NCBI GenBank assembly: GCA_015059045.1
Contig: SVBD01000013.1
Location: 1-45,479 of the forward strand
Origin: Erysipelotrichaceae bacterium
GTDB lineage: Bacteria > Bacillota_I > Bacilli_A > RFN20 > CAG-449
Direction of reading: 5' to 3'
Length of the DNA: 45,479 bases
The translations under genes and the position numbers were made by a program. Positions within the stretch are counted from its first letter, which is position 1. The number at the start of each line of letters is the position of its first letter. Under the pieces are notes generated by a model, which did not search any database, was not told the origin of the DNA, and was given only the letters and a program-made list of their open reading frames with translations. Below, in pieces: positions 1 through 45,479 of this stretch.

Positions 1-113
1 GAATATACGTATCATTCCTCTTGTAATTATATTTATTTTTAATTTTTTATACTGTCTACTTGACAGGTATCAGTTCAGAAAAGTAGGTCTTTTTAAATTT
101 TATTAATTTTTAA

Positions 114-220
114 TTTCGCAAGAATAAGAATTGTTTGAATTTGCGAAACAGAATACGTTATAATTATTATAGATAGTTCGGAAAACCGAACAAATAAAAC
201 TATGTTTTGTTCGGAAGAAC
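114..220 (+). promoter_or_regulatory. Promoter with nested inverted repeats upstream of the dual-HTH regulator
   Basis: A sigma-A-like promoter is visible: TTGAAT at 135-140, an 18-base spacer and TATAAT at 159-164, giving a start near 171. Three symmetric elements surround it. TTTCGCAA (114-121) and TTGCGAAA (141-148) form an inverted repeat straddling the -35. GTTCGG-AAAA-CCGAAC lies at 176-191. GTTC-GGAA-GAAC lies at 209-220. The last two share the direct repeat GTTCGGAA, spaced 33 bases apart, about three helical turns. The arrangement looks like operator sites for the regulator that follows; autoregulation is inference. Confidence 0.6.
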
Positions 221-235
221 GAATAGGGAGTTATT

Positions 236-1462
236 ATGATTACAAATTTAATTACAGTAAAGCAAGCCGCTGAAAAATGGAATGTATCTGAAAGAAGAGT
301 TCAAAAATTATGTAACGACAGGAGAATTAAAGGGGCAACCAGATTTGGTAGAGCGTGGATGATTCCTTCTACTGCGGTTTTACCAACACATAATAAAAAC
401 GAACTACCTCATTTAGCTATGCCAAAACGAACTCCTTTTTTAGATATGACAAATATTTATAATCAAAAAGGTAATGCTGATGCATGTGGAGAAATGTTAA
501 TTAATAATCCAGAAGCATATGCGTTATTTGTTGCGCAAATAGATTATAGAAGAGGAGAAATAGATAGAGTATATGATAAGGCTAGATATTTCTTGAATGC
601 ACATTCTGGTTTCTATGCTATTTTAGGTGGAGGTATGTTGCTTGCTCAATGTGCAATTTGGAGAGGGGATATTGCTTTATGGCATGAAGCTAAAAAGCAC
701 TTATTTGAAGCTCCTTGGAAAAGTAAAGCTGAAAGAGAAATTATTTCTTTGGCTTTAGCGATTATTGATAGTTCTATCTACGATAATAAAGATTACCCTG
801 AATGGTTTAAAATAGGAAATTTTGAAGCTTTACCAGCGGATGCTCATCCTTCCGCTAAGGTTTTTTATGTAAAATACCTTTATATGACAGCTTATGGAAT
901 TGCTTCAAAGCAAATGAATATCAAGGGGTTAGAAGGTTTATCTTTAATGAGTTTCCTTCCTAATATTATTGAACCATTAATAACTCAAGCTGTAGTCGAT
1001 AAGACTATAATACCTGAAATATTTTTAAGAATGTCTTGTGCTGTTGCATATCATAATTCGGGATTAAAAGAAGCTGCAATAAATCATTTGGATAAAGCAA
1101 TAGATCTAGCGCTTGCTGATAATCTTTATGGAATTCTTACAGAATATATAAGACATTTTGACGGATTACTTGAAGAAAGAATTGCTTTAAAAGATGAAAA
1201 TGCAGTTATTATTGTTAATGAATTAAACCAAAAATATAAAATAGGTTGGGCTAAACTTAGTGGACAAGTTAGAAATAGATATATCGTTACAAATTTAACA
1301 CCTAGAGAACATGAAATTGCAAAGCTTACAGTTTTTGGCTTTAACGCAAAAGAAATATCTAATGTGTTATTTGTATCAGAATCAACCGTAAAGCAAGCAA
1401 TTGCTAGAATTATGAATAAGACAGGTGCTGAGAATAAAAGTGAATTTGTTAACTTTATTTAA
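236..1462 (+). CDS. Transcriptional regulator with N-terminal excisionase/MerR-like HTH and C-terminal LuxR-type HTH
   Basis: A 408-residue cytoplasmic protein. Residues about 5-50 (ITVKQAAEKWNVSERRVQKL..., then a GRAWMIP turn) match the HTH_17/excisionase-type winged helix. Residues about 353-408 (LTPREHEIAKL, then KEISNVLFVSESTVKQAIARI) form a LuxR/GerE HTH. The middle (about 90-330) is alpha-helical with a TPR/MalT-like look (ALFVAQIDYRRGEIDRVYDK), so it may sense a ligand or partner. No phospho-receiver domain is seen. The start is the ATG after AGGGAGTT. The gene follows a repeat-rich promoter and precedes surface-protein genes, which it probably controls. The family call is solid; the target genes and signal are unknown. 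Confidence 0.85.
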   Translation: MITNLITVKQAAEKWNVSERRVQKLCNDRRIKGATRFGRAWMIPSTAVLPTHNKNELPHLAMPKRTPFLDMTNIYNQKGNADACGEMLINNPEAYALFVAQIDYRRGEIDRVYDKARYFLNAHSGFYAILGGGMLLAQCAIWRGDIALWHEAKKHLFEAPWKSKAEREIISLALAIIDSSIYDNKDYPEWFKIGNFEALPADAHPSAKVFYVKYLYMTAYGIASKQMNIKGLEGLSLMSFLPNIIEPLITQAVVDKTIIPEIFLRMSCAVAYHNSGLKEAAINHLDKAIDLALADNLYGILTEYIRHFDGLLEERIALKDENAVIIVNELNQKYKIGWAKLSGQVRNRYIVTNLTPREHEIAKLTVFGFNAKEISNVLFVSESTVKQAIARIMNKTGAENKSEFVNFI

Positions 1463-1464
1463 TG

Positions 1465-1519
1465 TCTAAAAGATTACTAATATGGTCAAAAATTATTGTC
1501 TAAATTAGTAAGTTTTAGA
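1465..1519. repeat. Imperfect inverted repeat after the regulator gene
   Basis: The left arm TCTAAAAGATTACTAAT (from 1465) is matched by the right arm ATTAGTAAGTTTTAGA (to 1519), with one small bulge and about 20 bases between. There is no T-run after the right arm, so it is not a standard intrinsic terminator. It may be a protein-binding site or an RNA hairpin in the leader of the next gene. Confidence 0.5.
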
Positions 1520-1542
1520 TGTCATTTATATATACATACAAT

Positions 1543-1581
1543 AGCTATAATTACTTTAGAGAAAGTGTTATAGCTTTTTTG
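1543..1581 (+). terminator. Intrinsic terminator directly before the next ribosome-binding site
   Basis: AGCTATAA (1543-1550) pairs with TTATAGCT (1568-1575), with further pairing of ACTTT with AAAGT inside, followed by a run of T. It ends the regulator transcript. It also sits only a few bases upstream of the TTAGGAG of the following gene, so it could act as an attenuator for any transcript that runs into the surface-protein genes. Confidence 0.75.
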
Positions 1582-1598
1582 TTGTTAGGAGTGATTAT

Positions 1599-1919
1599 AT
1601 GGATGCAATCAAAGAAGGAAGTCTTTATAAATCTATAGATTTACATGGCACTAAATTCGAAATTAAATATGGTTATTATGATGATAAAGATAGATATTCT
1701 AAATATAGTGAGTTAATTCCTATATTTCCAGACTTTATAAAGAATCCTATATATACAAGTAAGGGTCAACCATTTGTTACACATATGCAAGATAAATGTA
1801 TCCATTATATAGGCGATGAAAACTTTGATAGTTGTTATAAATGTAAACACTTTGTTAAAGGGATAGATTTAATCGGAATATGTTCTTGTATATTAAAACA
1901 AAAAAAGGAGGATAAATAA
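1599..1919 (+). CDS. Small cysteine-containing protein of unknown function
   Basis: A 106-residue soluble protein with no signal peptide or membrane segment. A TTAGGAG ribosome-binding site lies 7 bases before the ATG. The C-terminal half carries C67-x-H69, C79-x-x-C82 and C95-x-C97, a spacing that could bind zinc or an Fe-S cluster. The middle contains the proline-rich stretch PIFPDFIKNPIYTSKGQPFV. I recall similar short proteins in gut Firmicutes but know of no assigned function. The gene ends 1 base before the large surface-protein gene and is probably co-translated with it, which links it to that protein's expression or to the upstream regulator. Confidence 0.7.
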   Translation: MDAIKEGSLYKSIDLHGTKFEIKYGYYDDKDRYSKYSELIPIFPDFIKNPIYTSKGQPFVTHMQDKCIHYIGDENFDSCYKCKHFVKGIDLIGICSCILKQKKEDK

Positions 1920-1920
1920 T

Positions 1921-4900
1921 ATGAAAAAAAGAATTAAAATTGCTTCGTTATTTATTATATTAACGTGTGGAATATTTGCAGGGAAATTAATTAGTAATAT
2001 ATCTTTAGATGCTATTAAAGAAAAGCCGGTTTTAGTTGATTCAAAATTGAATAATTCAAGAATTAAAGATAATATGGCATCAAAAGATTTAACCACCATT
2101 ATTAATGGGAAAACTTCATCTATAGATACGGAGAAGGATGGAATTGGTGATAACATAACTATCATTGATGATATTAGTGATTTTGCTTTAATGAATGGTA
2201 GTAGCGGACATTTTAAATTGAGCAAAAACATAAGTGTTCCTAACTCTATAACTTCATTAGGTATTGAGACATTTGATGGTGTGTTTAATGGTGGTGGATA
2301 TACAATTTCTAACTTAAACGGGCCATTTGTTAATAATTTAACAGGAACCATTTGTAATTTGATTATTGATAGCCCTAGAGAGTTTACTGCGGTATTAGAT
2401 GCATCAGCAACCGTTAAACATACAATTTATGATACATTATATGGATTTACAACAGATAATTCTTATACGCAAGTAGCACCTCAATATTTTGGCTTTGCTT
2501 GTGGTATAGCAACTGGAGGAACTATTGATAATGTAAAAGTAAATAACGCTAAGATTAATACAAATGGTTCAACAGAAGGCGAATTTGATACTTCAATTAA
2601 TACAACAGGATATATGGGTTTTATTGCTGGTCAAATAAATCAAATTACATATCTTACTAATTGTAGTGTAACTAATTCGACATTAGTTCATAGTTCTGCT
2701 TATGCGGTTGGTGGAATTGTTGGTCATTCAAACTTCTCATATGTTAAAGGATGTTTGGTTAATAATTTATCTGTTACTGGAAAAAATGGTCTTGCAATTA
2801 ATACAATGCCAAAAGCGTTTACCGGACTACTAGTGGGTGCTAATTATCGTGGTACTATAGATGAAAGTATTGTTACTAATATTACTCAAACATCTACTCC
2901 TTATTTATCTTTTTTAGGAGCGGCCTTATATATTAAAAATACTGGAACTACAAATATACGCAATATATATTATGACAATACTGTCGCAGATTTTTCAAAG
3001 GCAGGAATGGATGAAGGATATGAACAAATAATTCAAATAACAAATGATCCAATAAATTCTTCAAATGCTACAGTAGACAATTATGGCCATGTTTATGATA
3101 TAGATGCATCTTCTGTGGGTTATTATAGAACGTTAGTTATTAAAGATATACATCGTTATTCTTCAACATCATTATCCTCGATAATTTCAGAATATAACTC
3201 TAATCTAAAATTGGGCGGATATTCTTTAAAACGTAATCCTTCTACTTATAATATTGATAATTATGTTGCAGAAGACGAAAAAGTAATCGCTGTTAACTTT
3301 TCTATCAGTGATGATTTGACATATGGTGATTATTTTAAAGATAAAGTAACATTACAATTAGATACTAGTAAAACAAATTTTGAAACTGAAGTTTTCTTTC
3401 AATATAAATATGAAGGTAGTAATTATTTTTTAGATTTAACCGATGAATCTATAGTTACTAAATTAACAGGAGAATATCGAATCCTTTATACTAAAAATGG
3501 TTCTAGTTATGTATTAGAAGGAGCAAGTGGTACATTTAACGCTAAACCATTCGACCTTAAAGATGCAGTAATTAATGTAAGCTCACATAAATATAATGGA
3601 AAAGAGCAAGATGTTTTTATTGTTGTAAGAACTCCTAGCGGTCTTAGTATAACACCTTCGCTTTCAGGCACAACTTCAGCAACAGAAGTTGGAGTATATG
3701 ATGTAGTTATAACTGGAAATTCTAATGCAACAGGATCAGTAACTACGCAATGGGAAATTAAACCAGGAACAATGTCATTGTATGCTAATAACATAGAAAC
3801 AACATATGATGATAATTATCATAGTATTAAAGTAAGCGCGCCAGATAATACAATTTTGACTTATAGTACAGATGGAGTCGAATACACTTCAACTAATCCA
3901 TCATTTAAAGATGTTGGAACGTATACAGTTTATTATAAAGCGAGTAACCCTAACTATGAAGATGTGTCCGGATTTGCAACCATTACAATAAAACCGCGTG
4001 TGGTCAAATTGATTTGGGGAGAAACATCACTAGTATATAATGGAGAAGAGCAAGTACCATCTGTAACTCTTGGTAATATTCAAGGTGATGATGTAGTTAA
4101 TATTACCGCTATTAGCGGATACGCAATTGAAAAAGGCGATAGCTATACAGCGACTGTTTTAGGAATTGATAATCCTAACTATATTCTTCCAAGCGAAGTT
4201 TCAACCAACTTTAAAATTACCCCTATTATTCTTGAAGTTCCTTCTATTTCTTCAAAAGAATATACTGGAGAAATATTATATGCTGATGTAGATGAAAATG
4301 ACGGATATGTTATTGATGGCATCTATTATGGAACGACGGTAGGTCAATACAAATTCACTTTAAGTCCTAAATATAATTATGCTTGGCCAGGTGGTAGTAC
4401 ATATAAACTTTCTTACACATTTGAAATTACTAAAGGTACGAACGAATGGGTAATCGCTCCAAGTATTGAAGATTGGACATATGGTCAACAAGCTAGCGAG
4501 CTTATTTATCAAAGTAAATTTGGAACCTCAACTATTCGTTATTATGCCGAGGGAAGTGAGGAAGTATTAAGTGGTGTTCCTACTGAAGCTGGCAATTATA
4601 AAGTCGAAATAATTAACTATGATACTTATAATTATGATGGAGAACTTCATGAGATATTATCATTTACAATCCATAAAGCTAATTCAACTAGTGAAGCACC
4701 AACTCATTTAACAACACCGCTTGGTAGTACATTAAATGATATCGCTTTGCCTATTGATGAAAATGGAATTTGGTCATTTGTAGAAGATGGTAAAACCTTA
4801 TTAGATGAAGCAAAAGAATATACGTTCACTTTAATTTTTACCCCTAATGATCCTAAAAATTATAATATTATTGAAAAAGAAGTAACTATTAATGTGCCAA

Positions 4901-6468
4901 AAATAGATGTGGTGTATACCGCTCCTACTATAGTTTCACAATTATCTTATAATGGAAACAAGCAAGCACTTATTAATGCGGGTATTACTAATGATGGAAT
5001 ATTTGAATATAAATTAGATGATGGAGAATATTCTACTAATATTCCAACTGCTACAGACGCTAAAACATATACTGTTTATTATAGAATTATTGGTGATAAA
5101 AATCATAACGATGTAGATCAACAAAGCCTACAAGTTAGCATTTCTCCTTTAAAAGTAAATATCCTTAACGTAAATATAAGTGATGTTCATATCAATGAAA
5201 CAGGCTATGACCTCATCGCTTCTAATGTCGTATTTGATACGGAATTAACTGTTGATGATTATGAGATTGCTTCTATGACATTAACTGGAAACAATGAAGG
5301 TGGAATTCAAGAAGTTGAAGTAGTTATTAATGTTAAAAATGATAATTATGAATTAGTATCCAACACATTAACTACTACAGTTAATATTATTAATCACGAA
5401 GCAAATTTAGATGATGGCGATTGTACAACACCAGTTACTTGTAAGGATTGCGATTATGTATTTGTGGATGGACATTTAGAACATGAAGGTCACGAAGATG
5501 ATAATGATTGTACAACACCAGTTAAGTGTAGACATTGCGATTATGTATTTGTTGAAGCGCACTTAGAACACGAAAGCGAAGAAGATGATAATGATTGTAC
5601 AACACCAGTTACTTGTAAGCATTGTAATTATGTGTTTGTTGAAGCACACTTAGAACATGAAGGCCACGAAGATGATAACGATTGTACAACATCAGTTAAC
5701 TGTAAACGTTGTAATCATATAGTTATTGAGGCCCATCTAACTCATGAAAGTAGAAAAGATGATAACAATTGTGAAACTGAAGTTACTTGCAAGAATTGTA
5801 CAACTATTGTTGTTGAGGCTAAAACACATAATTTGTCTTCTTCATATACAAAGGATGTTGAAGGGCATTATAAACATTGTGAAAATGAAACATGTGAATA
5901 TGTAACAATTAAAGAAAATCATACTTCTAATGTAAAAGCAAGCGAAGAAAATGCCGAGGTATGCACTACATGTGATTATGTTATTGCTCAAGCTATAGTT
6001 CATACTCATTCTAATTCAGATTCATTATCGTATGATGAAACTCATCACTTCTATATTTGTGATGGTTGTGATGAACAATTAGAAAAAATCAAGCACTCAT
6101 ATACTATAGTAAAAAAGATAGATGAGACTTCACATAAAGAAATATGTGTATGTGGTAAAGAACAAGTAGTAACCCATACATATGGCGATTGGGTGGTTGA
6201 GAAAAATCCTAGTGAAACCGAAAAAGGAAGTAAAACAAAAACATGTTCTTGCGGACATGTAATTATAGAAGATATCCCAGCTACTTATCTAACTAATCCT
6301 TCTGTTGAACCTACAAAAGGATTACCTGTTGGAGCTATTATTTGTATTGTTATTGGTTCTGTTATATTATTAGGATTAGGAATTTTTGCAATCTTATGGT
6401 TTGTTGTTAAAAAAAGAAATTTTTCTGATTTAGTAAAATTATTTAAAAACAATAATAATACAAGATAA
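1921..6468 (+). CDS. Large membrane-anchored surface protein with GLUG/MBG-like repeats and a Cys-rich repeat block
   Basis: A 1515-residue extracellular protein preceded by AAAGGAGGAT. Residues 1-30 form a hydrophobic signal/anchor (SLFIILTCGIFAGKL). Residues about 60-350 contain GLUG-like glycine turns (GGIVGHSNFSYVKGC). Residues about 440-1160 hold several beta-sandwich repeats of the MBG/YDG kind (TYTVYYKASNPNYEDV, then TYTVYYRIIGDKNHND). Residues 1164-1305 form five Cys-rich 29-residue repeats, followed by further CxxC pairs. A membrane helix (GAIICIVIGSVILLGLGIFAI, about 1470-1497) and a short basic tail close the protein. There is no LPXTG motif, so anchoring is by the C-terminal helix. 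The likely role is adhesion or surface display; no partner can be inferred. Confidence 0.85.
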   Translation: MKKRIKIASLFIILTCGIFAGKLISNISLDAIKEKPVLVDSKLNNSRIKDNMASKDLTTIINGKTSSIDTEKDGIGDNITIIDDISDFALMNGSSGHFKLSKNISVPNSITSLGIETFDGVFNGGGYTISNLNGPFVNNLTGTICNLIIDSPREFTAVLDASATVKHTIYDTLYGFTTDNSYTQVAPQYFGFACGIATGGTIDNVKVNNAKINTNGSTEGEFDTSINTTGYMGFIAGQINQITYLTNCSVTNSTLVHSSAYAVGGIVGHSNFSYVKGCLVNNLSVTGKNGLAINTMPKAFTGLLVGANYRGTIDESIVTNITQTSTPYLSFLGAALYIKNTGTTNIRNIYYDNTVADFSKAGMDEGYEQIIQITNDPINSSNATVDNYGHVYDIDASSVGYYRTLVIKDIHRYSSTSLSSIISEYNSNLKLGGYSLKRNPSTYNIDNYVAEDEKVIAVNFSISDDLTYGDYFKDKVTLQLDTSKTNFETEVFFQYKYEGSNYFLDLTDESIVTKLTGEYRILYTKNGSSYVLEGASGTFNAKPFDLKDAVINVSSHKYNGKEQDVFIVVRTPSGLSITPSLSGTTSATEVGVYDVVITGNSNATGSVTTQWEIKPGTMSLYANNIETTYDDNYHSIKVSAPDNTILTYSTDGVEYTSTNPSFKDVGTYTVYYKASNPNYEDVSGFATITIKPRVVKLIWGETSLVYNGEEQVPSVTLGNIQGDDVVNITAISGYAIEKGDSYTATVLGIDNPNYILPSEVSTNFKITPIILEVPSISSKEYTGEILYADVDENDGYVIDGIYYGTTVGQYKFTLSPKYNYAWPGGSTYKLSYTFEITKGTNEWVIAPSIEDWTYGQQASELIYQSKFGTSTIRYYAEGSEEVLSGVPTEAGNYKVEIINYDTYNYDGELHEILSFTIHKANSTSEAPTHLTTPLGSTLNDIALPIDENGIWSFVEDGKTLLDEAKEYTFTLIFTPNDPKNYNIIEKEVTINVPKIDVVYTAPTIVSQLSYNGNKQALINAGITNDGIFEYKLDDGEYSTNIPTATDAKTYTVYYRIIGDKNHNDVDQQSLQVSISPLKVNILNVNISDVHINETGYDLIASNVVFDTELTVDDYEIASMTLTGNNEGGIQEVEVVINVKNDNYELVSNTLTTTVNIINHEANLDDGDCTTPVTCKDCDYVFVDGHLEHEGHEDDNDCTTPVKCRHCDYVFVEAHLEHESEEDDNDCTTPVTCKHCNYVFVEAHLEHEGHEDDNDCTTSVNCKRCNHIVIEAHLTHESRKDDNNCETEVTCKNCTTIVVEAKTHNLSSSYTKDVEGHYKHCENETCEYVTIKENHTSNVKASEENAEVCTTCDYVIAQAIVHTHSNSDSLSYDETHHFYICDGCDEQLEKIKHSYTIVKKIDETSHKEICVCGKEQVVTHTYGDWVVEKNPSETEKGSKTKTCSCGHVIIEDIPATYLTNPSVEPTKGLPVGAIICIVIGSVILLGLGIFAILWFVVKKRNFSDLVKLFKNNNNTR
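5410..5829 (+). repeat. Five tandem 87-bp repeats encoding a 29-residue Cys repeat
   Basis: Units begin at 5410, 5497, 5584, 5671 and 5758, each exactly 87 bases (the fifth is partly diverged). Each encodes DD-x-(D/N)-C-x-T-x-V-x-C-x-x-C followed by VEAHLEHE-like residues. The first three are very similar at the DNA level. Copies of this kind can expand or contract in frame by recombination. Confidence 0.9.
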
Positions 6469-6485
6469 AATTGTAAAATTAATAC

Positions 6486-6530
6486 AAAGTCCCTAAAGTA
6501 GGCGCGAAAAGTCTACAAAGGGGACTTTTT
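6486..6530. terminator. Bidirectional terminator between convergent genes
   Basis: AGTCCC (6488-6493) pairs with GGGACT (6521-6526). An inner stem pairs GTAG (6498-6501) with CTAC (6513-6516). TTTTT follows on the plus strand, and ACTTTGT follows on the minus strand. It lies between the surface-protein gene and the convergent lipoprotein gene, whose stop is at 6534. Confidence 0.8.
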
Positions 6531-6533
6531 GTG

Positions 6534-8096
6534 TTAGATAAGGAAATGAGTTTCAAAAATAATTTTTCCAAAACCTTTATAGAAGCAAATATACATATCT
6601 AAATTAGGTGAGTATGGGTGATTAACCCAATATTTTCCATCATCTTTTAATCCAATATAGATAAATTCTTCGTTAGTAGAATATAGTTCTATTAGGTAAT
6701 TAATTAGTTCGTCTTGTTGATATGTAAAGAATGATATTTGACTATATTTCATAGAAGAATTATTGACTGTCTCAAAGGCAGAATTAGTCATATAATTATA
6801 TGTAAATTCATTTGACATATCAAGAAATTCTATATAATCTTTTGAATATGTTTTTAATAAAAAATCATTAACAGGATCATAAGAAGAATAAACATTTTTA
6901 TGAACATAAGGTATGTTATATGTATTTGATTTTAATATATCATAAGGCAAGAGAATCATTTTTTGGTTGTCATAATAGATTTGCAAATTGATATATATTC
7001 CATCCCCTTTATTAAATTTGTTGAACCAAGTAGAAACATAATCTGCTTCTTCTATTGTTAAAGAAGGAATTCTTGCTTCAATTAAGAATGGATTGTTATT
7101 TGTTATTTCAATATCTTCTCCTGGGAAAACAAGATAAAAAGAAATATCTTTTCCTGAAACCACCTCAGGAATATTAGCGATAGTCATATATGAGTAATAA
7201 AGATTTCCAGATTCCTTTTTGGTTATTTTTTCTTCCCAATATTCACGATTATTCATTTTAACCGTTCCAATATACGCAGCATTATCCGCGGAGTATTGAT
7301 CATCGTTATATCCCCAACTAACAAAAGCATTATCAATAAAAGGTCTGCCATTTACCATATTTAGAGTTCCAGAAATTGAAACTACATCCCTGGATGTGTA
7401 AATTCCTTTGATAGGTGAATTTGCTTTTACCTCAATGGAGAAATTGTCTAAAGGGTTATGAATTGAGGTTACACAAAAAGTATTGTTTGAATAAACACAT
7501 ACGATTCCAACATCATCTAAAAATACTTCTTTTCCATAATGAATAGGATAGTCCCCTTCAAAAGTTAATAAGTCACTAATTGTATAGTAGATTTCTTCTT
7601 CGATGAATGTTGCAACATATGTGGTATCTTCATAGATTTCTTCTAAATAAATATCCCAACCATCAAAAATGTAGTTTATTTTGCTAGTTCCTTCTTTTAC
7701 AGGGGTGTCACCTTTATATTCTGGAATTGCTCCTTCCTTAACGTTGGAGTCAACGTATAAAATTGTTCCATCGTAATTTAAGAATGTCGCGGTATAGTAT
7801 TTTTCATTAGTCGTTGATATTTCACTAGATTGAGTTATAGAACTAATGATTTCGCTTGTTTCCTTTTCGCTAGTAGTTGTAATAAAAGAACTATCTTCAG
7901 AAGTAATAGAAGTAATAGAAGTAATAGAAGTATTAGAACTATTAGAAGATACAAAAGAAATGGATGTAGAATTTTCTGTTGCTTCAGAAGAAGTATAGCC
8001 ACTATCAAAGGAAGAGGAAGAGTTATTATTAGACTCCTTTTGTCCACACGCGGTTAATAAAAAACAGAATAACGCTAAATATAATACTTTTTTCAT
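6534..8096 (-). CDS. Serine-rich surface lipoprotein with an InlB-type repeat
   Basis: A 520-residue secreted lipoprotein. The signal peptide ends in the lipobox LTAC (residues 14-17), making Cys17 the lipidated residue. Residues 20-98 form a Ser/Thr linker that includes the SITSITSIT repeat. Residues about 100-167 resemble a Listeria-Bacteroides/InlB B repeat (TATFLNYDGTILYVD, then FDGWDIYLEEIYEDTTYVATF). Residues about 170-265 look like a beta-barrel of OB type (KEVFLDDVGIVCVYSNNTFCV, then VVSISGTLNMVNGRPFIDNA). The C-terminal 250 residues are not recognised. The design matches the lipoprotein at 16209-17669. No Shine-Dalgarno sequence precedes the ATG, and the nearest -10 is only 6 bases upstream. 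Function unknown. Confidence 0.8.
   Translation of the reverse strand: MKKVLYLALFCFLLTACGQKESNNNSSSSFDSGYTSSEATENSTSISFVSSNSSNTSITSITSITSEDSSFITTTSEKETSEIISSITQSSEISTTNEKYYTATFLNYDGTILYVDSNVKEGAIPEYKGDTPVKEGTSKINYIFDGWDIYLEEIYEDTTYVATFIEEEIYYTISDLLTFEGDYPIHYGKEVFLDDVGIVCVYSNNTFCVTSIHNPLDNFSIEVKANSPIKGIYTSRDVVSISGTLNMVNGRPFIDNAFVSWGYNDDQYSADNAAYIGTVKMNNREYWEEKITKKESGNLYYSYMTIANIPEVVSGKDISFYLVFPGEDIEITNNNPFLIEARIPSLTIEEADYVSTWFNKFNKGDGIYINLQIYYDNQKMILLPYDILKSNTYNIPYVHKNVYSSYDPVNDFLLKTYSKDYIEFLDMSNEFTYNYMTNSAFETVNNSSMKYSQISFFTYQQDELINYLIELYSTNEEFIYIGLKDDGKYWVNHPYSPNLDMYICFYKGFGKIIFETHFLI
7902..7946. repeat. 9-bp tandem repeat in the lipoprotein linker
   Basis: AGTAATAGA occurs at 7902, 7911 and 7920, followed by the variants AGTATTAGA (7929) and ACTATTAGA (7938). 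On the coding strand it reads Ser-Ile-Thr repeats. The unit is a multiple of three, so slippage would change linker length without breaking the frame. Confidence 0.85.
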
Positions 8097-8102
8097 ATCT
8101 AA

Positions 8103-8131
8103 ATACTACAATATTAAAAGATAATAATCAA
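8103..8131 (-). promoter_or_regulatory. Candidate promoter of the serine-rich lipoprotein gene
   Basis: Read on the minus strand: TTGATT (8131-8126), a 17-base spacer, TAGTAT (8108-8103). The predicted start lies at or next to the ATG at 8096, which would give a leaderless or nearly leaderless mRNA. Confidence 0.45.
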
Positions 8132-8175
8132 AACAAATAGGTTTAATAGAAAAATAATTGATATGATTTTGAAAT

Positions 8176-9018
8176 TTATTTAACTATTATTTTACATTTA
8201 GAATTTATATCATCAACAATTACTTCGCCTACAGAAGAAACTTTAATTTGTCCTGAAGTAGGGTTTTTAATACTTACTACATGTGAGTTAATTGAGGCTT
8301 CTACTGATGATTTTTCAAAAGCTAAATCGCAATTTTCTAATTCGCAATCAATTAAGATTAAATTTTTGCAATAGCACAAAGGTTGAGTTCCTTCTATTTT
8401 GCAGTTAATTAAAGTTAAATTTTCTGAATACCAACCAAGATATTCCCCTTTAATAATTGAATCTTTAACCACGATGTCTTTGCCATGCCAAAACGCATCT
8501 TTTGTATCAAAGTGACAATTAGTAAAAGTGGCATTATTAACATATTGAAATGAATATTTTCCATTTAAAGTTACTCTGTCAAAATTTAAGTTTTTGGATT
8601 TTAGCATAAAATATTCGCCGGTAACAATAGAGTTTAACATCTTAACATTGTTATTAAACCAACCAAATTCAGGTGAATCTATAGTGGAATTTTCAATTTT
8701 GATATTTTTACACTCTCTTAATGCTTTAATACCATTTAAGACAGAAGAGGAAATGATAATGTTTTTTGTATACCATAAAGCCGCGCGAGTATTTATAGTA
8801 AGAGTAGTTTTATTAATATTGATTTTATTTACATGCCAAAAAGGATATCTTAAATCCCAAAAACAGGATTCTATTTCGATATTTTTAGATTCTTTGAACG
8901 CACTTTCTCCATCTTCTTTTCCTTGGAATTTACAATTAATAAGTTTTATATTTTCACTAGCGTAAAATTCTCTTTCTTTAGAAAAAGTTTGGTTTGCTAT
9001 CGTTTTCAAAATCCTCAC
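8176..9018 (-). CDS. DUF3737-family right-handed beta-helix protein
   Basis: A 280-residue protein built from short repeats of about 20 residues such as NIKLINCKFQG, NIEIESCFWD, NIIISSSVLNG and NLTLINCKIEG, the pattern of a parallel beta-helix (pectate-lyase-like). The recurring W/Y-containing turns (RYPFWHVNK, EFGWFNNN, AFWHGKD, YLGWYSEN) are typical of DUF3737. No signal peptide is seen, so it is probably cytoplasmic. The longest reading frame starts at a GTG (9018) with a poor ribosome-binding site. The TTG at 9009-9007 follows GGTGA by 5 bases and may be the true start. The biochemical role of the family is unknown. Confidence 0.8.
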   Translation of the reverse strand: MRILKTIANQTFSKEREFYASENIKLINCKFQGKEDGESAFKESKNIEIESCFWDLRYPFWHVNKININKTTLTINTRAALWYTKNIIISSSVLNGIKALRECKNIKIENSTIDSPEFGWFNNNVKMLNSIVTGEYFMLKSKNLNFDRVTLNGKYSFQYVNNATFTNCHFDTKDAFWHGKDIVVKDSIIKGEYLGWYSENLTLINCKIEGTQPLCYCKNLILIDCELENCDLAFEKSSVEASINSHVVSIKNPTSGQIKVSSVGEVIVDDINSKCKIIVK

Positions 9019-9093
9019 CTACTTTTAAACACTTTATATAAATATAAGATAATTTTTCTAAAAATTCATCTTTTCTTTTTCATTTTATTAATA

Positions 9094-9131
9094 TATAATA
9101 ATTTCACTCATATATTTGCTTACCAAGCGAA
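9094..9131 (+). promoter_or_regulatory. Candidate promoter and operator of the XRE gene
   Basis: TATAAT lies at 9094-9099, with only a weak -35 (TTTTCT, 9071-9076). An imperfect palindrome, TTTGCTT-ACC-AAGCGAA (about 9115-9131), sits just after the predicted transcription start, where a repressor would bind. A hairpin ATAACC-AGGAA-GGTTAT (9144-9160) lies further down the leader. Confidence 0.4.
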
Positions 9132-9214
9132 TCGATGAAAAAGATAACCAGGAAGGTTATTAAACCAATTTTTAATTAAATAGTTAATTTGATCAATTAA
9201 AAGGAGGTAAGCAT

Positions 9215-9526
9215 ATGAGTAAAAAATTAATTGATTCGCAAATGATTGGTAAAACAATCAAATCCTTAAGAGAGGCTAATAACTTGACACAAGTTGCTTT
9301 AGCGGAAAAGATTGGCTACAGCGTTAGAAATCTACGCCGAATTGAAAAAGACGGAACGACTAAAATCGATGTGGTAAATACTTTTGCTTGTGCTTTCGAG
9401 GTATCGGCTCTAGACATCCTTGACGGGGATGTTTTCTTTTTGTCTAAAAATAAAAAAAACATTGTTGACCTTCGCCATACAACGCTTACTCTAATTTGTT
9501 ATTCATACACATGCACGCTAGGCTGA
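9215..9526 (+). CDS. Small XRE-family (Cro/CI-type) HTH regulator
   Basis: A 103-residue protein preceded by an excellent AAAGGAGGT. Residues about 10-66 form a Cro/CI HTH (IGKTIKSLREANNLTQVALAEKIGYSVRNLRRIEK, with LTQVALAEKIG as the turn region). Homologues of this size usually end soon after the ALDILDG segment (residues 65-72). The last 25 or so residues (from DLRHTT) look unlike the rest of the family and are encoded antisense to the 3' end of the structured RNA at 9452-9960. The gene may therefore have an extended tail after loss of its original stop, or a tail that evolved by overprinting. It probably regulates itself, the RNA or the ABC operon; which one is unknown. Confidence 0.75.
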   Translation: MSKKLIDSQMIGKTIKSLREANNLTQVALAEKIGYSVRNLRRIEKDGTTKIDVVNTFACAFEVSALDILDGDVFFLSKNKKNIVDLRHTTLTLICYSYTCTLG

Positions 9527-9960
9527 GCTATAAGTTGCGATCTTTTAGCTTCTAGAATGGACTTACGTCGGACCATGGAAGGAACTTGATTATCCTTCAA
9601 CGTTCAGAGAGCTTCAGCAAATAAAAATAACATTCCTTATATTTATTGGCTTTCTCCTACTTGTGCCTATCAAACTAGTTATAGGTGATTGCTCACCATC
9701 AAGCCACACACTTCCTTTGAGAACGTAGTTATTAGTTTCTCAGGCTAATAACTGATCGCGAGATGCATTGCTGCAGAGCTTCTTGTCGTGCCTAGTCGGA
9801 TAGCTATTTACATCGAAGAGCGCGGTGCGCCATTAACCAAAGCGGCATTTTAATTCCGGGAACCATATAGGTCTTGTCAATAATGCAGTATCCCACAATA
9901 TCTTCTTTCTTGGTTAAGCCTCAGCCATCATGCAAGATGTCTTCACCGAGTTACAATGTA
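9452..9960 (-). ncRNA. Large highly structured RNA, candidate ROOL-class
   Basis: This stretch of about 505 bases has higher GC than its surroundings and no plausible reading frame of its own. On the minus strand a -10 TATAAT (9971-9966) precedes a start near 9960. The 5' end ACATTGT (9959-9953) pairs with ACAATGT (9465-9459) at the 3' end, closing the whole molecule, and a U-tract follows. Internal hairpins read UGCA-GCAA-UGCA (about 9775-9764), GGUGA-GCAA-UCACC (about 9697-9684) and GAC-GUAA-GUC (about 9570-9561), all with GNRA loops in this orientation only. GUUAUUAG/CUAAUAAC (9752-9728), CUCGG/CUGAG near the 5' end, a long-range UUAACCAA/UUGGUUAA pair and GGCUU/AAGCC add further structure. 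Length and host type suit ROOL, but I cannot match a consensus; GOLLD-like or a new class remain possible. Confidence 0.7.
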
Positions 9961-9965
9961 TCTTT

Positions 9966-9971
9966 ATTATA
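9966..9971 (-). promoter_or_regulatory. -10 element of the structured RNA
   Basis: TATAAT on the minus strand lies about 6 bases before the first base of the closing stem. No good -35 is seen at 9989-9994, but the upstream DNA is very AT-rich. An inverted repeat AGGACA/TGTCCT (9994-10010) lies where a regulator could cover the -35. Confidence 0.5.
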
Positions 9972-10031
9972 GAATATATATTTTAAATGTGTGAGGACAT
10001 CGTTTGTCCTTATTTATAAATATTTTCTTTA

Positions 10032-10069
10032 AACCAACACTTTTTGTCTTTTTTGATGTGTTGGTTTTT
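10032..10069 (+). terminator. Intrinsic terminator in the putative leader of the ABC operon
   Basis: AACCAACAC (10032-10040) pairs with GTGTTGGTT (10058-10066), followed by more T. No gene lies just upstream on this strand apart from the XRE gene 500 bases away. It may stop read-through across the structured RNA, or act as an attenuator for the ABC transporter operon that starts at 10139. Confidence 0.75.
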
Positions 10070-10085
10070 GATTAGGAATACTAAA

Positions 10086-10120
10086 ATTATCATTGATGGA
10101 TAATGAATATTTTATTCATT
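10086..10120 (+). promoter_or_regulatory. Overlapping inverted repeats before the ABC operon
   Basis: ATTATC (10086-10091) pairs with GATAAT (10099-10104). AATGAAT (10102-10108) pairs with ATTCATT (10114-10120). These adjacent palindromes lie 20-50 bases before the first start codon, suggesting operator sites. A clear -35/-10 pair is not evident here. Confidence 0.4.
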
Positions 10121-10138
10121 TAGATAAAGGAGAAAAAC

Positions 10139-11053
10139 ATGGAACGATTAAAGAAAATTGTTAATAAGTTATTATTTCCACATATGGCTTTAGTATTAGT
10201 ATTATTTCCTGTATCAATGGCTTTGTTAATTTGTTCAATGGTTTTTTTGGGAACGGAGTCAGTTCTTAGTTATGTTTCGTATATGTTTTCTTTTTATTCT
10301 TTAACAATTGTGTGTTTAAGAATCCCTCAAATAATTGAGTTTATAAAGAAATATAAAAATTCAAATAAGTTATTAGTTAGATATCAAAACGACATTAATT
10401 TTAGAATAAACTTATCATTATATTTATCGTTAGTATTAAATGTTGCATATAGTATTTTCCAATTATGTTTAGGACTATATCACAAGTCATTTTGGTTTAT
10501 TTCGATGTCAGTTTATTATGTATTGTTATCACTAATGAGGTTCTATTTAGTTAATCATACAAAGAAAAATAAACCAGGCGAAGATTTATTAATCGAATAT
10601 AAAAGATACAATATTTGTGGCTGGGTAATGCTATTAATGAACTTGACAATTACAGCGATAATTTTCTTCATTATCTATTTTGATAGAACATTCTATCATC
10701 ATCAAATTACAACAATTGCTCTAGCAGCATATACCTTCCTTACATTTAGTTTATCAATCTATAACTTTATCAAATATCGTAAATTTAATAGTCCGGTATA
10801 TTCTGCAGCAAAATCTATTAACCTTGTTGCCGCTTGTGTATCAATGATGACTTTAACAACAACCATGTTAACTACATTTGGTGGAGAGGATGTTGTTGAA
10901 TACAAGAAACTTTTATTAACGATGGTGGGAGTAGTCGTTTCGTTATTTATACTTGCTATTTCTATTCAAATTATAATTTTTACATCTAAAAATTTAAAAA
11001 AATTAAAAGAACCAAATAATACCGAATTAATAGATGAAATAAAGGAGAATTAA
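10139..11053 (+). CDS. Polytopic membrane protein of unknown function, first gene of the ABC operon
   Basis: A 304-residue protein with about eight hydrophobic segments (for example ALVLVLFPVSMALLICSMVF near residue 20, NLTITAIIFFIIYF near 180, VGVVVSLFILAISIQIIIF near 270) and a charged C-terminal tail. AAAGGAGAAAAAC precedes the ATG. It ends one base before the first ATPase gene, so it is translated in the same operon. I do not recognise a named family. Its position suggests an accessory or sensory subunit for the two ABC transporters that follow. Confidence 0.7.
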   Translation: MERLKKIVNKLLFPHMALVLVLFPVSMALLICSMVFLGTESVLSYVSYMFSFYSLTIVCLRIPQIIEFIKKYKNSNKLLVRYQNDINFRINLSLYLSLVLNVAYSIFQLCLGLYHKSFWFISMSVYYVLLSLMRFYLVNHTKKNKPGEDLLIEYKRYNICGWVMLLMNLTITAIIFFIIYFDRTFYHHQITTIALAAYTFLTFSLSIYNFIKYRKFNSPVYSAAKSINLVAACVSMMTLTTTMLTTFGGEDVVEYKKLLLTMVGVVVSLFILAISIQIIIFTSKNLKKLKEPNNTELIDEIKEN

Positions 11054-11054
11054 G

Positions 11055-11966
11055 ATGGAAACAATAAATGCAATTGAAATTAGAGGCTTAACAAAATCAT
11101 TTAAAGGAATGTATGCGTTAAATGGATTAAATATGAATGTTCCAGTAGGTTCAATCTATGGTTTTATTGGAGAAAATGGTAGTGGTAAATCAACAACTGA
11201 GAAACTTATTTGTGGATTACTAGTTCCTGATAGTGGAACGATTAAACTTTTTGGAAGAGATTATCAAGATCCGGGCGTAAGAGTAAGAGTTGGAGCTTTA
11301 ATTGAAAATGCTGGTTGTTTTCCAGGGTCAAGCGTATATATGAATTTAAAGATGCAAGCTTTAAATTTGAACATTGAAAATATCGAAGAAGAAATCTCTA
11401 GAGTTTTAAAGATTGTTAGAATGGAAGATTCTAGAAACATAAAATTTAAAAGTTGTTCTTTAGGTATGAAACAAAGAATTGGAATTGCTATGGCTTTATT
11501 AAAAGATCCAGCATTATTAATTTTAGATGAACCAATTAATGGGCTTGATACTGATGGAATGAGAATTATGAGAGAGATTCTTGTTGATATTACTAAAAAT
11601 TATGGTTGTACAGTTTTAATTTCTTCACATATCTTAGGAGAACTTGAAAAAATTGCTACTCATTATGGGGTAATTAGACAAGGAAGACTAATTATGGAGT
11701 TAAGCGCGAAAGAAATGGATTCTAGAAGTAAAATGTTTATCTCTTTAAAGACAAAGGATATGAAAAATACTTTAGACGTTTTAAAAAGAAGATATCCAAA
11801 AGTAAAAGAGGAAGAAGGATATCTAAGAGTTTATGATGAAGAAAACGTTGAAGAAATTGTTGAATATTTATTAAAAAATAATCATGTTGTAAGTGAAATT
11901 AAGAAAAACAAAGTAGGTTTGGAAGAATATTATATCGAACTTATGTCACAAAAGGAGGAAGAATAA
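11055..11966 (+). CDS. ABC transporter ATP-binding protein, BcrA/lantibiotic-immunity type (pair 1)
   Basis: A 303-residue ATPase. Walker A GENGSGKST is at residues 39-47. The signature is the SLGMKQR variant (135-141) typical of BcrA/DrrA-like drug and peptide exporters. Walker B LLILDEP is at 154-160, the D-loop follows, and the switch histidine is in SSHILGEL (H192). The C-terminal 90 residues form the extra domain of this family. The substrate is probably an antimicrobial peptide or lipid-linked compound rather than a nutrient, as no binding protein is encoded nearby. It pairs with the permease that starts 2 bases downstream. Parts are nearly identical at DNA level to the ATPase at 12817. 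Confidence 0.88.
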   Translation: METINAIEIRGLTKSFKGMYALNGLNMNVPVGSIYGFIGENGSGKSTTEKLICGLLVPDSGTIKLFGRDYQDPGVRVRVGALIENAGCFPGSSVYMNLKMQALNLNIENIEEEISRVLKIVRMEDSRNIKFKSCSLGMKQRIGIAMALLKDPALLILDEPINGLDTDGMRIMREILVDITKNYGCTVLISSHILGELEKIATHYGVIRQGRLIMELSAKEMDSRSKMFISLKTKDMKNTLDVLKRRYPKVKEEEGYLRVYDEENVEEIVEYLLKNNHVVSEIKKNKVGLEEYYIELMSQKEEE

Positions 11967-11967
11967 A

Positions 11968-12807
11968 ATGAATAAAACTTTAGAATTTAAGAATCCTTCT
12001 TTAATCGATAGAATTAAAGGAATGTTAAGTGTTGATTTTTATCGTTTATTTCACACACCTCTTTTCTATATTTTCTTAGGTATTGCTGCGATAATTCCCG
12101 CTCTTGTTTCAATGGGGATGTCAACAACAGATCCGACTACTGGACAAATTACTGGTTCAAGTTTAGAAAATATTTGGATTATGGTTGCAGTAGAAAAACC
12201 ATTATACGTAGTAAATAATATTGCTGAATATGCAAATATGAACATGGTATTTATCTTTGGTGGTATAATGGTATCCATTTTTATCGGACACGATTATAAA
12301 AGCGGATATGTAAAACAATTATTTACAACACACGCTAAAAAGCAAGACTATATGATTAGCAAATCTTTAACTTGTGCTTTTGCTATGGCTTCTATGTGTT
12401 TGACTTATTTGCTTGGAACTATTGTTTCTGGAATTGTTAATCAAATTTCATTTAGCGTTAATGTAGGTTCTCTTATCATTGCAATTCTAGGGAAGATGGT
12501 TATGAGTCTAGGTTGGGCTAGTTTATATACTTTTTTAAATATTATCTTTAGAAGATATTTTGGTGTTTCGATTGCGTCTAGTTTCTTTTTTGGAACAGGA
12601 ATATTAATTATTGGAGTGGGTGCAATTATCGATAGCTTGTCACTTAATTCCTCAATATTGAATTTGTTCTTATATGGCTCAAGTGTAAATGCATGTTTAA
12701 GTAGTAATATACTAACTTTACTTACGTGTATTGGAGTATCGCTATTATGGGCTATTATTTATAACGTAGTAGGAACTTATATTCTTAATAGAAGTGATGT
12801 ATATTAG
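11968..12807 (+). CDS. ABC-2 type permease (pair 1)
   Basis: A 279-residue membrane protein with about six transmembrane segments: one near 33-50 (FYIFLGIAAIIPALVSMGM), one near 90-107 (MVFIFGGIMVSIFIG) and four in the C-terminal half. The motif FIGHDYKSGYVKQLFTTHAKKQDYMISK after the second helix is the usual ABC-2/BcrB cytoplasmic loop. AAAGGAGGAAG precedes the start, and the gene directly follows its ATPase. It forms the membrane pore of the first exporter. Confidence 0.85.
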   Translation: MNKTLEFKNPSLIDRIKGMLSVDFYRLFHTPLFYIFLGIAAIIPALVSMGMSTTDPTTGQITGSSLENIWIMVAVEKPLYVVNNIAEYANMNMVFIFGGIMVSIFIGHDYKSGYVKQLFTTHAKKQDYMISKSLTCAFAMASMCLTYLLGTIVSGIVNQISFSVNVGSLIIAILGKMVMSLGWASLYTFLNIIFRRYFGVSIASSFFFGTGILIIGVGAIIDSLSLNSSILNLFLYGSSVNACLSSNILTLLTCIGVSLLWAIIYNVVGTYILNRSDVY

Positions 12808-12816
12808 GAGGAAAAA

Positions 12817-13722
12817 ATGATGAACGCAATAGAAATTAGAAATTTGTGTAAAAACTTTGGTGATAAACAAGTAATATCATCATTAAATATGAATGTTCCA
12901 GTAGGTTCAATTTATGGTTTTATCGGAGAAAATGGTAGTGGTAAATCAACAACTGAAAAAATGATTTGCGGATTAATTCCTTTAACAAGTGGAACTATTA
13001 AATTGTTTGGTAAAGACTATTTAGATATTGATATTCACTCAAAGATGAGTTGTTTAATTGAAAGTCCAGGATGTTTTCCTTCTTTAAGTGTATGGAATAA
13101 TTTGATGTTACATGCAACAAATTTAAATTTAGTTAATAAAGAAGATGAAGTAAGAGAAGTATTAAAACTTGTCAGAATGGAAGGTGCTGCGGGTAATAAA
13201 TATAAAAATTGTTCTTTAGGTATGAAGCAAAGAATTGGTATCGCTCTAGCACTTTTAGGAAATCCAGAATTATTAGTTCTTGACGAACCTATTAATGGTT
13301 TAGATGTCGATGGAATGAGAATTATGAGGGAAATCCTTGTTGATTTAGCTTCTAAAGGAAAAACGATATTGATTTCTTCACATATCCTAGGAGAACTTGA
13401 AAAGATTGCCACTCATTATGGAATTATTAGACATGGAAAAATGATTAAAGAAATCACTGCAGAAGAGTTTGAAAAAGAATGTAGAACTTTCATCGGTTTA
13501 AAAACTAAGGATTTAAACTTAACAAAAGAAATTTTAAAAAATAAATATGATAGAGTAGATCAAGATGAAGAAGAATACATTAGAATCTATGACAATGTAA
13601 CTCCAGAAGAAGTTGTTCAATATCTATATCAAAAAAATATTATTATTAATGAAATAAAAGTTGATAGAGTTGGCTTAGAAGAATATTATATCGATTTAAT
13701 GAAAGAAGGAGGAAAATACTAA
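12817..13722 (+). CDS. ABC transporter ATP-binding protein, BcrA/lantibiotic-immunity type (pair 2)
   Basis: A 301-residue ATPase with the same layout as the first copy: GENGSGKST in the N-terminal third, the SLGMKQR signature, LLVLDEPINGLD and ISSHILGEL. AGGAGGAAAAA precedes two in-frame ATG codons (MMN); either may be used. The block around Walker A (about 12884-12960) differs from the first ATPase gene by only about three bases, showing a fairly recent duplication or gene conversion. The stop overlaps the next start (TAATG), so translation is coupled. Confidence 0.88.
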   Translation: MMNAIEIRNLCKNFGDKQVISSLNMNVPVGSIYGFIGENGSGKSTTEKMICGLIPLTSGTIKLFGKDYLDIDIHSKMSCLIESPGCFPSLSVWNNLMLHATNLNLVNKEDEVREVLKLVRMEGAAGNKYKNCSLGMKQRIGIALALLGNPELLVLDEPINGLDVDGMRIMREILVDLASKGKTILISSHILGELEKIATHYGIIRHGKMIKEITAEEFEKECRTFIGLKTKDLNLTKEILKNKYDRVDQDEEEYIRIYDNVTPEEVVQYLYQKNIIINEIKVDRVGLEEYYIDLMKEGGKY

Positions 13723-14546
13723 TGGATAAAAAGTTTGAAAAATACGAATTGAAAAAAAGTTTATCTAGTATGATTTCTTTCGATTTTAAAAGATTAGTTG
13801 TTTCCAAATTTTTTTATATCATCATCGCTTGTTGCCTAGTTGCTCCAATATTAATTTTGGTAATGACAAAGATGATGGAAGGAAGTCCGATGACTGATCA
13901 AAATGGAAATCCAATTTTAGACCAATTTGGTAATCCTGTTTTGATGGAAGGCTTTAAAAGCGTATGGCAAATGTTAGGATCTACTAGTACTTCTAATAGT
14001 GGTATGACAATGGATTTAGTTGGAATGTGTAATATCAATATGGTGTTCTTTGCAATATCTGTGCTAGTTGGAATTTTTATTGCTTCAGAATTTAGAAGTG
14101 GATATGTTAAGAATCTTTTTACTCTTCGTTCTAGTAAAAAGGAATATGTAATTTCTAAGACCTTAGTTTGCTTTGTAGGTGGAGCGGGGATGATTATTTC
14201 TTTCTTCGTTGGATCATTAATTGGAGGAGCGATTACTAGTTTGTCTTTTGAATTAGTTGATATTAGTTTAGTAAATGTTATTATGTGTTTATTATCTAAA
14301 CTAGGTATTGTTCTAGTATTTACTTCAATCTTTGTATTGGCAAGTGTTATTAGTAAAGAAAGACTTTGGATGTCGCTAGTAGCTGGACTTGGTATTGGAA
14401 TGCTTTTATTTATGATGATACCTATAATTAGTCCATTAGATGCGACTATGAAGAATGTAGTATTAAGTTTTGTTGGCGGAATACTGTTTGCTATAGGACT
14501 TGGTGTAATTAGTAATTTGATTCTTAAAAAGGTTAGATTGATTTAA
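13722..14546 (+). CDS. ABC-2 type permease (pair 2)
   Basis: A 274-residue membrane protein with about six transmembrane segments. The motif FIASEFRSGYVKNLFTLRSSKKEYVISK matches the loop seen in the first permease (FIGHDYKSGYVKQLFTTHAKKQDYMISK), so the two permeases are paralogues. The extracellular loop after helix 1 carries the near-repeats DQNGNPILDQFGNPVLMEG, absent from the first copy. It overlaps its ATPase gene by one base. The two pairs could act as separate exporters or form a mixed complex. Confidence 0.85.
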   Translation: MDKKFEKYELKKSLSSMISFDFKRLVVSKFFYIIIACCLVAPILILVMTKMMEGSPMTDQNGNPILDQFGNPVLMEGFKSVWQMLGSTSTSNSGMTMDLVGMCNINMVFFAISVLVGIFIASEFRSGYVKNLFTLRSSKKEYVISKTLVCFVGGAGMIISFFVGSLIGGAITSLSFELVDISLVNVIMCLLSKLGIVLVFTSIFVLASVISKERLWMSLVAGLGIGMLLFMMIPIISPLDATMKNVVLSFVGGILFAIGLGVISNLILKKVRLI

Positions 14547-14558
14547 TAAATATAATGA

Positions 14559-14587
14559 AACGCTAAGAAAAATTAGCGTTTTTTATT
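14559..14587 (+). terminator. Terminator of the ABC operon
   Basis: AACGCTAA (14559-14566) pairs with TTAGCGTT (14573-14580), and a run of T follows. Confidence 0.85.
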
Positions 14588-14593
14588 TAATGG

Positions 14594-14623
14594 TAGATAA
14601 AATAAAAATAAGTTTTATATAAT
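14594..14623 (+). promoter_or_regulatory. Promoter of the aldo/keto reductase operon
   Basis: TAGATA (14594-14599), an 18-base spacer and TATAAT (14618-14623), followed by AGGTGAT 7 bases before the ATG. Confidence 0.55.
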
Positions 14624-14642
14624 GGATTCAAGGTGATTTATT

Positions 14643-15773
14643 ATGATATATAAAAATTTTAAAGATTTAAAGCTATCTGCTTTAGGTATGGGGTGCATGC
14701 GTTTCCCAATTAAAGAAAATTATGGCGACATCGATAAAGAAAAAACAAAAGAGATGGTTGCTTACGCTTTTGAAAAAGGTATTAATTATTTTGATACTGC
14801 GTGGGGATATCATAATGGAAACTCCGAAATAGTAATGGGCGAAATATTAAAAGAATATCCTAGAGATAGTTTTTATCTTGCAACAAAGTTTCCAGGATAC
14901 GATATTAATAATTTAAAAAAAGCGAAAGAAATATTTGAAGAACAACTTCGTAAATGCCAAGTTGAATATTTTGATTTTTATTTATTTCATAATGTGTGTG
15001 AATCAAACATCGATAACTATTTAAATGAAGATTTAGGCTTATTAGAATATCTATTAGAGCAAAAAAGAAATGGTAGAATCCGTCACTTAGGTTTTTCTTG
15101 CCATGGTGCTTTAGATAATATGAAACAATTTTTAGATGCTTATGGGGAACATATGGAGTTTTGTCAAATTCAATTAAATTGGTTAGATTGGAAATTACAA
15201 AATGCAAAAGCAAAAGTCGAATTATTAAATCAATATAACATTCCTATTTGGGTTATGGAACCTGTTCGTGGCGGCAAACTTGCAAGTTTAGAAAAAGAAT
15301 ATGAAGATATTTTAAAAGAAGTTCGCCCTCAAGCAAGTGTTGTTGAATGGGCATTTCGTTTTTTACAAACGATACCAAGTGTAGTGGTTACTCTTTCTGG
15401 TATGTCTAATTTCGATCAATTAAAAGAAAATATTAACACCTTCGAAAAAGAAGAAGCATTAGATGAAAGTGAGTTGCAAACGCTATTTGGTGTTTGTGAA
15501 AAGATGACATCTAAAAACACATTACCTTGTACAGGATGTCGTTATTGCACGGCATATTGTCCAATGGGATTGAGTATCCCTGAAATGATAGAATTATATA
15601 ATGACCATGTTTATTCTGGGGGAAGCTTTGTTGCCGCAACAGTAATTAAAAGTTTAAAAGATGATAAGAAGCCATCTGCTTGTATTGGTTGTAGGGCGTG
15701 TGAAAGTGTATGTCCACAAAACATTAAAATTAGTGAAATGATGAAGGATTTCGTGGAAAAACTAAAGAGATGA
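14643..15773 (+). CDS. Aldo/keto reductase with C-terminal 2x[4Fe-4S] ferredoxin domain
   Basis: A 376-residue cytoplasmic oxidoreductase. Residues 1-275 form the (beta/alpha)8 barrel with the catalytic tetrad visible as D51 (YFDTAWGYHNG), Y56, K82 (ATKFPG) and H116 (FHN). The C-terminus carries two four-Cys clusters: C296, C299, C302 and C306 in CTGCRYCTAYCP, and C347, C350, C353 and C357 in CIGCRACESVCP. The family is common in anaerobes and probably couples ferredoxin electrons to reduction of a carbonyl compound. The physiological substrate is unknown. Its last bases overlap the next gene (ATGA), so the two are co-translated. Confidence 0.9.
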   Translation: MIYKNFKDLKLSALGMGCMRFPIKENYGDIDKEKTKEMVAYAFEKGINYFDTAWGYHNGNSEIVMGEILKEYPRDSFYLATKFPGYDINNLKKAKEIFEEQLRKCQVEYFDFYLFHNVCESNIDNYLNEDLGLLEYLLEQKRNGRIRHLGFSCHGALDNMKQFLDAYGEHMEFCQIQLNWLDWKLQNAKAKVELLNQYNIPIWVMEPVRGGKLASLEKEYEDILKEVRPQASVVEWAFRFLQTIPSVVVTLSGMSNFDQLKENINTFEKEEALDESELQTLFGVCEKMTSKNTLPCTGCRYCTAYCPMGLSIPEMIELYNDHVYSGGSFVAATVIKSLKDDKKPSACIGCRACESVCPQNIKISEMMKDFVEKLKR

Positions 15774-16195
15774 GTACATTAAATAGAGCAAAAGAAAAGT
15801 TGTTAAAAGAAAATTACACCTGTGTTCTTATTAAAGAAGATAGTATTTTTTGTTCGCGTGAACGAGGAGTAAAACCTTTGGTTCAATTTGTTTTATCTAA
15901 AGAAGATTTTAAAGATTATTTTGCTGCAGATAAAGTAATAGGAAAAGCAACAGCGTTTTTATATTGTATATTACAAGTTAAGAAAATATATGTTTCAATA
16001 ATTAGTAAGGTAGCTTTAGATATACTAGTTAGAAATAGTATTGAAGTAGAATACGATTTACTTGTTGATAACATTAGGAATAGAAAAAATGATGGATTGT
16101 GTCCTTTTGAAGAGGCGGTACTTGACGTTGAAGATTCTAAATTGGCACTTGAAATAATTCTCTCTAAAATGAAAGAAATGAATATATCAATATAG
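15770..16195 (+). CDS. DUF1893 domain protein
   Basis: A 141-residue soluble protein matching DUF1893 (TM1506-like, cytidine-deaminase-type fold) in motifs: YTCVLIKEDSIFCSRERGVKPL near the start, ADKVIGKATAFLYCI in the middle and NRKNDGLCPFEEAVLD near the end. Known structures of the family lack an assigned reaction. It overlaps the Fe-S aldo/keto reductase gene by 4 bases, a pairing that suggests a linked redox or nucleoside-like substrate, though that is inference. Confidence 0.8.
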   Translation: MSTLNRAKEKLLKENYTCVLIKEDSIFCSRERGVKPLVQFVLSKEDFKDYFAADKVIGKATAFLYCILQVKKIYVSIISKVALDILVRNSIEVEYDLLVDNIRNRKNDGLCPFEEAVLDVEDSKLALEIILSKMKEMNISI

Positions 16196-16208
16196 AGAAG
16201 AGGTAGTT

Positions 16209-17669
16209 ATGAAAAAGAAGTTTTTGTTATGTATTTTATTTACATTATTAGTTAGTTGCTCCAATTCAACTAAAACAACTAGTGAAATGATCTCTCTAGA
16301 ACAAAGTAGCGAACAAGAAACTACAAGTTTAATAGTTTCAACCGAAACAATTACAAGTGAAGAAAGTTCTTTGAAAGAAGATACATCTAATGAGAGTTTA
16401 GTAACTAGTGGCGAAGAACAAATAACAAGTGAAAATTTTTCTTCTTCAAGCATAGAGGAGACATCAAGTGTTTTTTCAACTGAAGAGAGTTTGTCTTCGT
16501 TTATTTCTAGTGAAATAGTTACAAGTGAGCAAGATTCAACAAATAACACTAGTAGCGGTAAATCATCTTCAAACGATTCAACTTCAGAATCAAATGAAAA
16601 TGCTGTAACTATTAAAAAGATTAAAGAACAAGCACAATCTTTTTTAGGAAAAGAAAATTCAGTTGGTGTTTATGAATCTAATATTATAGTAGAGATAGAA
16701 TTAAAATTAATTTCTTGTCTAGACGCAATCACTACCAAACAAGGTTATGGAGATAGATATAAGATACTAATGAGCGATGGAGAAGATTATATCTATGTTA
16801 AGACTACAGATAAAAATTATGAGTATCTAAAGCAATATGTTAATGATCAAGGTGTATATTTAGTGAAAGGAAACATTTCTTTATATAATAAAGAAGTGGA
16901 AATTACAACGAAAGAAAAACCTACATACTTAAGTTCAAAAAATATAGAAATAAATTATGAAAAAATAGCAAAACTTAAAACCTTGGAAGAAACTTATGAC
17001 TTAATGGAATCACTAAAATTGAATTGCAAAGGAATTGCATTCTCACAAATAGTAAAAGTAGAGGTAAAATGTCTAGCTAAAGATATTAATAATACGAACG
17101 TATATTTTGGTAATGGAAATAAAATTGTAAATGTTCATGGAAATGACAAAGTGACAAATAAATTTGTTGTGGGTAATTCTTATTTATTATACGGAGCGTT
17201 GAATGTTCATAATTTTAGACCGGGATTAGAATATGTTTATTCTTCATCTTTAGATAAAGATATTGAATTTTTTATAGATAATTTAGAAGTGAAAAAGGCA
17301 AGTGAATTTTATAATTATACATATGAAACAGATAAATATGATTCATATCCAAATTACTCTAGGTTGTTTGAAACACCATATGTGATAGAAGGATATGTTA
17401 ATTCATATATTAAAGATGGGAAAGAATATATCGTTTTAGAAGATAAATACAATGAGAATTATTATAGTACTTATCAAAATGCAAGAAGTGCAAAATCGGT
17501 TTTCTTCGTCAATGAAAATTATATTAAATTAACTGCAAGCAATTCTAAATATTGTCCTATTTATGAGCATTTGGAAAAGGGAACAAAATTAAAGGTTGTA
17601 GTATTTCCATATCTTTGGAATAGCCAAAAATATCCACAAGTATATTGCTATTATTTCGAAGAATTATAA
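16209..17669 (+). CDS. Serine-rich surface lipoprotein
   Basis: A 486-residue secreted lipoprotein with AGAGGTAGTT before the ATG. The lipobox LVSC occupies residues 14-17. Residues 20-135 are a Ser/Thr/Glu-rich linker of TSEESS type. The rest appears to hold three small beta-barrel (OB-like) units, for example KISCLDAITTKQGYGDRYKI read as LISCLDAITTKQGYGDRYKI, then QGVYLVKGNISLYNKEVEI, and VIEGYVNSYIKDGKEYIVL near the end. It starts 13 bases after the DUF1893 gene, in the same operon. Size, lipid-anchor position and linker match the lipoprotein at 6534-8096, but the C-terminal sequences are not close. Function unknown. Confidence 0.78.
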   Translation: MKKKFLLCILFTLLVSCSNSTKTTSEMISLEQSSEQETTSLIVSTETITSEESSLKEDTSNESLVTSGEEQITSENFSSSSIEETSSVFSTEESLSSFISSEIVTSEQDSTNNTSSGKSSSNDSTSESNENAVTIKKIKEQAQSFLGKENSVGVYESNIIVEIELKLISCLDAITTKQGYGDRYKILMSDGEDYIYVKTTDKNYEYLKQYVNDQGVYLVKGNISLYNKEVEITTKEKPTYLSSKNIEINYEKIAKLKTLEETYDLMESLKLNCKGIAFSQIVKVEVKCLAKDINNTNVYFGNGNKIVNVHGNDKVTNKFVVGNSYLLYGALNVHNFRPGLEYVYSSSLDKDIEFFIDNLEVKKASEFYNYTYETDKYDSYPNYSRLFETPYVIEGYVNSYIKDGKEYIVLEDKYNENYYSTYQNARSAKSVFFVNENYIKLTASNSKYCPIYEHLEKGTKLKVVVFPYLWNSQKYPQVYCYYFEEL

Positions 17670-17679
17670 AAATTAAAAT

Positions 17680-17704
17680 GCAGATATTTAATATCTGCTT
17701 TTTA
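17680..17704 (+). terminator. Terminator after the second lipoprotein gene
   Basis: GCAGATATT (17680-17688) pairs with AATATCTGC (17690-17698), followed by TTTTT. Confidence 0.85.
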
Positions 17705-17781
17705 AATAAATGGATTATTAGATCTAATAGTTTGACTTATTTTGGTGGGTTACTCCTTATTGCGTTAATTTTGGTATTATA

Positions 17782-17820
17782 AAAAGCGAGTTTGAAAGCT
17801 TGCTTTTCTTTTGCTATAAT
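17782..17820 (+). promoter_or_regulatory. Promoter of the EEP-family gene with an overlapping hairpin
   Basis: TTGAAA (17792-17797), a 17-base spacer and TATAAT (17815-17820) form a near-consensus promoter. AAAAGCGAG (17782-17790) pairs with CTTGCTTTT (17799-17807) around the -35, which could serve as an operator or as a second terminator for upstream transcripts. Confidence 0.75.
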
Positions 17821-17838
17821 TTGTGTAGGTGATAAATA

Positions 17839-18996
17839 ATGAAAAAAACATTTAAAAAAGTAGGATTAATTATTTTAATTATTTTATTAGTTATTGTTGG
17901 CGCTGTAGCCGGTTATGCTGGAACTATTTTGTTAAGCTATAAACGAATAGGTGATACTACTTTAGAAGTTAAAAGAAATACAAACAACAATAAGGTTGAA
18001 GTAGGCGAAACTTATAGTGTGTCAACATACAATATTGGTTTTGGTGCTTATTCGCAAGATTTTACTTTCTTCTTAGATACTGGATTTGACGAAGAGGGAA
18101 ATGAAACTTGTGGATATAATTCGAAAGCAAAAAATAAAGAAGAAGTAATAAAGAATGTCAATGGTTCAATTAAAACGATGAAGGATTTAAATTTAGACTT
18201 TATTCTTCTTCAAGAAGTTGATGTTAAAGCTACTAGATCTCATAAAGTAAATCAAGATGAAATGTTTAAAAAAGAGTTTACTAATTATGATTCAGTTTTA
18301 TGTATTAATTTTGATTCAATGTTCTTACCTTACCCTCTATATGATATGCACGGAAAGAGTAAAGCGGGCTTATCTACTTTATCCAAATACTCTATTAAAG
18401 AAGCAGAAAGAAAAGAATACACAATTAGTGATAGTTTATCAAAATTATTTGATTTAGATCGTTGCTTTAGCGTGTCTACAATTGAGGTTTCCAATGGAAA
18501 AACCCTATATCTTATTAATTCTCATATGTCCGCGTATGATAAAGGTGGAGTAATTAGACAAAAGCAAATTGATGAATTAAATACATTTATCGAAGCAAAA
18601 AGAAGTGAAGGAAATTATGTTATTGTTGGAGGAGATTTTAATCACGACCTATTAACTTATAATCCAGAATATAATTACACAAAAGATATTAGACCATTTA
18701 ATATGACATTAAAAGATCCTACTTGGGTTGCTTCATATTTTGATGAAAACGGGAAATCGCCATTATCAAATAATTTCAAAGTTGTTGCATCTGATAATGT
18801 TCCAACATGTAGAAACAACGATGTTGAATGGGATCCTTCTTATACTTATAGATGTGTTGTTGATGGCTTTATAGTTTCGGATAATGTCGAAGTAGTTACT
18901 CATTATAATATTGAAACTAAAGGTGGAAATTTAGGATATGATGGATTTGCATATTCTGATCATCAACCAGCTTATTTAGAATTTAAATTAAAATAA
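17839..18996 (+). CDS. Membrane-anchored endonuclease/exonuclease/phosphatase (EEP) family protein
   Basis: A 385-residue protein. One N-terminal transmembrane helix (VGLIILIILLVIVGAVAGYAG, residues about 8-28) places the enzyme outside the cell or in the wall space. The EEP catalytic motifs appear in order: STYNIGFGAY, FILLQEVD (metal-binding Glu), INSHMSAYD, VIVGGDFNHD (Asp/Asn) and YSDHQPAYLEF (terminal Asp-His). The family includes DNases, sphingomyelinases and inositol-phosphate phosphatases; the substrate cannot be decided from sequence. The start follows AGGTGAT and a strong promoter, and a terminator follows, so it is a single-gene unit. Confidence 0.88.
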   Translation: MKKTFKKVGLIILIILLVIVGAVAGYAGTILLSYKRIGDTTLEVKRNTNNNKVEVGETYSVSTYNIGFGAYSQDFTFFLDTGFDEEGNETCGYNSKAKNKEEVIKNVNGSIKTMKDLNLDFILLQEVDVKATRSHKVNQDEMFKKEFTNYDSVLCINFDSMFLPYPLYDMHGKSKAGLSTLSKYSIKEAERKEYTISDSLSKLFDLDRCFSVSTIEVSNGKTLYLINSHMSAYDKGGVIRQKQIDELNTFIEAKRSEGNYVIVGGDFNHDLLTYNPEYNYTKDIRPFNMTLKDPTWVASYFDENGKSPLSNNFKVVASDNVPTCRNNDVEWDPSYTYRCVVDGFIVSDNVEVVTHYNIETKGGNLGYDGFAYSDHQPAYLEFKLK

Positions 18997-18997
18997 A

Positions 18998-19025
18998 GGA
19001 GTTTCGTTATGAAACTCTTTTTTTG
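18998..19025 (+). terminator. Terminator after the EEP gene
   Basis: GAGTTTC (18999-19005) pairs with GAAACTC (19011-19017), followed by TTTTTTT. Confidence 0.88.
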
Positions 19026-19050
19026 TGAAAAGTAGTTGAGTTTTAAAAAG

Positions 19051-19079
19051 TGGATTATTAAAAAGTAGAGTGATATAAT
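19051..19079 (+). promoter_or_regulatory. Promoter of the small membrane-protein gene
   Basis: TGGATT (19051-19056), a 17-base spacer and TATAAT (19074-19079), ending about 40 bases before the start codon. Confidence 0.55.
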
Positions 19080-19120
19080 TGGCATGTGCTTTTAAATAAA
19101 AAGTGAAAAAGGAGATAGAT

Positions 19121-19732
19121 ATGTTTAAATATACAAGAACCGCGATAGATATTATTATCAGCGATATTAAAAAGTTTTCAACCATCTTTAATTATGGTTC
19201 GTTAATTTTTACATCAGCATACTTTATTTATGCTTTAGTTACTAAAACAGGAAACTTTATAGCAAACATTATTCTTGCGTCTTTGTTTGTTGGATATACA
19301 ATTTTCTATTTTATTACTAAGTCCATGGAAATGAAGACCGCTAAGAAGATTGTTAAAAGAAGTTATAAATGGATAAAGATTGTTATTAAAACTTTTACTT
19401 TAGGAGCAATGATTTATGGAATTTATACAGCAACCACTAATGTAACTCCAATTTCTATTATCCTTGCAACATTAATGATTATTTTGTATGTCCTTCAAAT
19501 TTTATTAGAATTGGCATGTGAAATTGTTGAAGACAAAAAAGATTTATTAGTTGAAGCTGTCGCTAAAGATATGGAGATAGTAACTAGACCTGTTTCTGCT
19601 GTAGGTAATTTTGTAAAAAGGATTAAAGGCGAAGAAGTGGTCATAGAAGAAAAAGAACCATCTAGAGAATTAAAAATTTTAGAAAAAAGAATGGCTAAAA
19701 ATAAACTTAAAAAAGAAAATATGCAAAAGTAA
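19121..19732 (+). CDS. Membrane protein of unknown function
   Basis: A 203-residue protein using the ATG at 19121, which follows AAGGAG by 6 bases. An upstream in-frame GTG at 19103 would place the ribosome-binding site inside the gene. About four transmembrane segments occupy residues 25-145 (SLIFTSAYFIYALV, FIANIILASLFVGYTIFYFI, LGAMIYGIYTA, ISIILATLMIILYVLQILLE). A basic, coiled-coil-like C-terminus follows (SRELKILEKRMAKNKLKKEN). It has its own promoter and terminator. I recognise no family. Confidence 0.7.
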   Translation: MFKYTRTAIDIIISDIKKFSTIFNYGSLIFTSAYFIYALVTKTGNFIANIILASLFVGYTIFYFITKSMEMKTAKKIVKRSYKWIKIVIKTFTLGAMIYGIYTATTNVTPISIILATLMIILYVLQILLELACEIVEDKKDLLVEAVAKDMEIVTRPVSAVGNFVKRIKGEEVVIEEKEPSRELKILEKRMAKNKLKKENMQK

Positions 19733-19737
19733 GAAGT

Positions 19738-19765
19738 AAAATCACTTGAAAAAGTGATTTTTTTA
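19738..19765 (+). terminator. Terminator after the small membrane-protein gene
   Basis: AAATCACTT pairs with AAGTGATTT around a short GAAA-type loop, followed by TTTTT. Confidence 0.85.
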
Positions 19766-19867
19766 TTAAATATAATCAAAAAGTAAACTCCATCTTGTCA
19801 CATTATTATTTTTTGATAAAATAATAAGTAAGATTATGTTATTTAATCATAATAGGAGGAAATCAAG

Positions 19868-21385
19868 ATGAAGTTAAGTCTTGCAAACCGTACTTTTGAA
19901 GGTGAAGTGCCAAAACTTACTAAGTGGCTATACACTTCAAGTGGTATGTTTAGAGATGCGGCATATCAGTTCGTATCAATGTTTTTATTAACTTTCGTTC
20001 AATTCTGCGCATTAGGTGGAAACTCTTTTGAAGAGTATCTAGCAATGTATGGGGTAATTTCAATTATTGTTATTATTCTAAGAATTTGGGATGGAATTAA
20101 TGACCCAGTAATGGGGTTTATTATTGAAAAGTGCCATTTTAAATCAGGTAAATATCGACCATGGATATTAATTGGTGCGCTATCTAACTCAATTGTTAGT
20201 ATTTGTATGTTCTGGGTTTTACCTACAGGATGGGCATATGTTGCTTGTTTTGCATTATTCTATTTCTTATGGGATTTTACATATACGATGAATGATATTG
20301 CTTTCTGGAGCGTGCTTCCTTCGTTAAGCCAAAAAGAAAAAGTTAGAGCTAATTTAACTACCACATTATCAATCTTTGTATCTATTGGTACATTTGCAGT
20401 TGGTGGTCTTGTTCCAATGCTAGCAAGTGGTAATCAAGAAATGACATATAAGATTACTGCGATAGTAACATCGGTGTTATTCTTTTTATCTCAATTAATT
20501 CTTGTCATCTTTATGAAAGAAAAGAAAGTAGACGAAGAAGAAAAGAAAAATAATGAAAATATGAAATTAAGAGATGTTTTCTCAGTTTTGTTAAAAAATG
20601 ATCAATTAAGAGTTTCAATTATTGCAATTTTACTATTCTATACTGGATCAGGTATTTTAGTTGCCGCGGGATTAAACTATTTCTATTTCTCATTTGGTTA
20701 TGCCAAAGGTGGAGATTATCAATTAATTTTCACAATAGTGTTTGCTTTAGCAACTTTTGCAGCACAAGGATTATACCAGGTATTTATTAATAAACTGAAG
20801 ATGACGAAAATGAAATTATTTACCTTGTGTTCGCTTTTGGCGATAGGTGCATATGTCTTATTATTCCTATTTGTCTTTGTGCCTGATTATAAAGCATTAT
20901 TCCCTCTTCTTTGCGTATTTGCTTTTGTGGCTTTCTTTGGACAAAGTATTATGTCATTAATTTTATATATTATGATCCAAGATACAATTGACTATAATAT
21001 GTATCATCGTGGAGAAAGAAGAGAATCAGCAATTTTCTCATTAAGAGCGTTTACTGCAAAATTAGCGGGCAGTGTTCAACAAGGCATTCTTTACATATTC
21101 TTAGCAGCATCCTCATTGTTGGTTGTATCTAATAAAATTGCTAACCTAGAAAGAGAATATGTTGGTCAAAAAGATTTTATTATTCAACAAGCAGGATTAC
21201 TTACTGGAGCAGAAAACATTGACTTATGGCAAAGAGTAGTATTCCACGTTGGATTTACAGTTGTGCCATTAATTCTATTTATTATTACCTTTGTTCTAAT
21301 TAGAACAAAATATAAGATTACAGAAGAATCTCACAAAGAAATGTTACAAGCAATTGAAGAAAGAAAATTACAAAATGAAAGATAA
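19868..21385 (+). CDS. GPH-family sugar:cation symporter (MFS)
   Basis: A 505-residue transporter with 12 predicted membrane helices. The glycoside-pentoside-hexuronide family motif after helix 2 is clear: WDGINDPVMGFIIEK, then GKYRPWILIG. A second motif, QDTIDYNMYHRGERRESAIFS, lies between helices 10 and 11. It probably imports a gluco-oligosaccharide or isomaltose-type sugar with Na+ or H+, because the overlapping next gene encodes an alpha-1,6-glucosidase. AGGAGGAAATCAAG precedes the ATG. The substrate is inferred from the neighbour only. Confidence 0.88.
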   Translation: MKLSLANRTFEGEVPKLTKWLYTSSGMFRDAAYQFVSMFLLTFVQFCALGGNSFEEYLAMYGVISIIVIILRIWDGINDPVMGFIIEKCHFKSGKYRPWILIGALSNSIVSICMFWVLPTGWAYVACFALFYFLWDFTYTMNDIAFWSVLPSLSQKEKVRANLTTTLSIFVSIGTFAVGGLVPMLASGNQEMTYKITAIVTSVLFFLSQLILVIFMKEKKVDEEEKKNNENMKLRDVFSVLLKNDQLRVSIIAILLFYTGSGILVAAGLNYFYFSFGYAKGGDYQLIFTIVFALATFAAQGLYQVFINKLKMTKMKLFTLCSLLAIGAYVLLFLFVFVPDYKALFPLLCVFAFVAFFGQSIMSLILYIMIQDTIDYNMYHRGERRESAIFSLRAFTAKLAGSVQQGILYIFLAASSLLVVSNKIANLEREYVGQKDFIIQQAGLLTGAENIDLWQRVVFHVGFTVVPLILFIITFVLIRTKYKITEESHKEMLQAIEERKLQNER

Positions 21386-23009
21386 TAGAAGATTTAAAAA
21401 TAAAATTATATATCAAATTTATCCAATGTCTTTTTGCGATTCAAATAATGATGGTTATGGAGATATTAATGGTATTATTTCTAAACTTGATTATTTGAAA
21501 GATTTAGGTGTAGGTATTTTATGGTTATCTCCAATTTATTTATCTGATTTCAAAGATAATGGGTATGATATTATCGATTATTATAAAATCCATCCAATCT
21601 TTGGCACGATGGAGGATTTTGAAAATTTGATAAAAGAAGCAGATAAAAGAGATATCAAAATTGTAATGGATTTAGTTATTAATCATACTTCCACAAATCA
21701 TATTTGGTTTAAAGAAGCGTTAAAGGATAAGAATTCAAAATATAGAAATTATTATTATTTTAGAGAAGGAAAGGGAAAGAATCCGCCTAATAACTGGAAT
21801 TCATCTTTCAGTGGATCGTGCTGGGAAAAGGTTCCAGGAGAAGATAATATGTATTATCTTCACCTATATACAATTGAACAAGCAGATTTAAATTATCATA
21901 ACGAAGAAGTTATTGAAGAAGTAAAAAATATTCTTAAATTTTATTTAGATAAAGGTGTATATGGATTTAGATGTGATGTAATCAATCAAATATATAAAAC
22001 ATCTTTAGAAAATGGAAAATTTAGATTCTTTAATTGTGGTAAGGAACATTATGAATCTCAACCAATGAATCATGTAATATTAAAGAGATTCCAAGATGAA
22101 GTTTTAAGTAAATACGATGCCTTTTTAGTAGGAGAAACATCAAATATTACACCTGAAATAGGCAATGAATTTTTAAAAAATGGCGAATTAGATATGTTCT
22201 TTGAATTTGACCATTCAATGTGTGACATGAATAGTTTTGTTCCAATATTCAAAAAGAAATTCAAAGCTAAAAACTTGATTAATCCAATTTTTAAATGGCA
22301 AAATGCCGTCCCTTGGATTGGTGTCTATTTAGAAAATCACGACCAAAGAAGAAGCGTCACAAGATATGGAAACGAAGATAAATATTATAAGGAAAGTGCG
22401 AAGGCGTTATGTATATTCCTCCTATCATTAAAAGGGACGATTTTTATCTATCAAGGCGAAGAAATAGGAATGCTAGATTTAAAAGGAAATACAATTGAAG
22501 ACCTTGATGATTGCCTAGCAAAATCTGCGATTGATAGCGCCCATAAATTGCTTAAGATTTCAAGAAAAAGGGCGTTTAATCTTGTTAATAAAACGGTAAA
22601 TAGAGATCATGCCAGAACTCCTTTCCAATGGAATTCAAAAGAAAATGCAGGATTTAATCGCGGACATAAAACTTGGCTTATGATGAATTCGAATTATACT
22701 CAAGGAGTAAACGTTGAAGATGAATTAAATGATCCAAATTCAATTTTAAATTTCTATAAGGAAATGATTAAGTTAAGAAACGAAAATGATACTTTGAAAT
22801 TTGGAAAGTTCATTAAAGTAAAATCAAACAAAAATGTCGCAAAATTTATTAGAGAAAGTGAAGATGAGACTTTATTAATCGTAGTTAATTTAACCGCTAA
22901 GGGGGTAAAAGATAATCGAGAAGAAAAAGAAGTACTTCTAGCAAATGATTATGAAATTAATACAAAAACTTTAAAACCTTATCAAGGAATTATTTACAAA
23001 ATCAAATAA
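21375..23009 (+). CDS. GH13 alpha-glucosidase, oligo-1,6-glucosidase type
   Basis: A 544-residue cytoplasmic enzyme. The GH13 regions are DLVINHTS (D99 onward), GFRCDVIN with nucleophile D201, VGETSN with acid/base E254, and ENHDQ with D323. The residue after the nucleophile is Val (V202), and region V reads QADLN (family pattern QPDLN). Both point to alpha-1,6 specificity (isomaltose and isomalto-oligosaccharides) rather than alpha-1,4. The ATG at 21375 overlaps the sugar transporter gene by 11 bases; an upstream TTG at 21354 lacks a ribosome-binding site. Together the two genes form an import-and-hydrolysis unit. Trehalose-6-phosphate hydrolase is a less likely alternative, as no PTS component is nearby. 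Confidence 0.9.
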   Translation: MKDNRRFKNKIIYQIYPMSFCDSNNDGYGDINGIISKLDYLKDLGVGILWLSPIYLSDFKDNGYDIIDYYKIHPIFGTMEDFENLIKEADKRDIKIVMDLVINHTSTNHIWFKEALKDKNSKYRNYYYFREGKGKNPPNNWNSSFSGSCWEKVPGEDNMYYLHLYTIEQADLNYHNEEVIEEVKNILKFYLDKGVYGFRCDVINQIYKTSLENGKFRFFNCGKEHYESQPMNHVILKRFQDEVLSKYDAFLVGETSNITPEIGNEFLKNGELDMFFEFDHSMCDMNSFVPIFKKKFKAKNLINPIFKWQNAVPWIGVYLENHDQRRSVTRYGNEDKYYKESAKALCIFLLSLKGTIFIYQGEEIGMLDLKGNTIEDLDDCLAKSAIDSAHKLLKISRKRAFNLVNKTVNRDHARTPFQWNSKENAGFNRGHKTWLMMNSNYTQGVNVEDELNDPNSILNFYKEMIKLRNENDTLKFGKFIKVKSNKNVAKFIRESEDETLLIVVNLTAKGVKDNREEKEVLLANDYEINTKTLKPYQGIIYKIK

Positions 23010-23033
23010 TTAATTACTATTTATATAAAAATT

Positions 23034-23069
23034 AGAGCGCCAAAGAATCGTAGCGCTCTTTTTCTTTTT
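23034..23069 (+). terminator. Terminator after the glucosidase gene
   Basis: AGAGCGC (23034-23040) pairs with GCGCTCT (23053-23059), followed by a T-run. Confidence 0.88.
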
Positions 23070-23214
23070 AGCGTTTTTTGATAAAAAAGTGGGTTCTTTT
23101 TACAATGCTTTAAAACAAATCACGTAAGAAAAGGTGATAAAAACGACTCATTTTTTATTATAAAAAATGCAATAATTGTTATAAAATAAGAAAAGAAGCG
23201 ATAGAGAAATATTT

Positions 23215-23245
23215 ACTATATATTCAGTGAAATATATAGTATAAT
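23215..23245 (+). promoter_or_regulatory. gdpP promoter region with inverted repeat
   Basis: TATAAT lies at 23240-23245 without a good -35. ACTATATAT (23215-23223) and ATATATAGT (23232-23240) form a perfect 9-base inverted repeat touching the -10, a possible operator. The rest of the gap 23070-23214 holds AT-rich DNA including the palindromic TTTTTTATTATAAAAAA stretch; nothing else is seen there. Confidence 0.5.
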
Positions 23246-23267
23246 ATCAAATATAGAGGTGATTAAA

Positions 23268-25253
23268 ATGCAAAAAACACTTAAGAAATATATGTTGATA
23301 TCTTTCTGGATGTTCTTTTTTCAATTAGCAATTCTTACTTCTTTATTTATTCTTTACATTATCGAAAAAAAAGAAATTATGGTAACCTCTCTAATAGTTT
23401 CATTAGGGGCATTTTTATTTATTGATTTAATTTTTATTTGGATAATGTTGTCAAATATATCAAAGTCTAGAATTAAAAATGATGTTAAAGCGGTTGATAT
23501 TATCGGTGATGATGTTCAAGATGTTTATAACTTTGCTAAAATTGGATTAGTATTAATCGATGATAAAGGAAGTGTAATCTGGGTTAATGACTGGTTTGAA
23601 GATGAACAAATCGACCTTGTTGATAGTAATGTTTTTGAATGGAAGAGTGAGTTAAACGATCTTGTTTCAGGGGAAGAAAACGTAACCGTAGAACATAATA
23701 ATAGAACTTATGAGGTTAAATTCTTAAAAGACGCAAACTTATTTATTTTTAAAGATATTACAGAATTTAATGCAATTACTATTTTCTCTAAAGCGCACGC
23801 TCCAGTAATTGGATTAATTACAATTGATAATTATCAAGACATGGCTACTCTTGTTGATGATGTTAAGGCAAATGACGTTTTAACATCCATTCAAAAGATT
23901 ATTGTTAACTATGCTAAGAAATTTAACCTATTAATTAGAAAATATCGTTCTGATAGTTATTTAATTTATGGCAGTTATGAGCAATATGAAAAAATGTTAG
24001 AAGATAAATTCTCACTTATTAACGAAGTTCGTGAGGAAAATGAAGATGAAGATTATGAACTAACACTATCTATTGGTATCGCTGTTGGATTAAGTGATGT
24101 AGTTAAACTTAATGATTTAGCAACTTCTGCTTTAGATGTAGCGTTATCTCGTGGTGGAGACCAAGTAGTTATTTCTCCATATGGTGAAAATTTAATCTTT
24201 ATTGGCGGAAGAAGCGAGGCTAAAGTTAAGAGAAATAGAGTTAAGATTAGAGTATTATCTAGATCCATTGAAACTTTGATTAAAGATTCTTCAAACGTTT
24301 TAATTATGGGACACAAGGACATGGATTTTGATGCTATTGGTGCTGCTCTTGGTGTTTATTATTTTGCAAAAGAGTGCGGAAAAAAAGTTCAAATTGTTTA
24401 TGATGAAAAATTAGTTGAATCAAAAACTAGAAAAGCATTTAAAAATACTTTCGACACTAGCGAAATTAAAGAAATGACTATCTCATCTAAGGTGGCTTTA
24501 GAAGAGCAAAAATATACAACATTATTAATTTTAGTTGATGTTCATAGACCTTCGCTTACGATGAATCCTAAAATTGTAGAGAATGCCGTAAAAGTTGCTA
24601 TTATTGACCATCATAGACGTGGGGAAGAATTTGTTGAAAAACCAGCGTTTGCTCATATTGAGCCATCTGCTTCAAGTGCTTCAGAATTAGTGGCAGAATT
24701 AATTAGATATAATGAAAAGCGTATTGTAATTCCACATAAGATTGCAACAATGATGCTAAGTGGTATATTGCTAGATACCAACTACTATCGCATTCGTACA
24801 GGACCAAGAACCTATGATGCTTCTTTAATTTTAAAAGAGTTTGGTGCTGATAATGTTCTTGCTGATTCATTCTTAAAAGAAGAATTTGAAGAATATGCTT
24901 TAAAAATGAAAATCATGTCTACTGCAAAAACACCTCATTTTGGTGTTGTTGTATGTAAGAGTGATGAAGATGATATTATCGATAGAACAATGTTAGCGGT
25001 ATGTGCGCAAGATGTATTACAAATTAATGGTATCAATGCGTGTTTTGTTATCGGTAGATGCGAATCTAAAAAGATTGGTATTTCCGCTAGAAGTGATGGA
25101 ACGATCAACGTTCAATTATTAATGGAAAAATTAGGTGGTGGAGGACACTTTACAAGTGCTGCTACTCAATTTGAAAATAAGACAATTGAAGATGTAGAAA
25201 AGCAATTATTAAATGCTCTTGAATTGTATTTGAATGATGCAAGAGCTCAATAA
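23268..25253 (+). CDS. gdpP: Cyclic-di-AMP phosphodiesterase GdpP
   Basis: A 661-residue membrane enzyme that hydrolyses c-di-AMP to pApA and so controls potassium and osmotic balance. Two N-terminal transmembrane helices (residues about 8-60) are followed by a PAS-like domain (about 80-165), a degenerate GGDEF domain (about 170-315, with GGDQVVISPYGEN at its end) and a DHH/DHHA1 module. DHH motifs are GHKDMDFDAIGAALG (about 345), LVDVHRP and IIDHHRR. DHHA1 ends with GGGGHFTSAAT. The ATG at 23268 follows GAGGTGAT correctly; an upstream GTG would overlap that site. It heads the gdpP-rplI-dnaB run usual in Bacilli. Confidence 0.95.
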   Translation: MQKTLKKYMLISFWMFFFQLAILTSLFILYIIEKKEIMVTSLIVSLGAFLFIDLIFIWIMLSNISKSRIKNDVKAVDIIGDDVQDVYNFAKIGLVLIDDKGSVIWVNDWFEDEQIDLVDSNVFEWKSELNDLVSGEENVTVEHNNRTYEVKFLKDANLFIFKDITEFNAITIFSKAHAPVIGLITIDNYQDMATLVDDVKANDVLTSIQKIIVNYAKKFNLLIRKYRSDSYLIYGSYEQYEKMLEDKFSLINEVREENEDEDYELTLSIGIAVGLSDVVKLNDLATSALDVALSRGGDQVVISPYGENLIFIGGRSEAKVKRNRVKIRVLSRSIETLIKDSSNVLIMGHKDMDFDAIGAALGVYYFAKECGKKVQIVYDEKLVESKTRKAFKNTFDTSEIKEMTISSKVALEEQKYTTLLILVDVHRPSLTMNPKIVENAVKVAIIDHHRRGEEFVEKPAFAHIEPSASSASELVAELIRYNEKRIVIPHKIATMMLSGILLDTNYYRIRTGPRTYDASLILKEFGADNVLADSFLKEEFEEYALKMKIMSTAKTPHFGVVVCKSDEDDIIDRTMLAVCAQDVLQINGINACFVIGRCESKKIGISARSDGTINVQLLMEKLGGGGHFTSAATQFENKTIEDVEKQLLNALELYLNDARAQ

Positions 25254-25264
25254 GGAGGATTGTT

Positions 25265-25714
25265 ATGCAAGTTATTTTATTGCAAGATGTAAAATCTGTT
25301 GGAAAGAAAAATCAAGTTGTAGAAGTATCGGATGGATACGCTCAAAACTTTTTAATTCCTCGTCGCTTGGCGGTTAAATCTACTTCTAAAGGTATTGAAG
25401 TAAGAGATCGCCAAATTCAAGATGAAAAAGACGAAATTGAAAGAAAGAAAAAACTAGCTCAAGAAGAAGCTAATAAATTACAAGAACTAGTATTAGAATT
25501 TACAGCGCCATCAAGTAAGGATGGAAGAATGATGGGAACAATCTCTCAAAAACAAGTTGTCGAATTATTAAAAGAAAAACACAACATTACTGTAGATAAA
25601 AGAAAGTTTATTGATAAATACCCAATTAATGCTTTTGGATATACTAATTTAAAAGTTGAATTATTTAAAGGCGTAACTGGAACAATTAGAGTTCACGTAA
25701 GTGAAAAGAAGTAG
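25265..25714 (+). CDS. rplI: 50S ribosomal protein L9
   Basis: A 149-residue ribosomal protein of normal length. The N-terminal 23S rRNA-binding domain reads MQVILLQDVKSVGKKNQVVEV, with the GYAQNFLIPRRLA signature. A long connecting helix (about 42-75, rich in Lys/Glu) leads to the C-terminal domain (GRMMGTISQKQVVELL). AAGGAGG precedes the ATG. It lies between gdpP and dnaB, the standard Firmicutes order. Confidence 0.97.
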   Translation: MQVILLQDVKSVGKKNQVVEVSDGYAQNFLIPRRLAVKSTSKGIEVRDRQIQDEKDEIERKKKLAQEEANKLQELVLEFTAPSSKDGRMMGTISQKQVVELLKEKHNITVDKRKFIDKYPINAFGYTNLKVELFKGVTGTIRVHVSEKK

Positions 25715-25722
25715 GTGTTTTT

Positions 25723-27144
25723 ATGGAAGAAAAAGAAATTTTTACCGGAGCGATAGAGGCTGAAAAATCCGTTTTAGGCGCTATATTGCAATCAGACGAT
25801 ATTCGTGATGAATTGATTTCTAGTTTAGAAATTGATGATTTTTCTGACGCTAGAAATAAAAACGTTTTCCAAGCTATTAATAATTTAATGACGCTTGGTA
25901 ATAATATTGACGTTCCAAATTTAGTATCTCAATTAGATACAGCCATGAAGGTTCTTGACAAGATTGGCGGAGTTAATTATTTATTTGAAATAGTTGAAAC
26001 ATATATCGGTGATACTAATGCTTATCACCATTTAAGAATTGTTAAAGATGCTTCTCTTGCAAGAAGGTTAATTAAAACAATGCAAGGATGTATTGATGGA
26101 TTTAAGAAAGAAAAAATCAAAGATGTTTCTCAATATGTTGCCGAATGTGAAAATAAAATTTTACAAGTTACTCAAGCTAGGCGTGTTGCCGAATTTGTAA
26201 CTGCTTCTGAAACGGTTGGAAAAGTTATTGGCAAATTAAAAATCACTAAAAACAATGAACAAGAAGGGCCAAGAGCAAATAAATATTGCGTTGGATTAAC
26301 TTCTGGTTATGAATCTTTAGATAGATTAACTCAAGGTTGGCAAAAAGGAAACTTTATTATTGTTGGAGCAAGACCTAGTGTTGGTAAAACAGCTCTTTCT
26401 CTAAACTTAATTTTAAATGCCGCTTTACAAAGTAGAAAAACTGTTGCTTTTTTCTCTTTAGAAATGGATGCGGAATCAATTTGTAGACGTTTAGTTTCTA
26501 CAGCAGCAAAAATTAACTCAACTGCTTTGGCTACCGGTAATCTATCTGCAGATGATTGGTTAGCGTTAGAAGTTGCTAGTAAAGATTTAAGAGCAACTAA
26601 GATTTATATTGATGATACTAGTTCACAAAAATTAAACGATATTAGAACTAAGTGCAAAAAATTAAAGGCTTCACATCCTGATTTAAGCGCAGTATTTATC
26701 GACTATCTTGGTTTAATTACTACAAATGTTAAATTAGGCGAAGTATCTAAATCGGTAGAAGTTGGCGAAATTTCTCGTTCATTAAAAGCTTTAGCAAGAG
26801 AATTAGAAGTACCAATTATTTGCTTATGTCAATTATCTAGATCAAATGAAAAAGGATCTCGTTTACCAATTCTTTCTGACTTAAGAGATTCTGGTTCTAT
26901 TGAACAAGACGCTGACCAAGTATTATTCATCCATAGAGATGACTATCAAAAACAAGTTAAAACAGGTGAAGGACAACCTCAACAACCTGCAGTTCAAGAA
27001 AGTGAAGGTCCTTTTGATGTTGCAAAACCAACAAAGATTATTGTCGCTAAGAACCGTAATGGTAAAACAGGACAAGTTGATTTGCACTTCTTAATGAATA
27101 TTGGTAAATTCGTTGAGATAGAAACTAGAGGCGAAGAATATTAA
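25723..27144 (+). CDS. dnaB: Replicative DNA helicase DnaB
   Basis: A 473-residue helicase that unwinds DNA at the replication fork as a hexamer. The N-terminal domain (residues 10-110) begins EAEKSVLGAILQSDDIRDE. The RecA-like motor has Walker A GARPSVGKTALSL (about 217-229), motif FFSLEMDAESICRRL, Walker B FIDYLGLI (about 326-333) and DLRDSGSIEQDADQVLFIHR near the end. An insertion of about 25 residues containing GQPQQPAVQESEG lies before the last motif. This corresponds to dnaC in the Bacillus subtilis naming. Confidence 0.97.
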   Translation: MEEKEIFTGAIEAEKSVLGAILQSDDIRDELISSLEIDDFSDARNKNVFQAINNLMTLGNNIDVPNLVSQLDTAMKVLDKIGGVNYLFEIVETYIGDTNAYHHLRIVKDASLARRLIKTMQGCIDGFKKEKIKDVSQYVAECENKILQVTQARRVAEFVTASETVGKVIGKLKITKNNEQEGPRANKYCVGLTSGYESLDRLTQGWQKGNFIIVGARPSVGKTALSLNLILNAALQSRKTVAFFSLEMDAESICRRLVSTAAKINSTALATGNLSADDWLALEVASKDLRATKIYIDDTSSQKLNDIRTKCKKLKASHPDLSAVFIDYLGLITTNVKLGEVSKSVEVGEISRSLKALARELEVPIICLCQLSRSNEKGSRLPILSDLRDSGSIEQDADQVLFIHRDDYQKQVKTGEGQPQQPAVQESEGPFDVAKPTKIIVAKNRNGKTGQVDLHFLMNIGKFVEIETRGEEY

Positions 27145-27145
27145 T

Positions 27146-27910
27146 ATGAAATATCATATTTTTGAATCTGGCTCTAAAGGGAATTGTACGTTAATTACTT
27201 CTAATGAAGGAAAGCACCTTTTAATTGATATGGGTATTTCCGCTAAAAAATTAAGAAACAAATTATTAGAGGTAAACGTTAATATTGACGAAATTAATCA
27301 CGTATTAGTAACTCACGGACATACTGATCATATAGGTGGTATTGATATATTTCCAAAAGAAGAAATTTATTCTACTTATGAAACATTTCAAGATATTCCA
27401 TTAAAGAATCAATTAATTCCTTATCAAACATATATGATTAATGGCTTTGAAGTTACAGTAGTTCCAACGTCTCACGATATTGATGGTTCTATTGGATTTA
27501 TTATTAAAGACGAAAAAGAAACATTAGTATATATTACTGATACTGGTTATCTTTATGAGAAAGTTGTTGGTATGATTCAAGGCGCGGATTATTACATTTT
27601 TGAATCTAATCATAATGTGAAGATGCTAATTGAAACGAATCGTCCTCAAAGTTTGAAAAAGAGAATTATGGGTGATTATGGACACATGTCTAATGAAGAT
27701 AGTGCAAACTATTTATGTGATGTGATTTCTTCGAACACTAAAGAAATTGTTCTTGCTCACTTATCAGAAGAAGCAAATAGTCACGAACAAGCTATTATAG
27801 ATTTAATGAAAGTGTTTAAGAAAAGAGGCTTCAATGTTGATGATTACTGTATAAGATGCGCAAGTCAAAAAGATACAGTTTCATCATTAAATATAGAGGT
27901 AAAAGCTTAA
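27146..27910 (+). CDS. walJ: MBL-fold metallo-hydrolase, WalJ/YycJ-like
   Basis: A 254-residue beta-lactamase-fold protein. The metal site THGHTDHIGG (HxHxDH, about residue 53) is intact, with further ligands in TSHDIDG, YITDTGY, YGHMSN and LAHLSEE. YycJ/WalJ family members are phosphorothioate-insensitive 5'-3' exonuclease-like proteins linked to DNA replication and repair and to wall metabolism. Here the gene sits between dnaB and rlmH as in other Bacilli, but no WalRK two-component genes are nearby. Its stop overlaps the rlmH start (TAATG). Confidence 0.88.
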   Translation: MKYHIFESGSKGNCTLITSNEGKHLLIDMGISAKKLRNKLLEVNVNIDEINHVLVTHGHTDHIGGIDIFPKEEIYSTYETFQDIPLKNQLIPYQTYMINGFEVTVVPTSHDIDGSIGFIIKDEKETLVYITDTGYLYEKVVGMIQGADYYIFESNHNVKMLIETNRPQSLKKRIMGDYGHMSNEDSANYLCDVISSNTKEIVLAHLSEEANSHEQAIIDLMKVFKKRGFNVDDYCIRCASQKDTVSSLNIEVKA

Positions 27911-28386
27911 TGGTTAACGTTAAAATTGTTGCTGTTGGCAAAATTAAAGAATCCTTTCATAGAGAAGAGATTAATGAATTAGTTAAAAGATTAAGTCGAT
28001 ATTGTAAGTTATCTATTATTGAGGTTGATGAATATAAACTCAAAGATGATAGCGATAAGATGATCGAGTTAACTTTAATGAAAGAAGGGGAAGCCCTTCT
28101 AAAACAAATTAAATCCGATGAATATGTATTTTTATTAGATTTGCATGGTAGTGAAATGTCTAGTGAAAAATTATCACTTGAGATGGATAAACTAATTTCT
28201 AGTGGTAGAAATATTACTTTCGTTATTGGAGGATCGTATGGATTATCTTCTAGTGTTAGAGAAAGAAGTAATGTTAGACTCAAAATTTCTCCGATGACAT
28301 TTACTCATCAAATGTGCAGAATTATTATTTTAGAACAAATATATCGCTCATTTAAAATTATTAATAAAGAATCTTACCATAAATAG
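27910..28386 (+). CDS. rlmH: 23S rRNA pseudouridine-1915 N3-methyltransferase RlmH
   Basis: A 158-residue SPOUT methyltransferase. The start is the ATG overlapping the walJ stop; a longer upstream extension would be out of register with family length (about 159 residues). Typical motifs: VKIVAVGKIKE at the N-terminus, YVFLLDLHGSEMSSEKLS, ITFVIGGSYGLSSSV (SAM-binding knot) and KISPMTFTHQMCRIIILEQIYRSFKI at the C-terminus. It modifies helix 69 of the large-subunit rRNA. Confidence 0.96.
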   Translation: MVNVKIVAVGKIKESFHREEINELVKRLSRYCKLSIIEVDEYKLKDDSDKMIELTLMKEGEALLKQIKSDEYVFLLDLHGSEMSSEKLSLEMDKLISSGRNITFVIGGSYGLSSSVRERSNVRLKISPMTFTHQMCRIIILEQIYRSFKIINKESYHK

Positions 28387-28396
28387 AAAGGCGAGT

Positions 28397-31300
28397 ATGA
28401 AACAAGTAATCCAAGAAATTAAAGAAAACAAAATTTACAAAAAAATAACCGAATCAAAAGTATTTAAAGCATTAGTTAAATTTTATAACTATGGAAATGT
28501 TAAATATGTTCTTTTCTTATACCTTGTTGCTTTTTTACTTTGTTTCTATACATTAGCTACTAATAGCTTTACTTTGCCATTAAGTGGTGACTTTGTTCTT
28601 CAAGAAATTCCTTTTTATTATAACGGCTATGATGATTGGTGGACTTACATTACTACTGGTGAGTTTGTAATGTGGGATCAAAACACTAATCTTGGTGTAA
28701 ATAATATTGGGGCAAATAGCTTTTATTATTTATTAAACATCTTCTTTCTTCCAACAATTTTAGTTCCTCGTTCATTAGTTCCTCAAATGCAAGCGTTCTT
28801 AATGATTAGTAAGATGGTTCTTGCTGGATATGTAATGAAGAGATTACTTGATTATTTCAAAGTAAGCGATGGAACATCAAAAATGATTGGTGTAGCTTAC
28901 GCTTTCTGTGGATGGACATTATATTATTTATGGTTTAACCATTTTATCGAAATCACTATTGTCTTCCCATTAGTAATTTGGGGATTAGAAAAATTATTAA
29001 AAGAAGAAAAACCAACTCATTTAATTTTGTCATTATTCTTATCGGCAATGACTAACTATTTCTTCTTTATTATGATTTGTTTTACTACTGTAATTTATGC
29101 AGTATTTAGATATTTCCAATTATTTAATACATATACAAATAAGCAAAAAAGAAATGTTATTTTACTTGGTTTCTTCTCCTATGTAATTGCTTTAATTATG
29201 TCTTGTATTATTTTATTACCTTGTTTTGCAGTTGCTTTGCAAAGTTCTAGAGCGGAAGATTCTTCTTACTTAGAAGCGGTTAAAAATTCAATTAAAGCGA
29301 TTCTTACTTCAATTCAAAATAGAGATTTTGATGTATTAGGCCAAAACATTAATGCATTTATTAGTAATACATTCTACTTTGGAAGTGGTTCTGGAAGTAA
29401 CACTTCAAATGTAAGTAACTTAGCAAGAGTTTATTTATATCCATTAATGACATTCTTCTATCCAACAGTTTCTTGTAATGATCATATTTTAATTAACAAT
29501 AACGGATATGATAATGCGTTAAGTAGTTTATTTATTTATACTCCGTTAATGTTGATGCTTATTCCTTCTATTTTATTAAGCATTAAGAAAAAGAAAGTAT
29601 CACATTTAATTGGTGTGGTAGGAATGGCTATTTTAGTCTTTACACCTTTTGCCTACTATTGTTTCTCAGGATTCACTAATGTATGTTATGGGCGTTGGCA
29701 ATTATTTGCCGTTGTAGCAATGTTGATTTATATTGGATTAAGTTTTGAAGAAAGAAAAGAAATGAAAATGTGGTATTTTGACGTATCCATTTTCGTAGTT
29801 CTTGCTTTTGAAATTTTCCTATTAGAAATGGGAAGAAAACTTCAAGGAACAACAAGTGTTAATAACTTAGATGTTGATGCAACTAATGTAGTATTTGTTC
29901 AAATGGCGTATTCGTTTATTATGTATTTATATCTAAGAAACAAATATAAAACAAAAGGATTATCTAATAATTTAAAATGGGTAATTGCAACTGAAGCTTT
30001 TGTTTCATTTAACTTATTATTAGGATTCACTGTATCAATTAATGGAAAAGATACATATGTAGGTTTCTTTGGCACATCTTCTTATGAAGACTTATATGGC
30101 GGACAAGATAGCGTTAAATTAGAAACAGAGATTATTAAATTAATTGAAGATAAATTAGAAGATAACTCTTTCTATCGTGTTTACAACGCGAATATGTCTA
30201 GAAATAGTAACAATATTGCCATGGTAGAAGGATTTAATGGTATGGGTACATTCCACTCCATCTATGGCTATGAAATTGATGATTTCGCTAACTGGACTCA
30301 TTATAAATATAATGGCAGCTGGTCAATGGGTGAACATGAAAAGAAAGCTAATATGGATACTTTCTTAAATGTTAAATATTATATTTCTAATAGCGATGAT
30401 AAAAACATTCCATTTGGTTACTCAAGGGTAGAATTACCAGAAAAATATGATAGTAAGGTTTTATATGTTAATGATAACTATATTCCTTTAGGGTTTAACT
30501 TTGACACAATTATCAGTGCGGATGATATGAATTCAACAATGTCTAAAACTCTTCAAAATAGTTACTATTTAAATGGTACATATTCTGGTTATGTACCAAA
30601 AGCAGAATACTTATTAACAAGTAGAGCTATTATGTATGAAAATGATATTAGTGAAATTTTAGAAGATTATCCAGAGTTTAAATATGATCAAGATATTTCA
30701 TTTAGTAACTATACACAAGGTAATGTCTATGTTAGAGCTTTAGCAAATAATGAAGTTAAAATTAGACAAGCTCAATGGGATGATGGTCCTGGTGGAACAG
30801 GTAACTTCTTAAATAAATGGAATGAAATTGATACATATTCATCTAGTAAAGCAACAGGTTTAAAATGGAATTCTGAATTAGTTGCTACACTTGATTCTCC
30901 ACTTGCTCCAAACGCTAAAGAAAGAGGTGGAGCGTATGTTACAATTACTGCAAGAATGGGTGAAAACTTAATTATCTATTTATATGATCAAGATGGAAAA
31001 GAAATTTGTTCTGATAAACACATGAAACATGGCTACGATAAGAGCGCAGATAAAAAATACGAAAGAGGATTCTATGTAGATAGACCGGTTTATAAAATTA
31101 AAGTAGTGGTTAAAGATACATTTAAAACATCGGCAACTCTTTGTAAACCAAATGCGACATATCAATACTACGATTCATATAAAGCAAACTTAGACAATCA
31201 AAAACAATATCAATTTACTAATGTTAAAGTTGGTACAAATAAATATACATTCTCTAGTAATCTAAATAAAGATATGATTTCTGTATTAAGTATTCCTTAT

Positions 31301-31564
31301 GATACAGGATGGAATTTATATCGTTATGATGAAGATAATAACAAAGAAGAAATTAAAATTTATAAAGGACAAGGTGGATTTGTTAGCTTTGTTAATGAAA
31401 AAGGAGCTTATTCTTATAAATTAGTATATACAACTCCTCACTTAGATATTGGCTGTCTTGGCTTTATTGCAGGCAGTATGATTTGTGCAACACTTTATTA
31501 TTCTTTAGAAATAATAAGTGAAGAAAAACGAAAACTTAAGGAATTAAGTGAGTTTGTAAAATAG
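28397..31564 (+). CDS. YfhO-family membrane protein
   Basis: A 1055-residue integral membrane protein. About 12-13 transmembrane segments occupy residues 30-540 (for example NVKYVLFLYLVAFLLCFYTLA), with the family's conserved loop after helix 1 (LPLSGDFVLQEIPFYYNGYDDWW) and an outward-facing domain in the C-terminal half. A last helix (GCLGFIAGSMICATLYYSLEI) precedes a short basic tail. YfhO relatives are GT-C-type proteins implicated in glycosylation of teichoic acid or lipid-linked polymers. AAAGGCGAG precedes the ATG, 10 bases after rlmH, so it may be the last gene of the gdpP run. The exact substrate is unknown. Confidence 0.85.
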   Translation: MKQVIQEIKENKIYKKITESKVFKALVKFYNYGNVKYVLFLYLVAFLLCFYTLATNSFTLPLSGDFVLQEIPFYYNGYDDWWTYITTGEFVMWDQNTNLGVNNIGANSFYYLLNIFFLPTILVPRSLVPQMQAFLMISKMVLAGYVMKRLLDYFKVSDGTSKMIGVAYAFCGWTLYYLWFNHFIEITIVFPLVIWGLEKLLKEEKPTHLILSLFLSAMTNYFFFIMICFTTVIYAVFRYFQLFNTYTNKQKRNVILLGFFSYVIALIMSCIILLPCFAVALQSSRAEDSSYLEAVKNSIKAILTSIQNRDFDVLGQNINAFISNTFYFGSGSGSNTSNVSNLARVYLYPLMTFFYPTVSCNDHILINNNGYDNALSSLFIYTPLMLMLIPSILLSIKKKKVSHLIGVVGMAILVFTPFAYYCFSGFTNVCYGRWQLFAVVAMLIYIGLSFEERKEMKMWYFDVSIFVVLAFEIFLLEMGRKLQGTTSVNNLDVDATNVVFVQMAYSFIMYLYLRNKYKTKGLSNNLKWVIATEAFVSFNLLLGFTVSINGKDTYVGFFGTSSYEDLYGGQDSVKLETEIIKLIEDKLEDNSFYRVYNANMSRNSNNIAMVEGFNGMGTFHSIYGYEIDDFANWTHYKYNGSWSMGEHEKKANMDTFLNVKYYISNSDDKNIPFGYSRVELPEKYDSKVLYVNDNYIPLGFNFDTIISADDMNSTMSKTLQNSYYLNGTYSGYVPKAEYLLTSRAIMYENDISEILEDYPEFKYDQDISFSNYTQGNVYVRALANNEVKIRQAQWDDGPGGTGNFLNKWNEIDTYSSSKATGLKWNSELVATLDSPLAPNAKERGGAYVTITARMGENLIIYLYDQDGKEICSDKHMKHGYDKSADKKYERGFYVDRPVYKIKVVVKDTFKTSATLCKPNATYQYYDSYKANLDNQKQYQFTNVKVGTNKYTFSSNLNKDMISVLSIPYDTGWNLYRYDEDNNKEEIKIYKGQGGFVSFVNEKGAYSYKLVYTTPHLDIGCLGFIAGSMICATLYYSLEIISEEKRKLKELSEFVK

Positions 31565-31585
31565 CGTGATTGAATCACGCTTTTT
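31563..31585. terminator. Terminator between convergent yfhO-like and ZIP genes
   Basis: GCGTGATT (31564-31571) pairs with AATCACGC (31573-31580), followed by TTTTT on the plus strand. The minus-strand side has only ATTTTA, so termination there is weaker. Confidence 0.8.
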
Positions 31586-32324
31586 ATATGCTTTCTAAAA
31601 TTATCATAATGCAAAACCCGATCATAAATGACCATACTAAAAGTCGATTAGATTTGTTTTCATAGTTTGAAATTAAGATTTCATCTAAAGTGATATATAT
31701 CATCGCTCCAGAGGCAAAACTTAATAATATCGGCATTAATGAATTTATATTTAAAGTAAGGTAAAAGGAAAAGATAGCAAATAGAGGTTCTACCATACAA
31801 GAAATAACCCCAAGAATAAAACCTTTAAATTTTGATGATGTAGTTTCTAATATAGTTAATGATAAAGAAAGGTTTTCAGGAATGTTTTGTAACGAAATAC
31901 CAAGAGTTAAACTAAGTGCGCTTAATAAATATGCATCACTTTTAGTTTGTAAAGCTAAGGCAAAGGATAATCCAACTGCCAATCCTTCGGGGATATTATG
32001 TAGCGTTAAAGCGGAAAATAGTTTAATGCAAGATACATTTTGAATTTCAATTTTTCTTAAGAATAAATCAAGTAGATAGATAAAAATAGATCCTAAGATA
32101 ATTCCAATAATTACAGGGAGAAATTTAATATTAAATGAATTATTTAAAGAAGGAATAATTAAGCCTAGTATAGCTGCGCCAATCATAACTCCTGAAGTAA
32201 ATCCGTTAATAATTTGAGAATTAAATTCTTTCTTTTTATTAAAGAAAAAAACCATACCAGAACCAATAATAGAGGTTAAGAATATGGTTAAAAATGAAAT
32301 ATAAGCAATTGTAGTAATATTCAT
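31584..32324 (-). CDS. ZIP-family divalent metal transporter
   Basis: A 246-residue protein with about eight membrane helices. The two metal-binding helices are recognisable as LTLHNIPEGLAVGLSFALA and GISLQNIPENLSLSLTI. The loop after helix 3 is short (FLRKIEIQNVSC) and lacks a His cluster. ZIP carriers import Zn2+, Fe2+ or Mn2+ into the cytoplasm. The ATG at 32324 follows GAGG by 6 bases and is preferred over an ATG 12 bases upstream that has no ribosome-binding site. It may be co-transcribed with rsmI, 42 bases away. Confidence 0.88.
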   Translation of the reverse strand: MNITTIAYISFLTIFLTSIIGSGMVFFFNKKKEFNSQIINGFTSGVMIGAAILGLIIPSLNNSFNIKFLPVIIGIILGSIFIYLLDLFLRKIEIQNVSCIKLFSALTLHNIPEGLAVGLSFALALQTKSDAYLLSALSLTLGISLQNIPENLSLSLTILETTSSKFKGFILGVISCMVEPLFAIFSFYLTLNINSLMPILLSFASGAMIYITLDEILISNYENKSNRLLVWSFMIGFCIMIILESI

Positions 32325-32365
32325 AAGTAACCTCATAAATATACTATGTAAAATAAAATAATAGG

Positions 32366-33214
32366 TTAATCTTTTAAAGATGTTGCAATTGAGTAAACTC
32401 GATTTTTCTTTAATGAATAATTTTCGCTGATGTTTTTAACCGCATCTTTAATTGATTTACCTTCATTAATTTCTTCTTTTAGAAGAGTTTTAATATCTTC
32501 ATCGGTTAATAGTTTGATTTCTTTGTTTCCTTCAACTACAACGACCATTTCGCCTTTTAAAGAAGAGAAATCAAAGTCTTTAAATTCGCTTAATGATCCA
32601 CGGACATACTCTTCATGAATCTTCGTTAATTCTCTAGCAATAGAAATCTTTCTATCTCCTAATATTAAAAATAAATCATTAATTGTTTCTTCGATTCTAT
32701 GAGGAGATTCGTAGAAAATCATTGTTTCTTTTTTTGAAGCGAGTTCCATTAATTCTTTTTTCTTTTCACTTTCTTTGCTACTTAAAAAACCATGGAAATA
32801 GAAATGAGTTGTATCTAATCCAGATCCTACTAAAGCAGGAATAAAGGCGTTAGCCCCATTAATCACTGATACGGCAATGTCGTTTTCAATACAATGTCTA
32901 ATTAGTATTGATCCTGGATCAGAAATGCCAGGATAACCAGCATCGCTAGTAAGGGCGATTTTTTTATTCTCCTTTAATAGGGCAATAATTTTTTCGCTAG
33001 CTTCTTGTTCATTGTGCATATGATAAGAAATAAAAGGCTTAGAGATATTAAAGTTACTTAATAAAGAAGAGGTTGTTCGTGTATCCTCGCTACAAATTAA
33101 ATCAACTTCTTTAAATATTTCAATCGCTCTAGGACTTAATTCTTTTAAGTTTCCAATTGGTGTTGAAACAACATAAAGAACTGAGTCTATAAAATTACTT
33201 TTAATACGCTTCAT
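32366..33214 (-). CDS. rsmI: 16S rRNA (cytidine-1402 2'-O)-methyltransferase RsmI
   Basis: A 282-residue tetrapyrrole-methylase-fold rRNA methyltransferase. Motifs: LYVVSTPIGNLKELSPRAIEI, DLICSEDTRTT, IALTSDAGYPGISDPGS (SAM-binding), FYFHGFL and ETMIFYESPHRI. The C-terminal domain is short. The ATG at 33214 lies one base after the ricT stop and is preferred over the GTG at 33238, which overlaps ricT and has a poor ribosome-binding site. It is the last gene of the dnaX cluster. Confidence 0.95.
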   Translation of the reverse strand: MKRIKSNFIDSVLYVVSTPIGNLKELSPRAIEIFKEVDLICSEDTRTTSSLLSNFNISKPFISYHMHNEQEASEKIIALLKENKKIALTSDAGYPGISDPGSILIRHCIENDIAVSVINGANAFIPALVGSGLDTTHFYFHGFLSSKESEKKKELMELASKKETMIFYESPHRIEETINDLFLILGDRKISIARELTKIHEEYVRGSLSEFKDFDFSSLKGEMVVVVEGNKEIKLLTDEDIKTLLKEEINEGKSIKDAVKNISENYSLKKNRVYSIATSLKD

Positions 33215-33215
33215 G

Positions 33216-34055
33216 TTAATTATCGTTCTTTCCGCCACTTACTGGAGTTTCTCTTGGTAATAAGTGGTCTTTAATGTCATTATAATCTACATTAACTATA
33301 CCATCGTGATTTTCTAAACGACATACTTTGGTAATAATATTAATTGATGTAATTTTATATACTTGTCCATTGTATTTTGCTTTAGATCCTACTCGAGGTA
33401 AGTCTTTTTGTATTTCAGTATATGTATCATTTTCATATTTTAAACAACACATAAGTTTTCCGCATTGTCCGGATAATTTAGGAATGTTTAAAGCAAGCAT
33501 TTGATTTTTAGCCATGGTAATAGAAATACCATCAAATTCATTTAAGAAAGTTGTACAGCAAAGTTTAAGACCGCAGATACCAATTCCACCAATCATTTTC
33601 GCTTTATCTCTAGCGCCAATTTGTCTTAATTCAATACGACAATGTAAATCGTTTGCTAATTCCTTTAATAAATCTCTAAAGTCGACTCTAGTTTCTGCTA
33701 AGTAATAAATAATTACTTTAGTTCTATCAAACATATATTCGCAAGCGACAACATTCATTTCAAGCTTTAATAAATCAGATTTTGCTTGTGTTAATGCAAT
33801 TGCTTCATTAGCTAACACTAAGTTTGCTTCATGGATTAAATAGTCTTCTTCATTACCTTTTCTTATAATAACTGGATATTGATCTTCTTCAGATATTTCT
33901 CTAGTAATGAATTCACCACTAATTTTGCCTAGTTCAATACCTCTAGTTGTTTCACAAATAACTAAATCATCTATAAGTAATGATTCGTCTTCACTTTTAA
34001 AATAAAATGTTTTACCCATTGAAAGAAGAGTAACTAGTACTAATTTACTTTCCAT
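33216..34055 (-). CDS. ricT: PSP1/RicT (YaaT) family protein
   Basis: A 279-residue cytoplasmic protein. The PSP1 C-terminal domain carries the conserved Cys set GGIGICGLKLCCTTF and LSGQCGKLMCCLKYE, which in Bacillus binds Fe-S clusters in the RicAFT complex controlling RNase Y. RicA and RicF are not encoded in this window. The second of two nearby ATG codons (34055) is 8 bases after AAGGAGG and is the better start; the first is only 2 bases away. It overlaps the holB 3' end by 11 bases. Confidence 0.92.
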   Translation of the reverse strand: MESKLVLVTLLSMGKTFYFKSEDESLLIDDLVICETTRGIELGKISGEFITREISEEDQYPVIIRKGNEEDYLIHEANLVLANEAIALTQAKSDLLKLEMNVVACEYMFDRTKVIIYYLAETRVDFRDLLKELANDLHCRIELRQIGARDKAKMIGGIGICGLKLCCTTFLNEFDGISITMAKNQMLALNIPKLSGQCGKLMCCLKYENDTYTEIQKDLPRVGSKAKYNGQVYKITSINIITKVCRLENHDGIVNVDYNDIKDHLLPRETPVSGGKNDN

Positions 34056-35040
34056 TAACATTTCCTCCTTGTATCATTTTTATAAATATGTGTTCAAGTA
34101 ATAAACTAATTGAAATATTAGATTCAATTTTGCCTCTTGATAACATAATTTCAGAATAAATTTTATCTACACCTTTAACATTTTTTGCGATGTTACTAAT
34201 AGTGCTTTTATATACTTCTAAAGTAATATCTTGTTCCATTTGATAGAGTAGAACATCTTTAAAAGCAATCGCAAGTAAGTCTAGATATAATCTAGCTTGT
34301 TCTTTAGTCTTGATTTTACTTACTAATTCGCTTTGAACATAAAATAATCCTTTATAAGTGGATTGTTCTAATGCGTCTAATGTATCGAACAAACAGTCCT
34401 TGCATAGTTTATATGTTTCATCTTCAAGATTGTTCATTATTGCTTCTACATTAGTAAATAGTGTAGACAAAATTTCGCAATCATCAATTGAAACACCTTT
34501 TTCTAATACTTCTTCTTTTACGCTTTCTCTATCACTTGGTAATAGATTTAATATTTGACAACGAGAAAGAATAGTTGGTAATAATTTATTCTCATTTTTA
34601 GTTGTAATAAATGCGTACACATTTTCGTGTGGTTCTTCTAATGTTTTAAGTAGGGCGTTTAAAGTTTCTTTGTTTGAGTTTTCTAAACAATTGATCACAT
34701 AAATCTTTTTACCCTTCTTTTCCATAGAGGAAGAAGATAAGAATTCTTGTAATAATTCAATATCGCCAACTTTTAATGTTTGCTTATTTCCATCTAATAA
34801 CATAAAGTCAGCATAGTTATTATCTTCAAAACGAATACAATTTAAACAGTTGGAGCAAGCAAGATAATCTTCGCTTTCACAAACTAATGACTTGGCTAAA
34901 AACAAGGCTACTTCTAAAATGGGAGCCCCGTCATTTCCTTTCACTAAATAAGTTTGCGCAAGTTTGTTATTCTTTCTTGCGTTAGTAAAAGTTTTATATA
35001 CAAATGGTTGATAATTTTGTAAATAAACTTTAAAATCCAT
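34045..35040 (-). CDS. holB: DNA polymerase III subunit delta'
   Basis: A 331-residue clamp-loader subunit. The first 30 residues contain the degenerate P-loop region typical of delta' (TYLVKGNDGAPILEVA). A zinc site follows (LACSNCLNCIRFED), then KKIYVINCLENSNKETLNALLKTLEEP and ILSRCQILNL (the SRC motif of clamp loaders). It works with DnaX, encoded upstream in the same run, to load the sliding clamp. It follows tmk by a 1-base gap. Confidence 0.92.
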   Translation of the reverse strand: MDFKVYLQNYQPFVYKTFTNARKNNKLAQTYLVKGNDGAPILEVALFLAKSLVCESEDYLACSNCLNCIRFEDNNYADFMLLDGNKQTLKVGDIELLQEFLSSSSMEKKGKKIYVINCLENSNKETLNALLKTLEEPHENVYAFITTKNENKLLPTILSRCQILNLLPSDRESVKEEVLEKGVSIDDCEILSTLFTNVEAIMNNLEDETYKLCKDCLFDTLDALEQSTYKGLFYVQSELVSKIKTKEQARLYLDLLAIAFKDVLLYQMEQDITLEVYKSTISNIAKNVKGVDKIYSEIMLSRGKIESNISISLLLEHIFIKMIQGGNVNGK

Positions 35041-35041
35041 A

Positions 35042-35668
35042 CTATTTTCCTAATCTATTTAAAATTTCCTTTAATACATTAGAAGATACTTCTTCTAATG
35101 GTTTACTAGCATCAATAACGATATATCTATCAGGGAATCTCTTACTTAAAATTAAGTAACCTTCTCTTACTTTTTGGTGGAATGATAATTTTTCCACATC
35201 TAATCTATTAACTTCACGATCCTTATTTTTGTTAATTCTTTCTAGGCCTAATTCTGGATCAATATCAAAAAGGAAAGTTATGTCAGGATAAGTTCTTTCG
35301 GTTGCATATTCATTAACTTTTAAGATATCATCAATACCTAAACCTCTAGCGTGGCCTTGATAAGATAAAGAAGAGTCTAAATAACGGTCGCAGAAAACAA
35401 TTTTGCCTTCTTTTAAAGCTGGCCAAATTTTTTCTACTAAGTGTTGTCTTCTACTTGCAGCATATAATAATGCTTCGGTTCTAGAATCCATAGCGGTGTT
35501 GCTTTTGTCTAAAATAACATTTCTTATTTGTTCGCTAATTGGAGTTCCGCCTGGTTCTCTAGTCATAATAATTTCATGACCCATTTGTTCTAAAGCTTCT
35601 CTAACTAATTTAATTGCAGAAGTTTTTCCGCTTCCTTCAGGTCCTTCTAATGTAATAAATAGTGACAT
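35042..35668 (-). CDS. tmk: Thymidylate kinase
   Basis: A 208-residue dTMP kinase. P-loop LEGPEGSGKTSA at residues 7-18, the TREPGGTP motif near 37, DRYLDSSLSYQGHARGLG near 93 and a short LID. The reaction is dTMP + ATP to dTDP. It follows recR with a 1-base gap; the usual Bacillus neighbour yaaQ is missing between tmk and holB. The product supplies the same dTTP pathway as thyA and folA at 43629-44968. Confidence 0.96.
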   Translation of the reverse strand: MSLFITLEGPEGSGKTSAIKLVREALEQMGHEIIMTREPGGTPISEQIRNVILDKSNTAMDSRTEALLYAASRRQHLVEKIWPALKEGKIVFCDRYLDSSLSYQGHARGLGIDDILKVNEYATERTYPDITFLFDIDPELGLERINKNKDREVNRLDVEKLSFHQKVREGYLILSKRFPDRYIVIDASKPLEEVSSNVLKEILNRLGK

Positions 35669-35669
35669 A

Positions 35670-36272
35670 TTAATCTCTCCTTATAATATTTCTTCCTTCT
35701 AAGGCTTTATTTAATGTAAGTTCATCCGCATAATCAAGTTGTCCACCCATTGGTAAACCATAAGCTAGACGAGATATTGTTACTTGATATTTATCAAGTA
35801 GTTTAGATAAGAATAAAGCGGTAGTTTCTCCTTCTAAAGTTGGGTTAGTGGCAAGAATTACCTCTTTAATGTTTCCGTCTAATAATCTTTTGACTAATGA
35901 TTCAATGTTAATATCATTAATTCCAATTCCTTTCGCCGGATTTAATGAACCATTTAGAATATGGTATAAGCCATGATATGATTTTAATTTTTCAAACGCT
36001 AAAGCGTCTTTGAAATGACTAACAACTACCAAAGTATCTTGTTCTCTTTGCGAATCAGAACAGAAAGGACATACATCATTTTCCATATAGGAACCACAGA
36101 TAGGGCAAATAGAAATTGTATTTACACTTTCAAAAGCATCAATCATTTCCATAATTGATTCTTTTTTCATATCAAGAATTTGATATGCCATTCTTTCTGC
36201 AGATTTAACCCCTACTCCAGGAAGTTTTCTTAAACTATTAACTAGTTTTTCGATTGTTTGAAATTGTTCCAT
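35670..36272 (-). CDS. recR: Recombination mediator RecR
   Basis: A 200-residue repair protein of normal length. The helix-hairpin-helix at residues 10-35 includes LPGVGVKSAERMAYQIL. A zinc finger uses C56, C59, C68 and C71. The Toprim domain (about 80-170) has EVILATNPTLEGETTA, and the C-terminal Walker-like segment reads SRLAYGLPMGGQLDYADELTL. It assists RecF/RecO in loading RecA at gaps. It starts 2 bases after the nucleoid-protein gene. Confidence 0.97.
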   Translation of the reverse strand: MEQFQTIEKLVNSLRKLPGVGVKSAERMAYQILDMKKESIMEMIDAFESVNTISICPICGSYMENDVCPFCSDSQREQDTLVVVSHFKDALAFEKLKSYHGLYHILNGSLNPAKGIGINDINIESLVKRLLDGNIKEVILATNPTLEGETTALFLSKLLDKYQVTISRLAYGLPMGGQLDYADELTLNKALEGRNIIRRD

Positions 36273-36274
36273 AA

Positions 36275-36577
36275 TTAAAAAGGCATTCTCATTCCACTAG
36301 TTAATTTTGCTTGGATTTTTTCATTTTCTTCATCGATGCGTTCAATCGCTTCGTTGATTGCTAATTTGATCATATCTTCAAGCATTTCTTTATCATCTGG
36401 ATCGATAGCGTCTCTATCGATTTCAATTTTTTCAATTTTTCTATTTCCATAGATAGATAAATGAATAGCGCCACCTGCAGAATCGAATTCAAATAAAGTC
36501 TTTTCTAATTCTCTTTGAGCTTTAGTCATATCACTTTGCATTTTTTGCGCTTGTTTCATTAATGCATTAATATTCAT
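36275..36577 (-). CDS. YbaB/EbfC-family nucleoid-associated protein
   Basis: A 100-residue dimeric DNA-binding protein. Typical features: MNINALMKQAQKMQSDMTKAQREL at the N-terminus as a coiled coil, a beta-sheet core with EFDSAGGAIHLSIYGN and a C-terminal helix ending in KLTSGMRMPF. AGGAGGAAAG precedes the ATG. It sits between dnaX and recR, its standard location. Confidence 0.94.
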   Translation of the reverse strand: MNINALMKQAQKMQSDMTKAQRELEKTLFEFDSAGGAIHLSIYGNRKIEKIEIDRDAIDPDDKEMLEDMIKLAINEAIERIDEENEKIQAKLTSGMRMPF

Positions 36578-36588
36578 AAACTTTCCTC

Positions 36589-38232
36589 CTATAATTGAAT
36601 GTTTACTGGGTATGGTTCTGGTAATTTATTTGCTTGTCTTAAATTAGAGAACTTTTGAACTCTTTCGATACTTTCTTGTGAAGTTAATACAAGAATGATA
36701 AATTCTTTACCAGTAATTTTCTCTACTAAAGTAGAGAATCCTTTTTGATTTTCTTTAATTCTTACTTTGTTTGCAACAGATACAAAACTCGTATCAACAA
36801 CTAATACGTTTTTGCTTACAATACGTGGATAACACTTTTTAAGTGTTGTTGCATATTTTCCTAAGTCTTCACTAGCGAAGAAATCATCTAGTTTAGACCA
36901 AGATTCGATAATGCGATTTTTCTCGATTTTATCGCCTTGTAACATTAAATTGATTGTATCTTGTTCGCTTAATAAGTATGAGTCACCTTCATCTTTAAAT
37001 TCTGGAACATTACTTGCTACTTTTTTGACTTCCACAGGTTTTTCTTGAACAGCTACTTTAGGTGCTTCTTTTACCACTTTAGTTGGTTCTTCAACTACTT
37101 CAACTAGCTTTTTAACAACTTTTTTAACTACAACTTCTTGTTCTTCGACGTTTTCGGTATTTGTGCAGAAGCTAGCTAGTTTAATAAAGGCGATTTCTAA
37201 TAATGATTTGATATTTGTAACAAATCTATATTGAGAATATGTTTCAACAAACACATCAATCATTTTAGTAACATTAACTTTATGAATTTTTAATGATGTA
37301 GCTTGTTCATCATTAATCATCTTTAAAATAGATGCGTCCTTTGTTGTTTTATAAATTAATAAATCTTTTAAGATTTCAATTAAATCACTAGTTAATCTTT
37401 TAATATCGACACCATGTTCCACTAATTGGTTAAGTTTAGAAGTACAACCGATGATATCTCCTTTATTGATTTGAGAGATAATATTTAATTTTTCTTCAGT
37501 TGTTGATAATCCGAATAGTTCTTGAACAACGCTTGTAGTTAATTCATTTCCCGAATAAGCAATAGCTTGATCAAGTAGAGAAAGAGAGTCTCTAACACCA
37601 CCATCAGATAAAGTAGTAATTAGTTTTAAGGCTTCTTCTTCAAAGGTTACGCCTTCTTTTTCACAAACTCTCTTTAGGTTTGCAAGTAAGTTAGAATCGC
37701 TAACTTTAGAGAAATCGTATCTTTGAACACGAGAAAGAATAGTAGGCATCAACTTAAATGGTTCGGTAGTAGCTAGAATGAATACTACATTTGCAGGTGG
37801 TTCTTCTAAAGTTTTTAAAAGAGCATTAAAAGCTTCAGAAGTCATCATGTGAACTTCGTCGATAATGTATACTTTATATTTTCCTCTAATTGGAGCGTAT
37901 TTTACTTTGTTAATTAAATCACGAATATCGTCAATACCACGATTACTAGCAGCATCTATTTCGATAACATCAGGATGAGTTCCATCAGTAATAGATGTAC
38001 AGTTTGTACAATGGTTACATTGTTTTCCAAAACCTTCTTCGCAGTTTAAAGCCTTAGCAAAAAGTCTCGCCATTGAAGTTTTTCCTGTACCACGAGGTCC
38101 ACAGAAAAGATAAGCGTGAGCTATTTTATTTTCTTTAATCGCGTTAGATAATGTTTTAACGATGTGTTGTTGTCCATAGACTTCTTCGAAAGTGCTTGGA
38201 CGGTATGTTCTATATAAAGCTTTGTAAGACAT
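36589..38232 (-). CDS. dnaX: DNA polymerase III subunit gamma/tau
   Basis: A 547-residue clamp-loader ATPase. MSYKALYRTYRPSTFEEVYGQ opens the protein, Walker A GPRGTGKT is at 45-52, the zinc-binding cysteines are C64, C72, C75 and C78, DEVHM forms Walker B near 126, and ILSRVQRYDF holds the sensor region. Residues 355-410 are a Lys/Glu/Val-rich linker (KKVVKKLVEVVEEPTKVV), followed by the tau tail. It is the first gene of the cluster that runs through rsmI. No slippery heptamer for a gamma frameshift product stands out. Confidence 0.96.
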   Translation of the reverse strand: MSYKALYRTYRPSTFEEVYGQQHIVKTLSNAIKENKIAHAYLFCGPRGTGKTSMARLFAKALNCEEGFGKQCNHCTNCTSITDGTHPDVIEIDAASNRGIDDIRDLINKVKYAPIRGKYKVYIIDEVHMMTSEAFNALLKTLEEPPANVVFILATTEPFKLMPTILSRVQRYDFSKVSDSNLLANLKRVCEKEGVTFEEEALKLITTLSDGGVRDSLSLLDQAIAYSGNELTTSVVQELFGLSTTEEKLNIISQINKGDIIGCTSKLNQLVEHGVDIKRLTSDLIEILKDLLIYKTTKDASILKMINDEQATSLKIHKVNVTKMIDVFVETYSQYRFVTNIKSLLEIAFIKLASFCTNTENVEEQEVVVKKVVKKLVEVVEEPTKVVKEAPKVAVQEKPVEVKKVASNVPEFKDEGDSYLLSEQDTINLMLQGDKIEKNRIIESWSKLDDFFASEDLGKYATTLKKCYPRIVSKNVLVVDTSFVSVANKVRIKENQKGFSTLVEKITGKEFIILVLTSQESIERVQKFSNLRQANKLPEPYPVNIQL

Positions 38233-38250
38233 TTTAAATCACCTTTAATA

Positions 38251-38279
38251 ATTATACACTTAAAAAGTGTATTTTTAAA
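38251..38279 (-). promoter_or_regulatory. Promoter of the dnaX cluster
   Basis: Read on the minus strand: TTTAAA (38279-38274), a 17-base spacer, TATAAT (38256-38251). A hairpin ATACACTT/AAGTGTAT (38254-38272) fills the spacer. The ATG follows AAAGGTGATT. Confidence 0.6.
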
Positions 38280-38324
38280 GAATAAGTATAAATATTAAAA
38301 GTGTTATAAAATTAATGATTAATT

Positions 38325-39425
38325 TTATTGGTTAATAATTGAAATATTAATTAATGATTCTTCTTCTAAGCCACCTGCGTGAGCGCCGATAAAAGGGTCT
38401 TCTTCAAAGTCATTAAAGCCATATTCACTAGTGGAGATTGCTAAAAAATCACCTAGGAAATCCTCAAAAAGAGGATGATTTTCTCCTTCTCCAAATATCT
38501 TTTCTTTAATGACTTCTTCCTTTGTTTTCAAAACGAAGTATTTCCCATAGTATTTGTTAAAAATGGTCGAAAAATCGTTAATTTTGTCTTGTTTCACACG
38601 GAAAAAACACGAACGAGATTCAAGGGAGGTAATGCTTATAAGGCAGTCTTTAAAGTCTTGATGCTCATTAATGTGAAAGAATTTTGTATCAACTAGAGCA
38701 TGGTCTGCTAAAACTAGGATTAAGTTGTCTTTATTTTCTTTTGCTAAATGGCAAACCTTTTTGTTTATTATTTTAATATTTTCTTTTACTAATCGACTAT
38801 TTATTCCATAATCGTGCATTTGATGATCTGGTTCTGGCCAATACATATAGATAAAATGTGACTCATCTTGTTTCATATACTTATCTGCTTTAACGAAGAA
38901 ATCGTTTAAATCTTCGGCGCCTTCAGGATTAATATTTTTTGGATATAAAGAGTAGGCTTTGGTATTACTATTTTGATTTATTAAATCAATAATACTTTCA
39001 TATCCACAATACATATATGATAGATGAGGCCCATTTAATTTTTCATCAGTATCAACTCGTTTGTTAGTAAACATTTCTACGATAACATCGTGTTGTTTGA
39101 AATATTGTCTCCATCCTAGCCATCCAGATTGATTTGGGTATAGACCTGTCAAGAAAGCGGTTGTGGCCGCAACTGTAGTAGGTGGAAACACAGAAGAGAT
39201 AGTAATTTTTTCTTTTTTTCTTAAAAAATCATTAGGACTTAAATGCTTTTCTCTTATTGATTTTCCTAAACCATCAAAAATCATTACAACGATCTTTTTA
39301 TACTTTTTAGTAGCTAAAATATCATCTAATTCTTTACATGTTTTGTTTAAACTATTACCAGTAAAATATTTTAATATGGAATTAGAAACAGTTACTAAAT
39401 TATTATCTTTATTATACATAAACAT
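38325..39425 (-). CDS. Alkaline-phosphatase-superfamily protein (nucleotide pyrophosphatase/phosphodiesterase type)
   Basis: A 366-residue soluble enzyme without a signal peptide. Metal and catalytic motifs: VVMIFDGLGKS (metal Asp), SVFPPTTVAATTAFLTGLYP (nucleophile Thr), YWPEPDHQMHDYG (Asp-x-x-x-His), LVLADHALVD (Asp-His) and PFIGAHAGGL (His). This arrangement fits type I phosphodiesterases/nucleotide pyrophosphatases of the superfamily, which act on phosphodiester or sulfate-like substrates. The exact substrate is unknown. It ends 92 bases before the dnaX promoter region and is probably transcribed alone. Confidence 0.85.
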   Translation of the reverse strand: MFMYNKDNNLVTVSNSILKYFTGNSLNKTCKELDDILATKKYKKIVVMIFDGLGKSIREKHLSPNDFLRKKEKITISSVFPPTTVAATTAFLTGLYPNQSGWLGWRQYFKQHDVIVEMFTNKRVDTDEKLNGPHLSYMYCGYESIIDLINQNSNTKAYSLYPKNINPEGAEDLNDFFVKADKYMKQDESHFIYMYWPEPDHQMHDYGINSRLVKENIKIINKKVCHLAKENKDNLILVLADHALVDTKFFHINEHQDFKDCLISITSLESRSCFFRVKQDKINDFSTIFNKYYGKYFVLKTKEEVIKEKIFGEGENHPLFEDFLGDFLAISTSEYGFNDFEEDPFIGAHAGGLEEESLINISIINQ

Positions 39426-39503
39426 ATAAATCCACCTCTAAAAATAGAATAACACAGAAATACAATAATTAGAATTTATCTTTTTGCTAATCATTATTTT
39501 TTC

Positions 39504-39532
39504 TTGAATCACATATTATATTAATGTAAAAT
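39504..39532 (+). promoter_or_regulatory. Promoter region of the riboswitch-controlled ATPase gene
   Basis: Two -10 candidates exist. TATATT (39517-39522) would start the RNA just before the aptamer stem. TTGAAT (39504-39509) with a 17-base spacer and TAAAAT (39527-39532) is closer to consensus but would start inside the P1 stem. The first is more compatible with an intact aptamer. Confidence 0.45.
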
Positions 39533-39650
39533 AAAACCATCTAAGGGAGTAGTCGCCGATTTTCGGAGTTAGATCAACAACCGATGAATATATCTGGTTT
39601 AACTTTAAATGACAAGACTTATACAAATTGATGTATGAGTCTTTTATTTT
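39533..39650 (+). promoter_or_regulatory. yybP-ykoY (manganese) riboswitch with terminator platform
   Basis: AAACCA (39534-39539) pairs with TGGTTT (39595-39600) as P1. Inside lie the conserved loop GGGAGTAG (about 39545-39552), a CCGA-TTTT-CGG-type hairpin and the second loop around GATCAACAACCGATGA, the two Mn2+-binding sides of this class. Downstream, AAGACTTATACA (39614-39625) pairs with TGTATGAGTCTT (39632-39643) ahead of a T-run, an intrinsic terminator. In this class metal binding favours read-through, so manganese should turn on the ATPase gene that follows. Confidence 0.85.
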
Positions 39651-39695
39651 ATATCAATTTGGTAAAAATAATATTGTTTTATAGGAGGACTAAAA

Positions 39696-42299
39696 ATGAA
39701 AGAACAAGAGAGGCTAATAGAAAAGTTTCAAGTTAATCCTAAAAGCGGATTAACCAATGAACAAGTTAAAAATAATCAAGAAAAGTATGGCCTTAACAAA
39801 TTAAAAGAAAAAAAGAAGAAAGGAATGTTTAGAAAATTCCTTGATCAATTTAAAGATGTAATGATATTAATTCTTATTGTCGCTGCAATAATTTCTTTTG
39901 TCATTGCTTGTGTTGAAAAGAATCCTAAAGAATTCTTTGAACCCGCTTTAATTTTATTAATTGTAATATTGAACGCGGTTATGGGAGTTTTTCAAGAAGC
40001 AAAAGCGGAAAAAGCTTTGGATGCTTTAAAAAATATGTCTGCACCACATGCAAGGGTAATAAGAGATGGTCAAGAACAAATAATTGATGCGTCTTTACTT
40101 GTTCCAGGTGACATAATTAAATTAGAAGCTGGAGATTTTGTTCCAGCAGATGCTATATTACTTGAGAGTACAAGTCTAAAAAGTGAGGAATCAGCATTAA
40201 CTGGAGAATCTGTTCCTTCAGAAAAATCTGCATACGAAGAAGTAAAAGAAAATGCACCAATTGGAGATAGAACAAATATGGTATTCTCTGGATGTAGCAT
40301 TACTTATGGAACAGCATTAGCTCTTGTAGTCCACACTGGAATGGATACAGAAATGGGTAAAATTGCAAACTTATTAAATGATGAAGGGGATACTCAAACT
40401 CCTCTTCAAAAGAAATTGGCTCAACTTGGGAAATACTTAGGTATTATTGCTTTATTAGCGTGTGCGATTGTGTTTGTCGTTGGGTTAACTAATGGGCTAG
40501 AAGTAATGGATATCTTTATGGTATCGGTTTCTCTAGCGGTTTCTGCAATTCCAGAAGGACTACCAGTAATTGTCACTATCGTTCTTTCAATTGGCGTTCA
40601 AAGAATGGTTAAGAAAAATGCTCTTATTAGAAGATTGCCTGCCGTTGAAACTTTAGGTAGCGCTTCGGTTATTTGTTCGGATAAAACAGGAACATTAACT
40701 CAAAATAGGATGACACTTGTAAAAGCATATTTAGATGAAACAAAAAATATCAGCGATATTGATTCTAATGTATCTTCAGAGGTGAAAAAACTATTAGAAT
40801 ATGGAACATTATGTTCTGATGGTTCTATTGTAATTAATGAAGAACAAGTTCAACATATTGGAGATCCAACAGAAACAGCAATTGTATATGCTGCATATAA
40901 AAACGGAATTGAAAAAGAAGAATTGAATTCTAAATATAATCGTCTTGCTTCTATCCCGTTTGATTCTGATAGAAAGCTAATGACAAGTATTAATAAAATA
41001 GATGATAAGATTGTAGTTATCGTTAAAGGTGCTTTTGATGTTATGGCTTCAAAGTGTATTAAAGGAGACATTGAAAAAGCAAGACAAGTAACAGAGGAAA
41101 TGAGTGAAACAGCATTACGTGTTTTAGCTATTGGATATAAGGTAATTAGTAAGATTCCACAGGAAATCCTGCCTGAAACGATTGAAAAAGACTTAATCTT
41201 TATGGGCTTAGTTGGAATGATTGATCCTCCTAGAGAAGAAGCAAAACAAGCAGTTAGTTTATGTATACGTGCTGGCATTAAACCAGTTATGATTACGGGT
41301 GATCATGTAGTTACCGCTAGAGCGATTGCTTCTCAAATTGGTATATATAAAGATGGCGATAAAGCAATAACAGGAAGCGAACTTGATAAGATGACCGATT
41401 CAGAATTAGATCAAGAAATCGAACACATTTCTGTATACGCTAGAGTATCTCCTGAAAACAAAATTAGAATTGTTAGAGCATGGCAAAGAAAAGGTCAAGT
41501 CGTTTCTATGACAGGAGATGGAGTAAACGATGCTCCAGCATTAAAAGCGGCTGATATTGGTTGTGCTATGGGTATTACTGGAACTGATGTGGCTAAGGGT
41601 GCAAGTGATATGACTTTAACTGATGATAACTTTGCAACAATCGTCGATGCTGTTAGAGAGGGTAGAGGTATCTACTCTAATATTAAGAAAGTTGTTGGCT
41701 TCTTATTAGGCACAAATATTGGTGAAGTCATCGCAGTATTTGCGGCTATGTTACTTTGGCAAAAGACTCCATTCTTATCTATGCAATTATTATGGATTAA
41801 TTTAGTAACTGATAGTTTACCTGCTATTGCTCTTGGTATGGAACCTGTTGAAGATGATGTTATGGACAAAAAACCTAAACCAAAGAATGAAGGTATCTTT
41901 GCAAATGGATTAGGTATTAAAGTTGTATTACAAGGATTAATGTTTGCTATTCTTTCTTTAGTGGCGTTTAAAGTTGGAGAAAATGTTACAGGTACATTAG
42001 AAGGTGGACAAACTCTTGCGTTTATGGTGCTTGCTTTATCTCAAGTTGTTCATTCATTTAATATGCGTTCAGATCATTCATTATTTAAGATTGGCCCATT
42101 TAAAAACAAGATGCTTAATTTAGCTAATCTTGCTTCATTATTATTAATGTCATTAGTTTTATTCACTCCAATTAGAATTGCTTTTGGTTTAGTTATTCTA
42201 CCTTGGGAATTATATTTATTAGGATTAGGATTAATTGTTGTTCCATTTATTGTCATGGAATTAGGGAAATTAATAATTAGGTTGATTAAGAGAAAATAA
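39696..42299 (+). CDS. P-type cation-transporting ATPase (P2A, Ca2+/Mn2+ type)
   Basis: An 867-residue membrane ATPase. The N-terminal cation-ATPase domain includes NPKSGLTNEQVKNNQEKYG. TGES (169-172) lies in the actuator, AIPEGLPVIV in helix 4, DKTGTLTQN holds the phosphorylated D329, and TGDGVNDAPALK (about 606-617) lies in the P domain; about ten helices in all. The PEGLP motif places it with SERCA/PMR1-like pumps. Pumps of this group move Ca2+ or Mn2+ out of the cytoplasm; the manganese riboswitch in the leader argues for Mn2+ efflux. AGGAGG precedes the ATG, and a terminator follows. Confidence 0.93.
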   Translation: MKEQERLIEKFQVNPKSGLTNEQVKNNQEKYGLNKLKEKKKKGMFRKFLDQFKDVMILILIVAAIISFVIACVEKNPKEFFEPALILLIVILNAVMGVFQEAKAEKALDALKNMSAPHARVIRDGQEQIIDASLLVPGDIIKLEAGDFVPADAILLESTSLKSEESALTGESVPSEKSAYEEVKENAPIGDRTNMVFSGCSITYGTALALVVHTGMDTEMGKIANLLNDEGDTQTPLQKKLAQLGKYLGIIALLACAIVFVVGLTNGLEVMDIFMVSVSLAVSAIPEGLPVIVTIVLSIGVQRMVKKNALIRRLPAVETLGSASVICSDKTGTLTQNRMTLVKAYLDETKNISDIDSNVSSEVKKLLEYGTLCSDGSIVINEEQVQHIGDPTETAIVYAAYKNGIEKEELNSKYNRLASIPFDSDRKLMTSINKIDDKIVVIVKGAFDVMASKCIKGDIEKARQVTEEMSETALRVLAIGYKVISKIPQEILPETIEKDLIFMGLVGMIDPPREEAKQAVSLCIRAGIKPVMITGDHVVTARAIASQIGIYKDGDKAITGSELDKMTDSELDQEIEHISVYARVSPENKIRIVRAWQRKGQVVSMTGDGVNDAPALKAADIGCAMGITGTDVAKGASDMTLTDDNFATIVDAVREGRGIYSNIKKVVGFLLGTNIGEVIAVFAAMLLWQKTPFLSMQLLWINLVTDSLPAIALGMEPVEDDVMDKKPKPKNEGIFANGLGIKVVLQGLMFAILSLVAFKVGENVTGTLEGGQTLAFMVLALSQVVHSFNMRSDHSLFKIGPFKNKMLNLANLASLLLMSLVLFTPIRIAFGLVILPWELYLLGLGLIVVPFIVMELGKLIIRLIKRK

Positions 42300-42300
42300 T

Positions 42301-42330
42301 AAAAAGAGGAGTTTCAAACTCCTCTTTTTC
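42301..42330. terminator. Bidirectional terminator after the P-type ATPase gene
   Basis: AAAAAGAGGAGTTT pairs with AAACTCCTCTTTTT around a tiny loop. Both strands have a T-run, serving the ATPase gene and the convergent ATP-grasp gene. Confidence 0.92.
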
Positions 42331-43517
42331 TATTCACTACAGTATTTTTCAAATTCCATTAATTCTTCAAAAGAATCGGTTTTAATGAAATACGCATCAT
42401 TTCCCATAGCGCCCGCTAGAACTTCTGGCATTTGTTCATGCATTACAATTTTTCCATTAAATCTATTCATAATATCTTCTGAAGAATGATTATAATGGTT
42501 TTGATAACGTCTTGCATAATATCCACAATAATATTTTGGATGAGACATATCTTCGTTTGTTACTCCCCACGCAAGTGTTTCAGCCCAAACTCTATAAGTA
42601 TTCGCACTTCTTGCAAAGTTAATCATATCTGGAGTATATCCACCTGGACATCTCATATTAACTTCTAAACCAAGAATATCTCCTTTTTTACCTAAACCAA
42701 CTTTATCTTCCTTTAATCTAAAGAATTCTAAGTGGAAGTATCGATTTTTTGCGTTGAAACCTTTTAATACTTTTCTTCCTGCTTTTTCCAAATCTTTTGG
42801 GCATTCCTTGTTTGAATAATAGAAGACATCGCCTTGTGAATGAACTAATTCCATAACTGGAGTAGGGAATACTTCGTTTGAGAAAAGAACTGGTTCACAA
42901 TTGTTATCACTAATACCATCAAAACTAATTAATTCGCCATTGATATATTCTTCCATAATATATTTAATTGGTGGAAAATCATATTTGTAGAATCTTTCTA
43001 ATTCTTCATAGTTATTAATTTTATATGTGTTATAAGCGCCAACTCCATTATCTGGTTTAACAATTACTGGATAACCAACTTCTTCAATAAATTTAATACC
43101 TTCTTCTAAAGTTGTAGGGATAATAAATCTTGCTACTGGAACTCTTGCTTTTTTATAGCAAACTTTCATTGCTTCTTTTGATTTGAAGAACTTAATATCG
43201 TTATCTTTCTTTCCGCTTGTAACATTGAAATCTGTTCTTAATTTTGCTTCAAGTTCTAACCAATATTCGTTGTTTGATTCGATATAATCAATCTTGCCAT
43301 ACTTACTAGCGAAATATGCAACTGCACGATAGACATCATCGTACCATTCCATATTGTTTACTTGATAGAAATCAGTTAAGCTTTCTTTAAGTTCGTTTGA
43401 TAAACTATAATAAGAATTTTGAGAAATACCTAATACGTTAACTCCAATTTTCTTTAATTCTCTACAGAAGTTAAAATAACTCTTAGGAAAATCTGGTGAA
43501 ATAAAAATAAAATTCAT
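42330..43517 (-). CDS. ATP-grasp domain protein
   Basis: A 395-residue soluble protein. Residues 1-100 form a Rossmann-like pre-ATP-grasp domain (MNFIFISPDFPKSYFNFC). The ATP-grasp core has GYPVIVKPDNGVGAYNTYKI (about 147-166), the central IKYIMEEYINGELISFDG, and the metal site LGLEVNMRCPGGYTPDM (about 300). These enzymes ligate a carboxylate to an amine or thiol using ATP, as in carbamoyl-phosphate synthetase-like and amino-acid ligases. No partner gene identifies the substrate. A GAGGTAAAA ribosome-binding site precedes the ATG. Confidence 0.85.
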   Translation of the reverse strand: MNFIFISPDFPKSYFNFCRELKKIGVNVLGISQNSYYSLSNELKESLTDFYQVNNMEWYDDVYRAVAYFASKYGKIDYIESNNEYWLELEAKLRTDFNVTSGKKDNDIKFFKSKEAMKVCYKKARVPVARFIIPTTLEEGIKFIEEVGYPVIVKPDNGVGAYNTYKINNYEELERFYKYDFPPIKYIMEEYINGELISFDGISDNNCEPVLFSNEVFPTPVMELVHSQGDVFYYSNKECPKDLEKAGRKVLKGFNAKNRYFHLEFFRLKEDKVGLGKKGDILGLEVNMRCPGGYTPDMINFARSANTYRVWAETLAWGVTNEDMSHPKYYCGYYARRYQNHYNHSSEDIMNRFNGKIVMHEQMPEVLAGAMGNDAYFIKTDSFEELMEFEKYCSE

Positions 43518-43607
43518 AATTTTACCTCCTGTTCGGCTAATATTCTAATGGTGTTTTATTTAAAAATAAATAATTTTTTAAAATTATTTCAATGTAAGTG
43601 TTTTCTT

Positions 43608-43633
43608 TAAAGAAAAATAGTCCGAAGACTATT
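43608..43633 (-). terminator. Terminator of the thyA-folA operon overlapping the folA stop
   Basis: On the minus strand AATAGTC (43633-43627), loop TTCG, GACTATT (43622-43616) and then TTTTC. The folA stop codon TAG (43631-43629) lies inside the left arm. The loop is a stable UUCG tetraloop. Confidence 0.88.
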
Positions 43634-44093
43634 TGTTTCTCTTATAGTAGATGATGGTGAATTGCTCTCTTTCATCTTTTTTATATGGAGTAAATAGATG
43701 TTTATAATCTGGAAAGAATACATTTCCTTCGTAATCGCCTTTAACTTCAGAGATAATTAGTTCCTTGCAATATGGAAGAAATAAGTTATAGATAGTAGAA
43801 CCTCCACAGATATAAACTACCTCGTTAGAATCTTTATAACGATTAACTAATTCCATATAGTCGGTAACTACTTCACATCCTTGAGCATCATAGTTTTTAT
43901 CATAATTTAAAACAATAGTTGTTCTATTTGGAAGTGGTTTTCCAATTGATTCAAAAGTAACACTCCCCATAATACAAATATGCCCAGTAGTAGTTTCTTT
44001 ATAATGTTTAAAATCTTCCTTGATGTGCCAAGGAATTTGAGTTCCATTTCCAATAACTTGATTTTTATCGTGAGCGACAATAGCAATAAACAT
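43629..44093 (-). CDS. folA: Dihydrofolate reductase
   Basis: A 154-residue DHFR. Substrate and NADPH-binding motifs: FIAIVAHDKNQVIGNGTQIPWHIKEDFKHYKE (catalytic acidic residue in KEDFK), IMGSVTFESIGKPLPNRTTIVL and VVYICGGSTIYNLFLPYCKELIISEV. It reduces dihydrofolate to tetrahydrofolate, restoring the cofactor used by thymidylate synthase. It starts 2 bases after the thyA stop, so the two are translated together. Confidence 0.96.
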   Translation of the reverse strand: MFIAIVAHDKNQVIGNGTQIPWHIKEDFKHYKETTTGHICIMGSVTFESIGKPLPNRTTIVLNYDKNYDAQGCEVVTDYMELVNRYKDSNEVVYICGGSTIYNLFLPYCKELIISEVKGDYEGNVFFPDYKHLFTPYKKDEREQFTIIYYKRNK

Positions 44094-44095
44094 AA

Positions 44096-44968
44096 TTATA
44101 CTGATACCTTTCCTTCGATTTTTGGATATGGATCGTATCCAACTAGTTCGAAATCTTCGTATTTAAAATCTAAAATAGATTCAACTTTTCTCTTAATAAT
44201 TAATTTTGGTAATGGGCGAGGAGTTCTAGTAATTTGAGTACGAACTTGTTCCTCTAAGTTAGTATAGATATGGACATCTCCAAATGTATGAACAAAATCT
44301 CCTGGCTCTAAATTGCATACGTGAGCCATCATAATTAATAAAGTTGCATAGGAAGCAATATTGAAAGGAACGCCTAAGAATAAATCTGCACTTCTTTGAT
44401 ATAGTTGACATGATAATCTTTTACCATCACCAGAAACATAGAATTGGACAAATGCATGACAAGGAGGTAAAGCCATCTTATCAATTTGAGAAGGATTCCA
44501 AGCACAGATGATATGGCGTCTAGAAAATGGATTTTCTTTAATTGATTTTTCGACTTCTAAAAGTTGATCAACTCCATATGAATCTCTCCATTGCTTGCCA
44601 TAAACTGGGCCTAAATCACCATGCTTTAAAGCAAATTCTTCGGAGTTTTTAATTTTTTCAACAAATTCTTCAATAGTCTCTCCTTGGTAATCTTTAGATT
44701 TTTTATAATTTTCATAAGGCCATTCGTTCCAAATTCTAATGTTTTGTAAAACTAAAGGACGAATGTTTGTCTCTCCGGAAATAATCCAAAGAAGTTCTCC
44801 TAAAACTGCTTTATAATATACCTTTTTAGTAGTTAATAAAGGAAAACCATCATCCAAATTACATCTAATTTGATATCCAAAAGTAGAGATAGTCCCTGTT
44901 CCAGTTCTATCTTCTTTTCTTGTTCCATTTTCGAGTACGTGTTTACAAAGTTCTAGGTAATTCTTCAT
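44096..44968 (-). CDS. thyA: Thymidylate synthase (ThyA type)
   Basis: A 290-residue enzyme that converts dUMP and methylene-tetrahydrofolate to dTMP. Signatures: [19 protein letters not shown] near the start, [24 protein letters not shown], the nucleophile C170 in [35 protein letters not shown], and [17 protein letters not shown]. The length is intermediate between the short E. coli type and the long Lactobacillus type. AAAGGAGCC precedes the ATG. It forms an operon with folA. Confidence 0.97.
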
Positions 44969-44992
44969 AATAAGGCTCCTTTAATTTTTTAT

Positions 44993-45001
44993 ATTCTATC
45001 A
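44993..45001 (-). promoter_or_regulatory. Extended -10 promoter of thyA-folA
   Basis: On the minus strand TGA-TAGAAT, an extended -10 with TAGAAT at 44998-44993, about 20 bases before the AAAGGAG site. No clear -35 is seen. Confidence 0.4.
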
Positions 45002-45046
45002 TATTTTAAAATACGATTTCATTAATATTAATATTATTTCTTACTC

Positions 45047-45093
45047 TTGCATAAATTAATTGATAGTGATATATTAATATCACTCGAAAGAGT
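45047..45093 (+). promoter_or_regulatory. tmRNA promoter and leader hairpins
   Basis: TTGCAT (45047-45052), a 17-base spacer and TATATT (45070-45075) form the promoter. AGTGATAT (45065-45072) and ATATCACT (45077-45084) make a palindrome over the -10. ACTC-GAAA-GAGT (45082-45093) would be a small hairpin at the 5' end of the precursor, removed during processing. Confidence 0.65.
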
Positions 45094-45100
45094 AATTACT

Positions 45101-45478
45101 GGGGATGTTCCGGTTTCGACGGGGCAGATTTGGTATAAGGCGCAGTCGGTTGGTCGCGTTAAAGACCACAAAAAAATATCTGGCAACAGAACATCTTATT
45201 CCTACGCAGCTGCTTAATTTAGCATAGCCACTACGAGTGTCCCTATGTTTGGGATGGTAGGTGCTGCTCTAAGTTTGGTCTCTTGATTTAGAAGCGGTAT
45301 AATACCTAGAGAATAAGACTTATCGATTCCTATAAGGTAAGTACGAAAATTTATAGGATAGTCAAAAGTTGATTCGTTAACTAATCTTACTTTTGATGAA
45401 AATTACTAGTTAACTAAACTGTAGGGGCTTATATGGGGTTTGTTTCGGACAGGAGTTCAATTCTCCTCATCTCCACCA
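45101..45478 (+). ncRNA. ssrA: tmRNA (transfer-messenger RNA)
   Basis: A one-piece tmRNA that rescues stalled ribosomes and tags the nascent protein. The 5' end GGGGATG pairs with CATCTCC before the terminal ACCA (45475-45478), forming the tRNA-like acceptor with an encoded CCA. The 5' D-like segment GGTTTCGACGGGG and the T-arm GGAGTTCAATTCTCC (about 45452-45466) are present. The tag frame runs 45182-45214 with stop TAA at 45215-45217 and encodes GNRTSYSYAAA, preceded by the Ala carried by the charged tmRNA. The tag start was placed by alignment with the Bacillus layout (TATAACTGGC before the resume codon, here TATCTGGC). Confidence 0.96.
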
Positions 45479-45479
45479 T

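Follow-up and report, generated by a model that had tools for sequence, protein, structure and literature searches.

ROOL RNAs are among the largest RNA-only structures known, and to our knowledge they have no known function, regulator or signal. The window analyzed here, a stretch of 45,479 nucleotides from a 1.44 Mb Erysipelotrichaceae genome, carries the single ROOL of that genome among ordinary chromosomal genes. This locus raises the question of what controls such an RNA and to which condition it responds.

Identity and setting of the RNA

The initial annotation read positions 9452-9960 as a large structured non-coding RNA on the minus strand, with ROOL as the first choice and a new class as the alternative. 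A covariance-model search of the whole window (cmscan, Rfam 15) settled the choice in favor of ROOL (RF03087). The match at 9446-9974 (-) spans model positions 1-574 and scores 205.4 bits (E = 4.7e-45), about twice the gathering cut-off of 99.1 bits, and a new class is excluded by this full-length match. The only other Rfam family in the window is the tmRNA at 45101-45478. The limits annotated initially differ from those of the Rfam match but lie close to the probable transcript, which runs from about 9960 to about 9452 (-).

Several features that had been noticed in the letters were found again. GC content is 0.38-0.45 across the ROOL stretch and about 0.21-0.28 outside it. The two ends pair as the closing helix P1 (ACATTGT at 9959-9953 with ACAATGT at 9465-9459, minus strand), and a U8 tract occupies 9459-9452 (-) at the 3' end. 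Three hairpins on the minus strand carry GNRA tetraloops, GCAA twice and GTAA once (TGCA-GCAA-TGCA, GGTGA-GCAA-TCACC and GAC-GTAA-GTC), and the -10 hexamer of the ROOL promoter, TATAAT, precedes the 5' end at 9971-9966 (-). Dense pairing, which had also been claimed, was borne out by the covariance model and by covariation but not by stability. At least one double-sided compensatory change was found in 90 of the 118 consensus pairs in an alignment of 18 ROOLs from the same clade as the window, whereas the folding energy was not unusual (z = -0.20; 37 of 100 shuffles were as stable). Stability is therefore uninformative here, and the structure is assigned from homology and covariation.

ROOL forms an octameric RNA nanocage by cryo-EM (PMC12286853), the cage being recognized as a homo-octamer with conserved inter-chain contacts through the kissing loops B1, B4 and B6. 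The ROOL linker is poorly conserved and is disordered within the cage in the solved structure (PMC12286853). A variable AU-rich segment lies at this linker position in the ROOL alignment, at 9618-9650 (-) of the window. The window ROOL is a full-length member of a known family, with which it shares the full-length covariance match, P1, the GNRA hairpins, the variable linker and the compensatory changes, and it is not new as a family member.

It differs from the usual ROOL in being chromosomal, in lacking phage genes and a tRNA array in its vicinity, and in having a dedicated XRE gene and an operator. Reports usually place ROOL in phages and prophages, with tRNAs close by (PMC12286853). This setting, often close to tRNA islands, describes the family and does not define it, and most of the phage ROOLs fetched for comparison lie in or beside tRNA arrays. 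The window contains no tRNA genes, and the neighbors of its ROOL are DUF3737, ABC transporters and an aldo/keto reductase, followed by GdpP, L9 and DnaB. No phage family (PHROG) was matched among the flanking genes tested, except by the HTH gene, and a blastn search of phages and plasmids gave no match when the window ROOL was the query. The usual phage setting would suit a non-functional remnant of a decayed prophage, but the ordinary flanks speak against such an origin, as do a full-length RNA with compensatory changes in its relatives and an intact promoter, operator and terminator; a remnant is extremely improbable. ROOL is present in 3 of 8 genomes of the genus and in 6 of 18 genomes of the family, and scanning GTDB genomes and the order with DNA patterns yielded further ROOLs.

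A convergent XRE gene and an operator at the ROOL promoter

The stretch had been described as holding no credible protein, which does not apply at its 3' edge. A gene at 9215-9526 (+) converges on ROOL, and its open frame overlaps the ROOL 3' end by about 80 nt. The product belongs to HTH_3 (PF01381; 37.2 bits against a Pfam cut-off of 23, 3e-9), its conserved part ends near residue 71, and the assignment as an XRE regulator also draws on conservation of the gene beside ROOL. The initial annotation had overlooked this convergent XRE gene, the terminator within it and the operator of the ROOL promoter.

All six ROOL loci of the family have an XRE/HTH_3 gene of 65-103 aa that converges on ROOL at its 3' end. 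In total, 16 loci combine ROOL with a cognate XRE gene, adjacent or nearby (the window, L007, L008, L009, L010, L011, L056, L058, L062, L064, L066, L069, L154, L155, L157 and L164). The gene is usually convergent, and most lie no more than about 125 nt from the ROOL 3' end; the gap is about 300 nt in L155 and about 2 kb in L157, and the XRE of L164 stands upstream of ROOL in the same direction. When a profile of the XRE was run against 395 genomes of the class, the matches above 95 bits adjoined ROOL. The next matches (L096-L099, 77-93 bits) did not adjoin ROOL, and generic XREs reached at most 58 bits. Neither the XRE nor the operator was found with the ROOLs L162 and L169, which are near relatives, with L063 or with the phage ROOLs, and no relatives of the XRE or HTH protein were found among IMG/VR contigs. 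XRE-like genes near ROOL in loci of the Romboutsia type (L060, L067) are generic XREs at a larger distance and were excluded from the count. Unknown RNAs were considered beside the non-ROOL XREs L096-L099 and rejected, the gaps being ordinary open frames that run off the fetched ends. A HepT/MntA-like pair (type VII toxin-antitoxin) is located between the ROOL 3' end and the XRE in L008 (8841-9664), as if inserted. A SAM riboswitch is located near the ROOL 5' end of L062, on the opposite strand (4464-4591 (-)).

The ROOL-XRE pair could also be a small mobile or addiction-like cassette, that is, a selfish unit and not a host stress system. Phages and plasmids are known to carry ROOL, and the outer neighbors mostly differ between loci, both of which would fit a cassette; the exceptions are the syntenic genus L009-L011 and an upstream gene common to L155 and L161. 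However, the pair is accompanied by no toxin or recombinase, and the synteny of L009, L010 and L011 indicates stable inheritance in that genus, which makes a selfish cassette quite improbable. Matches of the XRE in PHROG and NCBIfam include repressors and antitoxins. A PezA/HipB-type antitoxin was rejected as an identity for the XRE, since the scores of 33-34 bits are far under the NCBIfam cut-offs of 290 and 71.65, and no toxin partner was recognized at the window locus.

XRE-linked ROOLs have an upstream palindrome, GGACA-N5-TGTCC, usually in the form AGGACA-N5-TGTCCT followed by CAC. The operator of the window (AGGACA-AACGA-TGTCCT) is located at 9994-10010, 22 nt upstream of the -10, with its centre near -42/-43. 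The -35-like hexamer CTCACA at 9990-9995 (-) agrees with the consensus at 4 of 6 positions with a spacer of 18, and overlaps the operator by 2 nt. Most ROOL promoters of the clade share the sequence TGTCCTCAC. The distance from the operator end to the -10 is 22-23 nt in nearly all loci (L058 fits 22 or 25), and the exact GGACA-N5-TGTCC occurs as a single copy in the window genome, at ROOL. Among ROOLs with upstream sequence, the operator is present in 15/15 with an XRE and in 4/41 without one (Fisher p 2e-10), a value that serves only as a guide, as the loci are related and not independent and p-values therefore overstate the evidence. An inverted repeat, AACCAACAC...GTGTTGGTT, lies upstream of the ROOL operator at 10032-10066 (-) and may be a terminator or a second site.

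The four operator-positive ROOLs without an XRE represent three distinct loci, L053 and L161 being the same. The contigs of L161 and L158 end 379 nt and 34 nt past ROOL, respectively, and the L053/L161 genome also holds L066, which has an XRE. The remaining case, L156 (2495-3042 (-), G463:C4), is a second ROOL-like copy with an operator and a -10 that scores below the Rfam cut-off. It matches in its 5' half (nhmmer model 12-302), and the same genome carries L155, which is full length and has an XRE; L156 may be a duplicate that is decaying or has diverged and is driven in trans. Among XREs without ROOL, the relatives L096-L099 have the palindrome at their own promoters, 153-186 nt upstream of the start, which ties the palindrome to this XRE subfamily by independent evidence. 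Most of these relatives also have a leader helix. A second operator copy in L069 (3833-3847), 163 nt upstream of the XRE start, suggests that the XRE is autoregulated in that lineage.

The XRE protein is predicted to bind GGACA-N5-TGTCC and thereby to control ROOL transcription. Lambda CI, also an XRE-type protein, acts at PRM from OR2, an operator centred near -42, and the -35 of PRM is poor. The operator centre at about -42/-43 and the poor -35 of the ROOL promoter resemble this arrangement, and activation by the XRE is therefore judged likelier than repression, at about 60:40, the resemblance being one of position only. The XRE could instead be a repressor that covers the -35 region and keeps ROOL silent, so that rescue stress would raise the XRE and lower ROOL, or another signal would remove the XRE. 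XRE proteins are often repressors, the database matches include them, and the operator does overlap the -35-like hexamer; but the fixed spacing of 22-23 nt with a poor -35 suits an activator at about -42, and the operator of the non-ROOL relatives is located upstream of the promoter and not over it. Such a repressor is considered somewhat unlikely.

A terminator inside the XRE frame and a leader helix

An intrinsic terminator hairpin lies within the XRE frame at 9412-9434 (+), at codons 66-74 approximately. It is formed by AGACATCCTT-GAC-GGGGATGTTT and is followed by the U-rich TCTTTTTGTC, and the first in-frame stop (9524-9526) comes about 90 nt past the hairpin. An in-frame terminator is present in 12/12 main-clade XREs, and the stop is at least 16 nt past the hairpin in 11 of them; the stop of L069 falls in the U tract. 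Among divergent members, the stop is in the hairpin in L010, L011, L164 and L097, L009 is without such a hairpin, and L098 is non-stop again. The non-stop design is thus not universal: in L009, L010, L011, L164 and L097 the stop codon comes within or ahead of the terminator. When the same criterion was applied to 149 ORFs with a minimum length of 120 codons, four matched, three of which were these XREs, leaving 1/146 among non-XRE frames. None of 15 generic XREs has an in-frame terminator. Across all ROOL neighborhoods scanned, the frames with internal terminators were HTH genes and a few spurious-looking open frames. The codons GAC ATC CTY are used by all 12 main-clade XREs (expected 0.004 per locus from window-gene codon usage). 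Past the glycine codon, the frame shifts among members (GGG GAT GTT, GGA TGT TTT, GGG GTG TCT) while the hairpin and the U tract persist, which indicates selection on the RNA signal and not on the C-terminal residues.

The terminator might only block convergent transcription into ROOL, with read-through giving enough mRNA and no link to trans-translation. It would be useful for this purpose where XRE frames run into the ROOL 3' end, as many do, and the divergent members with a stop codon in the hairpin agree with such a role. However, a stop before the hairpin would evolve easily and is nevertheless absent in 11 of the 12 main-clade members, and generic XREs have no such terminator. The L. salivarius gene described below, which is in tandem with ROOL, shares this design in a setting where nothing converges. 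A role in convergence alone is therefore unlikely.

A precedent for the non-stop design is brfA of Bacillus subtilis, which has a terminator within its coding region, yields non-stop mRNA and undergoes SsrA tagging, its protein being visible only when trans-translation fails (PMC6881298). The XRE gene shares this arrangement, and a non-stop mRNA is accordingly predicted for it. The genes brfA and arfA (the latter from E. coli) are short, as is the XRE gene, which is similar in size to brfA with its 71 codons; in brfA, too, the coding sequence contains the terminator and the stop codon follows it (PMC6881298). In contrast, BrfA and ArfA are ribosome-rescue factors, whereas the XRE product is a DNA-binding protein whose SsrA tagging is a prediction. 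The XRE product is not classed as a rescue factor, the function of ArfA and BrfA being the recruitment of release factor 2 to stalled ribosomes. The tmRNA and SmpB are both present.

Translation of the XRE may be limited by its leader as well. Downstream of the probable -10 of the XRE promoter (TATAAT, 9094-9099 (+)), the segment TGCTTACC at 9117-9124 (+) pairs with GGTAAGCA at 9206-9213 (+), which comprises the SD end and the spacer before the ATG and is sequestered with a mean pair probability of 0.84. In most XRE leaders, the SD end and the spacer are paired with a segment located 49-115 nt before the start, examples being AGCTACC/GGTAGCT in L062, AGTCCAC/GTGGACT in L008, AGTTCGT/ACGAACT in L069 and TAGCATAC/GTATGCTA in L099. 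Automatic alignment of the leaders was poor, and each segment was instead compared with its own and with swapped partners. Own pairing scored 17.8 against 12.4 for swapped pairing in 15 leaders (permutation p ~5e-5), a value that is conditional because L007, L009, L010 and L011, which have no clear helix, were left out; L157, in which the leader is cut, was also left out. Pair probabilities were 0.62-1.00 in 12 of 13 leaders. A clear helix is absent in L007, L009 and L011 and is weak by shuffling in L010, L064, L066 and L098.

The abundant lncRNA of Ligilactobacillus salivarius is also a ROOL, located on pMP118 (L123, 28264-28806 (-), 130 bits). A downstream HTH gene, LSL_1884, is reported beside this lncRNA in strain UCC118, and the four strains highest in HTH mRNA are also the highest in lncRNA (PMC5643018), which argues against a repressor. 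Deleting the RNA, whether or not the HTH gene is removed as well, has mild effects only, which counts against the control proposed below, and deletion lowers the megaplasmid copy number (PMC5643018), a result that would fit a selfish cassette. LSL_1884 has a 12-bp terminator hairpin with a U tract inside its frame, at codons 71-79, and its stop is at 91; the HTH gene is noted in the passages of PMC5643018 covered here with no mention of this terminator. Its protein is barely similar to the XRE (7.6 bits against the XRE profile). L. salivarius UCC118 resembles the window in having a ROOL beside a small HTH gene with an in-frame terminator, and differs in that the HTH gene is tandem and not convergent, the location is a megaplasmid, and the promoter region is different and lacks this operator. 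Among Ligilactobacillus plasmids, 33 records contain ROOL and 33 contain the LSL_1884-type HTH gene. LSL_1884-like HTH genes also lie in or beside dense tRNA arrays (L174 3543-6536 in R. albus pRUMAL01, L175, L179 and L180), and a hairpin with a weaker U tract is present inside the HTH frame of L175 and L176. No ROOL was found beside the LSL_1884-like genes of R. albus pRUMAL01 and the gut phage contigs, and the association with ROOL is thus not general for that HTH family.

Proposed control of ROOL by ribosome-rescue capacity

On the sequence evidence, we assign a probability of roughly 0.55 to the reading that ROOL is under the control of the XRE, which probably activates it, and that trans-translation keeps the XRE level low, making ROOL responsive to ribosome-rescue stress. 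Most XRE mRNA would end inside the frame, and ribosomes would stall at this non-stop 3' end. The tmRNA-SmpB system would then tag the XRE for degradation, as is established for BrfA, and the regulator would be held back twice, through the leader helix and through the non-stop nature of its mRNA. If trans-translation failed or reached saturation, the XRE would accumulate and ROOL transcription would change, most likely upward, and the RNA would go on to form the family's octameric cage.

Such control of ROOL suggests a connection with ribosome rescue or stress in translation. A more tentative proposal, which we hold to be possible though doubtful, is that ROOL is itself an output of ribosome-rescue stress, with cages that form chiefly under overload or loss of tmRNA and act on ribosomes or tRNAs. 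Phage, mRNA-cleaving toxins, antibiotics or stationary phase are examples of what could bring this about. Ribosomes or tRNAs have been suggested as possible contents of such cages (PMC12286853), and a rescue-linked signal fits this suggestion.

The XRE partner of ROOL appears to be new. No description of a link between ROOL and ribosome rescue was found in the literature searched, which lay outside most subscription journals, and priority is not certain. The dedicated regulator, the operator and the non-stop design together provide a concrete, testable signal for ROOL, namely ribosome-rescue capacity, and this can be tested in the culturable L. salivarius, in which deletion mutants already exist. 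If the reading is true, the XRE would be, as far as the literature searched shows, the first transcription factor proposed to be under ArfA/BrfA-type control, and ribosome rescue would provide a link between ROOL and the phage settings, rich in tRNAs, where it otherwise occurs.
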